This document shows positions 1-58,742 of a stretch of DNA of 58,742 bases, in pieces. Position 1 is the first letter of the stretch. The number at the start of each line of letters is the position of its first letter. Source of the DNA: Prevotella sp. (GTDB taxonomy: Bacteria; Bacteroidota; Bacteroidia; Bacteroidales; Bacteroidaceae). A program made the translations under genes and the position numbers. The stretch spans positions 1-58,742 of the forward strand of contig JAFUFD010000071.1 in the NCBI GenBank assembly GCA_017470055.1. The letters are read 5' to 3'. Under the pieces are notes generated by a model. It was given only the letters and a program-made list of their open reading frames with translations. It was not told the DNA's origin and did no database searches.

Positions 1-11
1 ACCCCATTATC

Positions 12-122
<111 letters not shown>

Positions 123-131
123 TTCGGTGAT

Positions 132-170
132 GAAGCCCTGGCTCAGCGATGAGTCAGGGCTTCTTTCGTT
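132..170 (+). terminator. rRNA operon terminator
   Basis: Inverted repeat GAAGCCCTG (132-140) / CAGGGCTTC (155-163), extended inward by CTCA/TGAG with one bulged base, then a T-rich run. It directly follows 5S rRNA. Confidence 0.85.
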
Positions 171-249
171 TTCGCTCCCCCTCATCCCCTAACCGGGACA
201 TCCTTTCATATAGCGAAACGGGGATTCATACAAATTTCTAACCTTTTTC

Positions 250-280
250 TTTGCCGATTCAGAATTTCTTCTTATCTTTG
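250..280 (+). promoter_or_regulatory. Bacteroidetes sigma-ABfr promoter
   Basis: TTTG at 250-253, exactly 19 bases, then TATCTTTG at 273-280. This is the consensus Bacteroidetes vegetative promoter. Transcription should begin near 287, more than 320 bases before the peptidase start at 616. No second TAnnTTTG box lies closer to the peptidase gene. Confidence 0.75.
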
Positions 281-286
281 CGGTGT

Positions 287-580
287 TCTCTAACCGAAAC
301 TAATTGGGAAGAAAGAGATAATATTGATAATTAATGTCAAACCACAATAAAGTGAAAGTGCCTATGGGCTGAGACAGAAATACGTATTAAGACATATAGA
401 AAAAAGCGTCCGCTTGAATCTTGTTACCTGAAATTCGCCAAAATTAAAAGTAACAACCAAGAGTAAAAGCAAGGATGCTCACGCTGAAGCGTGGGCTTTT
501 ACTCGGATATGGTTGTATTGGTGTTTGGCGATACCTCAGGTAACGTAGACGAAGTAAGTAGTCCACGTTTATTTTTATTA
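287..580 (+). ncRNA. Highly structured RNA, stand-alone or long leader
   Basis: From 423 to 544 the RNA can fold into one long rod: GTTACCTGA (423-431) with TCAGGTAAC (536-544), TCGCCAAA (435-442) with TTTGGCGA (524-531), CAACCA (454-459) with TGGTTG (510-515), GAGTAAAA (461-468) with TTTTACTC (497-504), and a tip hairpin GCTCACGC-TGAA-GCGTGGGC (477-496). A further hairpin, GTAGAC/GTCCAC (545-566, one mismatch), precedes a T-rich run and could be a terminator. There is no ORF inside. The promoter spacing and possible terminator suggest a free RNA of about 290 bases; alternatively it is the peptidase leader. A long interrupted hairpin is the general shape of 6S RNA, but I cannot assign a family. 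Pairings are read directly; the RNA status is inferred. Confidence 0.5.
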
Positions 581-615
581 TAGTAATTACCTAAATAATT
601 AAATGATATAGATTT

Positions 616-3600
616 ATGAGAAGAACTTTTCTATTTGTAACATGTTTCTTTGTCAGTATCTTGATGATGGCGGGGAATGTTACCTATGAACAGGCGGAGC
701 AGGCAGCCCGCAAGTTCTTGAGAGAGCACCGTTCGGTATCTTCTTCGCAACAAATGAAGATGGCAGCCAAACGACAGGTGCCAATGGGTTTGGCACACGA
801 TGCCAACGCCTATTATGTGTTTAATGTAGGAAGTGACGAGGGCTTTGTGGTGGTGAGCGGTAGTAATCTGACATCACAAGTGTTGGGCTATGCCACTAAG
901 GGATCTTTCAAGCAGGAGAAAATCCCCGTCAACATGAAAGCGTGGCTGGATGACTACGCTGAGCAGATTGCTTACATAGAACGAACCATGGGCAAGAATC
1001 AGGCACCCATACTGCGCAGGAACCGAGCCGCATTGGCACCGTTGCTGACCAGCAAGTGGAACCAAGACGCACCCTATAATAATATGTGTCCCCTGTATGG
1101 TGGCTATAGAAGCGTAACTGGATGTGTGGCAACGGCCTTGGCACAAGTGATTAACTACCATAAATATCCTGCACAGACAACTGCGCCGATACCCTCCTAT
1201 ACAACCAAGACCTACGGCATCAGTATGCCTGAGATTCCAATTACGACGATTGATTGGGACAACATGCTTGATAGTTATGGCAGTGGAGCAACAACAGCAC
1301 AGAAGAATGCGGTGGCCCAGTTGATGCTTTTGTGCGGTCAGGCTGTAGAGATGAACTACACACCAGACGAGAGTGGTGCTGTTGGAAGGTTGGATGTCAA
1401 GGCACTACGTCAGTATTTTGGCTATGATGAGACGGTGCGTGATTTAGCACGTAATGCCTTCAGTGCCAGCGAGTGGGAGGCTATTATCTATAATGAGATT
1501 GCGAACAACCGTCCTGTACTCTATAATGGATCATCATCTGGTAGTGGGCATGCTTTCGTTGTTGACGGTTACGATGGCAACGAGTTGTTCCATATCAACT
1601 GGGGATGGGGTGGAATGGATGACGGCTATTTCCTGCTGTCAGTTCTCAACCCTCATAACAATGAGTCCATAGGTTCCAGTAGCAGTAAAGACGGATACAG
1701 TATTAACCAAGACGCAGTGGTGGGTATTCAACATGGAACGGGCGAGAAGATAGCAGAGCGATTCCTTGTTTTTGAGATGACCAACCAAGGTGATGCGACC
1801 TATACTCGTTCCTCCAGTAGCAGTAATTTTACAGGGATCAGTGTTCAACCTGGTATTTTCAATTTAACGAGTGAGACACATCAGTTCAACCTCGGTGTAG
1901 CGTTGTTTAATGCAGACGATGATCCTATCAAATTGTTAAAGCAGATCAATTGGGGAGAAGAGCAAGATGGCTCAGGTGGTTGGTACCCCTTCAGTAATAT
2001 CTCTTTTGGTGCTGATCTTTCAGATGGCGATTATTATATCGTACCCGTCAGTAGAACGGAGAATTCCGACGCTTGGGAACCATGCTGGGGATCAAATGTC
2101 TACCGAATCAAAGCAACCATCAGCGGCAATACCCTGACATTGACAGAGCCTACAGTCGATTTGAGTGCAACAGTTTCCACTACAGGAAGCACAATAGTCA
2201 ATACCACCGTCCACGTGCAGGCACAGATCACAAACAATGGAACTGATTTCAACGACTATGTCTATTTGTCTGTGGGCAATAACATCGTCGGTGGTTGTAT
2301 GTTTGAGGCGAAGGCTGGTGAGACGGCAACATTTGAGATAGACTTCGTTCCTACGTCTACTGGAGCGAAAACATTGACATTATCTTATTTAAAAGATGCT
2401 CATTTCACTACTAAAGAATATGTTCCTTTCGCCACAGGTAGTGTGACCATTGCAGCAGGCGAAGGAGATTCCGACTTGAAGGGAACCATCACTATTACCA
2501 ATGCCAACGATGAAGGTAATGTAGAAGGAACTACAGCCAAATTAAGAGTGAATGTACGGAATGCAGGAAGTGGAAAGTTTGACAACGGCTATATAGCGAT
2601 TGACCTGTACAAATATGAAAGTGGCTGGAGTTACCAGACATACAAAGGGTTGTTTACGACAATTGGCGCAGGTGGCTCAACGGTTATTACTGGTTCTTTT
2701 GATAATCTGGAATTAGGGGGACTATATGCTTTCCAACTTAGTTATACTTTAGATGAAGGAAACACATGGACAGATTTGTCAGATAGTTTTGTGTCATTTG
2801 AAGTTGTAGACCCATCAGCAGAAAGACCCAAATTGTCAGGTTCCTTTACATTAACGAATGCTAATAGTCAAGGCAATATAACTGAGACAACGGCAAAACT
2901 GAAAGTTATAGTGAAAAATGAAGGTACGTCAGCGTTGGAACATAAAGCGGTTATAGTGGAACTTTCTAAGTATAACCCAACAACAAAAGCCTATGAGTAT
3001 CAAGATGATGGGGGATACTATATGGATATTGCTGTTGGACAGACCGGAAACTTTAATAAAGATTTTACAGGCTTAGAGATGGGTGCCCGCTATAAGGTCC
3101 AAATTGGCTATTCGATTAATGGTGTTACTTGGTCTTATATTACAAATAGTGCCTTTGAGTTCAGTGTTGTAGAACCAGCAGAGGAAGAGGTGATACTGAC
3201 TGCAGACAACAAAACACGTAAATATGGAGAGGAGAATCCTGAGTTGACATATACCAAGACTGGTGAGGGAACGCTCTCGGGAACTCCTACACTCAGTTGC
3301 TCCGCTACCAAGACATCAGTTGTGGGTGAGTACGACATCGTAATAGCCAGGGGAACGGTGACTAATACTAACCTGACACTGCAGAACGGTAAACTGACTG
3401 TCACCAAGGCACCGTTGAAGATCACGGCGAAGGACTACACCATCAAACAGGGTGAGGCGTTGCCGACCTTCGAGGCGACCTATGAGGGATTCAAGAACAA
3501 CGAGACCTCTGAGGTGCTGACAAAGCAGCCAGTCATCACAACAACCGCTACTTCGGCAAGTAAGCCTGGTGAGTATGAGATTACTGTATCTAGTGCTGAG

Positions 3601-4266
3601 GCTCAGAACTATGAGTTCAGTTACGTTGCTGGTAAGTTGACAATCACAGAGGCTGATCTTGTTACTGTAACAGCAAAGGACTATACCATCAAGTATGGTG
3701 ATGATATTCCTGCCTTTGAGTTCACCAGTAGTGGTGCCACATTAGAGGGAACTCCCTCTATCACTTGTGAGGCGACATCTGCATCTCCCGTTGGTACTTA
3801 TCCTATCGTTATCAGCAAGGGTGGTGTGACGAACTATAACGTCACCTATGTCAACGGTACGCTGACCATCGAGAAGGCACCGTTGAAGATCACGGCGAAG
3901 GACTATACCATCAAACAGGGTGAGGCATTGCCTACCTTCGAGGCTAACTACGATGGCTTCAAGAACAACGAGACAGCAACAGTGTTGACTAAGAAACCTG
4001 TGTTCTCTACTACTGTGACTTCGGCAAGTGAGCCTGGCGAGTATGAGATTACAGTCTCTGGTGCAGAGGCTCAGAACTATGAGTTCAGTTACGTTGCTGG
4101 TAAGTTGACAATCACAGAGGCATCTGGAATCATCGGCGTATCAGTAGACAATCCGATGGATATCTACGACTTGCAAGGTAACAAGGTTCGTTATCGTGCC
4201 ACCTCACTTGAAGGACTGCCTAAGGGCGTGTATATCATCAACGGTCATAAGGTGATAGTAAAGTAA
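616..4266 (+). CDS. Secreted C10 (streptopain) peptidase with Spi and MBG repeats
   Basis: 1216-residue exported cysteine peptidase. Residues 1-20 are a signal peptide. Residues 21-125 look like the Spi propeptide/inhibitor domain that precedes C10 peptidases. The catalytic domain is about 140-370, with Cys170 in TGCVATA, His312 in SGSGHAFVVDGYD, and the NWGWGG block at 328-333 typical of the family. After about 380 come beta-rich stalk domains. Four MBG-type repeats start near 858, each opening with a KYG or KQGE motif and closing with GTLTI or GKLTI. The C-terminal about 45 residues end in LPKGVYIINGHKVIVK, the surface-sorting or T9SS-like tail common in Prevotella. The substrate cannot be read from sequence; host-protein degradation is an inference from C10 relatives such as interpain A. 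It is a single-gene unit bounded by a terminator at 4289. Confidence 0.9.
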   Translation: MRRTFLFVTCFFVSILMMAGNVTYEQAEQAARKFLREHRSVSSSQQMKMAAKRQVPMGLAHDANAYYVFNVGSDEGFVVVSGSNLTSQVLGYATKGSFKQEKIPVNMKAWLDDYAEQIAYIERTMGKNQAPILRRNRAALAPLLTSKWNQDAPYNNMCPLYGGYRSVTGCVATALAQVINYHKYPAQTTAPIPSYTTKTYGISMPEIPITTIDWDNMLDSYGSGATTAQKNAVAQLMLLCGQAVEMNYTPDESGAVGRLDVKALRQYFGYDETVRDLARNAFSASEWEAIIYNEIANNRPVLYNGSSSGSGHAFVVDGYDGNELFHINWGWGGMDDGYFLLSVLNPHNNESIGSSSSKDGYSINQDAVVGIQHGTGEKIAERFLVFEMTNQGDATYTRSSSSSNFTGISVQPGIFNLTSETHQFNLGVALFNADDDPIKLLKQINWGEEQDGSGGWYPFSNISFGADLSDGDYYIVPVSRTENSDAWEPCWGSNVYRIKATISGNTLTLTEPTVDLSATVSTTGSTIVNTTVHVQAQITNNGTDFNDYVYLSVGNNIVGGCMFEAKAGETATFEIDFVPTSTGAKTLTLSYLKDAHFTTKEYVPFATGSVTIAAGEGDSDLKGTITITNANDEGNVEGTTAKLRVNVRNAGSGKFDNGYIAIDLYKYESGWSYQTYKGLFTTIGAGGSTVITGSFDNLELGGLYAFQLSYTLDEGNTWTDLSDSFVSFEVVDPSAERPKLSGSFTLTNANSQGNITETTAKLKVIVKNEGTSALEHKAVIVELSKYNPTTKAYEYQDDGGYYMDIAVGQTGNFNKDFTGLEMGARYKVQIGYSINGVTWSYITNSAFEFSVVEPAEEEVILTADNKTRKYGEENPELTYTKTGEGTLSGTPTLSCSATKTSVVGEYDIVIARGTVTNTNLTLQNGKLTVTKAPLKITAKDYTIKQGEALPTFEATYEGFKNNETSEVLTKQPVITTTATSASKPGEYEITVSSAEAQNYEFSYVAGKLTITEADLVTVTAKDYTIKYGDDIPAFEFTSSGATLEGTPSITCEATSASPVGTYPIVISKGGVTNYNVTYVNGTLTIEKAPLKITAKDYTIKQGEALPTFEANYDGFKNNETATVLTKKPVFSTTVTSASEPGEYEITVSGAEAQNYEFSYVAGKLTITEASGIIGVSVDNPMDIYDLQGNKVRYRATSLEGLPKGVYIINGHKVIVK
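3406..4122 (+). repeat. 468-bp-offset duplication of MBG domain coding sequence
   Basis: Bases 3406-3654 and 3874-4122 are near-identical over about 249 bases at a constant offset of 468 bases (156 codons, two MBG domains). Stretches such as the reading of GEALPTFEA and of QNYEFSYVAGKLTITEA match almost base for base. This shows a recent in-frame duplication inside the peptidase gene. Confidence 0.85.
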
Positions 4267-4288
4267 CCTGATTGAGCATATCATAAGG

Positions 4289-4322
4289 ATGGCATCTACG
4301 TTTTGTAGGTGCCATTTTTTGT
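4289..4322 (+). terminator. Terminator of the C10 peptidase gene
   Basis: ATGGCATCTAC (4289-4299) pairs with GTAGGTGCCAT (4305-4315) with one G-T pair, followed by seven Ts. Confidence 0.85.
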
Positions 4323-4409
4323 TGTAACTATATCTTTTACTGGGGGGATATTCTCACAGGCTGTTACGGCAAAAGCAATAATCCCGCTACTGGTACGTTA
4401 TAATAAGGT

Positions 4410-5525
4410 ATGCAGTGGACTGACAGAATCCGACAGATCAAGATTATTCTGGTGGTGGCAGCAATCGTGATTGCCGTCGCCTCTTTGTTGGTCTCTCACT
4501 TCTTGGTTCGTGACCTGTCCAATGAGGAACGAAGCAAGATGGAGATATGGGCGCAGGCTTTGCACTCTTTGAATGAGGCGGACGAGAATACGGATATCCC
4601 CTTAGTACTGAGTGTCTTGCAAGGCAATAATACCATTCCCGTTATTGTGGTCAACGAGGACGGCAGTATCTACGATTTCCGCAACATCAAAGACTCTCTG
4701 CACGTGAGCGACTATGCCAAGCGCATGATCGGGGCGGGCGACACCATACGGGTGGGCTCGCAGTTGGTGTGCTACGACGACTCAGTGATGTTGAAGCGGT
4801 TGGCGGCATGGCCCTATGTGCAGTTAGGCATTGTCCTTATCTTTGTCGTTGTCGCCATCTTCGCCCTGCTGTCGTCCAAGCGTGCCGAGCAGAACAAGGT
4901 ATGGGTAGGCTTGTCGAAGGAGACCGCCCACCAGTTAGGAACTCCTATCTCCAGTCTGATGGCGTGGACGGAGATGTTGAAGGAGAACTATCCCGACGAT
5001 GAACTTCTGCCTGAGATGGATAAGGACGTGAAGCGGTTGGAGCGTATTGCCGAGCGTTTCTCCAAGATTGGGTCAGTGCCAGAGCCTGTTGACGCCTCCA
5101 TGAATGAAGTCTTGCAGCATGTCATAGAGTACATGGGGCGTCGCACCTCGCAGAAGGTGCAGATTGTAAGTCGTATGCCGGATGAGGGTGTCATTGTCAA
5201 GATGAATGCCTCGCTATTTGAGTGGGTGATCGAGAATCTTTGCAAGAATGCGGTGGATGCCATGGAGGGGGAAGGCTCTATCACCTTGTCTCTATGGAAA
5301 GAGGACAGTCGTGTGGTCATTGAGGTGCAGGACACGGGCAAGGGTATCAAGAAGAAGGACATCAATAATGTGTTTACACCCGGTTTTACAACCAAGAAGC
5401 GAGGGTGGGGACTGGGCTTGTCACTTGCCAAGCGCATCGTGGAGGAATATCATAAGGGGCACATCTTTGTGAAGTCGTCAGAGATTGGCAAGGGTACCAC
5501 ATTCCGTATAGAAGTGCCCTTATAA
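4410..5525 (+). CDS. Membrane sensor histidine kinase
   Basis: 371 residues. One membrane helix at about 10-32, a short periplasmic domain (about 33-133), a second helix at about 136-154, then the cytoplasmic kinase. The H box is ETAHQLGTP with phospho-acceptor His174. The ATP-binding lobe shows an N box (NLCKNAVDAM), G1 (DTGKGI) and G2 (GWGLGLSLAK). There is no clear HAMP domain and no receiver domain. No response regulator is adjacent, so the partner is encoded elsewhere. The ligand is unknown; the sensor domain is only about 100 residues. The ATG at 4410 gives a complete first helix. The preceding 90 bases show no consensus promoter. The kinase call is firm. Confidence 0.9.
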   Translation: MQWTDRIRQIKIILVVAAIVIAVASLLVSHFLVRDLSNEERSKMEIWAQALHSLNEADENTDIPLVLSVLQGNNTIPVIVVNEDGSIYDFRNIKDSLHVSDYAKRMIGAGDTIRVGSQLVCYDDSVMLKRLAAWPYVQLGIVLIFVVVAIFALLSSKRAEQNKVWVGLSKETAHQLGTPISSLMAWTEMLKENYPDDELLPEMDKDVKRLERIAERFSKIGSVPEPVDASMNEVLQHVIEYMGRRTSQKVQIVSRMPDEGVIVKMNASLFEWVIENLCKNAVDAMEGEGSITLSLWKEDSRVVIEVQDTGKGIKKKDINNVFTPGFTTKKRGWGLGLSLAKRIVEEYHKGHIFVKSSEIGKGTTFRIEVPL

Positions 5526-5614
5526 TTTTGCACACTTTCCCTTGTCAATGTGCAATCTGCGTGTTTGTTAGTGGCTGATTTTCAAAGGAAAAGCAAAAAA
5601 AACATAATTCACAA

Positions 5615-5644
5615 TTTGTAATTCGTAATTATTTTGTAACTTTG
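5615..5644 (+). promoter_or_regulatory. Promoter of the yceD-rpmF-fabH-era-der cluster
   Basis: TTTG at 5615-5618, 18 bases, TAACTTTG at 5637-5644. It lies in an AT-rich tandem tract of ATTCACAATT-like words. The predicted transcript starts near 5651, which excludes a TTG start at 5642 for the next gene. Confidence 0.75.
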
Positions 5645-5662
5645 CAAGCCAAAAGTGTAGTT

Positions 5663-6190
5663 ATGTGTAGTCTGGAGACATTTAAGATTGATTTAAAAGG
5701 GATGAAGACCGACGAGCAACGTCTGGAATTTGACCTGGATAATGATTTCTTCAAGGCTTTGGACACCTCGGAGGTGAATGGCGGAGCATTGCACGTGTCG
5801 GTGTCTATACGCAAGGCAACCGGCTTTTATGAGTTCCAGTTCCACACTGAGGGCACGGTGGCGGTTCCCTGCGACATTTGTCTTGACGACATGGAGCAGC
5901 CCATTGAGACGGACAACCGTCTGGTGGCTAAGTTGGGAGCCGAGACGAACACTGAGGATGATGTCGTGATAGTAGACGAGAACGAAGGAATACTCGACCT
6001 ATCATGGCTCATCTACGAGTTTATTGCTTTAGCCATACCCATCAAGCACGTTCATGCACCTGGAAAATGCAATAGTGCGATGACGCAGAAACTCCAAGAG
6101 TTAAGCGGTGCCAACCTGAGAGGCAAAGAGGAGGCTCAAGAGATAGACCCACGGTGGGAGGCACTTGCGAAATTGAACATTAAAGATTAA
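5663..6190 (+). CDS. yceD: YceD/DUF177 family protein
   Basis: 175 residues from the ATG at 5663; a longer reading from TTG at 5642 would start inside the promoter. DUF177/YceD proteins are encoded next to rpmF in many bacteria and are linked to 23S rRNA accumulation and ribosome biogenesis. The family signature is visible: VPCDICLDDM with two cysteines near residue 70, an acidic stretch (EDDVVIVDENEG) before the DLSWLIYEF helix, and a C-terminal PGKCNSAM segment. The gene sits 28 bases upstream of rpmF, the expected order. The family call rests on these motifs and on synteny; the exact molecular role is not settled for the family. Confidence 0.88.
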   Translation: MCSLETFKIDLKGMKTDEQRLEFDLDNDFFKALDTSEVNGGALHVSVSIRKATGFYEFQFHTEGTVAVPCDICLDDMEQPIETDNRLVAKLGAETNTEDDVVIVDENEGILDLSWLIYEFIALAIPIKHVHAPGKCNSAMTQKLQELSGANLRGKEEAQEIDPRWEALAKLNIKD

Positions 6191-6218
6191 AAATTAAACA
6201 TTAAAAAGTAATAGAATT

Positions 6219-6407
6219 ATGGCACATCCTAAAAGAAGACAGTCAAAGACTCGTACCCTGAAGCGTCGTACACATGACAAGGCAGTAGCCCCCACGCTTG
6301 CCGTATGCCCTAACTGTGGCGCATATCACGTTTACCATACCGTATGCCCCACATGTGGCTACTATCGTGGTAAGATTGCTATCGTAATGGACGAAGCCGC
6401 TGAGTAA
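6219..6407 (+). CDS. rpmF: 50S ribosomal protein L32
   Basis: 62 residues, the usual bL32 length. The N-terminus AHPKRRQSKTRTLKRR is the conserved rRNA-binding segment. Two CxxC pairs (CPNC and CPTC, separated by ten residues) form the zinc ribbon, so this is the Zn-containing form rather than the Cys-less paralogue. It lies between yceD and fabH, a very widely conserved order. Its stop codon shares one base with the fabH start, implying translational coupling. Confidence 0.98.
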   Translation: MAHPKRRQSKTRTLKRRTHDKAVAPTLAVCPNCGAYHVYHTVCPTCGYYRGKIAIVMDEAAE

Positions 6408-7417
6408 TGGGAAAAATCAGTGCGATAATCACCGGTATTGGTGGCTACGTGCCCGATTATGTCCTCAATAACGAGGAGTTGTCGCGCATGGTAGACACCA
6501 ATGACGAGTGGATTATGACCCGTGTCGGTATCAAGGAGCGGCGTATTCTCGCCGAGGAAGGATTGGGTACCAGTTATATGGCACGCAAGGCTGCCAGGCA
6601 GTTGCTGCAGAAGACTGGTGTTGATCCTGATACTATTGACGCAGTCATCGTCACCACCTCAACGGCTGATTATAAGTTCCCGTCTACGGCAAGTATCGTA
6701 TTAGGCAAACTTGGACTGAAGAATGCTTTCGCATTCGATTTCTGGGCAGCATGCTGTGGATTCCTCTATACGCTTGATGTCGCCGCCTCCATGATTCAGT
6801 GCGGGCGTTACAAAAAGATTATTGTGATTGGTGCCGACAAGATGTCGTCGGTAGTCGACTACAAAGACCGTGCTACCTGCCCTTTGTTTGGTGATGGTGC
6901 GGCAGCCGTTTTGGTAGAGGGCACCGAGGAAGAGAATATTGGTGTGATGGACTCTTATTTCCGTGCTGACGGTAAGGGACTTCCTTTCTTGCACCTGAAA
7001 GCAGGTGGATCAGTGTCTCCTCCCAGCCATTTCACAGTAGACCACCGCTTGCATTACCTGTATCAGGAAGGTCGCACGGTATTCCGTTATGCTGTGACGA
7101 ATATGAGTGAAGACTGTGCTTTGATAGCAGAGCGTAACGGTCTGAACAAGGACAATATCCAATGGGTAGTGCCGCATCAGGCTAATTTGCGTATCATTGA
7201 GGCTGTTGCAAAGCGCTTGGAGTTGCCCATGGAGCAGGTGATGGTAAACATCGAGCATTTCGGAAACACCTCTGCCGCAACGATTCCTTTGGCACTGTGG
7301 GAGAATGAGCATCTGCTGAAGAAGGGTGATAACATGATCTTCACAGCCTTTGGCGCAGGGTTCGTCCATGGGGCAAGTTATTATCGATGGGCGTATGATG
7401 GAAAGAAAGATGCATAA
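6407..7417 (+). CDS. fabH: Beta-ketoacyl-ACP synthase III
   Basis: 336 residues. FabH condenses acetyl-CoA (or a branched acyl-CoA) with malonyl-ACP to start type II fatty acid synthesis in the cytoplasm. The catalytic triad is visible: Cys116 in AACCGF, His257 in VPHQAN, Asn287 in EHFGNTSAA. A second Cys (117) directly follows the nucleophile, where many family members have Ala. The N-terminal TNDEWIMTRVGI block is also typical. Branched primer use is likely from Bacteroidales lipid chemistry but cannot be read from the sequence. The start overlaps the rpmF stop by one base, and the 3' end overlaps era by eight bases. Confidence 0.97.
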   Translation: MGKISAIITGIGGYVPDYVLNNEELSRMVDTNDEWIMTRVGIKERRILAEEGLGTSYMARKAARQLLQKTGVDPDTIDAVIVTTSTADYKFPSTASIVLGKLGLKNAFAFDFWAACCGFLYTLDVAASMIQCGRYKKIIVIGADKMSSVVDYKDRATCPLFGDGAAAVLVEGTEEENIGVMDSYFRADGKGLPFLHLKAGGSVSPPSHFTVDHRLHYLYQEGRTVFRYAVTNMSEDCALIAERNGLNKDNIQWVVPHQANLRIIEAVAKRLELPMEQVMVNIEHFGNTSAATIPLALWENEHLLKKGDNMIFTAFGAGFVHGASYYRWAYDGKKDA

Positions 7418-8291
7418 AGCAGGATTCGTAAATATCGTTGGGAATCCCAATGTAGGTAAAAGTACGCTCATGAACCAGTTGGTTGGTGAGCGTATTTCGA
7501 TTGCGACGTTCAAGGCGCAGACCACACGGCATCGTATCATGGGTATCGTGAATACCGATGATACGCAGATCGTGTTCAGCGATACGCCTGGTGTGCTGAA
7601 GCCTAACTATAAGTTGCAGGAGTCGATGCTCGCTTTCTCGGAGTCCGCCTTGCAGGATGCTGACGTGCTGCTCTACGTGACAGATGTCGTGGAGAATCCA
7701 GAGAAGAACATGGATTTTCTGGAGAAGGTGCAGAAGATGACCATCCCTGTGTTGCTGCTGATTAACAAGATTGACGAGACAGACCAAAGCAAGTTGGGAG
7801 ATATCGTCGAGAAGTGGCATACGTTATTACCCAATGCGGAGATCCTGCCTATCTCGGCAAAGAATAAGTTTGGCATTGACATGCTGTTGAAGCGCATCAA
7901 GGAGTTGTTGCCGGAGAGTCCAGCCTATTTCGATAAGGACCAGTTGACCGACAAGCCTGCCCGTTTCTTTGTCTCGGAGATTATCCGAGAGAAGATACTC
8001 CTCTATTACGACAAGGAGATACCCTATGCCGTCGAGGTAAGGGTAGAGCGTTTCAAGGAGACCCCCAAGAATATTCATATCAATGCCATCATCTATGTAG
8101 AGCGTGAGAGTCAGAAGGGCATCATTATCGGTCATCAGGGTGTTGCCTTGAAGAAAGTAAGTACCGAGGCTCGTAAGGCATTGGAGCGATTCTTCGATAA
8201 ACCCATTTATTTAGAGACCTTTGTCAAGGTTGATAAAGACTGGCGCTCATCGCAGAAGGAGTTAAATATATTTGGATATAACCCAGAATAA
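7410..8291 (+). CDS. era: GTPase Era
   Basis: 293 residues from the ATG at 7410, which reads MHKAGFVNIVGNPNVGKST; ATGs at 7395 and 7398 in the same frame would add only five residues or fewer. Era binds the 3' end of 16S rRNA and assists 30S assembly. G1 is GNPNVGKS, G3 is DTPGV, G4 is NKID and G5 is ISAK. The C-terminal KH domain carries GIIIGHQG, the RNA-binding GxxG loop. The start overlaps the fabH end by eight bases, so the genes are probably translationally coupled. der follows after six bases, placing two ribosome-assembly GTPases together. Confidence 0.97.
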   Translation: MHKAGFVNIVGNPNVGKSTLMNQLVGERISIATFKAQTTRHRIMGIVNTDDTQIVFSDTPGVLKPNYKLQESMLAFSESALQDADVLLYVTDVVENPEKNMDFLEKVQKMTIPVLLLINKIDETDQSKLGDIVEKWHTLLPNAEILPISAKNKFGIDMLLKRIKELLPESPAYFDKDQLTDKPARFFVSEIIREKILLYYDKEIPYAVEVRVERFKETPKNIHINAIIYVERESQKGIIIGHQGVALKKVSTEARKALERFFDKPIYLETFVKVDKDWRSSQKELNIFGYNPE

Positions 8292-8297
8292 GAAGAT

Positions 8298-9611
8298 ATG
8301 GGAAATTTAGTAGCGATTGTAGGACGTCCGAATGTCGGTAAGTCCACCTTATTTAATAGATTGACGAATTCTCGCCGTGCCATTGTGAGCGACGAGGCAG
8401 GTACCACCCGTGACCGCCAGTATGGCAAGTGTGAGTGGAACGGTCGTGAGTTCTCTGTAGTGGATACAGGCGGATGGGTTGTCAACAGCGATGACATCTT
8501 CGAGGAGGAGATCCGGAAACAAGTGACAGTCGCTACGGAGGAGGCAGACTTAGTGCTGTTTCTGGTAGATATCAAGAACGGCGTGACCGACTTGGATATG
8601 GATGTCGCCCAGATCCTGCGTCGTTCTAAACTCCCTGTCGTCTTGGTCGCTAACAAGGCAGATGACGGAAAGGACCTGTACGGACAGTATGAGTTCTATA
8701 AACTCGGTTTGGGTGACCCATTCTGTGTCAGTGCCGCTACAGGATCGGGTACAGGTGATCTGCTCGACCATGTGCTGTCGAAACTCAAGACGGATGAGGT
8801 CGATGACGTGATAGACGGCACTCCTCGCTTTGCTGTCGTCGGTCGTCCGAACGCAGGTAAGTCGAGTATCATCAATGCCTTTATCGGTGAGGATCGTAAC
8901 ATCGTGACGGAGATTGCAGGTACTACCCGTGATTCTATCTACACGAAATATGATAAGTTCGGTTTTGATTTCTATCTGGTAGATACGGCTGGTATCCGTC
9001 GTAAGAACAAGGTGACGGAGGACTTGGAGTTCTATAGTGTGATGCGCTCCATCCGTGCCATTGAGAACTCAGATGTCTGTATCCTGATGATTGATGCCAC
9101 CCGTGGTATTGAGGCACAGGATATGAATATCTTCCAGTTGATACAGAAGAACAACAAGTCGTTGGTTGTTGTGGTGAACAAGTGGGACTTGGTGGAGGAC
9201 AAGTCACAGATAGCCATCAAGACCTTTGAGAATGCCATCCGCAACCGTATGGCTCCTTTCGTCGACTTCCCCATCATCTTTGCCTCCGCTGTGACGAAGC
9301 AGCGTATCTTCAAAGTGTTGGAGACGGCAAAGCAAGTCTATTTGAATCGTACGACCAAGATAGGAACCTCGAAACTCAATGAGGTGATGCTGCCTTTGAT
9401 TGAGGCGACACCGCCCCCTTCTATCAAAGGAAAGTATATTAAGATCAAGTATGTCAGTCAGGTGCCCGACACCCAGATTCCCACTTTTGTGTTCTATGCG
9501 AACCTTCCCCAATACGTGAAGGACCCGTATAAGCGTTTCTTAGAGAACAAACTCCGTGAGAACTGGACTTTGACAGGAACCCCCATCAACGTATTTGTGC
9601 GACAGAAATGA
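8298..9611 (+). CDS. der: GTPase Der (EngA)
   Basis: 437 residues, normal for Der, a tandem GTPase needed for 50S assembly. First G domain: GRPNVGKST at residues 9-17, DTGGW, NKADD. Second G domain: GRPNAGKSS starting near residue 180, DTAGI, NKWD. A C-terminal KH-like domain occupies about 350-437, with [19 protein letters not shown] near its middle. It is encoded six bases after era and its last four bases overlap the following lipoprotein gene. Confidence 0.98.
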
Positions 9612-10009
9612 GGAAAGTTTTGGCTTTTGGCTTATGGCTTATGGCTTTTGGCTTTTGGCAGAGTTGTTCCCGTCAGGAGCCAACGCCAGAGGAGTTGGCA
9701 GGCAAAGCGGCAAAGGAGTATTACGACCATCTTTTGGCTGGCGATTATGAGGCTTTTCTTCAAGGGAAGGCAGATAGCGACTCGTTGCCGAGTGGCTACC
9801 GTCAAGAGTTGTTGCATGCCTATGAGCAGTTCATGCAAGAGCAAGAGAAAAGTCATGGCGGTATTGTGGGGGTCGACCTCACCAATGCGAGGAACGATAG
9901 CCTTCAACAAGTCATGCAGGCGTTCCTGCTTCTGACCTTCAAGGATTCCGTCAAAGAGGAGATTGTTATTCCGATGGTGCTTCGTGATGGGCAGTGGAAG
10001 ATGCGTTAG
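9608..10009 (+). CDS. Small lipoprotein, DUF4878-like size, function unknown
   Basis: 133 residues. The N-terminus is a short hydrophobic signal ending at Cys20 in FWQSC, so the mature protein is probably a lipoprotein. The remainder (a helix around [23 protein letters not shown], then a strand-rich end [14 protein letters not shown]) resembles small NTF2-like or DUF4878-type lipoproteins, but I do not recognise it with certainty. The signal peptide is encoded by a degenerate tandem repeat of GGCTTTT/GGCTTAT words at 9619-9660. It overlaps der by four bases and overlaps the convergent mlaF-like gene by 44 bases at its 3' end. Confidence 0.7.
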
Positions 10010-10766
10010 TCGCATTGACCACCTCTCGCATCTCTTTCAACAACTCACTGGCGAAGATAAAATCTGTCAACCGTTTATTCGTCGATCCCATGATATCAGC
10101 AGAGACCCCTTGCCATTCCTTATGACCTTCGTAGATGAAGATGATGTTCTCGCCGATGGTCGTCACCGAGTTCATATCATGCGTATTGATAATCGTCGTC
10201 ATGTTGAACTCCTGTGTGATGCTATGCAGCAGGTCGTCAATCACTAATGAGGTTTTGGGGTCCAGACCAGAGTTCGGCTCATCGCAGAACAGGTATTTAG
10301 GATTCAGGGCGATGGCACGGGCGATGGCGACACGTTTCTGCATACCGCCGGATATCTCCCCTGGGAATTTCTCCTCTGCTCCTACCAGATTGACACGGTC
10401 AAGGCAATCCATGGCACGTCTCTGACGTTCCCGTAGGTTCATGGTCGAAAACATATCCAGTGGGAACATCACATTCTCCATCACGGTCATGGAGTCGAAG
10501 AGCGCCGCACTCTGGAAAATCATACCCATCTCCCGTCGCATGTGTATCTTCTCTTGTTTCGACATAGACACAAAGTCACGTCCGTCGTATAGAATCTGTC
10601 CACTGGTAGGCTCTAACAGTCCAACAAGGTTCTTGATCAATACAGTCTTGCCGCTACCACTCTGTCCGATAATCAGATTGGTCTTTCCATCCTCAAAGAC
10701 GGCGTTGATGTCCTGTAGCACGTCTTTGTCGTCAAAACTCTTGTATAAGTTCTTTACCTCTATCAT
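9966..10766 (-). CDS. ABC transporter ATPase, MlaF-like
   Basis: 266 residues. Walker A is GQSGSGKT (34-41), the signature is ISGGMQKRVAIARA, Walker B is YLFCDEPNSGLDP, and the switch His is in THDMNS. The GMQKRV form of the signature is typical of the MlaF/Ttg2A group that energises phospholipid traffic between outer and inner membrane. The permease gene lies directly upstream and overlaps by four bases. No MCE-domain (MlaD) gene is in the window on this side, so the substrate-binding component must be elsewhere. Its 3' end overlaps the convergent lipoprotein gene. Confidence 0.9.
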   Translation of the reverse strand: MIEVKNLYKSFDDKDVLQDINAVFEDGKTNLIIGQSGSGKTVLIKNLVGLLEPTSGQILYDGRDFVSMSKQEKIHMRREMGMIFQSAALFDSMTVMENVMFPLDMFSTMNLRERQRRAMDCLDRVNLVGAEEKFPGEISGGMQKRVAIARAIALNPKYLFCDEPNSGLDPKTSLVIDDLLHSITQEFNMTTIINTHDMNSVTTIGENIIFIYEGHKEWQGVSADIMGSTNKRLTDFIFASELLKEMREVVNATNASSTAHHEAPSE

Positions 10767-11515
10767 GACAGCAGTTGGGTTAGGAAGACATCAGAGAAAA
10801 GTATCAGGGCACTGGACGACACCACGGCATCAGTAGACGCTTTACCTACGTTGACGGAACCGCCCTCAACGGTATAGCCGAAGTAAGAGGGGACTGCCGT
10901 GATGATGAAGGCAAAGAATTGGCTTTTGATGATACTCATCCACACAAACCAAGGTATGAAGGCATGCTGTAGTCCCAAGGTGAGGTCGTCAGGCACGATG
11001 ATATGTCCCACATAGGCAGTGCCATAGGCTCCGATAATACCCATGCCAGAGGAGAAGATGACCAGCAAAGGCATGATGGTGAGCATTCCCAGGATCTTGG
11101 GTAGTATGAGGTAGCAGGCGGAGTTGACTCCCATGATGTCCAGGGCGTCAATCTGCTGTGTCACTCGCATCGTTCCTATCTCTGAAGCGATGTTAGAGCC
11201 CACCTTTCCAGCAAGGATCAGACACATGATAGATGAGGAGAACTCCAGCAGCATGATCTCACGAGTGGTGTAGCCAGCCACCCATCGGGGCATCCATGGT
11301 GACTCGATGTTCACCTTCATCTGAATACAGATGACCGCACCGATAAAGAACGAGATCAGCAATACGATTCCGATGGAGTTGACACCCAGTTGTGCCATCT
11401 CTTTCACATATTGTTTCCAGAACATGCGGAATCGCTCGGGAATGGAGAAAGTGCGTCCCATCAGCAAAAGGAATTTGCCAAACATGGTTAGCCACTTATA
11501 TAGTAAATTGATCAT
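10763..11515 (-). CDS. MlaE-family lipid ABC permease
   Basis: 250 residues from the ATG at 11515 (MINLLYKWLTMFG). An upstream in-frame ATG at 11590 would extend through the promoter box at 11536-11543 and is rejected. The protein has about five to six hydrophobic segments and the MlaE/DUF140 hallmarks: the amphipathic N-terminus, EIGTMRVTQQIDALDIMG in the middle, and a GGSVNVGKASTDAVV stretch near the C-terminus. It pairs with the ATPase at 9966-10766 to form the inner-membrane part of a phospholipid transporter. Confidence 0.9.
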   Translation of the reverse strand: MINLLYKWLTMFGKFLLLMGRTFSIPERFRMFWKQYVKEMAQLGVNSIGIVLLISFFIGAVICIQMKVNIESPWMPRWVAGYTTREIMLLEFSSSIMCLILAGKVGSNIASEIGTMRVTQQIDALDIMGVNSACYLILPKILGMLTIMPLLVIFSSGMGIIGAYGTAYVGHIIVPDDLTLGLQHAFIPWFVWMSIIKSQFFAFIITAVPSYFGYTVEGGSVNVGKASTDAVVSSSALILFSDVFLTQLLS

Positions 11516-11535
11516 CTTTCTTTCTCTTTTCGCTG

Positions 11536-11543
11536 CAAAGGTA
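11536..11543 (-). promoter_or_regulatory. -7 box of the mla-like operon promoter
   Basis: CAAAGGTA on the plus strand reads TACCTTTG on the minus strand, 20 bases upstream of the permease ATG. The upstream -33 TTTG is not well conserved. It is back to back with the lptB promoter. Confidence 0.5.
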
Positions 11544-11570
11544 CATAAATTTATGAAAAAACTAATAGGT

Positions 11571-11605
11571 TTGGTTGGTTTTTCTCGCAATTTGCACTAT
11601 CTTTG
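11571..11605 (+). promoter_or_regulatory. lptB promoter
   Basis: TATCTTTG at 11598-11605 with a degenerate TTGG-rich -33 region around 11571-11578. It lies eight bases before the ATG at 11614, so the 5' UTR must be very short. This rules out an in-frame TTG start at 11575. Confidence 0.65.
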
Positions 11606-11613
11606 CAGTCGTT

Positions 11614-12435
11614 ATGGACGAGACAACGAACAGACAGGAAGAGCAACTGGTGCTTCGCACAGAGGGACTTGTGAAGATTTACGGCAAGCGTACTGTGGTC
11701 AACGACGTGAGTTTTGACGTGCGACAGGGAGAGATCGTGGGACTGCTGGGACCTAACGGTGCTGGTAAGACCACCTCTTTCTATATGACGACAGGACTGG
11801 TGGTGCCTAATGGCGGTCATGTCTATCTGGGCGACGAGGAGGTGACTGACTATCCCGTTTATCGTCGTGCCCGTGCTGGTATCGGCTATCTGGCGCAGGA
11901 GAACTCCGTGTTCCGTAAGATGTCCGTGGAGGATAATATCCTCTCTGTACTGGAGATGACGGGTAAGCCCCGTGACTATCAGTTGGAGAAGTTGGAGAGT
12001 CTGATCAAGGAGTTCCGTCTGGGCAAGGTGCGCAAGAACAAGGGCGACCAGTTATCTGGTGGTGAGCGTCGTCGTACGGAGATAGCCCGTTGCCTTGCCA
12101 TCGAGCCGAAGTTCATCATGCTCGATGAGCCTTTCGCAGGTGTCGACCCTATCGCCGTGGAGGATATCCAGCAGATTGTATGGCAGTTGAAGTATCGTAA
12201 TATCGGTATCCTGATTACAGACCATAACGTGCATGAGACCCTGAATATCACGGACCGTGCCTATCTGTTGTTCGAGGGGCGCATCCTGTTCCAGGGCAGT
12301 CCTGACGAACTTGCCGTCAATCCTATCGTGAAGGAGAAATACCTCGGCTCCAACTTCGTCTTGCAGAAGAAAGACTTCCAGCGGATGGCGGAGGACAAGA
12401 GACGGAAGGAAGAGGAAGAAGACGCAGCATCATAA
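11614..12435 (+). CDS. lptB: LPS export ABC transporter ATPase
   Basis: 273 residues from the ATG at 11614. LptB powers lipopolysaccharide extraction from the inner membrane. Walker A GPNGAGKT (46-53), signature [16 protein letters not shown] and Walker [15 protein letters not shown] are in the exact LptB form, as is the switch [10 protein letters not shown] charged tail of about 30 residues ([16 protein letters not shown]) extends past the family core. No lptF, lptG or lptC is adjacent. It is divergent from the mla-like operon and ends in a bidirectional terminator. Confidence 0.95.
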
Positions 12436-12440
12436 AATAA

Positions 12441-12474
12441 AAAGGAATCAGTCAATCAACTGATTCCTTTTATT
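12441..12474. terminator. Bidirectional terminator between convergent genes
   Basis: Perfect 12-base inverted repeat AAAGGAATCAGT (12441-12452) / ACTGATTCCTTT (12459-12470), with an A-rich tract on the left and a T run on the right. It serves lptB from one side and the nucleotidyltransferase operon from the other. Confidence 0.9.
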
Positions 12475-12485
12475 GTTATAGTAGT

Positions 12486-13235
12486 TTATAGTAGTTCCTT
12501 TGGCATGAGTTCCTTGGCTCGCTCGAAGTCCTCAGGGGTGTCTAACTCATACGAGAAATAACTCGTGGTGTCGACCACCTTGAAGGTATGCCCTTGTGGG
12601 ATGAGGCGTTCGAAGCAACGCTCGTAGAACACGTCGATGAGTCCCTCCTTGAGGGCCATCTGGTCGAGTTCCTTGTAGAGTGCCTCACTATAGTCTGCCG
12701 TCATCTTCTCGATACCCACTGACTCCCCGATGGCGTCCTGGATGCTGCATATCTTACTGATCTCCGTGATATGCCCGTCAGTGTCCACGATGACTTTGAT
12801 CTCCTCCTCGCCACACTCATGGCGGTTGAGGGCAAGTGCGGACTCCGGCTCGTGGGCGATACGTGCCACGGCGGCAGGGTCGCAGAGGATGTCACTGTCC
12901 ATCAGCAGGAACTCCTTGCCTCGTACGAACTCACCAGCCATCCACAGCGAGTAGATGTTGTTGTTGTGCTCGTAGTCCGCGTTGTGGAGGAAGTGGAAGG
13001 TGGGCTGTTTGCCGTTAGTTGAGGGCTGTTTGCTATAGGCAGTAAGGAAATCGACAATCTGCTCCGCACGATAGCCAGTGACCACCACGAACTCGCTGAT
13101 GCCAGCCTGTTGCATGGCACGGACGGTGCGCTCCAGCAGTGTGCGCTCACCCACCTTCAGCAGGCACTTGGGTTTCGTGTCTGTCAAAGGGCGCAGGCGT
13201 TTCGCCATGCCAGCGGCAAGAATCACTCCTATCAT
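12486..13235 (-). CDS. Sugar/choline-type nucleotidyltransferase (putative CTP:phospho-alcohol cytidylyltransferase)
   Basis: 249 residues. The N-terminal LAAGMAKRLRPLTDTKPKCLL is the nucleotide-binding signature of the NTP_transferase fold. LLMDSDILCDP near residue 115 supplies the metal-binding Asp. Short single-domain members with this spacing include LicC-type phosphocholine cytidylyltransferases, which activate a phospho-alcohol with CTP. As last gene of a four-gene minus-strand set ending in a CDP-alcohol phosphotransferase, making a CDP-alcohol is the most economical role. The substrate is inferred. It overlaps the preceding PLP gene by four bases. Residues around TAYSKQPSTNGKQPTFHF are encoded by a short imperfect DNA repeat near 13005-13035. 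Confidence 0.8.
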   Translation of the reverse strand: MIGVILAAGMAKRLRPLTDTKPKCLLKVGERTLLERTVRAMQQAGISEFVVVTGYRAEQIVDFLTAYSKQPSTNGKQPTFHFLHNADYEHNNNIYSLWMAGEFVRGKEFLLMDSDILCDPAAVARIAHEPESALALNRHECGEEEIKVIVDTDGHITEISKICSIQDAIGESVGIEKMTADYSEALYKELDQMALKEGLIDVFYERCFERLIPQGHTFKVVDTTSYFSYELDTPEDFERAKELMPKELL

Positions 13236-14281
13236 TTCTTGACAATCTTTAGGATGGTGTCGACAACAGTCTGGGTCTGCTCCTTGCGTCCCAAGGTGAT
13301 GCGCAGACAGGACTCCAAGCCCTTGTCGCCCATGAACTTGATCTTATAGTCCTGTACTTTCAGCGCCTCCATCAACTGCTCCTTGATCTCCACAGGATAC
13401 TTGATGAGGATGAAGTTAGCGACAGACTTATATACCTTGAAACCAGGCAGGTTGCCCAACTCTTTCTTATACAACTGGCGTCCCCATTCCATGTCGTCGG
13501 CTACCTTGCGATAGTGCTCGTCACTATCGAGGGCAGCGAGAGCGACAGCCTCGGAGAAGCGGTTGTAGCCCAGGTATTTGTTGACATAACTCTCAAACTG
13601 GTCGTGCCCCTTGCCAATGAAGCCGAAGCCTACACGCAGACCAGGCAGTCCGTAGAACTTAGACAGGGTGCGTGAGATGATGAGGTTGCTGTATTTGTTG
13701 ACCAGTGGGGCAATATATGCCGTATCCGTGCTGATGAAACTGGCGTACGCCTCGTCGATGAGCACCATCGTGTCAGAAGGGATGCTCTCCATGATACGCC
13801 CAGTCTCCTCTGGGGTCAGTCCGTTACCTGTGGGGTTGTTAGGAGAGGCGAGCAACAGCATGCGAGGATGCACACGGTTGGTGTACTCGATAACCTCGTC
13901 GATGTCGTAGGCGAAGGTGTCCTCCTGCTCGTGGAGGGGGTACATCTCAAAAGTACCGCCACACTCACTTGCCACACGGTTATAGTACCACCATGAGAAC
14001 TCTGGGATGAGGATCTTGGTATTGGGCGTTCCCTCTTGGCTGTTGACAGAGAGGAAATAGTGGATGGCATTCTTCAGCATGTCCTCACCGCCATAGGTCA
14101 GGAGCACCTGGCTCTCAGGTACACCATAGATCTCGCTCAGGCGGACGGAGATGACACTCTTCTTGCCCTCGTCGTAGATACGAGTGTAGAAACACAAAGT
14201 CTTTGGGTCGAAATTCTTGATAGCGTCAACCACTTTCTGGCTGGGCTCAAAGTTAAATTCGTTTCTGTCGAGATAATTCAT
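13232..14281 (-). CDS. Fold-type I PLP enzyme, CobD/HisC-like (putative amino-acid phosphate decarboxylase)
   Basis: 349 residues. The PLP Lys is Lys208 in SRTLSKFYGLPGLRVG. Asp176 in LIDEAYASF and the SPNNPTG loop (146-152) complete the cofactor site. HisC usually has SKAFxLAGLR at this point, whereas L-threonine-O-3-phosphate decarboxylase (CobD) has TKFYxxPGLR; the KFY-PGLR form here points to the CobD side. A relative in norcobamide makers decarboxylates phosphoserine to ethanolamine phosphate, which would suit the cytidylyltransferase and CDP-alcohol transferase in this operon. No cobalamin or histidine genes are near. Family firm; decarboxylase activity and substrate inferred. Histidinol-phosphate aminotransferase is the main alternative. 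Confidence 0.85.
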   Translation of the reverse strand: MNYLDRNEFNFEPSQKVVDAIKNFDPKTLCFYTRIYDEGKKSVISVRLSEIYGVPESQVLLTYGGEDMLKNAIHYFLSVNSQEGTPNTKILIPEFSWWYYNRVASECGGTFEMYPLHEQEDTFAYDIDEVIEYTNRVHPRMLLLASPNNPTGNGLTPEETGRIMESIPSDTMVLIDEAYASFISTDTAYIAPLVNKYSNLIISRTLSKFYGLPGLRVGFGFIGKGHDQFESYVNKYLGYNRFSEAVALAALDSDEHYRKVADDMEWGRQLYKKELGNLPGFKVYKSVANFILIKYPVEIKEQLMEALKVQDYKIKFMGDKGLESCLRITLGRKEQTQTVVDTILKIVKK

Positions 14282-14287
14282 AATATC

Positions 14288-15322
14288 TTATTTTAATTTC
14301 ATTAATAGCATACCAATGGCAATCCAGATGATCTCTCTCACACGGCAGATGATACTCACGAAGATACCCAGTGCGGCGGAGAGTCCCAATGCCGCTATCG
14401 AGAGTACGAAACCACCCTCCTGCACTCCTATCTGCATGGGCAGGAAACCAATCATATTGGCGAAGAGAGTCGTGAAGGCGACAATCAGGATGCTGTGGAG
14501 GAATGTCAGCGTCAGTCCTCCCAGTCCACCTCCGCAGTCGATGCCAAACAAGAGGAGCATGAACATCACCTCCAGGCTCTGTACCACACGGGAGGAGTAT
14601 TCCAAGAAAAGGCTCTTGTAGAAGGCACGGGTGTCTTGCGCATAGAGTGCCGCAATTTGTTTGTCGATATTCTCTATCGCCTCCGAGTGGCGTGCCCAGA
14701 AGCGCAGGGTCCATTTCCTCAGTCCGGGAATCTTCGCCACCACGCCTAACACGTATTTCACCAGTCCGTTACGATACCCCTTGGAGAAGAGGTAGAAAAA
14801 GAACAGGCAGAAGACGACGATGATGCCAAGGACGGTGCCGATAACTGTCGTCATAGGCATGTCACCTGCAAGTACCAGGGCAAGGTAGATGAAGATACTG
14901 ATAAACCAGAACCAGAAGTGGGCGAAGAAATGCATCATGGCATAAAGGATGACGGACGATGTGGCATGCTGCTTGTCGATGTCCTTCGAGAGTTCCATGA
15001 TGCGATAGGGCTCCCCGCCCAGTCCTCCCACAGGAGTGGCATAGTTGAGGGCATAGCCCGTGATGGTCAGTCGGTAGAGCCGCCAGAAACTCACAGGCAT
15101 CTTCCCTTGTATGTTTCCCTCGATGATGCTCTGCCATGCGAGGGCGTTAAGGGCATAGACGAAGATCCAGATGCCGATGATGGGGATGAGCCAGTAGCCG
15201 GCATGACAGAGATGCTCCCATAGTTCGACGAAACTCACGTCGAATGTGAACAGCATCACCACCACGGCAGCGACACCGAGGAAGAAAAACAGGTTATTTA
15301 ACTGTTGCTTCGTCCACTTCAT
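14288..15322 (-). CDS. Flippase-like membrane protein (LPG synthase TM / UPF0104 family)
   Basis: 344 residues with about eight hydrophobic helices. The TPVGGLGGEPYR motif near residue 100 and the late QIGVQEGGFVLS motif are typical of the lysylphosphatidylglycerol synthase transmembrane (UPF0104) family. It lacks the cytosolic aminoacyl-transferase domain of MprF, so a lipid flippase or glycosyl-lipid role fits better than aminoacylation. It lies six bases from each neighbour in the headgroup operon, consistent with moving the finished lipid across the inner membrane; that role is inference. Confidence 0.85.
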   Translation of the reverse strand: MKWTKQQLNNLFFFLGVAAVVVMLFTFDVSFVELWEHLCHAGYWLIPIIGIWIFVYALNALAWQSIIEGNIQGKMPVSFWRLYRLTITGYALNYATPVGGLGGEPYRIMELSKDIDKQHATSSVILYAMMHFFAHFWFWFISIFIYLALVLAGDMPMTTVIGTVLGIIVVFCLFFFYLFSKGYRNGLVKYVLGVVAKIPGLRKWTLRFWARHSEAIENIDKQIAALYAQDTRAFYKSLFLEYSSRVVQSLEVMFMLLLFGIDCGGGLGGLTLTFLHSILIVAFTTLFANMIGFLPMQIGVQEGGFVLSIAALGLSAALGIFVSIICRVREIIWIAIGMLLMKLK

Positions 15323-15328
15323 GACCCT

Positions 15329-16315
15329 TTAATCTTTTAATTTTCCCGTGATCTGTTTGCAGAACGCCTCATGGCGATGGTTGACATACCAGGCGAGCAG
15401 TCCCATGGCAAAAATCTCGAACACGAAGTTCATGGCAGGCACGTCCAACAGGCAGAACAGGAACAGCCATGCCGAGCGGAAGTTGAAGGTCAGCAGTCCA
15501 TTCCACTTGATGACGGGCAGCGAGTTACTATGGAACTCCTCACGCACCTCAGCGGGGATGTTGTCGAGACTGCCGTATGTCTCACGCATCGCGGCAAGCA
15601 TTCGCTGGAACTCGGGGGTCCGCTTCTCCTGCTTCTGCGTATAGCCGATATACGACTTCTGGAAGAGGCGCTCTACCCAAGGGGTGTCGCTCGTCATCTG
15701 GTCGTAGATCTCCTGCTGCTTCTTCGAGTTGTCGAGTTCGCTGCCCTTCTCTCCCTTGAGGAAGAACAGGTGTGCCTGGATGTAATAGTCGGCAAGACGC
15801 TGCTGTCCGGCAAGTCCTGTGATGCCAGAGATCAGTCCTAAGATGAAGACGATGACGGTGGCGATGATGACGTTCTGCTCCGTGTCAGCGATGCCCAGGA
15901 AGTTGAACTCCAACGTGTGGTGCTGGTAAAAGCGATAAACCAGGAGTACATAGATAGGTGTGAACCATGCGAAACCAGCCACACCATCGAGGATGCGACC
16001 CAGTCGGCTCTTCTTGCCCGTCATGCGAGCCAGTTGCCCGTCCGTGCAGTCGAAGATGTCTGCGAGGCACAGCAGCAGGATGGCGATGATGTTCATCACG
16101 AGTCCATGGGTTCCCTCATAATAGAAACTGCCACAGGCGAAGAAGAAGGCGCTGGCGGCACCTATGATCATCGACAGGATAGTGACAGTATTCGGGTGTA
16201 TGTCAAGTTTTGCAAAAAGCACTGCCCACCAATAGCAGAAGGGGCGTACCACGTGCAAGTCCAACCAGTCTTCAGTCTCTGCAGACTTGAGTGTCTTTTG
16301 AATCTTCTCGTTCAT
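15329..16315 (-). CDS. CDP-alcohol phosphatidyltransferase family protein with altered motif
   Basis: 328 residues from the ATG at 16315 (MNEKIQKTLK); an ATG 33 bases upstream gives a leader unlike the family and sits next to the promoter. Several membrane helices are visible. The CDP-alcohol phosphotransferase motif D(x)2DG(x)2AR(x)8G(x)3D(x)3D reads D89, D92, G93, A96, R97, G106, D110 and then Gly114 where the last Asp is expected. That Asp is usually regarded as the catalytic base. A hydrophilic insert (about 180-230) separates the core from the last helices. First gene of the four-gene operon; likely couples a CDP-alcohol to a lipid acceptor (diacylglycerol or ceramide), unless inactive or mechanistically different. 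Confidence 0.85.
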   Translation of the reverse strand: MNEKIQKTLKSAETEDWLDLHVVRPFCYWWAVLFAKLDIHPNTVTILSMIIGAASAFFFACGSFYYEGTHGLVMNIIAILLLCLADIFDCTDGQLARMTGKKSRLGRILDGVAGFAWFTPIYVLLVYRFYQHHTLEFNFLGIADTEQNVIIATVIVFILGLISGITGLAGQQRLADYYIQAHLFFLKGEKGSELDNSKKQQEIYDQMTSDTPWVERLFQKSYIGYTQKQEKRTPEFQRMLAAMRETYGSLDNIPAEVREEFHSNSLPVIKWNGLLTFNFRSAWLFLFCLLDVPAMNFVFEIFAMGLLAWYVNHRHEAFCKQITGKLKD

Positions 16316-16345
16316 CTTTTTATATAAAATATAAAATTCAGCCTG

Positions 16346-16377
16346 CAAAATTACGAATAAATAAGGAAAGGGACAAA
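16346..16377 (-). promoter_or_regulatory. Promoter of the lipid-headgroup operon
   Basis: On the minus strand TTTG (16374-16377), 20 bases, TAATTTTG (16346-16353), about 30 bases upstream of the ATG at 16315. It is divergent from the HU-like gene promoter. Confidence 0.7.
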
Positions 16378-16390
16378 TTTATTTAGTTAT

Positions 16391-16423
16391 TTTGCCATAT
16401 TCTCAATATTTTTTGTACCTTTG
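16391..16423 (+). promoter_or_regulatory. Promoter of the HU-like gene
   Basis: TTTG at 16391-16394, 21 bases, TACCTTTG at 16416-16423; ATG at 16456. Confidence 0.7.
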
Positions 16424-16455
16424 CACCACTATAAACCATTTAACTAACATCAACC

Positions 16456-17076
16456 ATGCCAAGAAGTCACGGAATCCCCTATGAGATTCATCCAAGTCCG
16501 AAGAAGGACGCGGAGGGTCGCTCCTTACTCTATGTGCGCCCAAGAAAGCGCAACAAGATCAGTACGGAGGGTATTGAGCAGTTCTGCCACAACCACCTCG
16601 CACTGCCCCTCGGAGAGTTCAAACGTGTGTTCATCTCCTTTCAGGAGGCTGCCAAGTGGTACCTCTCTGAAGGTATGACGGTGGAGACCCCCATCGGCAC
16701 CTTCGCCCCAGTGCTCCGACTGCGTCGTGAGGAGACCGATCCGAAGAAAATTACGGCAAACGACATCTATTTCGACACCATCACCTTCACCCCCAACAAG
16801 GACTTCCTTTTAGAGGTGGGCAATCGCATCCGTGGCTTCCATAAGGCGACAGACCTCTGTGGCAATAGTCAGATGTACGACAAGGAACTGATGCTCAGCA
16901 TCCTCAACCGCATCCTCGACAACTGCAACGGCATGACAACCGCCCGCCAGTTCCAGGCATTGAGCGGACTCTCTTATTTCTCTGCCCGCAAATATCTGGA
17001 TGCTTTATGCGGAGAGAAAAACCCCATTATCAGGAGAAAGCGACTGAACAAGACGTATATTTATTGTAGGGAATAG
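16456..17076 (+). CDS. HU-like DNA-binding protein with C-terminal winged-helix-like domain
   Basis: 206 residues. Residues 1-125 match the Bacteroidetes HU-related layout: a basic start (PRSHGIPYEIHPSPKK), a central helix pair, then TVETPIGTFAPVLRLRRE, corresponding to the beta arm. Residues 135-206 form a helical, basic module (ILDNCNGMTTARQFQALSGLSYFSARKYLDAL) that reads like a helix-turn-helix or winged helix. Bacteroidales encode many such HU-family proteins beside canonical HU. Nucleoid or regulatory binding is likely; the target is unknown. Monocistronic, followed by a repeat-rich spacer. Confidence 0.75.
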   Translation: MPRSHGIPYEIHPSPKKDAEGRSLLYVRPRKRNKISTEGIEQFCHNHLALPLGEFKRVFISFQEAAKWYLSEGMTVETPIGTFAPVLRLRREETDPKKITANDIYFDTITFTPNKDFLLEVGNRIRGFHKATDLCGNSQMYDKELMLSILNRILDNCNGMTTARQFQALSGLSYFSARKYLDALCGEKNPIIRRKRLNKTYIYCRE

Positions 17077-17219
17077 GTTTTCGCCTATAGCCCTAACATC
17101 TTGCGCCTGCAGGCAAAACATCGTCCGCCTGTAGGCGTAAACGTTTATGTCCATAGGCAAAAGATCGTTAGTAGCCTACTAAATCCCCGTTAGGCGGCAC
17201 CTTTCACCTCGTTAGGCGG
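17075..17219. repeat. Cluster of AGGC/GCCT palindromes and direct repeats
   Basis: The spacer after the HU-like gene holds GCCTGCAGGC (17105-17114, perfect palindrome), CGCCT-GT-AGGCG (17126-17137), further TAGGC or GCCTA copies, and two direct copies of GTTAGGCGG (17189-17197 and 17211-17219). At least eight copies of the AGGC core occur in about 145 bases. No ORF is present. Confidence 0.7.
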
Positions 17220-17281
17220 TGCCTTAGTCCCCTTTGAGCGCATCGTAGTCAAAGCGGGGGTATATCTTTCTCTCTCCAAAA

Positions 17282-17313
17282 TTTGGAGGTTTCGAGGAAA
17301 GTGCGTATATTTG
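17282..17313 (+). promoter_or_regulatory. Promoter of the MNT/HEPN pair
   Basis: TTTG at 17282-17285, 20 bases, TATATTTG at 17306-17313; ATG at 17338. This excludes an in-frame TTG start at 17311. Confidence 0.7.
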
Positions 17314-17337
17314 CAAACAGAAAGAAGTCAAAACAAA

Positions 17338-17661
17338 ATGAAGACAGCACAAGTCTTGGACAGTATCAGACAGGTGGCAAGTACGATTCTTCCACAAGGA
17401 AGCAAGTTGTATTTGTATGGATCACGGGCTCGTGGCGATGCTCGCGAGGACAGTGATTGGGATATGTTGTTGCTGCTTGACCAGCCAGAGAGCAATGCTG
17501 ACGACTTCCAGAAATATGTTTATCCGATTATGGAGCGTGGCTTCGATTTGTGGCAATACTTCAGCATCCAGACTTACACCAAAAACGATTGGTATAATGG
17601 TCCGCATGCCATGTTTTATTATAACGTAGAAAAAGACAAGCAACTGATTTATGAGTCTTAA
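17338..17661 (+). CDS. MNT-type nucleotidyltransferase (putative antitoxin)
   Basis: 107 residues from the ATG at 17338. The minimal nucleotidyltransferase motif is complete: GSRARGDAREDSDWD, that is GSxARG followed by SDxD, supplying the two catalytic metal-binding Asp residues; a third likely Asp lies in the FDLWQY strand. In MNT/HEPN modules such proteins neutralise the HEPN partner, in studied cases by AMPylating it. The HEPN gene overlaps by 11 bases. Polymerase-beta-like fold firm; antitoxin role inferred from the pairing. Confidence 0.85.
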   Translation: MKTAQVLDSIRQVASTILPQGSKLYLYGSRARGDAREDSDWDMLLLLDQPESNADDFQKYVYPIMERGFDLWQYFSIQTYTKNDWYNGPHAMFYYNVEKDKQLIYES

Positions 17662-18055
17662 GGAAGAAGATAGGCGGATACTCGTCGAATTGGAGTTGGA
17701 GAAAGCCGACAAGACCTTCAAGCAAGTAGCGGTCTTGCAGCGTGAGGGATATTGGGACACGATGGCTAATCGTCTCTATTATTCGCTGTTCCATGCTGTC
17801 AGTGCATTGTTGATTAACGACCAGCGTGAGGTGGGGTCACATAAAGGTGCTGCCATCCGTTTTCATCAGTATTATGTGAAAACGGGGCTTTTTAGCGAGG
17901 AAGAAGGCTCTTTCTATTCTCAAATGGAGACCTTGCGTGAAAAGTCAGACTACAATTGCTTCTTCAATGTCACAGAAGTGGATATTGCCTTAAAGGTTGC
18001 TCCTGCTTCATCATTCATTGAAAAAGTTAAGCGATACATTGCGGATAATAAATAG
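17651..18055 (+). CDS. HEPN domain protein (putative toxin)
   Basis: 134 residues, all-helical. The HEPN core motif NRLYYSLFHAVSALL is at about 37-51. A second conserved patch is LREKSDYNCFF near residue 97; here the classical R(x4-6)H ribonuclease motif is not obvious, because a Tyr/Asn follows the Arg rather than His. It may therefore be a substrate-binding HEPN of the MNT system rather than an active RNase. Paired by an 11-base overlap with the MNT gene. No terminator is apparent downstream. Confidence 0.85.
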   Translation: MSLKEEDRRILVELELEKADKTFKQVAVLQREGYWDTMANRLYYSLFHAVSALLINDQREVGSHKGAAIRFHQYYVKTGLFSEEEGSFYSQMETLREKSDYNCFFNVTEVDIALKVAPASSFIEKVKRYIADNK

Positions 18056-18138
18056 TGTTGTACCAAAGTAAGACGAAGTGGATGGAAACAACATTAGTCT
18101 TCTTCACAATACTCTAAAATCCCATATCGCCACCTCCT

Positions 18139-18288
18139 TTATTCATTAATATAGTTCTTGGTCGACATGTCGTAATAGAGTGCTTCTAACTCCTGAAGGG
18201 TGAGGTTCTCCACGGAATGCTCGATGACGCGTATCAGTTCCTCACGCCGATAGTTGTCCGACTGTCCGAATCTGTCTGTGTATGCCAT
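18139..18288 (-). CDS. Small acidic hypothetical protein (49 residues)
   Basis: An ATG at 18288 opens a 49-codon frame ending in TAA at 18139-18141. The product starts MAYTDRFGQSDNYRREEL and ends STKNYINE, with a predicted amphipathic helix in the middle (ENLTLQELEALYYDM). On the minus strand a TATTTTTG box (18317-18324) lies about 30 bases upstream, although its -33 partner is weak. Codon use (GAG, CTC, ATC endings) resembles neighbours. I do not recognise the protein. It fills the otherwise empty 450-base gap between the HEPN gene and tig. Confidence 0.5.
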   Translation of the reverse strand: MAYTDRFGQSDNYRREELIRVIEHSVENLTLQELEALYYDMSTKNYINE

Positions 18289-18342
18289 AGTCACAATGTA
18301 TCTTAAAAGTTTGGTGCAAAAATAATAAAAAATATTGATTTA

Positions 18343-18374
18343 TTTGGTTTTTCCTTCACTTATTCGTACCTTTG
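18343..18374 (+). promoter_or_regulatory. tig distal promoter P1
   Basis: TTTG at 18343-18346, 20 bases, TACCTTTG at 18367-18374. The stretch CACTTATTCGTACCTTTG at this site recurs exactly upstream of purB (about 40069-40086). Confidence 0.65.
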
Positions 18375-18405
18375 ACTTAAAGGTCGAAGATAGGCTGCAT
18401 CTCGG

Positions 18406-18441
18406 AAAAACAAAAGAAAAGTTGGTTTTCTTTTGGTTTTT
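18406..18441 (+). promoter_or_regulatory. Long A/T inverted repeat between tig promoters
   Basis: AAAAACAAAAGAAAA (18406-18420) pairs with TTTTCTTTT-G-(G)-TTTTT (18426-18441): 15 pairs with one bulged G and a five-base loop GTTGG. The right arm contains the -33 TTTG of P2, so transcripts from P1 would carry this hairpin. It could attenuate P1 or be an operator. Confidence 0.5.
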
Positions 18442-18463
18442 CGCTCGATTTGCACTATCTTTG
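18432..18463 (+). promoter_or_regulatory. tig proximal promoter P2
   Basis: TTTG at 18432-18435, 20 bases, TATCTTTG at 18456-18463; ATG at 18509. Confidence 0.7.
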
Positions 18464-18508
18464 CACGCTCAAAACAGAAAATATAAATATAAATAAGGTA
18501 TAAGAAAG

Positions 18509-19873
18509 ATGAATATTTCATTTGAGGCTCCTGACAAGATTAATGGTTTGATGACCATTACTCTGGAGAAAGACGACTATCAGGGAGAGGTCGAGAAGAC
18601 CTTGAAAGACTATCGTAAGCGTGCTAACGTTCCTGGCTTCCGCCCCGGCATGACGCCAATGGGTCTGATCAAGCGCCAGTATGGGACAGCCGTGAAGGTG
18701 GACGTGGTGAACAAGATGCTGGGTGAGAAACTCTATGAGTATGTTCGTGAGAACAACATCCAGATGCTGGGTGAGCCCCTGCCAAGTGACCAGCAGGAGG
18801 CATTGAACTTCGAGGGCGACGATGCGCTGACTTTCAAGTTCGACATCGCTGTGGCTCCTGAGTTCAAGGCTGCGCTGAGTGGTAAGGATAAGATCGACTA
18901 CTATAACATCACTGTTGACGATAAACTCATCGACCAGCAGGTGGAGATGTACCAGCAGCGTGCAGGACAGTACGAGAAGGCTGAGCAGTTTGACCCAGAG
19001 CAGCGTGACATGCTGAAGGGCGACCTGCGTGAGTTGGACGAGAAGGGTAATGTGAAAGAGGGTGGCATCACCGTTGCCGACGCAGTGCTGATGCCCCAGT
19101 ATATGAAGGTGGACGACCAGAAGAAACTCTTCGATGGCGCTAAGTTGGGCGACATCATCACCTGGAATCCCCGCAAGGCATATCCTGAGAGCGACGTGGA
19201 GGTGTCTTCCCTGCTGAAGATCCAGAAAGAGGACGTGAAGGACCACGAGGGCGACTTCACCTATCAGATCACAGAGATCAGCCGCTTCGTGAAGGCAGAG
19301 GTGAATCAAACGTTGTTCGACCAGACCTTCGGCGAGGGCACTGTGAAGGATGAGAAGGAGTTCCGCCAGAAGATCGCAGACCAGATCAGTCAGCAGTTCA
19401 AGGCAGACAGCGACTATAAGTTCCTGCTCGATGTCCGCAAGCACATGGAGAAGAAGGTGGGCAAACTGGAGTTCCCAGAGGCTATCCTGAAGCGTGTGAT
19501 GCTGAACAATAACAAGGACAAGGGTGCCGACTTCGTGGAGAAGAACTTCGAGGCAAGTATCAAGGAACTCGGTTGGCACCTGATCAAGGAGCAACTCGTC
19601 GCCGCCCAGGGTATCAAGGTGGAGGATGCCGACCTGAAGAATGTCGCCAAGGAGGCTGCCCGTGCCCAGTTCGCCCAGTATGGTATGTCGAACGTACCCG
19701 ATGAGTATCTGGAGAACTACGCCACGGAGATGCTGAAGAAGCGTGAGAACGTGGACGGACTCGTTGACCGTGCCGTTGACGTGAAGTTGACAGAGGCACT
19801 CAAGGGTGTTGTCAAACTCAATGAGCAGAGCATTTCCTTAGAGGACTTCCAGAAGATGTTACAAGAAAAATAA
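18509..19873 (+). CDS. tig: Trigger factor
   Basis: 454 residues. Ribosome-associated chaperone and peptidyl-prolyl isomerase at the nascent-chain exit. The N-terminal ribosome-binding signature is present in divergent form (YRKRANVPGFRPGMTP at about 34-49, versus the usual GFRxGKxP), followed by a middle domain and a long helical C-terminal domain. The FKBP-like middle part is diverged, as is common in Bacteroidetes. It heads the tig-clpP-clpX order found in many bacteria; clpP has its own promoter 120 bases on. Confidence 0.93.
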   Translation: MNISFEAPDKINGLMTITLEKDDYQGEVEKTLKDYRKRANVPGFRPGMTPMGLIKRQYGTAVKVDVVNKMLGEKLYEYVRENNIQMLGEPLPSDQQEALNFEGDDALTFKFDIAVAPEFKAALSGKDKIDYYNITVDDKLIDQQVEMYQQRAGQYEKAEQFDPEQRDMLKGDLRELDEKGNVKEGGITVADAVLMPQYMKVDDQKKLFDGAKLGDIITWNPRKAYPESDVEVSSLLKIQKEDVKDHEGDFTYQITEISRFVKAEVNQTLFDQTFGEGTVKDEKEFRQKIADQISQQFKADSDYKFLLDVRKHMEKKVGKLEFPEAILKRVMLNNNKDKGADFVEKNFEASIKELGWHLIKEQLVAAQGIKVEDADLKNVAKEAARAQFAQYGMSNVPDEYLENYATEMLKKRENVDGLVDRAVDVKLTEALKGVVKLNEQSISLEDFQKMLQEK

Positions 19874-19909
19874 GTTTTTTTAAGAAAAAAAACAGTATTA
19901 TCTTTCGGG

Positions 19910-19965
19910 GTTACCAACTTTTTTCGTAATTTTGTATCTACAATATGCGGAAAAGAGTTGGTAAC
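19910..19965 (+). promoter_or_regulatory. clpP promoter flanked by inverted repeat
   Basis: The -7 box TAATTTTG lies at 19927-19934. It is bracketed by GTTACCAACT (19910-19919) and its exact complement AGTTGGTAAC (19956-19965), extended inward by TTT/AAA with one mismatch. Such symmetry around a promoter fits a repressor operator or a transcript-start hairpin. Confidence 0.55.
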
Positions 19966-19993
19966 TCTCTTTTTTGCTAAATCGAAAAAAGAA

Positions 19994-20662
19994 ATGATGA
20001 ACAACGATTTTAGAAAATATGCTACCAAGCATTTAGGTATTAACGGCCTCGTACTCGACGAGGTGATGAGTGCACAGGCACAGTATCTGAACCCCTATAT
20101 CCTGGAGGAGCGCCAGTTGAACGTGACCCAGATGGACGTGTTCTCTCGTCTGATGATGGACCGCATCATCTTCCTGGGCACACAGATTGACGACTATACG
20201 GCGAACACCCTGCAGGCGCAGTTGCTGTATCTCGACTCTGTGGACTCAGGTAAGGACATCTCTATCTACCTCAACTCCCCTGGCGGAAGTGTGACGGCAG
20301 GTCTCGGCATCTACGACACCATGCAGTTTATCTCCTCTGATGTCGCCACCATCTGTACGGGTATGGCAGCGTCGATGGCGGCAGTCCTGCTGGTGGCTGG
20401 TAAGGAGGGCAAGCGTTCCGCACTGCCCCACAGCCGTGTGATGATCCACCAGCCATTGGGCGGGGTGCAGGGTCAGGCATCCGATATCGAGATTGAGGCG
20501 AAGGAGATCATGAAGTTCAAGAAGGAACTCTATACCATTATCTCTGAGCACTCGCATACCCCATACGACAAGGTGTGGAACGACTCTGACCGTAACTACT
20601 GGATGACGGCAGAGGAGGCAAAGGAGTATGGTATGATTGATCAGGTTTTGGTGAAGAAGTAA
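19994..20662 (+). CDS. clpP: ATP-dependent Clp protease proteolytic subunit
   Basis: 222 residues from ATG 19994 (a second ATG follows at 19997); an in-frame GTG start at 19958 lies in the promoter-flanking repeat. Catalytic triad: Ser127 in GMAASMA, His152 in VMIHQPLGG, Asp199 in DSDRNYWM. The N-terminus is about 25 residues longer than E. coli ClpP, normal for the phylum. It forms the barrel protease with ClpX, whose start codon overlaps this stop codon by one base. Confidence 0.97.
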
Positions 20663-21879
20663 TGAAGAAGATATGTAGTTTCTGCGGTCGCTCTGACAAA
20701 GAGGTTAAACTGCTGATAACGGGTATCAACGGCAATATCTGTGAAGATTGTGCTACTCAGGCGTATGAGATAGCCAAGGCAAACGGCTATGGTCCTGAGG
20801 CGAAGAAGAGTGCGCCAGAGCATCTTGACTTGAAAAAGGTGCCCAAGCCCAAGGAGATCAAGGACTACCTCGACCAGTATGTCATCGGACAGGATGAGGC
20901 GAAGCGTTTCCTCTCTGTCGCCGTCTATAACCACTATAAGCGTTTGCAGCAGCCCGTTGACGAGAACGGCGTGGAGATCGAGAAGAGCAATATCATCATG
21001 GTGGGCTCGACGGGAACAGGTAAGACACTGCTTGCCCGTACCATCGCCAAACTGCTCGACGTGCCTTTTACCATTGTTGATGCGACAGTATTCACAGAGG
21101 CGGGCTATGTCGGTGAGGACGTGGAGAGTATCCTCTCCCGCCTGTTGCAGGTCGCAGACTATAAATTGGAGGCAGCCCAGCGTGGTATCGTCTTTATCGA
21201 TGAGATCGACAAGATAGCCCGTAAGAGCGACAACCCCAGTATCACTCGTGACGTGAGTGGTGAGGGTGTGCAGCAGGGACTGCTGAAACTGCTGGAAGGA
21301 ACCATCGTCAACGTGCCTCCGCAGGGAGGTCGTAAGCACCCAGACCAGGAGTATATCCATGTGGACACCAGGAATATCCTGTTTATCTGTGGTGGCGCCT
21401 TCGATGGCATCGAGCGTAAGATTGCCCAGCGTCTGAATACCCACGTGGTGGGTTATAACTCCGTGCAGAATGTGCGTAAGATAGATAAGGGCGACTTGAT
21501 GAAATACGTGTTGCCGCAGGACTTGAAGTCGTTCGGACTGATACCGGAGATTATTGGCCGTCTGCCTGTGCTGACCTATCTTAACCCACTTGACCGTGAG
21601 GCGTTGGAGAGAATCCTGGTGGAGCCAAAGAACTCTATCGTCAAGCAATACGAGAAACTGTTCGAGATGGATGGGATAAAATTGACGTTCACGCCAGAGG
21701 CGTTGCGACTCATTGTCGATAAGGCGGTGGAGTATAAACTTGGTGCCCGCGGACTCCGTTCTATCGTGGAGAGCATCATGATGGACGCGATGTTTGAGGT
21801 GCCCTCGAAACGAACTAAATCCTTTGAGGTGACAGCAGAGTATGCCCAACAGCAACTCGACAAGTCACACTTGCAATAA
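20662..21879 (+). CDS. clpX: ATP-dependent Clp protease ATPase subunit ClpX
   Basis: 405 residues. The N-terminal zinc-binding domain carries Cys5, Cys8, Cys27 and Cys30. Walker A is GSTGTGKT (115-122), Walker B is IVFIDEIDK, and the pore loop is in the GYVGEDV region. It unfolds tagged proteins for ClpP. Translationally coupled to clpP (one-base overlap), with recQ starting 12 bases later. Confidence 0.98.
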
Positions 21880-21891
21880 CAGAAAAAGCCT

Positions 21892-24075
21892 ATGCCAAAA
21901 ACAAAAGTGAATCTGACAGAAGCCCTGAAGAAATATTTCGGTTTCGACAAGTTCAAAGGGGATCAGGAAGCCATCGTGCAGAACGTGCTTGATGGCAAGA
22001 ACACCTTTGTGCTGATGCCTACAGGTGGCGGAAAGTCACTCTGCTATCAGTTGCCCTCACTGCTGATGGACGGAACGGCGATTGTCATCTCCCCACTCAT
22101 AGCACTGATGAAGAATCAGGTTGACGTGATCAGTGCTATGAGTGAGGAGGGGACAGCCCACTACCTGAACTCATCGCTGAATAAATCGGCGATAGACCAG
22201 GTGAAAGCAGATGTCAAAGAAGGTCGTACCAAACTGCTCTATGTCGCCCCTGAGTCGTTGACGAAGGAGGATAACGTGGAGTTCCTGAAGCAGGCAAAGA
22301 TATCTTTCTATGCCATTGATGAGGCTCACTGTATCTCGGAATGGGGTCATGACTTCCGACCGGAATACCGCCGTATCCGTCCGATTATCAACGAGATAGG
22401 CGATGCGCCGATTATCGCGCTGACAGCGACGGCGACAGACAAGGTCCGTACGGATATCAAGAAGAACCTGGGTATTGTGGATGCGGACGAGTTCAAGAGT
22501 TCCTTCAACCGCCCGAACCTCTATTACGAGGTGCGCCCCAAGACCAAGGATGTCGATAAGGATATCATCAAGTTCATCAAGCAGCATCCGGGGAAAAGCG
22601 GTATCATCTATTGCCTCTCCCGTAAGAAGGTGGAGGAACTTGCAGAGATCCTGCGTGCCAATGATATCAAGGCACAGGCGTATCATGCGGGACTGGACTC
22701 GGCACTGCGCTCCCAGACACAGGATGACTTCCTGATGGAGAAGATAGATGTCATCGTGGCGACGATAGCCTTTGGTATGGGTATCGACAAGCCTGACGTG
22801 CGTTTCGTCATCCATTATGACATTCCCAAGTCGCTGGAAGGCTACTACCAGGAGACAGGACGTGCTGGTCGTGATGGGGGCGAGGGACTGTGTGTCACCT
22901 TCTATTCAAATAAGGACTTGCAGAAACTCGATAAGTTTATGGAGGGCAAACCTGTCGCAGAGCAGGATATCGGCAGACAGTTGCTGCAAGAGACTGCTGC
23001 CTACGCCGAGACCTCTGTATGCCGTCGAAAGATGCTGTTGCACTATTTCGGAGAGGTGTATGAGCAAGACAACTGTCATAACTGCGACAACTGCCTGCAT
23101 CCGAAGACGAAGATCGAGGCGAAGGAACAGTTGGAGATAGTCCTCAATACCGTGATAGCCGTCAAGGAGAATTTCCGCTCCGACTATGTGATAGACTTCA
23201 TCATGGGTCGTGAGACGGATGAGATCGTGGCGCATAAGCATCAGGAACTGGAACTCTTCGGGGCAGGTGAGGATGACGACGAGAAACTGTGGAACCCTGT
23301 TATCCGGCAGGCCTTGATAGCAGGTTACCTGAAGAAAGACGTGGAGAACTACGGTCTGTTGAAGATTACCTCCGCAGGAAAGAAATTCCTCAAGAAACCA
23401 GAGTCGTTCCTGATTGTGGAGGACAAGGAGTTCAACGAGGACTATGACGGCTCTCCCGATCAGGAGGGAGGTACCAGTGCGCTGGATCCGACATTGAACG
23501 CGATGCTGAAGGACTTGCGGAAGAAGGTGTCGAAGCAGATGAACCGTCCGCCTTACGTCATCTTCCAAGATGTGTCGTTGGAGCAGATGGCGACCGACTA
23601 CCCCGTCAACCTCGAGGAGTTGAAGAATATCCAGGGAGTAGGAGAGGGAAAGGTGAGACAACCCTACGCCAAAGAGTTCGTCGACTTGATCAAGCGCTAT
23701 TGCGAGGAGAACGATATTACCCGTCAGGCAGACCTCCGTGTGCGTACTGTCGCCAAGAAATCGATGCTGAAAGTGAAGATTATCCAAGGCATCGACCGTC
23801 AGGTGGCTCTCGATGATATCGCCAATGCGCAGGGACTGGAGTTTGAGGAGTTGCTCGACGAGGTGGAGGCTATCGTCTATAGTGGTACCAAACTGAATAT
23901 CGACTATTTCCTCGATGAGGTGATGGACGAGGACCATCTGGATGATATCTACGACTATTTTGCGGAGAGCGATACAGATTCCTTGGAGGCGGCTATTGAG
24001 GAACTGGGCGATGAGTGCTCGGAGGACGAGATTCGTCTGGTACGAATCAAGTTTATCTCGGAAATGGCAAACTAA
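21892..24075 (+). CDS. recQ: ATP-dependent DNA helicase RecQ
   Basis: 727 residues, longer than E. coli RecQ (about 610). Helicase motifs: Walker A MPTGGGKSLCYQLP near residue 45, DEAHCISEWGHDFRPEY, and the QETGRAGRDG motif VI. The RQC zinc site shows C(x16-18)CxxCxxC in CRRKMLL...DNCHNCDNC. An HRDC domain is near 540-610 (VSLEQMATDYPVNLEELKNIQGVGEGK). A further about 110-residue acidic helical C-terminal extension follows, a form common among Bacteroidetes RecQ. Starts 12 bases after clpX and is probably cotranscribed. Confidence 0.96.
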   Translation: MPKTKVNLTEALKKYFGFDKFKGDQEAIVQNVLDGKNTFVLMPTGGGKSLCYQLPSLLMDGTAIVISPLIALMKNQVDVISAMSEEGTAHYLNSSLNKSAIDQVKADVKEGRTKLLYVAPESLTKEDNVEFLKQAKISFYAIDEAHCISEWGHDFRPEYRRIRPIINEIGDAPIIALTATATDKVRTDIKKNLGIVDADEFKSSFNRPNLYYEVRPKTKDVDKDIIKFIKQHPGKSGIIYCLSRKKVEELAEILRANDIKAQAYHAGLDSALRSQTQDDFLMEKIDVIVATIAFGMGIDKPDVRFVIHYDIPKSLEGYYQETGRAGRDGGEGLCVTFYSNKDLQKLDKFMEGKPVAEQDIGRQLLQETAAYAETSVCRRKMLLHYFGEVYEQDNCHNCDNCLHPKTKIEAKEQLEIVLNTVIAVKENFRSDYVIDFIMGRETDEIVAHKHQELELFGAGEDDDEKLWNPVIRQALIAGYLKKDVENYGLLKITSAGKKFLKKPESFLIVEDKEFNEDYDGSPDQEGGTSALDPTLNAMLKDLRKKVSKQMNRPPYVIFQDVSLEQMATDYPVNLEELKNIQGVGEGKVRQPYAKEFVDLIKRYCEENDITRQADLRVRTVAKKSMLKVKIIQGIDRQVALDDIANAQGLEFEELLDEVEAIVYSGTKLNIDYFLDEVMDEDHLDDIYDYFAESDTDSLEAAIEELGDECSEDEIRLVRIKFISEMAN

Positions 24076-24114
24076 AGGCTTCACGTTAAATCGTATTAAT
24101 AATAAGGTGAAACG

Positions 24115-24145
24115 CTTGCTATGTCGGAAAAAATGAGTAATTTTG
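24115..24145 (+). promoter_or_regulatory. guaB operon promoter
   Basis: CTTG at 24115-24118, 19 bases, TAATTTTG at 24138-24145; guaB ATG at 24175. Confidence 0.65.
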
Positions 24146-24162
24146 CACGCAATAAAATTTAA

Positions 24163-25656
<1,494 letters not shown>

Positions 25657-25657
25657 G

Positions 25658-26782
25658 ATGAAGTCACGACTATTGCTCGTCTTCATGATGCTTGTGCCGA
25701 TGATGGCACAGGCAGCGGATGATCCGATACTGTTTACTGTTGGCGATATGCCAGTGACACGTTCGGAGTTTGAGCGGTCGTATTTGAAGAATATCAACAC
25801 GAATCAGGTGAGTCGCCAGTCTGTGGCAGACTATCTGGAGTCGTATATCGTCTATAAATTGAAGGTGAAGACGGCTCTTGATGCTCGTATTGATGCGACG
25901 GCATCCTTTAAGGAGGCGTATGCGCAATGTCTGTCAGAGCAGGAGACACCTGTCGTGTCGTCTGGTCACACTGTCCCTGCTCTTGATGTTTATGACGAAT
26001 ATGAGGTGTTGAGACGGAAGGCGGGGTATGGTGGGCTCATCTGTCCTGCCCAGATTTTCATCCAGGTGCCACAGAAGGCGAGCGTTAATGAGCAGCGACA
26101 GGCTCAGCAGCGCATAGAGTCTATCTATCGGGAATTGCAGCAAGGAGCGGATTTCGCCCAGTTGGCTTGTCAGTATTCTCAGGATAAGGCATCCTCCTCC
26201 AAAGGTGGTGAGATGGGATGGTATGCTCGTGGACAGATGCTCAAGGAGATAGAGGATGTGGTGTTTGCCTTGGAGAAAGGGGAGATGAGTCGTCCCTTCC
26301 TCTCAACAATAGGTTATCACATCTTTTTGATGACTGACAGGAAAGCGGTGGAGGGCTATGACGCTGTCAGGGATGAACTCTCTGCCGAGAAAGCGCAACG
26401 GCTCATCCATCAGCAAGTAACCACTAACCGTTTGTCAGGGGAGGTGATCGCACAAGTCTCCACGATGGCTGAGACATCTCAGATGCCAGAGGACGGCTTG
26501 CAGAGAGAGTATTATGAGGGACTGCTCCTCTATGAGTTAAGTAAGCAGTCTGTGGGCAGACATGCGGCGGAAGACGAGGAGGCGCTGAAATACTATTTCA
26601 AGAAGAACAAGAAGAAATACAGGCGGAATGGCTTTAAGCCAAAGGACTATACGGAAGTTCGGGAACTTGTAGTCAGCGATTTGCAGGAAGAGATGGATAA
26701 GCACTGGATTGCCGATCTGCGGAGCCGATATCCAGTGAATGTGAATAAGAAAGTATTAAAGACAGTAAATAATCACCGATAA
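25658..26782 (+). CDS. Exported parvulin-type peptidyl-prolyl isomerase
   Basis: 374 residues from the ATG at 25658, two bases after guaB; an in-frame ATG further upstream lies inside guaB. Signal peptide 1-21 ends at AQA-A. One PpiC (rotamase) domain occupies about 120-225, with ICPAQIFIQVP and GGEMGWYARGQM. The helical region around it resembles SurA N- and C-terminal chaperone segments. It is followed after two bases by a second SurA-like gene. Probably a periplasmic chaperone for outer-membrane proteins; the client is unknown. Confidence 0.88.
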   Translation: MKSRLLLVFMMLVPMMAQAADDPILFTVGDMPVTRSEFERSYLKNINTNQVSRQSVADYLESYIVYKLKVKTALDARIDATASFKEAYAQCLSEQETPVVSSGHTVPALDVYDEYEVLRRKAGYGGLICPAQIFIQVPQKASVNEQRQAQQRIESIYRELQQGADFAQLACQYSQDKASSSKGGEMGWYARGQMLKEIEDVVFALEKGEMSRPFLSTIGYHIFLMTDRKAVEGYDAVRDELSAEKAQRLIHQQVTTNRLSGEVIAQVSTMAETSQMPEDGLQREYYEGLLLYELSKQSVGRHAAEDEEALKYYFKKNKKKYRRNGFKPKDYTEVRELVVSDLQEEMDKHWIADLRSRYPVNVNKKVLKTVNNHR

Positions 26783-26784
26783 GA

Positions 26785-28155
26785 ATGAAGATACGTAGCA
26801 TTATAGCAGTCGTCTCATGGCTGGTGGTCCTGCCGATGCAGGCTAAGACAGCCAATGACAGTATACAGAGTATTGTCGACGAGGTTATCTGGGTAGTTGG
26901 CGATGAGGCTATCCTGAAGTCTGACGTGGAGGCCATGCGTCTGCAAGGTCAACAGGAGGGTATTCGATGGAATGGCGATCCCGACTGTGCCATTCCTGAG
27001 CAAATCGCTGTCCAGAAACTCTATCTGCATCAGGCAGCCATCGATAGTATCGAGGTGACGGAGGCTGAGATATCCCAAGGCATTGAGCAGCAGATAGAGT
27101 ATATGGTTTCTGTTATCGGCTCTCGTGAGAAACTGGAGGAGTACCATAAGAAGACAATGACGCAGATTCGCGCGGAACTCCGTGACTCTTATCGTGACCG
27201 CCAGATGATTCAGGAGATGCAACGTCAGTTGGTGAAGGACATCACAGTGACTCCTGCTGATGTCCGCAGGTATTTCGCCAATCTGCCGCAAGACAGTATT
27301 CCTTTCGTACCCACTGAGGTGGAGGTGCAGATTATCGCCCAGACACCCCGTATCGACCTGGAGGAGATTAACCGTGTGAAAGAGGAACTGCGTGACTATA
27401 CCGATCGTGTGAACAGAGGAGAGACATCCTTCCAGACACTGGCTCGTATGTACTCTGAGGATCCTGGTACGGCACGTCGTGGTGGTGAGTTAGGCTATAC
27501 AGGTCGTGGAACGCTCGACCAGGCTTTTGCCAACGTCGCCTTTAACTTGACCGATCCCAAGAAGATATCCAAGATCGTGGAGTCTGAGTTCGGATTCCAT
27601 ATCATCCAGTTGATTGACAAGCGCGGTGATAAGGTGAATGTGCGCCATATCCTCCGCAAACCAGTGGTCAGTCAGGAGGCTATCGATAAGTCGCTGGCTC
27701 GTCTGGACTCTATCCGTGCGGATATCGTGGAAGGTAAGTTCTCTTTTGAGGTAGGTGCCACCATGATTTCCGATGATAAGGATACACGTAATAACAACGG
27801 GCTGATGGCGAATGTGACACAGAACGGACGAACTTCCAGGTTCCAGTTGCAAGACCTGCCCTCTGAGGTGGCTCGTGCGGTGGATAATCTGAAAGTTGGT
27901 GAGATCTCTGCTCCCTTCCAGATGATTAACGATCGTGGCAAGACGGTATGTGTCATCGCTAAGTTGAAGAGTCGTACGGAAGGTCATAAGGCAACGATCA
28001 CGGAGGATTTCCAGGTGATGAAGGATGTCGTACTGGAGAAACGCCGTCAGGAGAAACTGCATGAGTGGGTGGTTGGTAAGATTAAGTCGACCTACATTCG
28101 TGTCAACGACCGTTATAAGGATTGTCAATTTGAATATCAGGGTTGGATTAAATGA
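26785..28155 (+). CDS. surA: SurA-like periplasmic peptidyl-prolyl isomerase
   Basis: 456 residues with a cleavable signal peptide (1-20). The SurA N-terminal domain (SIVDEVIWVVGDEAILKSD, about 28-165) is followed by two parvulin domains: about 170-275 (YSEDPGTARRGGELGYTGRG) and about 280-385 (VNVRHILRKPVV). A C-terminal helix rejoins the chaperone core. SurA escorts beta-barrel proteins such as LptD to the outer membrane. The start is two bases after the first PPIase and the stop overlaps the OstA-like gene by four bases. Confidence 0.92.
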   Translation: MKIRSIIAVVSWLVVLPMQAKTANDSIQSIVDEVIWVVGDEAILKSDVEAMRLQGQQEGIRWNGDPDCAIPEQIAVQKLYLHQAAIDSIEVTEAEISQGIEQQIEYMVSVIGSREKLEEYHKKTMTQIRAELRDSYRDRQMIQEMQRQLVKDITVTPADVRRYFANLPQDSIPFVPTEVEVQIIAQTPRIDLEEINRVKEELRDYTDRVNRGETSFQTLARMYSEDPGTARRGGELGYTGRGTLDQAFANVAFNLTDPKKISKIVESEFGFHIIQLIDKRGDKVNVRHILRKPVVSQEAIDKSLARLDSIRADIVEGKFSFEVGATMISDDKDTRNNNGLMANVTQNGRTSRFQLQDLPSEVARAVDNLKVGEISAPFQMINDRGKTVCVIAKLKSRTEGHKATITEDFQVMKDVVLEKRRQEKLHEWVVGKIKSTYIRVNDRYKDCQFEYQGWIK

Positions 28156-29789
28156 GACTCCGTACCGTAGCGTTTATGCTGCTGTGCCTTTTCGGATTAA
28201 GTCTCGTTTGGGCTGTGCAGCCAGTCCGCAAGCGTAGCAATACCAGCAAGCGGACCACGGACAAACGTGTCTATTTGATTCATTCCGACCAGTTGCGGTA
28301 TGACCAGTATCGTAATGGCGACGCTCAGATTCTGGTGGGTAATGTGCATTTCCGGCACATGGGCGCCAACCTGTATTGTGACAGTGCCAACTTCTTTCAG
28401 CAAACTAATTCTTTTGAGGCTTTCGGACATGTGAGGATGTTGCAGGGCGACACCTTGAAACTCTTCAGTGACTATGCTTACTATGATGGTAATGCTCAGA
28501 TAGCACAGGCTCGCTATAATGTCATCCTGAAGCATCGCCAGTCCACCCTTTATACCGACAGTCTTGACTATGACAGACTGTATAATTTCGGCAACTTCTT
28601 CGAGGGCGGTAAACTCGTGGACAACGGGTCGACCCTGACCAGTGACTGGGGCGAGTATCATACCGACACGAAGATGGCAATCTTCTATTATGACGTCCGT
28701 CTGCGTGACAAGAATCTATATCTGACGACAGACTCCTTGTATTACGATACCCAGACCTCTCGTGCTCATATTGTAGGACCGTCGAACATCACATCTGGCA
28801 GTAGTCATATTTACAGTGAGGATGGTTATTATAACACCAAGACAGAGACATCGGAACTCTTTGGACGCTCGGTGATGAAGGACCAGGGGCGTACCATCGT
28901 GGGGGATAGTGTCTATCATGACGCTAAGAAAGGTACCAGTTATGCTTACTGGAACGTCATCTATACCGACTCCACGAATAAGAACAGTCTGACGGGTGAT
29001 TATTGTGAGTACAACGACTCCACGGGCTATGCGATGGCGACCAAGAATGCCGTTGCTATGGACTATTCCCAGAAGGATACGCTCTATATGCATGCCGATA
29101 CGTTTAAGTTGTTTACCTTCAATATCAATACCGACTCCGTCTACCGCAAGGTATATGCTTATAATAAGGTACGCGCGTATCGTATCGATGTTCAGGCAGT
29201 CTGTGACTCACTGGTCTATAACTCGAAAGACTCCTGTATGACGATGTATCGTGACCCTATCGTGTGGAATGGCAATCAGCAATTGTTTGGTGAGGAAATC
29301 CGTGTCTATATGAAAGACTCTACTATCAATAGGGCTCATGTGATAGGACAGGCATTCTCGACGGAGCAGATGCCCGATACGGTTCATTTCAACCAAGTGT
29401 CGTCAAAAGAGATGCTTGCTTATTTTGAGAAAGGCGAGATATATGAGACGGACGCTGTAGGCAACGTCCTAATAGTCTATTATCCAGTAGACGACTCGGA
29501 CAGTACGTTGATAGGACTCAACTATACAGAGACTCCGTGGATGAAGATGTTTCTGGAGAATCGGAAGATGAAGAAGATATGGATGGAGAAACCTACTGGT
29601 ACCCTTTACCCGATGACTCAGATACCACCCTCCAAGTATTTCCTGCCACAGTATGCGTGGTTTGATTATATCCGTCCCCTCAACAAACAAGACATCTTCA
29701 ACTGGCGTCCGAAGAAGGCAGGACAGGAACTGAAGGAGATCAAACGCAGGGAGGCACCCAGACAGAAACTAAATAGGAAGGAGGGATAG
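28152..29789 (+). CDS. OstA-like (LptA/LptD N-terminal domain) exported protein
   Basis: 545 residues. Signal peptide about 1-21, then repeated beta-strand units of the OstA/LptA jelly-roll type (for example [20 protein letters not shown], later [20 protein letters not shown] and [19 protein letters not shown]). LPS-transport OstA units form a groove for lipid A. The protein lacks the C-terminal beta-barrel of LptD, so it resembles a long periplasmic bridge. It ends in a basic tail ([18 protein letters not shown]). The four-base overlap with surA suggests a joint role in LPS or outer-membrane assembly; inference. Confidence 0.85.
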
Positions 29790-29793
29790 CCGG

Positions 29794-31611
29794 ATGAGTG
29801 ATGTGATACAACTACTACCAGACTCTGTTGCCAACCAGATTGCCGCTGGCGAGGTCATCCAGCGACCAGCCTCTGTGATTAAAGAGTTGGTGGAGAATGC
29901 TGTTGATGCGGGTGCCCGTACCATTCAGGTCATCGTGGTTGACGCAGGTCGTACTTCTCTCCAGGTGATAGACGACGGGAAGGGCATGTCGGAGACGGAT
30001 GCCCGCCTTGCCTTTGAGCGTCATGCCACTTCTAAGATTCGCAAGGCTGACGACCTTTTTGCCTTAACGACGATGGGCTTCCGTGGAGAGGCATTGCCCT
30101 CCATTGCCGCCGTGTCGCAAGTCGAGTTGCGTACCAGGATGGAGGAGCAGGAGTTGGGGACTCGCATACGACTCTCTGGCTCTAAGGTTGAGGAACAGGA
30201 ACTGGTCAGTTGTCCGAAAGGTAGTAATTTCAAAGTGGAAAACCTCTTCTTCAACGTGCCGGCACGTCGTAAGTTCTTGAAGACGAATGCGACGGAGTTG
30301 AATAATATCTTGACAGCCTTTGAGCGCATTGTCCTAGTCTATCCTGGGATAGCCTTCTCACTCTATAGCAACGGACAGGAGTTAATGAACCTGAAGAGCG
30401 GCACCCTCCGTCAGCGTATCTCAGATGTCTTTGGCAAACGCTTTAACCAGGATTTGCTGGAGGTGAGTGTGGAGACGGCGATCTGCAAGATAAGCGGTTT
30501 CGTGGGTAAACCAGAGTCCGCTCGGAAGAAAGGAGCCCATGACTATTTCTTCGTCAATGGGCGTTTCATGAAGCATGCCTATTTTCATAAGGCAGTGATG
30601 CAGGCTTTCGACCGTCTGGTGCCAGTGGGGATGCAGGTGCCGTATTTCATCTATTTCGAAGTTGCTCCTTCTGATATTGACGTGAATATTCATCCCACCA
30701 AGACGGAGATCAAGTTTGAGAACGAGCAGGCGGTTTGGCAGATTCTGATGGCGGCAGTCAAAGACGCTATTGGAAAGTTCTGTGAAATACCACAGATAGA
30801 CTTTGATACAGAGGGACGACCAGACATCCCTGTGTTCAGCCCAAAGCAGCAGGTGGCGCCTCCCCAACCTTCTTATAACTCGACTTATAACCCCTTTAAG
30901 CAACACTCCGAGCGCTTGGCGAAGTCTGCCGACGGATGGGAGCAACTCTACGACCAGTTGGCTCGTCGCCGTCCAACGGAGACAGAGGTGTTCGACACCA
31001 CAGTCGATGAGACTCCTGCTCCCGAGATGGAACCGCTGATAGAGGAGAAGTCTCCCGTACATTATCAATATAAGGGGCGCTATATCATGACCGCCGTGAA
31101 GTCTGGACTGATGATTATCGACCAATACAGGGCTGATGTCCGTATTCGCTATGAGCGCTATCTGTCGCAGTTGGAGGTACAGGCTGTCAATAGTCAGCGG
31201 ATGCTCTTCCCTGAGGTTGTCCGTTTCTCTCCGTCTGATGCTGTTGTGTTAGGAAAAATCCTACCAGAATTGCAGGGGATGGGTTTTGAGTTGAGTGATC
31301 TCGGGCAGTATAGTTATGCTATTCAGGCGATTCCCGCAGGTCTTGAAGGACTCAATTACGTCCAGTTGGTTCATGACATGGTCAGTGATGCCATCGAGAA
31401 GGGAGCGGGAAACTTGCACGATATCCATTCGTCGCTTGCCTTGAGCCTTGCCCGCCATGCGGCAATCCCTCAGGGACAGATTCTCAGCAATGAGGAGATG
31501 GAGAATATTGTCAATGAGTTGTTTGCCTGCTCTAATGTGAATTACACTCCTGATGGAAAAGCGATACTCTGCATTTTGCCCCAAAAGGAAATAGAGCAGT
31601 TGTTAGGCTGA
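29794..31611 (+). CDS. mutL: DNA mismatch repair protein MutL
   Basis: 605 residues. GHKL ATPase motifs: [22 protein letters not shown] and GFRGEAL, then the [11 protein letters not shown] motif. The C-terminal dimerisation domain starts near 410 after a proline-rich linker. An endonuclease DQHA(x)2E(x)4E motif is not seen; the corresponding region reads [17 protein letters not shown], so this MutL is likely non-nicking or altered. Starts four bases after the OstA-like gene as the last gene of the guaB operon. Confidence 0.96.
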
Positions 31612-31698
31612 TTTAGAGGAAAAGTTAGGCTTATTAACGTAAAAATGTGATATAAAACAAGTTTTTTCGTAAAAAAGTGCAATTTTTTCCCAAAAAAG

Positions 31699-31729
31699 TT
31701 TGCAGATATAAAATAAATGTTTACTTTTG
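31699..31729 (+). promoter_or_regulatory. OmpA porin promoter
   Basis: TTTG at 31699-31702, exactly 19 bases, TACTTTTG at 31722-31729. The 5' UTR is about 55 bases of A/T-rich sequence, as usual for strongly expressed Bacteroidetes outer-membrane genes. Confidence 0.8.
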
Positions 31730-31789
31730 CACAATAATTGATAAAAGTGTAATAACGTAATATCATTTAACATTAATATTAGTATAGGT

Positions 31790-32980
31790 ATGAAAAAGTT
31801 ATTAATGGTACTGGCTTTTGCTGGTGTTTCTGTTGCCTCAATGGCACAGGATGCTGTACCTACAGAGAAGTACAGCGTTGCAACTAATTCTTTCTGGAGC
31901 AACTGGTTTGTTCAGGCTAATGTTGTTGGAACTGCTTTCTGGGGCAATCAGGAGGTTCAGAACAACTTCGACAAGAGTCCTTTGAAGGGCTTCCGTAACA
32001 ATCTTGGTTTCTCAGTTGCTATTGGTAAGTGGTTTACTCCTGGTCTTGGACTTCGTACAAAGTTCAATGGTATCTGGGGTCGCACTGTTGTCTCAACAGA
32101 CAAGGAGACCAATGCTAACAAGTACTGGACTCTGAACGAGCAGGTTCTGTTCAATCTGAGTAACATACTGCTGGGTTACAATGAGAACCGTGTATGGGAC
32201 TTCATTCCTTATGCAGGTGTTGGTCTGAATCGTAACATGAGCGCTGACCTTTATGCTCCAGTATGGGGTGTTGGTATCTTGAATGAGTTCAAACTCAACA
32301 AGAAACTTGCCATCAACCTCGACATTAACTACAACATCGGTCTGAACGACTACGATGGCTTCACTGGTATTCTTCCTGGCGCAAAACAGCGTGATGGTCG
32401 CACATTCCAGGGCTTCATCGCTAACCACGATCGTACTCTGAATGTTGAAATTGGTTTGACTTACAACCTCGGTAAGGCTGGTTGGAGCAAGACTCCAGAC
32501 GTAGAGGCTATCAAGGCTCTGTCTCAGGGTCAGATCGACGCTCTGAACGCACAGTTGGCTGACGCTAACGCTGAGAACGCTCGTCTGCAGAAGCAGATCC
32601 GCGACCACAAGTGCCCAACTACTACCAACGCACTTGATACCAAGAACACTGTTAAGGAGATCGTTTCTGCTCCTGTATCAGTATTCTTCAACCTGGGTAA
32701 GGCTAAGATCGCTTCTCAGAAGGATCTGCAGAATGTACAGGCTGTTGCTGACGCTGCAAAGGCTAACAACGCTAAGATTCTCGTAACAGGTTACGCTGAC
32801 AGCAAGACAGGTAGTGCAAACCTCAACCAGAGCCTGTCTCAGAAGCGTGCTGAGGCTGTTGCTGACGCTCTCGTTAACATGGGTGTTGATCGCTCTAACA
32901 TCGAGATCAATGCTGCTGGTGGTGTTGACACTCTGTCTCCTATCAGTTACAACCGTCGTGCAACTGTTGAGTTGAAGTAA
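31790..32980 (+). CDS. OmpA-family outer membrane protein
   Basis: 396 residues with signal peptide 1-19 (ASMA-Q). An N-terminal beta-barrel (about 25-230, many alternating aromatic strands) is followed by a short coiled coil (ALNAQLADANAENARLQKQI, about 247-266) and a C-terminal OmpA peptidoglycan-binding domain (about 295-396, with TGYADSKTGSANLNQSLSQKRAEAV). It resembles the Omp40/41-type OmpA-like proteins of Bacteroidales. The codon use is highly biased and the promoter is consensus, pointing to a major outer-membrane protein that tethers the envelope to peptidoglycan. Monocistronic. Confidence 0.93.
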   Translation: MKKLLMVLAFAGVSVASMAQDAVPTEKYSVATNSFWSNWFVQANVVGTAFWGNQEVQNNFDKSPLKGFRNNLGFSVAIGKWFTPGLGLRTKFNGIWGRTVVSTDKETNANKYWTLNEQVLFNLSNILLGYNENRVWDFIPYAGVGLNRNMSADLYAPVWGVGILNEFKLNKKLAINLDINYNIGLNDYDGFTGILPGAKQRDGRTFQGFIANHDRTLNVEIGLTYNLGKAGWSKTPDVEAIKALSQGQIDALNAQLADANAENARLQKQIRDHKCPTTTNALDTKNTVKEIVSAPVSVFFNLGKAKIASQKDLQNVQAVADAAKANNAKILVTGYADSKTGSANLNQSLSQKRAEAVADALVNMGVDRSNIEINAAGGVDTLSPISYNRRATVELK

Positions 32981-33006
32981 TTCAAAGTGCAATGTGATAA
33001 AAAGAC

Positions 33007-33037
33007 AATCCCGAGTACTTCTGTGCTCGGGATTTCT
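33007..33037 (+). terminator. OmpA gene terminator
   Basis: Perfect AATCCCGAG (33007-33015) / CTCGGGATT (33026-33034) followed by TCTT. It lies six bases before the tRNA gene. Confidence 0.8.
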
Positions 33038-33040
33038 TAA

Positions 33041-33115
33041 GGGCGCTTAGCTCAGTTGGTTTAGAGCATCTGCCTTACAAGCAGAGGGTCGGGGGTTCGA
33101 ATCCCTCAGCGCCCA
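33041..33115 (+). tRNA. tRNA-Val (anticodon TAC), copy 1
   Basis: 75 bases. Acceptor GGGCGCT/AGCGCCC, D arm with AGCTCAGTTGGTTTAGAGC, anticodon loop CTTACAA (anticodon TAC), T loop GTTCGAATC. CCA is not encoded. Identical in sequence to the copy at 35164. Confidence 0.97.
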
Positions 33116-33120
33116 CAAGG

Positions 33121-33156
33121 AAGACTGCAAGACAAATAGTTTTGCAGTCTTTTTTT
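33121..33156 (+). terminator. tRNA-Val copy 1 terminator
   Basis: Perfect AAGACTGCAA (33121-33130) / TTGCAGTCTT (33142-33151) followed by a T run. Confidence 0.85.
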
Positions 33157-33185
33157 GGTGTTTTCGAAAAAATATACTAAATTTG
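33154..33185 (+). promoter_or_regulatory. paaK-type ligase promoter
   Basis: TTTG at 33154-33157, 20 bases, TAAATTTG at 33178-33185. The gene start at 33240 has an unusual strong purine-rich site AAAGGAG at 33231-33237, which supports that ATG. Confidence 0.7.
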
Positions 33186-33239
33186 CAGCACACAGACCTA
33201 TACAACCTTAAAACGAAAACAAGTAAAATAAAAGGAGCA

Positions 33240-34538
33240 ATGATTTGGAATGAGATTGTGGAGTGCATGGATCGTGAGCAGTTGCGTGAGATTCAGAGCA
33301 TCAGATTAAGGAAGATGGCAGAGTATGTGTACCATAACACGCCATTCTATCGTAAGAAATTTCAAGAGATAGGCTTAGAGCCTGGCGATATCAAGGATAT
33401 TGACGATATCGTCAAGTTGCCGTTTACCAACAAACTCGACCTTCGTGATAACTATCCTTTCGGGCTGGCAGCAGTACCGATGAGCCAGATAGTGCGTATC
33501 CACGCATCCAGTGGTACTACGGGTAAGCCAGTCGTGGTATTGCATACTCGTAAAGACTTAGCGATGTGGGCGGAGTCTATCTCTCGTGCTTTTACCGCTT
33601 ATGGCGCTACGAAAGACGATATTTTCCAAGTGTCGTATGGCTATGGGTTGTTCACTGGTGGCTTGGGCGCCCATGATGGTGCCACAAATATTGGAGCCAG
33701 TGTGATACCAATGTCATCAGGTAATACGCAGAAGCAAATCACGCTGATGCATGACTTTGGTGCCTCTGTGCTCTGTTGTACCCCCTCTTATGCGATGTTC
33801 TTAGGTGAGGCGATGGGCGAGAGCGAGTGGTCCCGTGAGGAGTTTAAATTGAAGATTGGTGCCTTTGGTGCAGAGCCATGGACAGAGGAAATGCGCCAGA
33901 AACTGGAGGCTTCATTGGGTATCAAGGCATACGATCTCTATGGACTGAGCGAGATAGCGGGACCTGGTGTGGGCTATGAGTGCGAGTGTCAGCATGGTAC
34001 CCACCTCAGTGAGGACTATTTCTATCCAGAGATTCTGAATCCTGACACCGGAGAGCCAATGCCAGAGGGACAGTTGGGCGAGTTAACTTTTACCCATTTG
34101 ACAAAAGAAGGTATGCCACTCCTGCGCTATCGCACCCACGACCTCACGGCATTGCATTATGAGAAATGCTCGTGTGGACGTACCTTGGTACGTATGGACC
34201 GTATTTTGGGACGTTGCGACGACATGCTAATTATTCGTGGTGTCAACGTCTTCCCATCCCAGATAGAGGCCGTTATCCTGTCGTTGCCAGAGTATGAGCC
34301 ACACTTCCTGCTGACCGTTGACCGTGTGAACAATACCGACACCAGTGAATTGAAGGTAGAGGTGAAGGAGGAATACTTCACTGACGATATGGCGACGATG
34401 GTGGGCTTGCAGAAGAAACTGGAGGCAGAACTCCGCTCCGTCATCGGCTTGGGCTTCAAGATCAAACTCGTGGAGCCTAAGGGCATCGAGCGTTCTACAG
34501 GTAAGGCAAAGCGTGTAATAGATAACCGTAAATTCTAA
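33240..34538 (+). CDS. Phenylacetate-CoA ligase (PaaK-like AMP-forming enzyme)
   Basis: 432 residues from the ATG at 33240; an in-frame TTG at 33183 lies inside the promoter box. It activates an aryl-acetate to its CoA thioester through an adenylate. ATP loop HASSGTTGKP near residue 93, acid-adenylate motif YDLYGLSEIAGPG near 235, and the C-terminal hinge LGRCDDMLIIRGVNVFP near 327. It is followed by an ACT-domain gene, a pair frequent in anaerobes that degrade aromatic amino acids with indolepyruvate ferredoxin oxidoreductase; that oxidoreductase is not in the window. Role in arylacetate formation from ATP is inference. Confidence 0.92.
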   Translation: MIWNEIVECMDREQLREIQSIRLRKMAEYVYHNTPFYRKKFQEIGLEPGDIKDIDDIVKLPFTNKLDLRDNYPFGLAAVPMSQIVRIHASSGTTGKPVVVLHTRKDLAMWAESISRAFTAYGATKDDIFQVSYGYGLFTGGLGAHDGATNIGASVIPMSSGNTQKQITLMHDFGASVLCCTPSYAMFLGEAMGESEWSREEFKLKIGAFGAEPWTEEMRQKLEASLGIKAYDLYGLSEIAGPGVGYECECQHGTHLSEDYFYPEILNPDTGEPMPEGQLGELTFTHLTKEGMPLLRYRTHDLTALHYEKCSCGRTLVRMDRILGRCDDMLIIRGVNVFPSQIEAVILSLPEYEPHFLLTVDRVNNTDTSELKVEVKEEYFTDDMATMVGLQKKLEAELRSVIGLGFKIKLVEPKGIERSTGKAKRVIDNRKF

Positions 34539-34585
34539 AACATTGAACATTAAAGGTTATAGATTAAAAATTAAATCGAAATAAT

Positions 34586-35011
34586 ATGTTAGCAAAACAA
34601 CTGTCTATTTTCTTGGAGAACAAGTCTGGACGTCTCACCGAGGTGACTGACGTGTTAGGTGCAGCAGGTGTCAACCTCTCAGCCATGAGTATTGCCGATA
34701 ACTCGGACTTTGGTATTCTGCGCTGTATCGTCAGCGATCCCGACAAGGCATACCAAGTGCTGAAGTCTGCCCATTTCGCAGTGAAGATCACCGATGTCAT
34801 TGGCTTTGTCTGTCCCAATACCTGCGGCTCACTTGCCAAGGTGCTCAAGATGTTGTCAGATGCAGGTGTGTTTATCGAGTATATGTACTCTTTTGCCAAT
34901 GGTGATGTTGCCCATGTCATCATTCGACCTACAGATTTGGAGGTGTGTGAGCGCATTCTTGCGGAGAAGAAAGTTGACCTGCTTGCCGCCAGTGATTTAT
35001 ATAAATTATAA
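34586..35011 (+). CDS. Tandem ACT-domain protein
   Basis: 141 residues. Two ACT-like beta-alpha-beta units: 1-66 (KQLSIFLENKSGRLTEVTDVL) and about 68-141 (VIGFVCPNTCGSLAKVLKML). ACT domains bind amino acids. Gene is 47 bases after the ligase, in the same orientation, and such proteins are regularly linked with PaaK-like ligases, so it may sense an aromatic amino acid; inference. The spacer holds AT-rich ATTAAA words seen also at 6175-6210. Confidence 0.85.
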   Translation: MLAKQLSIFLENKSGRLTEVTDVLGAAGVNLSAMSIADNSDFGILRCIVSDPDKAYQVLKSAHFAVKITDVIGFVCPNTCGSLAKVLKMLSDAGVFIEYMYSFANGDVAHVIIRPTDLEVCERILAEKKVDLLAASDLYKL

Positions 35012-35038
35012 GAAATCTTGAAAAAAGTGGTGCAAAAG

Positions 35039-35070
35039 TTTGGCAGATTGAAAAAAATGCCTTACCTTTG
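35039..35070 (+). promoter_or_regulatory. Promoter of tRNA-Val copy 2
   Basis: TTTG at 35039-35042, 20 bases, TACCTTTG at 35063-35070; the tRNA begins 94 bases later, so a long 5' leader must be trimmed. Confidence 0.7.
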
Positions 35071-35163
35071 CAGTCGATTTGAAAAAATCGCCTGCCATTA
35101 TGGGCTTCGCCTCAGCAAAAAGCAAGTTTTTTGCATTCGGCTTGCACCATAATTGCACCGCAA

Positions 35164-35238
35164 GGGCGCTTAGCTCAGTTGGTTTAGAGCATCTGCCTTA
35201 CAAGCAGAGGGTCGGGGGTTCGAATCCCTCAGCGCCCA
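35164..35238 (+). tRNA. tRNA-Val (anticodon TAC), copy 2
   Basis: Identical over all 75 bases to the gene at 33041. Here the discriminator A is followed by CCA (35239-35241), which copy 1 lacks. Confidence 0.97.
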
Positions 35239-35244
35239 CCAAGG

Positions 35245-35279
35245 AAACCTCCTCCCAAACTCGGAAGAGGTTTTTTTTG
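35245..35279 (+). terminator. tRNA-Val copy 2 terminator
   Basis: AAACCTC (35245-35251) / GAGGTTT (35267-35273), then a run of Ts. Confidence 0.8.
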
Positions 35280-35307
35280 TTTTAATAATAAAAAATGAGT
35301 GAAGAAA

Positions 35308-35339
35308 TTTGGTTTTTCTTTCACTAATTATTAACTTTG
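35308..35339 (+). promoter_or_regulatory. Promoter of the caspase cluster
   Basis: TTTG at 35308-35311, 20 bases, TAACTTTG at 35332-35339; first ATG at 35366. No other promoter box or terminator is seen before 39926, so the four genes probably form one operon. Confidence 0.7.
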
Positions 35340-35365
35340 CGCACTAAGAATTAGAAATTAAAAGA

Positions 35366-36232
35366 ATGAGACAAGCCGTAGTCCTCATACTCATGATGTT
35401 GTCGATCACAGCCTTCGCCCAGAAAGTGAAGACGGTAGAGGGAGAATACACCTACTATGCTCCTGAGAACGTGACGGTGGAGGAGGTAAGGCGTACAGCC
35501 TTAGAACGCGCTAAGATACAAGCGATAGCCGATGAGTTTGGTACTATTGTCCAGCAGACGAATACGACCCGTATTCATACCAATGACAATAAGTCGTCAA
35601 CAGACTTTTTCATGATTGGCGGAAGTGAGGTGAAAGGTGAGTGGATTGAGACCCTTGGCGAACCTCAATTCAGCAATCCTGTCTTTCAAGACCATACGAT
35701 TGTCATTACCTGTAAGGTAAGGGGTAAAGCACGAGAGATTGTCACTGCTCAGATAGACTTTAAGGCACGTGTGTTGCGCAATGGCACTGAGGATAAGTTT
35801 GAGGATGACGACTTCAAAAGTGGTGATGACCTCTTCCTGTCATTTGTCTCTCCTGTAAGTGGCTATCTTGCCGTTTATCTTGTCGATTCGGGTGAGAAGG
35901 CTTTCTGTTTATTGCCCTATCGCAATCAAGTGGATGGCATCTATCCTATTGAGGCGAATCGTCGCTATTTGTTTTTTAATATCAAGGAGGCATCCCAGCA
36001 GGAACGTCCTTTTGTGGATGAGTACAATATGACTTGCGAGCATTCTATGGAGCATAATGTGATCTACGTTGTCTTCTCGCCTAATCAGTTTGCCAAGGCT
36101 GCAGACAGTACAACGAGCGAGTTGTTGCCTCGTGAACTCTCGTACGATGACTTCCAGAGATGGCTTGCCAATTGCCGTAAACATGATCACGAGATGATTC
36201 CGCGGCGCATACCTATTGTGATTAAGAAATAG
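35366..36232 (+). CDS. Exported DUF4384-type protein, caspase cluster gene 1
   Basis: 288 residues. Signal peptide 1-18 (TAFA-Q). Residues 20-125 form an alpha-beta domain with conserved-looking ALERAKIQAIADEFGTIV, similar to LPP20/FlgT N-terminal-type modules. Residues about 150-235 (DDLFLSFVSPVSGYLAVYLVD, then FCLLPY) match the DUF4384 pattern, a domain often encoded with caspase-like or kinase proteins. C-terminal about 40 residues are basic. First gene of a four-gene exported cluster. No lipobox, so it is periplasmic or secreted. DUF4384 assignment is by eye and moderate. Confidence 0.7.
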   Translation: MRQAVVLILMMLSITAFAQKVKTVEGEYTYYAPENVTVEEVRRTALERAKIQAIADEFGTIVQQTNTTRIHTNDNKSSTDFFMIGGSEVKGEWIETLGEPQFSNPVFQDHTIVITCKVRGKAREIVTAQIDFKARVLRNGTEDKFEDDDFKSGDDLFLSFVSPVSGYLAVYLVDSGEKAFCLLPYRNQVDGIYPIEANRRYLFFNIKEASQQERPFVDEYNMTCEHSMEHNVIYVVFSPNQFAKAADSTTSELLPRELSYDDFQRWLANCRKHDHEMIPRRIPIVIKK

Positions 36233-36267
36233 AAAATGATATATTAATTCACTAAAACCCCAAGATT

Positions 36268-37050
36268 ATGAAAAAAGCATTATTACTCTTAGCACTATGC
36301 TGCATTGGTTGGAGCAATGTGAATGCCCAGTCGGAGTATAAGAAGTGGTTGAAATCAGAGAAGAAAGACGCTACTTATACCAGAAAGGAAGTGAAGAAGG
36401 CTGCCAAAGAATATGCGGAACTTATTTATGAGGATGCTAAGGAGGTGTTTAAACAAAGAGAGAACTTTGCAAGCAAGAGCATCAAGAAGAAAGAGAAGTT
36501 CATGATGGATGAGTTTGCGAGTGAGGTTCTGGGATATCGAGATCAGAGATACAAGGTAAACGATAATCTGCCCAGTTTGGAAAATCAGGTGGAAGCCGAC
36601 GTACGTGCCAAATGGTCGTATGATACGGATTTGTTCCCCACCAATATTTCTGGTGAGGCAAAATGTGTGGCAAAGACTTACGAACTTTCTACCAGCAAGG
36701 CTTACGATATGGCTCGTGAGAATCTTGCCAATGAGATTGTACATGAGATTACGTTGCAGTTTGCCAAGAAAGATTTCGTGAAACGTTTTGGTCTCGTAAA
36801 GGCTCAGGAGATGGTGCAGGCTATCCTTGATACTAAGAGTGGTATCCAGGAGAACATTGGAGATGTGCAGAAAGTACTGGAGATTTATAACAGCAAGAAT
36901 CTGGTAAGTGCCGAGGTGTTTGTAAGAATCTATTATAGTGGCATTCAGGCAAAGGCAGATTTCAAGGCGGCACTCAGGGACGTGCTCAAGAATGACGCTT
37001 CGCTCTATAACGAGATGACCTATTTCTTGGATACAGCAAAAGTTAAATAA
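36268..37050 (+). CDS. Exported LPP20-like protein, caspase cluster gene 2
   Basis: 260 residues. Signal peptide 1-20 (VNA-Q). Residues 22-85 are strongly charged and helical (KKWLKSEKKDATYTRKEVKKAAKE), probably coiled coil. Residues 125-220 hold an alpha-beta module with NISGEAKCVAKTYELSTSKAYDMARENLANEI, resembling LPP20-family domains, and a closing strand SAEVFVRIYY. Gap to gene 1 is 35 bases and to gene 3 is 19 bases. Function unknown. Confidence 0.65.
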   Translation: MKKALLLLALCCIGWSNVNAQSEYKKWLKSEKKDATYTRKEVKKAAKEYAELIYEDAKEVFKQRENFASKSIKKKEKFMMDEFASEVLGYRDQRYKVNDNLPSLENQVEADVRAKWSYDTDLFPTNISGEAKCVAKTYELSTSKAYDMARENLANEIVHEITLQFAKKDFVKRFGLVKAQEMVQAILDTKSGIQENIGDVQKVLEIYNSKNLVSAEVFVRIYYSGIQAKADFKAALRDVLKNDASLYNEMTYFLDTAKVK

Positions 37051-37069
37051 AAACAATTAAATACAGATT

Positions 37070-38143
37070 ATGAAAAGAATCAAGATTATGTTTGCACTGG
37101 TGGCTGTCATGTTTGCCATGGGTGCTCAGGCTCAAAAGCAGGCTTTACTGGTGGGCTATTCACAGACAGACAATGTTTATGAAGACGAGAATATCAGGGC
37201 AGAACTGGTGCGCTTGTCACTGAAGATTACCAACAAGACCAACAAACCCATTTTCGTAGACCGCTCAAGTTCGTTCTATTATGTGAACGATGATGCTGTC
37301 TGCCTTGACGAGAAACGTGATGATACCCAAAAAAACTATCAGCCACTGGCACCTAAAAGCGATACATGGGTCTCCACACTGATAAATCCCATTAGGGGCA
37401 AATACGATGCTGGTGGCGGTAGTGGTCGTCGTGGCGGTAAGGCGAAGTATCAGACGGACTTGCAACTTCAGGTGATGAACTATATGGAGACCATGCGCTA
37501 TGAACTTGCTAACAACCAGAAGAAGTCATGCACAAACATTCACCTTACGGGTGACGAGTCTTTCATGAAGGTAAAGGTATATATCAGATACGATTTGGAG
37601 AGGTATTTCCCTGAAAGTAAGAAAGAGCGTGAAGACCATACCTTCACACTCTCTACGTGGGTGTCAGATATGATTCTCTCAAAATACTACATTCAGGATC
37701 AGGACAAGGTAAAACGTACCAACGCAGTGAATATCCAGGGGCGTATGACCGATATCATGCATGTTTTTGCCGATACTCCTTTTGAATATGACGAGGACAA
37801 CTCACCTCTTGATATCTACCTCGCAGACTTCGATAAAGGAAGGTTTAATATCTACCGTTTGGGTGCGTCTGACGCAGAGAAGGAAGGTAAGCCAGAAAAA
37901 GGCGATACCCCCAAGGGAAGAGATAAGAAAGGTGGTCAAGAGGAGATGAAGTCAAACTTCGAGGAACGTTCCAAGGTACGCCAGGTACTTGTATGGGAAG
38001 GCGAAAGTACCAATTGGGTGCAGGCTCTGCAAGATTCTTATGAGAGATATCTGGTGGAGGACGGACTGAAGCCTAAAAAGGCTCATGATGAGGCAAAGGA
38101 TTTTGCCAAGAAGCAGAAAGGTCTGCAGACACTTAAACCATAA
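37070..38143 (+). CDS. Exported hypothetical protein, caspase cluster gene 3
   Basis: 357 residues. Signal peptide 1-22 (AQA-Q). Residues 25-110 look like a beta-sandwich (AELVRLSLKITNKTNKPIFVDRS). A Gly-rich loop GGGSGRRGGK follows, then a mixed domain to about 260, a Lys/Gly-rich linker (EKEGKPEKGDTPKGRDKKGG, near 270) and a helical tail. I do not recognise a family. Its place between the LPP20-like and caspase genes, with 9 bases to the caspase start, suggests a joint complex; inference. Confidence 0.65.
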   Translation: MKRIKIMFALVAVMFAMGAQAQKQALLVGYSQTDNVYEDENIRAELVRLSLKITNKTNKPIFVDRSSSFYYVNDDAVCLDEKRDDTQKNYQPLAPKSDTWVSTLINPIRGKYDAGGGSGRRGGKAKYQTDLQLQVMNYMETMRYELANNQKKSCTNIHLTGDESFMKVKVYIRYDLERYFPESKKEREDHTFTLSTWVSDMILSKYYIQDQDKVKRTNAVNIQGRMTDIMHVFADTPFEYDEDNSPLDIYLADFDKGRFNIYRLGASDAEKEGKPEKGDTPKGRDKKGGQEEMKSNFEERSKVRQVLVWEGESTNWVQALQDSYERYLVEDGLKPKKAHDEAKDFAKKQKGLQTLKP

Positions 38144-38152
38144 GAACAATCT

Positions 38153-39925
38153 ATGAGAAAGACAGCCTTTATCATCCTTTGGTGCGTCATTGGAGTGATG
38201 CCTCTGATGGGGCAGACCATCGACCAAGAAGTGGTGGATGGATGCGAGTTCCTGCGCATGGGGCGTTTCGACAAAGCCTATGCTTCATTCTCGAAGGGAG
38301 CCCGTTTTGGTAGTGTTGTCGCCCAGTACTATCTCGCCTATTGCCAGGCTGAAGGCTATGGCGTGGCAAAGGATGATAATAAGGCTTTCTTCCTCTATCG
38401 CAGGGTTGCCGAGCGTGGTCTACCCGTTGCCCAGGCTCGACTTGCCTATTTATTATATAAAGGTATAGGTACGAATAAGGACGTGGCTAAAGCCCGTTAT
38501 TGGATAGACAAGGCAACAAACTATAGTAATGTAGACTCCTATACTACCTATGTGCTGGGACTTTGCTATGAGGAGGGACTGGGTCGAGAGAAAGACATGG
38601 AGAAAGCCATGGAATGCTTCCAGAAGTCGTGCAAGAAGAATGTTGACGAGGCACTCATCCATACGGCAATGCTTTTTGCGGAAGGAAGACAACTAAAGCA
38701 GGACTTCCCTCAGGCATTGGGCATAATCAACAATGCCATAGAGAATGTCGGGTCAGGCTTCGACTATGCTTGTAAGGGCAGGATCCTCACACTTATGGGA
38801 AATAAGAAAGAGGCAGGGTCTGTATGGCGTTCCATGATCAGCAACTATCCTTATTATGCTGTGCAAAGTTCTGATGATTTCAGTATGTATATGCGTGGCA
38901 CAAGCCCCATCCCCAATGATGTGATCACAGGTTTATACGCCAAGGCTGACGTGGCTTCAAAGTCGTCCAAATATAGTTATAACTCGCTGGAAGAGGATGA
39001 CAATCATGCCAACAATAGCATTAACATCACATACACCATGGCTCCGAGCATTCAGCATCAGGAGACCGCTACGGTTCCAAGTATAGCCCCGACACCTAAA
39101 GCGGTAACTCCAGTTGCTCCTACTCCTAAGGAAGAGGAAGTTATGGTCGATGTGGATGTCAACCTACCAACCACTAACGTCAGCAATGACAACACCTTTG
39201 CAGTGATAATTGCCAATGAGCATTATCAGGATGTCGCCGCAGTGCCCTATGCCAACAATGACGGGACTATTTTCGCTGAATACTGTAGGAAGAGCCTTGG
39301 ACTGCCTGCTACCAATGTACACTTGGTGAAGGATGCTACACTTAATAACATGAAACGTGAAATCAACTGGCTCAAGCAGGTGTCGCATGCATACAAAGGA
39401 TCTGCGAAGATTATAGTTTACTTCGCAGGTCATGGTATTCCAGACGAGGCAACAAGAAATGCCTATCTTCTGCCTGTTGACGGTTTCGCTACAGACATTA
39501 CCACTGGGTATAGTCTCCAAGCATTATATGCTACGCTGGGGGACTTACAGGCGAAATCGATAACGGTTCTTCTCGATGCATGCTTCAGTGGCTCTATGCG
39601 TGACGGAGGTATGATGGCTTCTGCTCGTGGTGTTGCCATCAAGGCAAAGAACAGTGCGCCCAAAGGCAACATGGTTGTTTTCTCTGCTGCCTCTGGTGAG
39701 GAAACGGCTTATCCCTATAAAGAGAAACATCATGGTCTATTCACCTATTATCTACTTAAGAAACTGCAAATGAGTAAAGGGAATATTTCGTTGGGTGATT
39801 TGCAGAGTTACGTGACAGAGGAAGTCGCTAAGAAGTCTATTGTAGTGAACGGGAAATCACAGACCCCCACAATATCTTTCTCTGCCACTGTCGGAGAGGA
39901 CTGGAAGAAATGGAACTTTAAGTAG
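38153..39925 (+). CDS. Exported Sel1-repeat caspase-family protease
   Basis: 590 residues. Signal peptide 1-20. Residues about 25-210 are Sel1/TPR-like repeats (AQYYLAYCQAEGYGVAKDD, ARLAYLLYKGIGTNKD, YVLGLCYEEGLGREKD). A Pro/Thr/Val-rich linker runs about 300-330. A caspase p20-type domain occupies about 345-560, with the catalytic dyad His427 in YFAGHG and Cys477 in LLDACFSG. FAVIIANEHYQDV is the first strand and PYANND an early loop. The dyad is intact, so it should be an active peptidase. Unlike most bacterial caspase-like proteins it is exported. Substrate unknown; Sel1 repeats likely bind partners from the same operon. Confidence 0.9.
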   Translation: MRKTAFIILWCVIGVMPLMGQTIDQEVVDGCEFLRMGRFDKAYASFSKGARFGSVVAQYYLAYCQAEGYGVAKDDNKAFFLYRRVAERGLPVAQARLAYLLYKGIGTNKDVAKARYWIDKATNYSNVDSYTTYVLGLCYEEGLGREKDMEKAMECFQKSCKKNVDEALIHTAMLFAEGRQLKQDFPQALGIINNAIENVGSGFDYACKGRILTLMGNKKEAGSVWRSMISNYPYYAVQSSDDFSMYMRGTSPIPNDVITGLYAKADVASKSSKYSYNSLEEDDNHANNSINITYTMAPSIQHQETATVPSIAPTPKAVTPVAPTPKEEEVMVDVDVNLPTTNVSNDNTFAVIIANEHYQDVAAVPYANNDGTIFAEYCRKSLGLPATNVHLVKDATLNNMKREINWLKQVSHAYKGSAKIIVYFAGHGIPDEATRNAYLLPVDGFATDITTGYSLQALYATLGDLQAKSITVLLDACFSGSMRDGGMMASARGVAIKAKNSAPKGNMVVFSAASGEETAYPYKEKHHGLFTYYLLKKLQMSKGNISLGDLQSYVTEEVAKKSIVVNGKSQTPTISFSATVGEDWKKWNFK

Positions 39926-39958
39926 GGCAGTAAATCCTTTATTTCTCAAATCAAATGA

Positions 39959-40026
39959 AGCGTTCAAACGGGTCGTTTGTAAGCCACAAACGAGGTGAAT
40001 GTAGCGTTCAAACACAGTTCGTTTGA
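39959..40026. repeat. GCGTTCAAAC repeats with inverted copies
   Basis: GCGTTCAAAC occurs twice (39959-39968 region and 40003-40012 region). TCGTTTGT (39973-39980) pairs with ACAAACGA (39986-39993), and TCAAAC pairs with GTTTGA around 40008-40026. The spacer is otherwise A/T-rich with no ORF. Could act as the caspase operon terminator or a purB operator. Confidence 0.6.
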
Positions 40027-40055
40027 CAATAAAAATTAAAAAGTATCCTTTTTGT

Positions 40056-40086
40056 TTTGTATTGTTCTCACTTATTCGTACCTTTG
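40056..40086 (+). promoter_or_regulatory. purB promoter
   Basis: TTTG at 40056-40059, 19 bases, TACCTTTG at 40079-40086. The same CACTTATTCGTACCTTTG word is found at tig P1. Confidence 0.75.
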
Positions 40087-40140
40087 CAGTCTCTAAGAGA
40101 ATATGGCTATATTTTATAATAAGGTATTTAAGAGAAAGTA

Positions 40141-41487
40141 ATGGAATTAGATGTATTGACAGCCATCTCGCCTATAGATGGCCGTTATAGGAGTAAGACA
40201 GAGCAGTTGGCAGGATACTTCTCGGAATATGCGCTCATTCGCTACAGGGTGCGTGTGGAGATAGAATACTTCATTACTCTTTGTGAGTTGCCCTTGCCAC
40301 AACTGGAGGACTTCGACCATAGCCTTTTCGAGCCGTTGCGCGACATCTACAGGAACTTCACGGAGGAGCATGCCGCCCGTGTGAAGGAGATAGAGAAGAC
40401 GACTAATCACGATGTAAAGGCTGTAGAGTACTTCATTAAGGAGGAACTCGACAAGATTGGTGACTTTGAGAAGTACAAGGAGTTTATCCACTTCGGACTG
40501 ACCTCGCAGGACATCAACAACACCAGTGTGCCCCTCTCGGTGAAGGAGGCACTGGAGGAGGTGTATTATCCGATGGTGGAGGAACTGATCGAGCAGTTGA
40601 ACGACTACGCTGAGCAGTGGAAGAATGTGCCGATGCTTGCCAAGACACACGGACAGCCAGCCTCTCCAACCCGCTTGGGTAAGGAGGTGATGGTGTATGT
40701 CTATCGTCTGGAGGAGCAGTTGCGCGGTTTGAAGGACACACCTATCACCGCTAAGTTCGGTGGTGCCACAGGTAACTATAACGCCCACCATGTGGCTTAC
40801 CCACAGTACGACTGGCGGGAGTTCGGCAACAAGTTCGTCAGCGAGAAACTCGGACTGGAGCGTGAGCAGTGGACCACCCAGATATCCAATTACGACTGGT
40901 TGGGTGCTATCTTCGATGCCATGCGCCGTATCAACACCATCATCATCGACCTCGACCGTGACTTCTGGATGTATATCTCGATGGAGTATTTCAAGCAGAA
41001 GATCAAGGCAGGTGAGGTTGGGTCGAGTGCCATGCCACATAAGGTGAACCCCATCGACTACGAGAACTCGGAGGGCAACCTTGGCATCGCCAATGCCATC
41101 CTGCAGTTCCTTGCCCAGAAGTTGCCAGTGAGTCGTCTGCAGCGTGACTTGACCGACTCCACTGTGCTTCGCAACGTGGGTGTTCCCATGGGGCATGCCC
41201 TCATTGCTATCCAGAGCACTTTGAAAGGATTGCGTAAACTGATCCTCAACGAGGAGAAGTTGCAAGAGGACCTCGACAATACATGGGCTGTGGTGGCTGA
41301 GGCTATCCAGACCATCCTGCGTCGTGAGGCATATCCCCATCCCTATGAGGCGCTGAAGGCACTGACACGCACCAATCAGAAGATGACTCCCGAACTGATT
41401 CACGAGTTCATCCAGGGACTTGATGTCAGCGAGGAGGTGAAAGAAGAATTAATGGCTATCACGCCAATGAATTATACTGGAATTTAA
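40141..41487 (+). CDS. purB: Adenylosuccinate lyase
   Basis: 448 residues. Acts twice in purine synthesis: SAICAR to AICAR, and adenylosuccinate to AMP. The flexible signature GSSAMPHKVNPIDYENSEGN (about 296-315) includes the catalytic Ser loop. HFGLTSQDINNTSV near residue 118 and TKTHGQPASPT-like AKTHGQPASPTRLG near 176 supply the catalytic His residues. It follows its own promoter; the next gene begins 62 bases on. Confidence 0.97.
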   Translation: MELDVLTAISPIDGRYRSKTEQLAGYFSEYALIRYRVRVEIEYFITLCELPLPQLEDFDHSLFEPLRDIYRNFTEEHAARVKEIEKTTNHDVKAVEYFIKEELDKIGDFEKYKEFIHFGLTSQDINNTSVPLSVKEALEEVYYPMVEELIEQLNDYAEQWKNVPMLAKTHGQPASPTRLGKEVMVYVYRLEEQLRGLKDTPITAKFGGATGNYNAHHVAYPQYDWREFGNKFVSEKLGLEREQWTTQISNYDWLGAIFDAMRRINTIIIDLDRDFWMYISMEYFKQKIKAGEVGSSAMPHKVNPIDYENSEGNLGIANAILQFLAQKLPVSRLQRDLTDSTVLRNVGVPMGHALIAIQSTLKGLRKLILNEEKLQEDLDNTWAVVAEAIQTILRREAYPHPYEALKALTRTNQKMTPELIHEFIQGLDVSEEVKEELMAITPMNYTGI

Positions 41488-41549
41488 ATGAATTATTAAC
41501 AACACAAAGGGAGCCGTGAGGCTTCCGGACTAAAATCAACAAGAAAATT

Positions 41550-42935
41550 ATGGAATTAGAGAACGAAAAGAGAACAGAGGAACAGTCCGCAGAGCAGAAC
41601 AGCAGCCGTGAGGGCTATTCAAACCAAACAAGTGGTTATCAAGGTTACAAGCCAGGACGCTCACCCCGTCCACGTATCCATCAACAGGTACGCCCTTATG
41701 GACAGGGTGGTTATAACCGTAGTCAGAATCAAGAGGAGGGCGGCTTCCGTCCTGAGGGCTTTGGGTCCGGTCTGCAAGGCGGTGCCCCACAGCGTCAAGG
41801 TGGTTATCGTCCCCGTTTCAATCCAAATAATGGCGAGGGTGGCTATCGTCCTCGTAACAATTATCAGCAGGGCGGCTACCAGCCCCGTGGTGGTTATCAG
41901 CCCCGTGGCGGCTACCAGCAGGGTGGCTATCGCCCCCGTTATAACCAGCAGGTAGAAGGTGAGGAGGGTGGATACCAGCCTCGTCAGCAGGGCGGTTACC
42001 AGCCCCGTGGTGGTTATCAGCCTCGTGGCGGCTACCAGTCCCGTGGTGGCTATGGTCAGCCCCGTGGCGGTTATCAGCAGCGTGGTGGTTATGGTCAGCC
42101 TCGTGGTGGCTATAACAAGCAGCGTGGCTATCGTCAGCATACCGCTGATTACGATCCCAATGCAAAGTACAGTTTCAAGAAGCGTATAGAGTATAAGGAG
42201 GAGAACTACGATCCCAACGAGCCCATCCGTCTGAACAAGTTCCTTGCCAACGCTGGTGTATGCAGCCGTCGTGAGGCTGATGAGTTCATCCAGGCAGGTG
42301 TGGTGACCGTGAATGGAGAGGTCGTTACCGAGTTGGGTACCAAAGTGCTCCGCACTGATGAGGTGAAGTTCCACGACACTCCTGTTACTCCAGAGAAGAA
42401 GGTTTACGTGCTGCTTAACAAGCCAAAGGACTACGTGACGACCAGTGACGATCCACAGCAGCGTAAGACGGTGATGGACCTCGTGAAGGGTGCTTGCCCA
42501 GAGCGTATCTATCCTGTTGGTCGTCTTGACCGCAACACCACTGGTGTGCTGCTCCTGACGAACGATGGTGATATGGCTTCTAAACTGACTCATCCGAAGT
42601 TCCTGAAGAAGAAGATCTATCATGTACACCTCGACAAGAACGTGACCGCCCATGACTTGCAGCAGATTGCTGACGGTATCACGTTGGAGGATGGTGAGAT
42701 TAGGGCAGACGACGTGCAGTATGCGGATGCTAACGACAAGAAACAGGTGGGTATCGAGATCCACTCTGGCAAGAACCGCATCGTACGCCGTATCTTTGAG
42801 AGCCTTGGCTATAGGGTGACGAAACTCGACCGTGTACAGTTTGCGGGACTGACCAAGAAGAACCTGCGCCGTGGCGACTGGCGTTACCTCACCGAGGAGG
42901 AAGTTGACCGTTTAAGAATGGGGGCTTACGAGTAA
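41550..42935 (+). CDS. RluB/RsuA-family pseudouridine synthase with GGYQPR-repeat N-terminus
   Basis: 461 residues. Residues about 1-205 are a low-complexity, disordered tail dominated by [10 protein letters not shown]-type repeats, rich in Gly, Tyr, Gln and Arg. A short linker leads to an S4 RNA-binding domain from about 224 ([21 protein letters not shown]) and the synthase domain with catalytic Asp327 in GRLDRNTTG. The enzyme part isomerises a uridine in rRNA (RluB for 23S, RsuA for 16S). The tail resembles RGG/GYxxR segments of RNA-binding proteins. asnS follows one base after the stop. Enzyme family firm; tail function inferred. Confidence 0.93.
41795..42130 (+). repeat. Degenerate tandem repeat encoding GGYQPR units
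   Basis: About twenty units of GGTGGTTATCAGCCCCGT-like 15-21-base words (GGC/GGT-TAT/TAC-CAG-CC-CGT) run in frame inside the pseudouridine synthase gene. Such arrays expand and contract by slippage, so the tail length is likely to vary among strains. Confidence 0.85.
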
Positions 42936-42936
42936 T

Positions 42937-44376
42937 ATGAAAAGAACAAAGATAGTAGACGTACTGAAGAGTACGGATTTTGGAAAAGAGGTCTGCGTGA
43001 AGGGCTGGGTGCGTACGCACCGCAGCAGTAAGGCAGTTGACTTCATCGCCCTGAACGATGGCTCTACCATCAAGAATGTACAGGTGGTCGTCGACCCCAC
43101 GAAGTTCGATGAGGAACTGCTGAAGCAGATCACTACAGGCGCTTGTATCTGTGCTGTCGGAACTTTGGTGGAGAGCCAGGGAGCAGGACAGACCAGTGAG
43201 ATTCAGGCTACCAGTCTGGAACTCTATGGCGCCTGTGACAACACCTACCCGATGCAGAAGAAGGGACAGTCGTTTGAGGTGATGCGTAAGAATGCGCACA
43301 TGCGTCTTCGTACCAATACCTTTGGTGCCGTGATGCGCATCCGCCATAACATGGCAATGGCAATCCATACCTATTTCCATGAGCATGGCTTCTTCTATTT
43401 CCATACCCCGCTGATTACGGCAAGTGACTGCGAGGGAGCAGGAAACATGTTCCAGGTAACTACTAAGAACCTCTATGACCTGAAGAAGGACGAGAACGGG
43501 AAGATCATTTATGATGATGACTTCTTCGGAGAGCAGACTTCCCTGACGGTATCAGGACAGTTGGAGGGTGAGTTGGGTGCTACGGCACTGGGCGCCATCT
43601 ATACCTTCGGTCCTACGTTCCGTGCGGAGAACTCTAATACGCCCCGCCATCTCGCTGAGTTCTGGATGGTGGAGCCAGAGGTTGCCTTCATGGACCAGGA
43701 GGAGTTGATGGATTTGGAGGAAGACTTCATCAAATATTGTGTCCGTTGGGCACTTGACAACTGCAAGGATGACTTGCAGTTCCTGAACCAGATGATTGAC
43801 AAGACGCTTATCGAGCGTCTGGAGGGTGTGCTGAAGGAGACTTTTGTCCGCCTGCCCTATACAGAGGGTATCAATATCCTGCAAGATGCCATTAAGAAGG
43901 GTAAGAAGTTTGAGTTCCCCTGTAACTGGGGCGATGACCTTGCTTCCGAGCATGAGCGTTACCTCGTTGAGGAGCACTTCAAGAAGCCCGTCATCATGAC
44001 GGACTATCCCCGTGCGTTCAAGTCATTCTATATGAAGCAGAACCAGGATACTGCCGATGGAGGCTCTGTAGGATATAAAGGTGCTGTGGCTCCTGGTCCT
44101 ACGATGCAGGGTACTGACGTACTGTTCCCGCAGATTGGTGAGATTATCGGAGGCTCTGTCCGTGAGGAGAGTTACGACAAACTGATGGGAGAGATCAACC
44201 GTCGTCAGATGGATATGACCCACCTGTGGTGGTATATCGACACCCGCCGTTGGGGAACATGCCCACACGCAGGATTCGGACTCGGTTTCGAGCGTCTGAT
44301 ATTGTTTGTGACGGGAATGCAGAACATCCGTGATGTCATCCCATTCCCACGTACTCCAAAGAGTGCAGAGTTCTAA
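42937..44376 (+). CDS. asnS: Asparaginyl-tRNA synthetase
   Basis: 479 residues, class II synthetase. The N-terminal OB-fold anticodon-binding domain ([15 protein letters not shown]) leads to motif 2 ([25 protein letters not shown]) and motif 3 ([12 protein letters not shown]). The presence of the N-terminal fold and the short insert without an AspRS GAD domain support Asn. It ends in a four-base overlap with the convergent cvfB-like gene. Confidence 0.97.
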
Positions 44377-44996
44377 ACGAGGGTGATACCCTCATCAGTA
44401 ATAGTAATCAGTCGGCGGCGGTAAAGGTCGCCGACTGCTTTTTTATAGATTTTCTTCGAGACTCCGAAACGATGGGCGATCTCCTCCGACGGACTCTTGT
44501 CGCCAAGGTCACAGAAACCTCCGTTTCCCTTGAGGTAGCGTAATAACTCCTCAGAGAAATCGAGTGCCTGCTCATAGCCGCTATGTTTCTGATAGCGCTC
44601 TACCTTTGCCGTTGCCATCAAGCGGTGGGTCCTCTCATCTTCCATCACATAGACGTAATAGCGCTGTCCTTTCTGCATCCGTTGCTTCTGCTCTCGGAAA
44701 GGACAGAACAGGTCTTTCATCAGTCCCCAGTTAAGGAAAGCGCCATACTCATTGGTCCATGAGCACTCTAACCATGCGAAGTCTCCTACCTTGGCAAAGG
44801 GCTTGAGGGTGGTGGCAATGAGTTTCTCGTCCTGGTCGAGGTAGATGAATACCTCAATATCATCGCCAATCTTCGCACTCCTTGGTACATAGCGGGAAGG
44901 CAGCAGGATCTCGCCTTCATCTCCACCGTCGAGGTAAAGTCCAAAGTCTACGCGCTTAACGATGCGCAGGGTGTTATAGTCGCCGAGTTTGATCAT
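44373..44996 (-). CDS. cvfB: CvfB/YitL-like RNA-binding protein lacking one S1 domain
   Basis: 207 residues. CvfB-type proteins carry three S1-like domains and a winged helix in about 280 residues. Here are two S1-type units (about 1-65, 67-130) and then, straight after KVERYQKHS near residue 140, the C-terminal winged helix ([37 protein letters not shown]). The about 70-residue third S1 domain is missing. The frame is intact and the junction is clean. It overlaps the preceding ATPase gene by four bases and asnS by four. Regulation of RNA or virulence-type genes is known for relatives. Confidence 0.85.
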
Positions 44997-45694
44997 AGTT
45001 GTTCTATTGTTTCTAGGTTATCAAGAGGCTCTAAGTTATCTAGTGTCTCTAGGAGACCGTCACGCATGTGGATGGTGCGGTCCGTGATACTCGCCAGTTG
45101 CTCATCGTGGGTGACGATGACGAAAGTCTGCCCGAATTTGTCACGCAGGTCGAAGAAGAGTTGATGCAGTTCCTCCTTGTTCTTCGAGTCGAGTGATCCG
45201 CTGGGCTCATCCGCAAGGATGACGGCAGGTTGGTTGATGAGGGCACGTGCTACTGCGACCCTTTGTTTCTCGCCACCGCTCAGTTCACTGGGCTTATGGC
45301 TGGCACGGTCGGCAAGTCCCATGAACTGGAGCAGTTCTTGTGCCCGTTGCTTCGCCTGTCGCTGGGAGACACCAGCGATATACGAGGGTATCATGATATT
45401 CTCAATAGCCGTAAACTCAGGTAGCAACTGATGAAATTGGAACACGAAGCCAATATGCTGGTTGCGGAAGTCCGACAGTTTCTTCTTGCTCAGGTTGCTC
45501 ACGTCGATGCCGTCTATCATCACTGTTCCTGCGTCAGGTCGGTCAAGGGTGCCGATAATCTGCAGTAATGTGGTCTTGCCAGCACCGCTGGGACCGACAA
45601 TACTTACCACCTCCCCTTTGTCTATATGGAGGTCGATACCTTTCAGTACCTGGAGGGAGCCAAAACTCTTGGTGATTCCTTGGGTTGTTATCAT
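44993..45694 (-). CDS. ABC transporter ATPase, LolD/MacB type
   Basis: 233 residues from the ATG at 45694 ([13 protein letters not shown]); an in-frame ATG at 45760 would overlap the antiporter gene. Walker A GPSGAGKT, signature [15 protein letters not shown], Walker [13 protein letters not shown], switch THDEQL. The LolD/MacB family drives lipoprotein release or efflux by FtsX-like permeases; the permease (LolC/E) is not adjacent. The C-terminal tail [19 protein letters not shown] is encoded by a short imperfect tandem repeat (45001-45056) that the family core lacks. Confidence 0.9.
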
Positions 45695-45716
45695 GGGTGA
45701 AATGGGTTTATCGGGT

Positions 45717-47846
45717 TTAATGGGGGCGATGGGCATTGATCCATCTAAGGATGGTAGCATAGATACTACTCTCCTCCTGGTGCTGTGCCTCCGTGAAGGT
45801 CATCCTATCCTCCTTCGTATTACCATACTGGTCGGGGAAGATAATCATGAGGTTCTTACCAGAGAAGTGTTGCATCAACTCGTTAGGTAATCGCTCCAGG
45901 GCGTTCTTGTAAGAGATGGTGCCTTTACGTGCCGTGATAACGATAAACATGTGGTCTTCCTTGATGGTCTCGGCAAGTTTGGGCAATTCGTTCCAGTGTG
46001 CCATAAAGGTGTACTCCGCGCGGACACCAGGATGCAGGTTGTTGATGTACTCACGGATGAGTTCCAGACTCTCGTTACGCCCATGGAACTGGATGCGGCA
46101 GTCGAGGTTCTCCGCCATACGCCCCAGCCGCTCTAACCAGCGATGGAAGCCAGGCTCAAACTCAGCGCGAGAGGGGACGACGACCTGTATGCGTCGCAGT
46201 GTATTCAGTGGCTGTACGAAACGTGTCAGGATGATTTGTCGGTTCAGACCGTTGTACAGGCTCTGGATGAAATCCCCCCAGAACTTTGGGTTCACCTCAG
46301 TATGCACGTGCATTCCCATGATAATCTCCGAACCTGCGAACTCACGGAACGCATGCTTGATACCATTGGCGATATTGGAGGCAAGGCGGACTTGTGTCTG
46401 CATCTTCACCTCGCTGGCACTTGCCTGTTGCTCTAATTGCTCCAATAGTCTTAGTCCCTTCTCTCGGTTGGCGGCAGAGTTGGTGTCGTCATACACCACA
46501 TTCAGTGCTACGATGCCTCTGTTCAGTTTGTGGTTGCGCATCATGATGGCAAGGTCGAGCAATTGAGGGGCTATCTCAGGATATTTCACACACAGCAGGA
46601 TCTTCTCGTCGTCTTTCTGCATGTCATTAGTCTTCAGATGGGTCTTCTCCCGTAAGATAATCTGTCGGGAGGCATGTTCCGTCATGAGCGTACTGATGAC
46701 ACAGGTCACAAGGATCATGATGACAACGCCATTCAATATCTCATCATTCACCAGATAGGTCCCAGGGCTGACCTCTAAGCGCATACCTACCATCACCATG
46801 GCGATGGCTCCTGCGGCATGGGCACTGGTGAGCCCGAACATCATGTTTCCTGCCGATTGGGGCAGGCGGAACAGCAGACTCGACAGATAGGCTGCCACTG
46901 CCTTGCCGAAAGTGCCAAAGAAGGCTATCAAGGTGACAATCCAGATCATGTGCAACCCAGTGAAAAGTGACTGGATATTAATGAGCATACCCACACCAAT
47001 GAGGAAATAGGGGATAAAGAGTGCATTGCCAATGAACTCTATGCGATTCATCAAAGGTGACACATGGGGAATGTAGCGGTTGAGAATCAGTCCCGAGGTG
47101 AATGCTCCTACGATGCCTTCCACGCCGACAGCCTCCGAAGCCGCCGCACTGAGAAACATCACGGCAAGTACGAAGATAAACTGCATGACGGAGTCAGAGT
47201 AGCGTCGTAGGAAGTAGCGGGCGAGTTTGGGTATCAGCCAAACGCTGGCTCCTAAAAAAATACAGAACTTCAACAGGAAGAATGCCCAGAAAAGGAAGCC
47301 TGTGTCTTCTCCGTAGGAGGCGGCAAGTGCCGCCAGCATCAGCAGGGCAAGGAACAGGGATATCATCGAGGATCCTACGCTCAGCATGACGCTGGAGTGA
47401 CGTTGCAGTCCGTAACGCCCTACGATAGGGTAGGCTATCAGGGTGTTTGAGGCCATGATACATCCCAACAAGAAGGAAGCCTGTGTGGAGTAATCCAACA
47501 GCCATATCGCCATGAAGTAGGTCATGACAAGGGGCACGAGACAAGTGAGTAGTCCGAAGATGAGAAATCGCTTGGAGTTCTTCTTCACACTCTCCAAGTC
47601 CATCTCCAGTCCGGCAAGGAACATGATATACAGGAGTCCTACCTTTCCAAACAGTTCGAATGACGAGTCACGCTCCAGGATGTTCAGTCCATACTTTCCA
47701 ATCAACATGCCTGCCAGCACCATTCCGATGATATGCGGGATGCGCAGTTTACCCATAATGATAGGGGCGAATAAGATAATCAGCAAGACGACAAAGAAAA
47801 TCAGCGTCGGGCTTGTTATAGGAAAATATGTCGCTAAGTATGTCAT
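45717..47846 (-). CDS. CPA2-family cation:proton antiporter with C-terminal nucleotide-binding-like domain
   Basis: 709 residues from the ATG at 47846 (MTYLATYF); an earlier ATG at 47882 lies upstream of the promoter box. About twelve membrane helices occupy residues 1-390, with the Na/H-exchanger features [15 protein letters not shown] and [11 protein letters not shown]. The cytosolic half (about 410-709) looks like one or two universal-stress-protein-type alpha/beta units. It probably exchanges Na or K for protons in the inner membrane. Ion preference is not readable. Confidence 0.9.
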
Positions 47847-47854
47847 TTCAAATG

Positions 47855-47862
47855 CAAAGGTA
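47855..47862 (-). promoter_or_regulatory. -7 box for the antiporter operon
   Basis: CAAAGGTA on plus reads TACCTTTG on minus, nine bases before the ATG at 47846, implying an almost leaderless mRNA. No clear TTTG at -33. Confidence 0.5.
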
Positions 47863-47906
47863 CAAATAAATTCATACTTCATAATTCATAATTCATAATT
47901 ATTTTT

Positions 47907-47914
47907 TAACTTTG
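47907..47914 (+). promoter_or_regulatory. asd promoter -7 box
   Basis: TAACTTTG at 47907-47914, preceded by tandem CATAATT words (47878-47900). ATG at 47950. Confidence 0.55.
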
Positions 47915-47949
47915 CACCCAAATTAGAGAACGTATAAAAAATTAGACTT

Positions 47950-48963
47950 ATGAAAGTAGCAATCGTAGGTGCCTCAGGTGCCGTAGGTCAGGAGTTTTTG
48001 AGAATCCTCGACCAGAGAAATTTCCCAATGGACGAACTGGTGTTGTTTGGCTCAGAGCGTAGCGCAGGTAGTAAATATACATTCCGTGGCAAGGAGTTGA
48101 CAGTGAAACTGCTTCAGCATAATGACGACTTCAAGGATATTGATATCGCCTTCACTTCCGCAGGCGCAGGTACCTCCAAGGAGTTTGCCGAGACCATCAC
48201 GAAGTATGGCTGTGTGATGATTGATAATAGTTCCGCTTTCCGTATGGACGATGATGTGCCCTTGGTAGTACCAGAGTGCAATGCGGAGGATGCGCTGAAT
48301 CGTCCTCGTGGTATCATCGCAAATCCTAACTGTACGACAATCATGATGGTAGTGGTATTGCAGCCACTGGAGCAGTTGAGTCATATCAAGCGCATCCATG
48401 TCAGCAGTTATCAGAGTGCTTCTGGCGCTGGTGCCGCCGCCATGGCTGAACTGCAGCAGCAGTATAAGGAGATGGTGGAGGATGGTGAGGTGAAGACTAT
48501 CAAGAAGTTCCCCCATCAACTTGCCTATAACGTAATCCCCCAGATTGACGTGTTCCAGCCCAACGGCTATACCAAGGAGGAGATGAAGATGTATAACGAG
48601 ACGCAGAAAATCATGCATACTGACGCGAAGTGCTCTGCGATGTGTGTCCGTGTCAGTTCGCTGCGCTCTCACTCAGAGAGTGTTTGGATAGAGACAGAGC
48701 GTCCTCTTAGCGTGGAGGAGGCGCAGAAGGCAATCGCCGCCGCTCCTGGCTGTACGTTGGTTGACGACCCTGCCAACCTCGTCTATCCTATGCCTTTGGA
48801 GACGGCAGGAAAGGACGATGTCTATGTCGGTCGTGTCCGTAAGGATCTCTCTGACGAGAATGGTCTGACCTTCTGGCTCTCTGGTGACCAGATTCGTAAG
48901 GGTGCGGCCCTGAATGCGGTTCAGATTGGAGAGTATTTAATCAAGGTTGGGAACGTAAAGTAA
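47950..48963 (+). CDS. asd: Aspartate-semialdehyde dehydrogenase
   Basis: 337 residues. Reduces aspartyl phosphate with NADPH, the branch point for lysine/diaminopimelate, threonine and methionine. Nucleotide motif [12 protein letters not shown], catalytic Cys in NPNCTTIMM near residue 129, and SYQSASGAG. Ends at a strong terminator before the tRNA pair on the opposite strand. Confidence 0.97.
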
Positions 48964-48981
48964 TTCTTAGATAGTTCATAT

Positions 48982-49014
48982 AAAAAAGCGGAAGTCTGAT
49001 GGCTTCCGCTTTTT
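48982..49014. terminator. Bidirectional terminator, asd and tRNA-Val(GAC)
   Basis: AAAAAGCGGAAG (48983-48994) / CTTCCGCTTTTT (49003-49014), a 12-base perfect inverted repeat with A and T runs on each side. Confidence 0.9.
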
Positions 49015-49015
49015 G

Positions 49016-49089
49016 TGTCGACACTTGGATTCGGACCAAGGACCCCCACCATGTCAAGGTGATACTCTAACCAACTGAGCTATGCCGAC
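49016..49089 (-). tRNA. tRNA-Val (anticodon GAC)
   Basis: Minus strand, 74 bases. Acceptor GTCGGCA/TGTCGAC with one G-T pair, D arm AGCTCAGTTGGTTAGAG, anticodon loop TTGACAT (anticodon GAC), T arm CTTGG-TCCGAAT-CCAAG. The cluster is completed by tRNA-Leu upstream. Confidence 0.95.
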
Positions 49090-49099
49090 TTTGTTGTCG

Positions 49100-49181
49100 T
49101 GCGCCTGACAGGACTCGAACCTGCACGTCGTGAGACACTAGATCCTAAGTCTAGCGCGTCTACCAATTCCGCCACAGGCGC
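49100..49181 (-). tRNA. tRNA-Leu (anticodon TAG)
   Basis: Minus strand, 82 bases, class II with a short variable arm. Acceptor GCGCCTG/CAGGCGC, anticodon stem CTAGA-CTTAGGA-TCTAG (anticodon TAG), T loop GTTCGAGTC. First gene of a two-tRNA transcript with tRNA-Val(GAC). Confidence 0.95.
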
Positions 49182-49212
49182 TAATCTGTCCCGGCTTTAT
49201 AGTTTCGGCTTG

Positions 49213-49244
49213 CAAAAGTACAATAAAAAATAGAAATCACCAAA
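49213..49244 (-). promoter_or_regulatory. Promoter of the tRNA-Leu/tRNA-Val unit
   Basis: On the minus strand TTTG (49241-49244), 20 bases, TACTTTTG (49213-49220). It abuts the stop of the S41 peptidase gene. Confidence 0.75.
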
Positions 49245-50258
49245 TTATTCCACTAAAAGTTTCCTTGCTGCCTCGATGATCGTGTCGATGCCTTTTGCCC
49301 TGTCCTCGTCAGTCAATTGCACGTAATGGTCCGGGTCGATGCCGAATTCTGTCTGTTGCTTGTCCTTGTCGTACATGGGACAGGAGGAGAAGCGGACATT
49401 CCATCCATTAGGCAGGCTACTGCTCATCGGTAACCCAGAGCCACCGCCTGTATGGTCGCCTACGATCGTGACGTTAGGGAGTGCATGCATCATGGTGGCA
49501 AACTCATTAGCGGCACTGAATACAGAGCGATTCGTCAAGACGCAGACAGGCTTGTGCCAGCGGAGATTGCTTGAAGGCTCTAAATATTGTGGCTCCAAAC
49601 TACTGAAGTCATGATGCCCGGTTCCTGTCTTATGCTGCATATACCCCACCAGTGTTTTCTCGTGAACGAAGCGTGCCGCCAGTCGCTCGGCATAGGTCAG
49701 GTCGCCGCCGCCATTATTGCGAATATCAATGATGATACCCCGACAAAGAATCAGGTATGAGAGGACATCGTCAAGGTTGCCCTCCCCGATCGGGTCTTGG
49801 AAAGACTCATAGCGGATGTAGCCGATGTTGTCGTCGAGAACTTTGTAGGACATACCGCTGGAGATCTTATAGTCAGTCCCCAGATACTTACGCTCCAGAC
49901 TGTCGCTGTAGTTCTTGGGATATGCCTCTTGCCAGGTCCAGTAGCGTCCGTAGTCATAACTTGATGAGAGGTTGACATGGCCGTCCCGCAGTTCGGCAAG
50001 CATGTCACAAAGTACTTCGAAGAGTTGTGTCTCCGACATATTATCGTTCACGCGTACCTTATATTGATGGTATACCTCCTGCCAGTCGAGTCCGTACTCC
50101 TGCTGCTTATAGTCGAAGAAACAATAGTGCTCGTCAATAATCTGCCATAATGCCTCGAAGTTGCCAGCAGGTGTGTCGGCTCTTTCCTCCTCGTCGATGC
50201 AGGAGATGAAGGATAATATCGTGACTATAGTTGCTATGGATAATAAAAACTTCTTCAT
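49245..50258 (-). CDS. S41-family peptidase lipoprotein
   Basis: 337 residues. Lipobox at Cys20 (SFISC). N-terminal helical domain about 30-110, with FEALWQIIDEHYCFFDYK. The tail-specific protease fold follows, with IDIRNNGGGDLTYAERLA (about 176-194) and nucleophile Ser248 in LTNRSVFSAANEF. A C-terminal segment YVQLTDEDRAKGIDTIIEAA completes the domain. No PDZ domain is apparent. Last gene of the glsB-parC-DUF3316-S41 unit, with a four-base overlap to its upstream neighbour. Substrate unknown. Confidence 0.9.
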   Translation of the reverse strand: MKKFLLSIATIVTILSFISCIDEEERADTPAGNFEALWQIIDEHYCFFDYKQQEYGLDWQEVYHQYKVRVNDNMSETQLFEVLCDMLAELRDGHVNLSSSYDYGRYWTWQEAYPKNYSDSLERKYLGTDYKISSGMSYKVLDDNIGYIRYESFQDPIGEGNLDDVLSYLILCRGIIIDIRNNGGGDLTYAERLAARFVHEKTLVGYMQHKTGTGHHDFSSLEPQYLEPSSNLRWHKPVCVLTNRSVFSAANEFATMMHALPNVTIVGDHTGGGSGLPMSSSLPNGWNVRFSSCPMYDKDKQQTEFGIDPDHYVQLTDEDRAKGIDTIIEAARKLLVE

Positions 50259-51073
50259 AGGCGGCGTGGGGTAATAGAGAAACGACGAGTGAAACCAATC
50301 AGGAAACGGTGGGTATAGACATGCTGTTTCAGTTGGTTAGCCTTGTATTGCTGGTAGTTGCCTAAGTAGCCGACACGGAGTGCCCATGAGCCTGTGAGGT
50401 TGGCGTCAAGGGTTAGCATCTGTCGCCATTCGGGGGCAGTTGCAAAGGTCGTGAAGATTACGTTATGGTCGTAGTCGCCACGGTTGAATATCTCATAGTA
50501 CGACTGTCCGTAGTTGGGTGAGAACATCACTCCTACCAAGGGCAGGTTCAGTTCATAGCGTGCCACCATCGGCTTGTTGAAGAGGCAGAAGCGATAGGAG
50601 GCGATTCCTGTCGGCATGATATTCAAATGGGCACGGGCCTGTGCGGGATTGTTGGAGTTGGAGGTGTTATAGATAAATCCCAGCGAGGCGTTTGCCACGC
50701 CACCAGCCTGCACGGTCAGGCGATGGTCTAGGAAATGCCAGTTATAGAGTTTTCCCCAATAGAAGTTGTAGACACCTTCCAGTTCTTTCCGTGAGTCGGC
50801 ACGATCGTGGGTGAGGGAGAGATTCGCCTCATGCTCCATCAGCGTGCTCCATCGGTGGTGAGGACGTTTGCGCTCCACCGTGGCTACGAAACTGACACCA
50901 GTACCAGTGAAGTGCTCGGCGGAGAGATAGGTGTCTAAGACATTCGTGCCTCCGATACCTATCATGCGACTGCTGGTGATGACCTTTGCCGAGTCGCTCT
51001 GCGCCCTAAGGGATAGGTGTGTTAGGGTGAGTAGGGCGAATAGGGTGAGTAGGGGCTTACTGATAGTCTTCAT
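50255..51073 (-). CDS. DUF3316-family outer-membrane-like protein
   Basis: 272 residues with signal peptide 1-24 (LRA-Q). The mature part has alternating polar/hydrophobic strands and a terminal aromatic pattern (FLIGFTRRFS), fitting a small beta-barrel. Features such as RMIGIGGTNVLDTYLSAEHFTG and a later GVMFSPNYGQSYYEIF resemble DUF3316, a Bacteroidetes family. The signal peptide is encoded by degenerate GGGTGAGTAGGG repeats (51014-51056). Overlaps parC by 17 bases and the S41 gene by four. Confidence 0.75.
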   Translation of the reverse strand: MKTISKPLLTLFALLTLTHLSLRAQSDSAKVITSSRMIGIGGTNVLDTYLSAEHFTGTGVSFVATVERKRPHHRWSTLMEHEANLSLTHDRADSRKELEGVYNFYWGKLYNWHFLDHRLTVQAGGVANASLGFIYNTSNSNNPAQARAHLNIMPTGIASYRFCLFNKPMVARYELNLPLVGVMFSPNYGQSYYEIFNRGDYDHNVIFTTFATAPEWRQMLTLDANLTGSWALRVGYLGNYQQYKANQLKQHVYTHRFLIGFTRRFSITPRRL

Positions 51074-53756
51074 CGGAGAATAGGGTTTGTTGACCTGTCA
51101 GTTCATCCATCACCTGTTGCTGGCTCTTGCCAGAGTCAGGGTCGAGGTCTTCTTCCTCCTCGATAGGCCCAGTAGGTTCGGTTGGCTCAGTAGGCTCGGT
51201 CGGAAAACGTAGGGGCTCCAGTTCCACAATACTTCCTATCTGGTTGGTGGTGAGCCGCTTGCCCTTTGCTTTATAGCCTTTGACAGCGATAAACTGTTCC
51301 ACGTCGATCTCCTCTGTGCCACGGAACTCGTCCACACCGCCATAGGTAATCTGGATACGTGGGTAGACTTGGTCGGTGAGCAGTATCTGTTGGGAGTTGG
51401 GGTTCTCGCCCAGATAGTTCTGTTTCCTCTTCGAAGCCTCCATCAGGAAGCGTTTTACGTATGGATAGCCTTGGTTGTCGGCATCGTAGAGCACACAACT
51501 CCATACTTTCTCTGCCTCGTATTTCTCCAGCAGGGCGATATCGTCCTCGAAATGGATGTTGGCATCGAAACCAGTCAGGTAGTAGTCACCGTTCCGCAGG
51601 ATAACGAGGATTTGGTCGCCGTCATTGAACTCACCCAACAGCCGTCCGTGCTCGTCGTAGTTCAGACGGTTGACATCGGGGTCGTACCAGACTTTTCTGC
51701 CACCCAGCGTGGAGTGTCCATGGCTCTTGAGCCCGATGCGGTGCACTTGGTATTTCGTCAGGATATTACCTTTGGCGCTACGTCCTTTGATAAGCACCTC
51801 CGAGAAGTCCTTGTCGAAGAATATCTTCTTGAGTTTGGGGGCTGGGTCGAGGGTCACCTTAATGACCTCTGCCTCGCCATTGGGATTAGCGGTAAAGTAG
51901 ATCACTTTCGACCCTGGGGCACCACTGGTGATGTCATACTCACGGTCACGGGTGATGGTAGGCACGTTGAAGCGCTTGATATAGTAGAAGCCCTTCTTGC
52001 CGTCACGGTAGACGGCGTTATAGATGGTGCGCTGGTCGTTCTTCTTAAAGACACCCAGCCATAGCACGTTCTTACCGATGAAGAGTTTGTCGGCGACACG
52101 AACCACCTTGAACTTACCATCCTTATAGAAGATGATGATATCGTCGATATCCGAGCAGTTGCATACGAACTCGTCTTTCTTCAGTCCTGTACCGATGAAA
52201 CCATCCGTGCGGTTGATATAGAGTTTCTGGTTCGCCTCCACCACCTTTGTCGCCTCAATGGTGTCGAAGTTGCGAATCTCTGTCAGACGAGGATGGTCCT
52301 TGCCGTATTTGTCTTTGAGGAACTTAAACCAGTCGGCGGTCACTTCCACGAGGTTGGCGAGGTCACGGTCTATCTCGTCAATCTCCGCTTTGATGCGAGC
52401 CATCAGTTCATCTGCCTTGTCTTTGTTGAACTTCAGGATGCGCTGCATCTTGATCTCCAGCAGTTTCAGGATGTCGTCCTTGGTCACCTCCCGAATCATC
52501 TGCGGATAGAAAGGAGTCAGTCGGTCGTCAATATGTTCGCAGACAGCATCCACCGTAGGGGCGTTCTCGAATTTCTTGTCCTTATAGATACGCTCCTCGA
52601 TGAAGATACGCTCCAGTGACTGGAAATGCAGTTGCTCCAAGAGTTCTCCCTTGCGAATCTCCAACTCCTGGCGGATGAGGTCTTTCGTGCGGTCCACCGA
52701 GTGGCGCAGCACGTCAGATACAGTCAGGAACTTAGGTTTGTTGTCCTCGATGACGCAACAGTTCGGAGAGATATTGATCTCACAGTCGGAGAACGCATAG
52801 AGCGCATCCAGTGTCTTGTCAGAAGAGACACCAGGAGCGAGTTGCACCTGTATCTCCACCTTCGCCGCAGTCAGGTCCTCCACATGTCGAGCCTTGATCT
52901 TTCCCTTCTCAATCTGTTTGAGGATAGAGTCTATGAGTGTCTCTGTTGTCTTTGAGAAAGGTATCTCACGGATGACGAGAGTCTTGGGGTCGAGTTTCTC
53001 AATTTTGGCACGCACCTTCAATACGCCCCCTCGCTGTCCGTCGTTGTATTTTGACACATCGATGCTTCCGCCAGTGGGGAAGTCGGGGTAGAGTTGGAAA
53101 GGCTCGTCATGCAGGTAGGCAATGGCGGCATCACAGATCTCCACGAAGTTGTGGGGTAGTATCTTTGTTGACAGTCCGACAGCGATACCCTCCGCACCTT
53201 GCGCCAGCAGCAAGGGATATTTCACAGGCAGGGTGATAGGCTCCTTGTTACGACCGTCGTACGACATCTGCCACTCCGTTGTCTTGGGGTTAAACACCGT
53301 GTCGAGGGCAAACTTTGAGAGTCGTGCCTCGATATAGCGGGGAGCGGCGGCGCTGTTGCCTGTCAAGATGTTACCCCAGTTGCCCTGAGTGTCTATCAGC
53401 AGGTCTTTCTGCCCCAACTGTACCAGGGCATCACCGATAGAGGCGTCGCCATGGGGGTGAAACTGCATGGTATGTCCTACGATGTTCGCCACCTTGTTGA
53501 AACGTCCGTCGTCCATGCGCTTCATCGAGTGCAGGATACGACGCTGTACGGGTTTCAGTCCGTCCTCGATATGGGGTACGGCACGATCCAGAATGGTGTA
53601 AGAGGCATAGTCCAGAAACCAATTCTGGTACATGCCGCTCAGATGGTGCACCGCTGCCGCATCAAAACGGTTGACAGGTTTATAGTCAGAATGTGTCTCA
53701 GAGAGTCCTTCGCTCTCCTGTTCTTCTATGATGTCGTCTTTGATCTCGTCGTCCAT
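51057..53756 (-). CDS. parC: DNA topoisomerase IV subunit A (GyrA/ParC family)
   Basis: 899 residues. Type IIA breakage-rejoining subunit. Catalytic Tyr141 in SAAAPRYIEARL; the QRRILHSM and HPHGDASIGDALVQ blocks precede it. No GyrA-box (QRRGGKG) is visible in the C-terminal beta-propeller, favouring ParC over GyrA. The tail has a PTEPTEPTEPTGP repeat followed by an acidic stretch. The parE partner is not next to it. Probably cotranscribed with glsB, whose stop lies six bases before the parC start. Confidence 0.93.
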   Translation of the reverse strand: MDDEIKDDIIEEQESEGLSETHSDYKPVNRFDAAAVHHLSGMYQNWFLDYASYTILDRAVPHIEDGLKPVQRRILHSMKRMDDGRFNKVANIVGHTMQFHPHGDASIGDALVQLGQKDLLIDTQGNWGNILTGNSAAAPRYIEARLSKFALDTVFNPKTTEWQMSYDGRNKEPITLPVKYPLLLAQGAEGIAVGLSTKILPHNFVEICDAAIAYLHDEPFQLYPDFPTGGSIDVSKYNDGQRGGVLKVRAKIEKLDPKTLVIREIPFSKTTETLIDSILKQIEKGKIKARHVEDLTAAKVEIQVQLAPGVSSDKTLDALYAFSDCEINISPNCCVIEDNKPKFLTVSDVLRHSVDRTKDLIRQELEIRKGELLEQLHFQSLERIFIEERIYKDKKFENAPTVDAVCEHIDDRLTPFYPQMIREVTKDDILKLLEIKMQRILKFNKDKADELMARIKAEIDEIDRDLANLVEVTADWFKFLKDKYGKDHPRLTEIRNFDTIEATKVVEANQKLYINRTDGFIGTGLKKDEFVCNCSDIDDIIIFYKDGKFKVVRVADKLFIGKNVLWLGVFKKNDQRTIYNAVYRDGKKGFYYIKRFNVPTITRDREYDITSGAPGSKVIYFTANPNGEAEVIKVTLDPAPKLKKIFFDKDFSEVLIKGRSAKGNILTKYQVHRIGLKSHGHSTLGGRKVWYDPDVNRLNYDEHGRLLGEFNDGDQILVILRNGDYYLTGFDANIHFEDDIALLEKYEAEKVWSCVLYDADNQGYPYVKRFLMEASKRKQNYLGENPNSQQILLTDQVYPRIQITYGGVDEFRGTEEIDVEQFIAVKGYKAKGKRLTTNQIGSIVELEPLRFPTEPTEPTEPTGPIEEEEDLDPDSGKSQQQVMDELTGQQTLFSDEDYQ

Positions 53757-53762
53757 GAATGC

Positions 53763-54002
53763 TTATTTCTTGATGAGTGATGCTACCCAGAGGATTGCCA
53801 CAGCACCGACGATGGCCGTACCGAGTTGTCCCAAGACACCACCCCATGTGATGCCCAACTGCTCAAAGAGCCAACCGCCCACCAAGCCGCCAAAGAGTCC
53901 CAGTACGATGTTCATAATCAGGCCGAAGCCTCCGCCTTTTATCAACTTGCCGGCACAGAAACCAGCCAAGCATCCTAAGATAAGTGATCCAATCAGTCCC
54001 AT
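53763..54002 (-). CDS. GlsB/YeaQ/YmgE-family membrane protein
   Basis: 79 residues, almost entirely three Gly-rich hydrophobic helices: GLIGSLILGCLAGFCAGKLI, then GLIMNIVLGLFGGLVGGWLF, and a last helix TAIVGAVAILWVASL. The transglycosylase-associated (GlsB/YeaQ/YmgE) family of small stress-response membrane proteins shows this pattern. It is the first gene of the parC unit, six bases upstream of parC. Confidence 0.9.
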   Translation of the reverse strand: MGLIGSLILGCLAGFCAGKLIKGGGFGLIMNIVLGLFGGLVGGWLFEQLGITWGGVLGQLGTAIVGAVAILWVASLIKK

Positions 54003-54065
54003 AATATGAATGTTTTATAGTTATATCTTTTGTAAACTCCCCCCTTGTTTCTCAAGAGATTGTTG

Positions 54066-54073
54066 CAAAGATA
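54066..54073 (-). promoter_or_regulatory. -7 box for the glsB-parC unit
   Basis: CAAAGATA on plus reads TATCTTTG on minus; the ATG is at 54002 with about 60 bases of leader. The -33 part is weak. Confidence 0.55.
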
Positions 54074-54155
54074 GCAGTTTTTTTTGAATTATCGAAACAT
54101 TTACCCGTTTTTCTTTTATTGTGACATCAAGTTGGGGCAGATAGGCTGTGCTCAC

Positions 54156-54192
54156 AAATTTGCCAATAGCGATATACCCCATTGATTGGCAA
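54156..54192. repeat. TTGCCAAT/ATTGGCAA inverted repeat downstream of MFS gene
   Basis: TTGCCAAT (54160-54167) pairs with ATTGGCAA (54185-54192). The 11-mer AAATTTGCCAA at 54156-54166 recurs at 55480-55490 on the far side of the MFS gene. Confidence 0.6.
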
Positions 54193-54201
54193 CGGGATTA
54201 C

Positions 54202-55389
54202 TTAATATTGTTTCATAAATAACTGCTCATAGCAGGAGAGAAACAGAGAGGCTGACGCAAAGATTGCTCCGACAACGCAGACACCAGTCCATCCTGCCAT
54301 GCTCCAGCCAAGACCAGAGCAGAATGTGCCGAAACTGCCACCGATGAACATGGTGGTCATGAAGATGGTGTTCACACGGTTGGTAGCCTCTGGAAACTGT
54401 TGTAGGCTGGCACTCTGATTGCTCACCTGCAGGCACTGGGCTCCGATGTCGGCAAGAGTGATGGCCATAATCAGTCCTGCGTAGGTGTCCCCCCACAGCC
54501 AGGCTGACATCCAAGCCATGACTTGCAGACAACTGCCAATGACAGACAGGCGGAGAATGCCTGCCTTCTGGACATGTCTTCCGACACCACTGGCTGCAAT
54601 GGCACCCAGGACACCGCAAAGACCGAGCATGCCAACTGCGTCGCTGCCAGCGTGGAATGGTGGCTGAGCCAGATGGAACGCCATGCACGACCAGATGCAC
54701 AGCATACTGGCAAAACTCATGGCAGGACGAAGGGAATAGAGCCGGATGCGGGAATGGGATACAAAGATGCTGCCAACGGTATGCATCAGTTGGCGGTAGG
54801 TACCATGAAACGTTTGGCTGACCTGTGGCATCATCCGCAAAGTGACGAGCAAGCCTATGAGCATCAGCACTGCCACAATAAAGAACATGGCTCGCCATCC
54901 GAACCAATCACCAATATACCCGCTGACGGCACGTGCCGAGACGATGCCCGTTATGAGCCCCGACGCTACATAGCCCATATTCCGTGACTTGTTCTCTGGA
55001 CGGGAATAGCGAGTGGCCATAGGGATGAAGAGTTGTGGCGTGATAGAGGAAAGTCCCAGCGTCAACGATGCTCCCCACAGCAGCCAGACATTATCGGCCA
55101 GACCGATTGCTACGGCTGACAGTGCTGCCACCGACATGCACGTCATGACGATGCGCCTCAAAGAGACCATGTCGGCTATCGGCACTACAAACAGCAGTCC
55201 CAGGGCATAGCCTGTCTGTGTAATGACGGTAATGAGATTTGCCTGCACTTGCGTGATGCCTGTCTCACGGCAAATCATATCCAACAGTGGCTGGTTATAG
55301 TACAGGTTAGCCACTGTGAATCCCGCCAATACTGCCATCATCAGCAGAATATGGCGGGGTATGCCGTTGTCGGGTGTGAGACGTATCAT
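54202..55389 (-). CDS. MFS transporter
   Basis: 395 residues with about 12 hydrophobic helices. After helix 2 the loop reads VPIADMVSLRRIV, the MFS motif A equivalent (G-x-x-x-D-x-x-x-R-R) in a shifted form. The helix pattern suggests the DHA1-like drug or metabolite efflux group. Substrate unknown. It has its own promoter box (55428-55435) with an 11-base inverted repeat directly upstream, so local repression is plausible. The gene opens the accessory right end of the window. Confidence 0.9.
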   Translation of the reverse strand: MIRLTPDNGIPRHILLMMAVLAGFTVANLYYNQPLLDMICRETGITQVQANLITVITQTGYALGLLFVVPIADMVSLRRIVMTCMSVAALSAVAIGLADNVWLLWGASLTLGLSSITPQLFIPMATRYSRPENKSRNMGYVASGLITGIVSARAVSGYIGDWFGWRAMFFIVAVLMLIGLLVTLRMMPQVSQTFHGTYRQLMHTVGSIFVSHSRIRLYSLRPAMSFASMLCIWSCMAFHLAQPPFHAGSDAVGMLGLCGVLGAIAASGVGRHVQKAGILRLSVIGSCLQVMAWMSAWLWGDTYAGLIMAITLADIGAQCLQVSNQSASLQQFPEATNRVNTIFMTTMFIGGSFGTFCSGLGWSMAGWTGVCVVGAIFASASLFLSCYEQLFMKQY

Positions 55390-55427
55390 ATTGTCATTTC
55401 CGATTTATCTGTTTCACTAATTGGCTG

Positions 55428-55435
55428 CAAAGTTA
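55428..55435 (-). promoter_or_regulatory. MFS gene promoter -7 box
   Basis: CAAAGTTA on plus reads TAACTTTG on minus, about 40 bases before the ATG at 55389. A CGAA at 55457-55460 stands in the -33 position, inside the inverted repeat at 55459-55494. Confidence 0.55.
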
Positions 55436-55458
55436 CGGATAATCGGCGAGAAAAAACG

Positions 55459-55494
55459 AAACTTGGCAATCTCTTTACGAAATTTGCCAAGTTT
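55459..55494. promoter_or_regulatory. 11-base inverted repeat upstream of MFS gene (possible operator)
   Basis: AAACTTGGCAA (55459-55469) and TTGCCAAGTTT (55484-55494) are exact complements with a 14-base spacer. The left arm overlaps the expected -33 region of the MFS promoter. Half-site TTGGCAA/TTGCCAA also occurs at the gene's other end. Confidence 0.6.
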
Positions 55495-55537
55495 CCATGT
55501 GATTTCTGACTGATTCAATTATTAGTCGCCGAACACT

Positions 55538-56470
55538 CTACTTAATAGCCCTTGCCAGAAACTCGCGCATCAGCCGGGCAATCTCTGTGTGATGGCTTTC
55601 GAGAGCAAAGTGCCCGCTGGGCACGAAGTGGATTTCGGCATTGGGCAAGTCGCGCTTGAAGGCTTCGGCTCCGGCAGGGATGAACGACGGGTCGTTCTCG
55701 CCCCACACGGCCAGCAATGGGGGCTGATGGGTGCGCAGATACTGCTGGAACTCGGGATAGAGGGCCACGTTCGTGCGGTAGTCAAGAATGAGGTCGTTTT
55801 GCATTTCGGCACGACCAGGCAGACTGACATAATAGTAATCAAGCGAATAGCCGTCAGGACCTACGCTGCCCTCGGGTGTACCGAATGTGTATTGACCGAT
55901 AATGGTTTCAAGGGCGAAGGCTGACGAGAATTGTTGGCGGAGTTCGGGCGTGGGATTTTTCCAATACTCCTTGCGAGCCTCCCATTTCTTGCCCAATCCT
56001 TCCTCATACATATTGCCATTTTGCGATACGATGGCTGTAATGCGTTCGGGATGCCACATAGCCAATCGGTAGCCGATAGGTGCGCCGTAGTCGAAGACAT
56101 ACATGGCGAATTTAGTCAGTCCGATGGTCTCGGTGAACTTGTCTACAATCCGTGCCAAATGGTCGAATGAGTAAGTGAAGTGTTCACGATCGGGGCTTTC
56201 CGTCTGTCCGAACGAGGGGAAGTCGGGGGCTATCAGATGATACTCGTCTGCCAGTTCGGGCATCAGTTCTCGGAACATGTGGCTTGCGGATGGGAAGCCG
56301 TGCAGCAGTAGGATGGTCGGCTTGTCCTTTGCGCCAGCCTCACGATAAAAGACGTTGCAGTCTTCAACTTGGATTTTGTGATAGGTTGTCATATTGCTTG
56401 TCGTTTTGTTTTGAGCCATTGCCGTAAATGCAAACACGATGGTTGCAAGAGTGGTCAGTATTCTATTCAT
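55538..56470 (-). CDS. Exported alpha/beta hydrolase (epoxide hydrolase/haloalkane dehalogenase-like)
   Basis: 310 residues with signal peptide 1-19. Oxyanion motif LLLHGFP (54-60). The nucleophile is Asp127 in YVFDYGAPIG rather than Ser, as in epoxide hydrolases and haloalkane dehalogenases. His287 in PSGHFALESH is the catalytic His, and the third residue is probably the Asp of GENDP near 258. A cap domain fills about 145-240. Export is unusual for this group. Substrate unknown. Spaced 148 bases from the MFS gene and separate in likely transcription. Confidence 0.88.
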   Translation of the reverse strand: MNRILTTLATIVFAFTAMAQNKTTSNMTTYHKIQVEDCNVFYREAGAKDKPTILLLHGFPSASHMFRELMPELADEYHLIAPDFPSFGQTESPDREHFTYSFDHLARIVDKFTETIGLTKFAMYVFDYGAPIGYRLAMWHPERITAIVSQNGNMYEEGLGKKWEARKEYWKNPTPELRQQFSSAFALETIIGQYTFGTPEGSVGPDGYSLDYYYVSLPGRAEMQNDLILDYRTNVALYPEFQQYLRTHQPPLLAVWGENDPSFIPAGAEAFKRDLPNAEIHFVPSGHFALESHHTEIARLMREFLARAIK

Positions 56471-56507
56471 ATTTGTAAATTCTTGCTTTTCTTGGCTAAT
56501 TATAACT

Positions 56508-57659
56508 TTAGAAGAGTTTGCGCTTCAGCCACTCGCGTACAGGCTCATCGTAGAGTTTGAGTGAGGCGTAGGCGATGGCGACGGCAAGGATGAAGATGCT
56601 GACGGCTACAAAGAAGTGGGTTGCAGCGGGCAGATCCTTGTGGGTCGTAGCCCACGACATCTGCATGTAGATAAGTGGATAGTGGGTGATGTAAAGCGGA
56701 AAACTGATGTCGCCCAGGAAGCGGTTGATGGCTGTCGTCTTGCCCTTCGTACTGCTACCTGCCCCGACAGCCACGATGAATGGGAAGGCTACCAGGATGC
56801 AGACGATCTCGTAGAGACCGTTCATCCAGTAGTTTTCGGGGTTGTCACCACCGACACGAGGCATCGCAAAGAGCACGACGATGATCAGACTGCACCACCA
56901 GAAGCCGCCCTTCACTGTGATGAGTTTGCCGACACGTGACAGCAATAAGCCGCAGAAGAACGGATAGAGCAGACGGGTAAGACCAATCTGGATTTGGTCG
57001 GGCGTCAGGCTCCAGCCGCCGATGACGGTGTATTGGGCATAGTCGCGTGCAGCCAACCAACCAAAGACATCGATGTTCAGACAGAGAATGACGGTCAGTA
57101 CAGCAGAGCAGGCTACGAACGCAGCCAATAAGGCTTTGGAGAACTTACGGAAAAAGAGTGCGTATGCGATATTGGCCAGATACTCCCAGAAGAGCGACCA
57201 CTGAGGTCCGTTCAGCGGGTTCATTTCTCCCCAGCCGCGGATGTCGAGACTCGTCGGTACGGGAAACATCACCAGGCAGAGCAGTCCAACGACCAGCAGC
57301 AACCACACAGGTGTCTCATTCAGTCCAGCGAAGGCTGGGTGGTCGCCAGTAAAGTAGAACATCAGCACGCCAAACAGTGTGCCCAGAACCAGCATCGGGT
57401 GCAATCGAATCAGACGGCGCTTGCAGAACTGCCACGTCGTCATCTTGTCCCATCTGTCATCATACGCATAGCCGATGACGAAGCCCGAAAGCACGAAGAA
57501 GAAATCGACGGCCAGATAGCCGTGGTTGATGATCTGATAGGGCACGCCCGGCGAATAGGTCTCAAACAGGTGGAATGCTACGACGAGCATGGCGGCCACG
57601 CCGCGCAGTCCGTCCAGTATCTCGTATCGGGGCTTTGAAGCCAAATAGGTTGTTGTCAT
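56508..57659 (-). CDS. Acyltransferase 3 family membrane protein
   Basis: 383 residues from the ATG at 57659 (MTTTYLASKPRYEILDG); an in-frame ATG at 57713 would sit upstream of the promoter box. About ten membrane helices. The family signature ILDGLRGVAAMLVVAFHLFE has the conserved His, and late ITHYPLIYM is typical. Acyl_transf_3 proteins O-acetylate or O-acylate exported glycans or peptidoglycan in the inner membrane. Target not readable. Start is supported by the TACCTTTG box 22 bases upstream. Confidence 0.9.
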   Translation of the reverse strand: MTTTYLASKPRYEILDGLRGVAAMLVVAFHLFETYSPGVPYQIINHGYLAVDFFFVLSGFVIGYAYDDRWDKMTTWQFCKRRLIRLHPMLVLGTLFGVLMFYFTGDHPAFAGLNETPVWLLLVVGLLCLVMFPVPTSLDIRGWGEMNPLNGPQWSLFWEYLANIAYALFFRKFSKALLAAFVACSAVLTVILCLNIDVFGWLAARDYAQYTVIGGWSLTPDQIQIGLTRLLYPFFCGLLLSRVGKLITVKGGFWWCSLIIVVLFAMPRVGGDNPENYWMNGLYEIVCILVAFPFIVAVGAGSSTKGKTTAINRFLGDISFPLYITHYPLIYMQMSWATTHKDLPAATHFFVAVSIFILAVAIAYASLKLYDEPVREWLKRKLF

Positions 57660-57680
57660 GCGTAAACTCGATTTTGGGTG

Positions 57681-57688
57681 CAAAGGTA
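57681..57688 (-). promoter_or_regulatory. -7 box of the acyltransferase gene
   Basis: CAAAGGTA on plus, TACCTTTG on minus, 21 bases before the ATG at 57659. Confidence 0.55.
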
Positions 57689-57722
57689 CAAATTTAAATT
57701 GGAATTTACACATTCTATTGTT

Positions 57723-57753
57723 TATAAATCGGAACGTTAAATTCCGATTTATA
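57723..57753. terminator. 12-base inverted repeat at the end of the MBL gene
   Basis: TATAAATCGGAA (57723-57734) and TTCCGATTTATA (57742-57753) are exact complements with a seven-base loop. The right arm overlaps the MBL gene stop (57749-57751). There is no clear T run, so it may be a terminator or an operator for the acyltransferase gene. Confidence 0.55.
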
Positions 57754-58603
57754 ATTCAATTACATGTGTCTGTACTTCAGTGTCGTGAGTAGCCAAAGAC
57801 TCTATGCAATCGGGGCTCATACTCTGTTCACGAATCCACTGCAATGACTGGCGTTGCAGACGTTTGTCAAGCGTGATGCCTGAGGTTATCATGTCGCGCC
57901 ACGACTTCGTGGCATAGCCACCGTCGGCAAAGAGCAGGACATATTTGTCCTCTCTGTTGCGTATTTTCAAGGCGCAAAGTCCTTCGCTGTGGCCAGGGAT
58001 GTTTATCATTGTCAGGCTGCCGTCGCCCAGTACGTCGTATGACTTGCCAACAGGACCTTCTGTGCCGTTCCAATCAAAAGTCTGTAGATTCACGCCCTGC
58101 CACCAACGCTTCTGAAATCTAATCTTAATCTGGAAATTCAGTCGTTTGGTTCCTTCCATTTCTGCCTTCGAGACAAGGATATGTTTTGCATCTGCCACCT
58201 GATTTAGACCGTTGGCATGGTCGCAGTCCAGATGTGAAAGAAGCACATAGTCAATGTCCGATGGTTTAATACCCATTGATGAAAGATGCTCATTGATGGC
58301 TTCGCCCTTAGCAATGCGCCCTTGGTTGATTTGGTAGAGGAACCACGACCCCAAGGACTTAATCTGCGCCCGTTTGTCATAGACCCCATCGGGTGACATG
58401 TCACGGTGCCAGCCGGTATCAAACAGGATAAGCCCCTTGGGATGCTCTATCAAGTAAGAGAACACAGGTAACCAAATCCAATCTTTTTTCGGTGTGGTCA
58501 CACCACTTGCCTTAATAATACTACAATCGTCGCCACCAAACGGGAGATAGGGCGACACACGAACTTCTCCCGTGCGTAGAATATGTATTTTAATTTTATC
58601 CAA
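57749..58603 (-). CDS. MBL-fold metallo-hydrolase (AHL lactonase-like)
   Basis: 284 residues. The metallo-beta-lactamase fold shows strand ILFDTGWHRDMSP (about 59-71) and metal motif SHLDCDHANGL, where His124, Asp128 and His129 keep the HxHxDH scheme but the second His is Asp126. Later INIPGHSEGLCAL and LFADGGYA supply the remaining ligands. The order resembles the N-acyl homoserine lactonase family. Quorum-quenching activity is not implied by fold alone. The upstream 139 bases to the window edge contain no clear gene. Confidence 0.85.
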   Translation of the reverse strand: MDKIKIHILRTGEVRVSPYLPFGGDDCSIIKASGVTTPKKDWIWLPVFSYLIEHPKGLILFDTGWHRDMSPDGVYDKRAQIKSLGSWFLYQINQGRIAKGEAINEHLSSMGIKPSDIDYVLLSHLDCDHANGLNQVADAKHILVSKAEMEGTKRLNFQIKIRFQKRWWQGVNLQTFDWNGTEGPVGKSYDVLGDGSLTMINIPGHSEGLCALKIRNREDKYVLLFADGGYATKSWRDMITSGITLDKRLQRQSLQWIREQSMSPDCIESLATHDTEVQTHVIEL

Positions 58604-58742
58604 CCCGTTGGCGGAATTAAAAAGAGTATTCCTTATTGAGCTACCTCTGAAAGATTAATGAGGACACAGATTTGCGTTTATATTCTAAGTCAAGGTGTTA
58701 TGTGTCTTTTCCTGCTTCAAGTCCTTTGTTTCATGCTCATGG
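58604..58742. other. Right edge, no gene seen
   Basis: 139 A/T-rich bases upstream of the MBL gene. No ORF of note, tRNA or consensus promoter is seen on either strand. Confidence 0.6.

Follow-up and report, generated by a model that had tools for sequence, protein, structure and literature searches.

The window, i.e., the whole 58,742-nt stretch of Prevotella sp. DNA analyzed here, carries four co-directional genes on the forward strand between a tRNA-Val gene and purB (Table 1). The genes are separated by 35, 19, and 9 nt, in agreement with the gaps of 9–35 bases given by an initial annotation of this DNA. The same annotation proposed one shared promoter. Indeed, the site upstream of gene 1 is an exact match to the pattern TTTG-N17-23-TAnnTTTG, and it is the sole forward-strand match from 35308 up to purB's own at 40056. 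In the whole window, the pattern occurs 13 times, against 0.59 expected from shuffles. Genes 1–4 are a putative single unit behind one promoter-like site.

Table 1. Features of the four-gene locus, in window coordinates
Feature	Position	Strand	Basis
tRNA-Val(tac), left border of the islet, outside the operon	35164..35241	+	ARAGORN
Accessory islet, ~4.78 kb	35243..40022	+	Site empty in six syntenic genus relatives
Bacteroidetes-type promoter-like match, 3' end = TAACTTTG	35308..35339	+	Exact pattern match
Gene 1, DUF4384-like with signal peptide, 288 aa	35366..36232	+	ORF, family profile similarity
Gene 2, signal peptide and predicted LPP20/Tip-alpha-like fold, 260 aa	36268..37050	+	
Gene 3, signal peptide, small family without Pfam match, 357 aa, immediately 5' of the caspase	37070..38143	+	
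Gene 4, Sel1-caspase with signal peptide, 590 aa	38153..39925	+	ORF, Pfam
Sel1-repeat region of gene 4, about residues 39–162	38267..38638	+	Pfam
Peptidase_C14 domain of gene 4, residues 349–577	39197..39883	+	Pfam
Catalytic His427 codon, gene 4	39431..39433	+	
Catalytic Cys477 codon, gene 4	39581..39583	+	

On sequence comparison, the four-gene set is a variable accessory islet. It is missing between tRNA-Val and purB in 6/6 syntenic genus relatives, DNA similarity with the empty-site relative L193 stops at 35242, and GC content is 0.447 in the islet versus 0.495 in the rest of the window. Direct repeats between 35100 and 40160 comprise three short two-copy families, none of which joins the two islet edges. 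Rfam matches in the window are limited to 5S rRNA and tRNAs, none of them within the islet, and the RNA fold at 39926–40040 was no better than those of 20 of 200 shuffles.

All four proteins have Sec-like N-termini according to a crude Sec-signal script; since 326 of 733 other ORFs pass it as well, it is weak taken alone. The families pass at high rates (gene 1, 70/73; gene 2, 59/63; gene 3, 11/11; caspase, 118/129), in keeping with the signal peptides originally assigned to all four. The gene 2 N-terminus, read by eye, lacks a canonical lipobox Cys, and the crude script scores it as SPI. The suggestion that an exported caspase is unusual needs correction: by the same crude script, such signals are the rule within its own subfamily (118/129), and both signal/TM-bearing prokaryotic caspases and Sel1-caspases already appear in passages of PMC3501461.

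Gene 4 exceeds the Pfam cut-offs for both domains it was said to encode: Sel1 (1.6e-24) and Peptidase_C14 (PF00656; 2.2e-24, 86.9 bits against a cut-off of 21.4). With the model for EACC1-associated caspases (NF047832), it scores 75.1 bits, below the curated cut-off of 140. The catalytic dyad lies exactly where the initial annotation placed it, at His427 (motif GHG) and Cys477 (motif DAC), and the dyad, D370, and D475 are invariant among 66 aligned full-length relatives, i.e., the window's own caspase and 65 of 119 other full-length ones, all from loci L078–L155. A wider check covered all 129 ORFs with a caspase hit, fragments included. Among those aligned at each site, His is kept in 125/126 and Cys in 126/127, while the two S1 positions are Asp in 126/126 and 127/127; the sole ORF to have lost both dyad residues is a tandem paralogue (L088:12602-14650).

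By sequence profile, the nearest solved relative of gene 4 is MALT1 (3v4o, E 3e-6), an animal intracellular signalling protease that is a distant homologue only and has other accessory domains. In the alignment to MALT1, D370 and D475 fall on Asp365 and Asp462, which a passage of PMC4357240 names for the S1 pocket and P1 Arg; the mapping covers these two residues, the third in MALT1 being Glu500. Because the MALT1-like acidic S1 residues are invariant, gene 4 is predicted to encode an Arg/Lys-specific protease. On casual inspection, no conserved Arg/Lys cleavage site was evident.

The remaining three genes are less readily classified. Gene 1 falls below the cut-off for DUF4384 (PF14326; 18.5 bits against 27), but 28/28 aligned members of its family match DUF4384 at E<=0.1 (best, 8.2e-8), which bears out its description as DUF4384-like. 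Among 395 phylum-wide genomes, with at most six candidates scored per genome, the strong match is that of its own genome, and five others are weak. The description of gene 2 as LPP20-like fares less evenly. Pfam gives nothing above cut-off for the protein itself, and no PF02169 match; the predicted fold, by contrast, resembles Helicobacter LPP20 (HP1456) and Tip-alpha. PF02169 matches one of 28 members of the family (E 0.011), and a 228-aa relative in L212 is over the PF02169 cut-off while the same ORF matches the gene 2 HMM at 5e-36. Profile searches of the PDB gave noise for both genes 1 and 2, and profile comparison of the two with each other gave no credible relation (probability 21.6).

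Gene 3 was described as unrecognised, and it is still so: none of its Pfam matches is above cut-off, Pfam and PDB profile searches gave no credible match, and AF2 with 10 sequences reached a pLDDT of 41. It is not an orphan, with 10 members in the scan of named genomes, while in 201 same-family genomes the matches were itself and two marginal partial ones. In all 10 loci other than the window, it lies immediately 5' of a caspase gene, and the neighboring caspase has Sel1 over cut-off in 7/7 tested. Since the caspase tree implies a single origin of gene 3, this pairing with Sel1 counts as one event.

The linkage of gene 1 to the caspase extends well beyond this locus. Across 201 same-family genomes, the window's own included, the caspase subfamily occurs in 29/29 genomes with gene 1 and in 3/172 without it (Fisher 6e-32, a value made too small by shared ancestry); counted by genera, the figures are 11/11 and 3/19 (p 7e-6, too small for the same reason). 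Rare co-occurrence would have counted against the initial annotation; for this pair, the outcome went the other way. The two genes are mostly within one operon. Outside the window, 29 of 33 gene 1 loci have a caspase on the same fetched stretch; of the other four, one is on a contig starting within the 3' end of a caspase gene, two are on contigs of <7 kb, and one is in a genome with a caspase on a separate contig. Gene 1 and caspase distances correlate (r 0.515, p 0.001, n=55, with eight near-duplicates and two own-genome loci dropped beforehand and species history uncontrolled). Gene 2 is drawn in by a second locus of the window's own genome, L074, where a gene 2-type domain is fused to a caspase domain (E 1.8e-37 with a gene 2 HMM built without L074; C14, 2e-42; one sub-threshold Sel1 repeat), with a papain-DUF4384 protein encoded just after it. 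In cyanobacterial orthocaspases, DUF4384 and caspase are fused in a single protein (23 cases, PMC8283722 Table 1); these fusions are an independent sign of the gene 1–caspase link, although they are from another phylum and gene 1 here is a separate exported protein.

As a fixed cluster, the four-gene set holds up only in part. Among 78 caspase loci in named genomes, gene 1 occurs in 37, gene 2 in 32, and both in 27, whereas the complete four-gene operon occurs in only three besides the window. Gene order varies too: gene 1 precedes gene 2 here, while relatives mostly have gene 2 first (24 versus 4 in the 78 loci; 19 versus 3 in same-family loci). In the fetched flanks, 41/78 loci lack gene 1 and 46/78 lack gene 2, so the partners appear dispensable in cis. 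The idea of three dedicated partners would fit gene 3, seen with the Sel1 type alone, but not genes 1 and 2, which accompany the caspase subfamily whatever its N-terminus.

Gene 4 resembles orthocaspases, i.e., prokaryotic metacaspases (PF00656), in its Peptidase_C14 domain, its His-Cys dyad, and its acidic S1 residues, and Sel1 occurs in 40 of 671 prokaryotic metacaspases (PMC3501461). It differs in carrying a signal and in its linkage to other exported genes, among them LPP20-like and DUF4384-like ones. Passages of PMC3501461, its operon section among them, describe no operon of this kind, in line with the earlier statement that this exact set has no known precedent; however, many gut Bacteroidales have related sets, and Sel1-caspases are published.

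We tentatively favor a reading in which gene 4 is a periplasmic Arg/Lys-specific caspase within an LPP20/DUF4384 envelope assembly, with gene 3 as its cognate partner or substrate. Close spacing behind one promoter-like site, export signals, an intact caspase domain, and linkage to genes 1 and 2 are supported by the comparisons above, and dN is far under saturated dS in all four genes; we infer that the four exported proteins meet in the periplasm as one proteolytic assembly encoded by the islet, and the assembly, trigger, and substrate of the caspase system are inferred likewise. Genes 1 and 2 would form a constant envelope scaffold, and the Sel1 arm of gene 4 would dock gene 3, either a regulator or a substrate. 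Engagement of this partner or of an envelope cue would prompt limited cleavage by the caspase domain, after Arg or Lys, of one envelope protein, which would thereby be switched or matured; the target would be gene 3, gene 4 itself, or another exported protein. Across the subfamily, the N-terminal arm varies (Sel1, BspA-LRR, WG, TPR); in relatives, arm (LRR, WG, TPR) and neighbor (beta-barrel, WD40, other) are different, while the protease domain stays, often with genes 1 and 2. Arm type does match the neighboring gene in 38/39 cases (permutation p 5e-5, seven near-duplicate loci removed beforehand), but because neighbors changed few times on the caspase tree (g3, 1; F8, 1; F10, 2; F9, 3; F6, 5) and the 'wg' label, from an iterative search, may include TPR-type arms, we do not lean on this match.

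A broader and more doubtful proposal is that gut Bacteroidales possess a modular recognition-coupled protease outside the cytoplasm, in which a constant MALT1-like Arg/Lys caspase and LPP20/DUF4384 scaffold combine with exchangeable repeat arms and partner genes to match, spread as accessory islets, and switch or mature cell-surface proteins by limited proteolysis, i.e., a caspase signalling platform of the cell envelope. Bacterial caspase relatives are, in our impression of the literature, discussed mostly for cell death and defence; if the proposal is true, common gut bacteria would put the fold to another use, in a recurrent exported caspase whose recognition arms vary but whose pair of envelope partners is conserved. 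The four-gene set is a testable unit in this respect, the questions being which exported protein the caspase cleaves after Arg/Lys and what triggers that cleavage.

Among the alternatives, a periplasmic conflict or defence system, in which the variable repeat arm senses an envelope intruder (phage, bacteriocin, or secretion-system effector) and the caspase in response brings about cell death or arrest, is unlikely, though it accounts for several features: an accessory islet with an empty site, a patchy distribution (29/201 genomes), 32 changes of arm type by parsimony (caspase-domain tree of 113 proteins, unlabelled class counted), and several caspase paralogues per locus, e.g., five in L105. 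However, PADLOC has no match for genes 1–3, gene 4 matches nothing there beyond a generic caspase model (2.6e-9), and Pfam recognises no killer domain besides the caspase, gene 3 being without a match. The Sel1 arm is conserved rather than diversified between the relatives compared (88%, versus 86% for the caspase domain, in the comparison with L078). Neighbors recurring in other loci also speak against defence, being beta-barrel, fimbrillin-like, and transglutaminase-looking proteins.

Neighbors in the operons of some relatives, namely fimbrillin-like (Mfa_like_1), CarboxypepD_reg/outer-membrane barrel, and transglutaminase-looking proteins, favor a somewhat less probable alternative, in which trimming by the caspase after Arg/Lys prepares exported subunits for surface assembly, much as gingipain R of Porphyromonas gingivalis matures pilins (type V pili). 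Gingipain R, a clan-CD protease with P1 Arg according to a passage of PMC4357240, shares its clan and predicted P1 preference with gene 4, although gingipain belongs to family C25 and gene 4 to C14. Against this alternative, no fimbrillin, pilin, or barrel gene is recognised by Pfam among genes 1–4, fimbrillin genes being present only in some relatives; cluster F5, which includes fimbrillin-like proteins among others, is in the operon of only 16/116 loci, and a literature search for 'metacaspase' with 'fimbrillin' found no paper. A chance neighborhood of unrelated exported genes is highly improbable: exported genes are common in these loci by the crude script, and their order and content vary, but the gene 1–caspase co-occurrence over 201 genomes, the repeated operons, and the fusion protein all speak against it.

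The four genes lie on one strand, with intergenic gaps of 35, 19 and 9 nt, and each ORF was recovered at the position assigned in the initial annotation. The single promoter proposed for the set corresponds to an exact match to a Bacteroidetes-type pattern that has 13 matches in the window versus 0.59 expected; the next match on the plus strand is purB's own. Signal peptides had been proposed for all four products, and 4/4 N-termini were positive by a crude Sec-signal script. As described in that annotation, gene 4 encodes Sel1 repeats and a Peptidase_C14 domain, both above Pfam cut-offs, and carries the His427/Cys477 dyad.

Coordinates of features in the window and in compared loci
Feature	Location	Coordinates	Description
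First tRNA-Val(tac)	window	33041-33116	
Second tRNA-Val(tac)	window	35164-35241	
Islet	window	35243-40022	between tRNA-Val and purB; holds genes 1-4
Promoter match	window	35308-35339	exact match
Gene 1	window	35366-36232	DUF4384-like
Gene 2	window	36268-37050	predicted LPP20/Tip-alpha-like fold
Gene 3	window	37070-38143	small family
Gene 4	window	38153-39925	Sel1 arm and caspase domain
purB promoter match	window	40056	plus strand
Caspase paralogue	L088	12602-14650	dyad lost
Caspase cluster	L105	533-12458	five ORFs
Fusion protein and following gene	L074 (own-genome contig C27)	3231-6459	gene-2-type/caspase fusion, then papain-DUF4384 protein
F3 example	L128	10790-12376	
Small-caspase locus	L075 (own-genome contig C11)	1-9550	

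Gene linkage is well supported. Gene 1 was found in 29 of 201 same-family genomes (own genome counted) and gene 2 in 21 (single-sequence search). The window's caspase domain matched 45 of these genomes at E<=0.001, 32 of them at E<2e-19, with a gap before the next match at 7e-11. Co-occurrence across Bacteroidales genomes had been proposed as a check on the cluster, and for gene 1 and the caspase it holds: 29/29 gene-1 genomes fall among the 32 with a close caspase, versus 3/172 of the others. The direction of this association is clear, and its p-values (Fisher, 6e-32 by genome; 7e-6 by genus, 11/11 versus 3/19) are too small because the genomes share ancestry. Outside the window 33 gene-1 loci were found, and 29 have a caspase in the same fetched stretch. 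As for the remaining four, L042 has its caspase on a different contig, the L058 contig begins within a caspase 3' end, and the L060 and L068 contigs are just 6.5 kb and 3.3 kb long.

A one-genome-per-species scan (best 80 kept) gave at least 78 loci; among those listed, gene 1 occurs in 37, gene 2 in 32, both in 27 and gene 3 in 10, while the flanks of these 78 loci lack gene 1 in 41 cases and gene 2 in 46. Hosts are Bacteroidales groups by title, including two Candidatus genera that we take to be Bacteroidales, except for L087. This locus, a gene 2-gene 3-caspase set in a metagenome bin labelled Clostridium, is possibly a misbinned Bacteroidales contig. In L105 five ORFs with a caspase domain are spread over both strands inside 12 kb, and only one gene 1 is present.

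Gene 3 is immediately upstream of a caspase in 10/10 members outside the window (among matches listed), and 7/7 of the adjoining caspases put to Pfam carry Sel1 above cut-off; this neighbour has a single origin on the caspase tree. Gene order in L078 (Prevotella sp. UBA2755) is identical to the window, and L088 and L092 have all four genes with 1 and 2 swapped. Gene 3 had no Pfam or PDB match, and structure prediction gave no usable fold.

The catalytic site is intact, a conclusion that is well supported. His427, Cys477, D370 and D475 are invariant in 66 aligned full-length caspases. When fragments are counted as well, giving 129 caspase-hit ORFs, His is present in 125/126 and Cys in 126/127 aligned at the site; the sole exception, a tandem paralogue in L088 adjoining intact copies, has lost both residues and retains both acidic S1 positions. 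Among solved structures the closest relative is MALT1 (E 3e-6), whose dyad we take to be numbered 415 (His) and 464 (Cys); counting along the alignment from His415 gives Cys464, Asp365 and Asp462. According to one study, MALT1 Asp365 and Asp462 belong to the S1 pocket for P1 Arg (PMC4357240). Since D370 and D475 align with these residues, the gene 4 caspase is predicted from sequence to prefer Arg/Lys. The N-terminal parts of the 66 caspases vary (Sel1 in 18, BspA-type LRR in 16, WG in 13, CARDB in 7).

A related arrangement occurs elsewhere in the same genome, in an L074 protein whose residues 8-185 match a gene-2-type domain (E 1.8e-37, HMM built without this protein), fused to a caspase domain (C14, 2e-42); it also has a single Sel1 repeat under cut-off. 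In the window caspase-domain search its caspase scored 7.5e-6, which puts it beyond the close subfamily, and the following gene encodes a papain-like protease with DUF4384 above cut-off. Cyanobacterial orthocaspases bearing DUF4384 are described in published work (PMC8283722, PMC7475262). Gene-2-family proteins in L211 and L212 (genomes G591 and G597) adjoin PF02169 (LPP20) proteins or match PF02169 themselves, with no caspase within the 3.2 kb read. In the literature covered, mostly outside subscription papers, nothing was found joining DUF4384 with LPP20, and caspase, LPP20 and Bacteroidetes together matched a single Helicobacter review.

Tentatively, and at somewhat under even confidence, the best fit is a periplasmic Arg/Lys-specific caspase within an LPP20/DUF4384 assembly, plus a cognate partner; we infer the complex, trigger and substrate. 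Envelope defence is a less likely alternative reading of the set. In each of the four genes dN is far under dS (dS saturated), and conservation of the Sel1 arm matches that of the caspase domain; together these argue against arms-race evolution of this lineage. Maturation of surface structures is less probable still. Some relatives' operons add fimbrillin-like and beta-barrel/CarboxypepD_reg genes, as well as Lcl_C, CHASE2 and WD40 propellers. Nothing joining metacaspase with fimbrillin was found in the same literature. The commonest further operon partner is the F3 family (40 proteins, 34 loci; ~530 aa; Pfam match mostly absent), which looks transglutaminase-like, with Cys-His-Asp; one member (L040) matches transglutaminase models, and four others tested (L041, L128, L047, L043) had no Pfam match.

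The islet's neighbours are an AMP-ligase (presumably paaK), an ACT-domain gene and the adenylosuccinate lyase gene purB (Pfam). Eighteen purB regions were taken from the 46 matching genomes of the genus (own genome counted); genes 1-4 were in none of these stretches (2.5-14.5 kb each). Ligase-ACT-purB order is kept in 6/18, and the islet is absent from 6/6, the ACT gene lying 128-474 nt from purB versus 5.1 kb in the window. DNA similarity to L193 (purB 95% identical) ends past tRNA-Val at 35242 and restarts at 40023. Loci L078-L081 have three or four of the genes, with the window's flanking genes absent from the stretches read. No repeats were found at the islet edges, and no integrase by Pfam among genes 1-4. 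In the window the AMP-ligase and ACT genes sit between the two tRNA-Val(tac) genes; the fetched stretch of every one of the six syntenic relatives contains one such tRNA gene.

The same genome also encodes, in L075, a caspase of 234 aa whose N-terminus resembles a signal sequence. By Pfam its neighbours are two FHA proteins, a PP2C phosphatase and a Hanks-type kinase, and a second kinase is judged by look.
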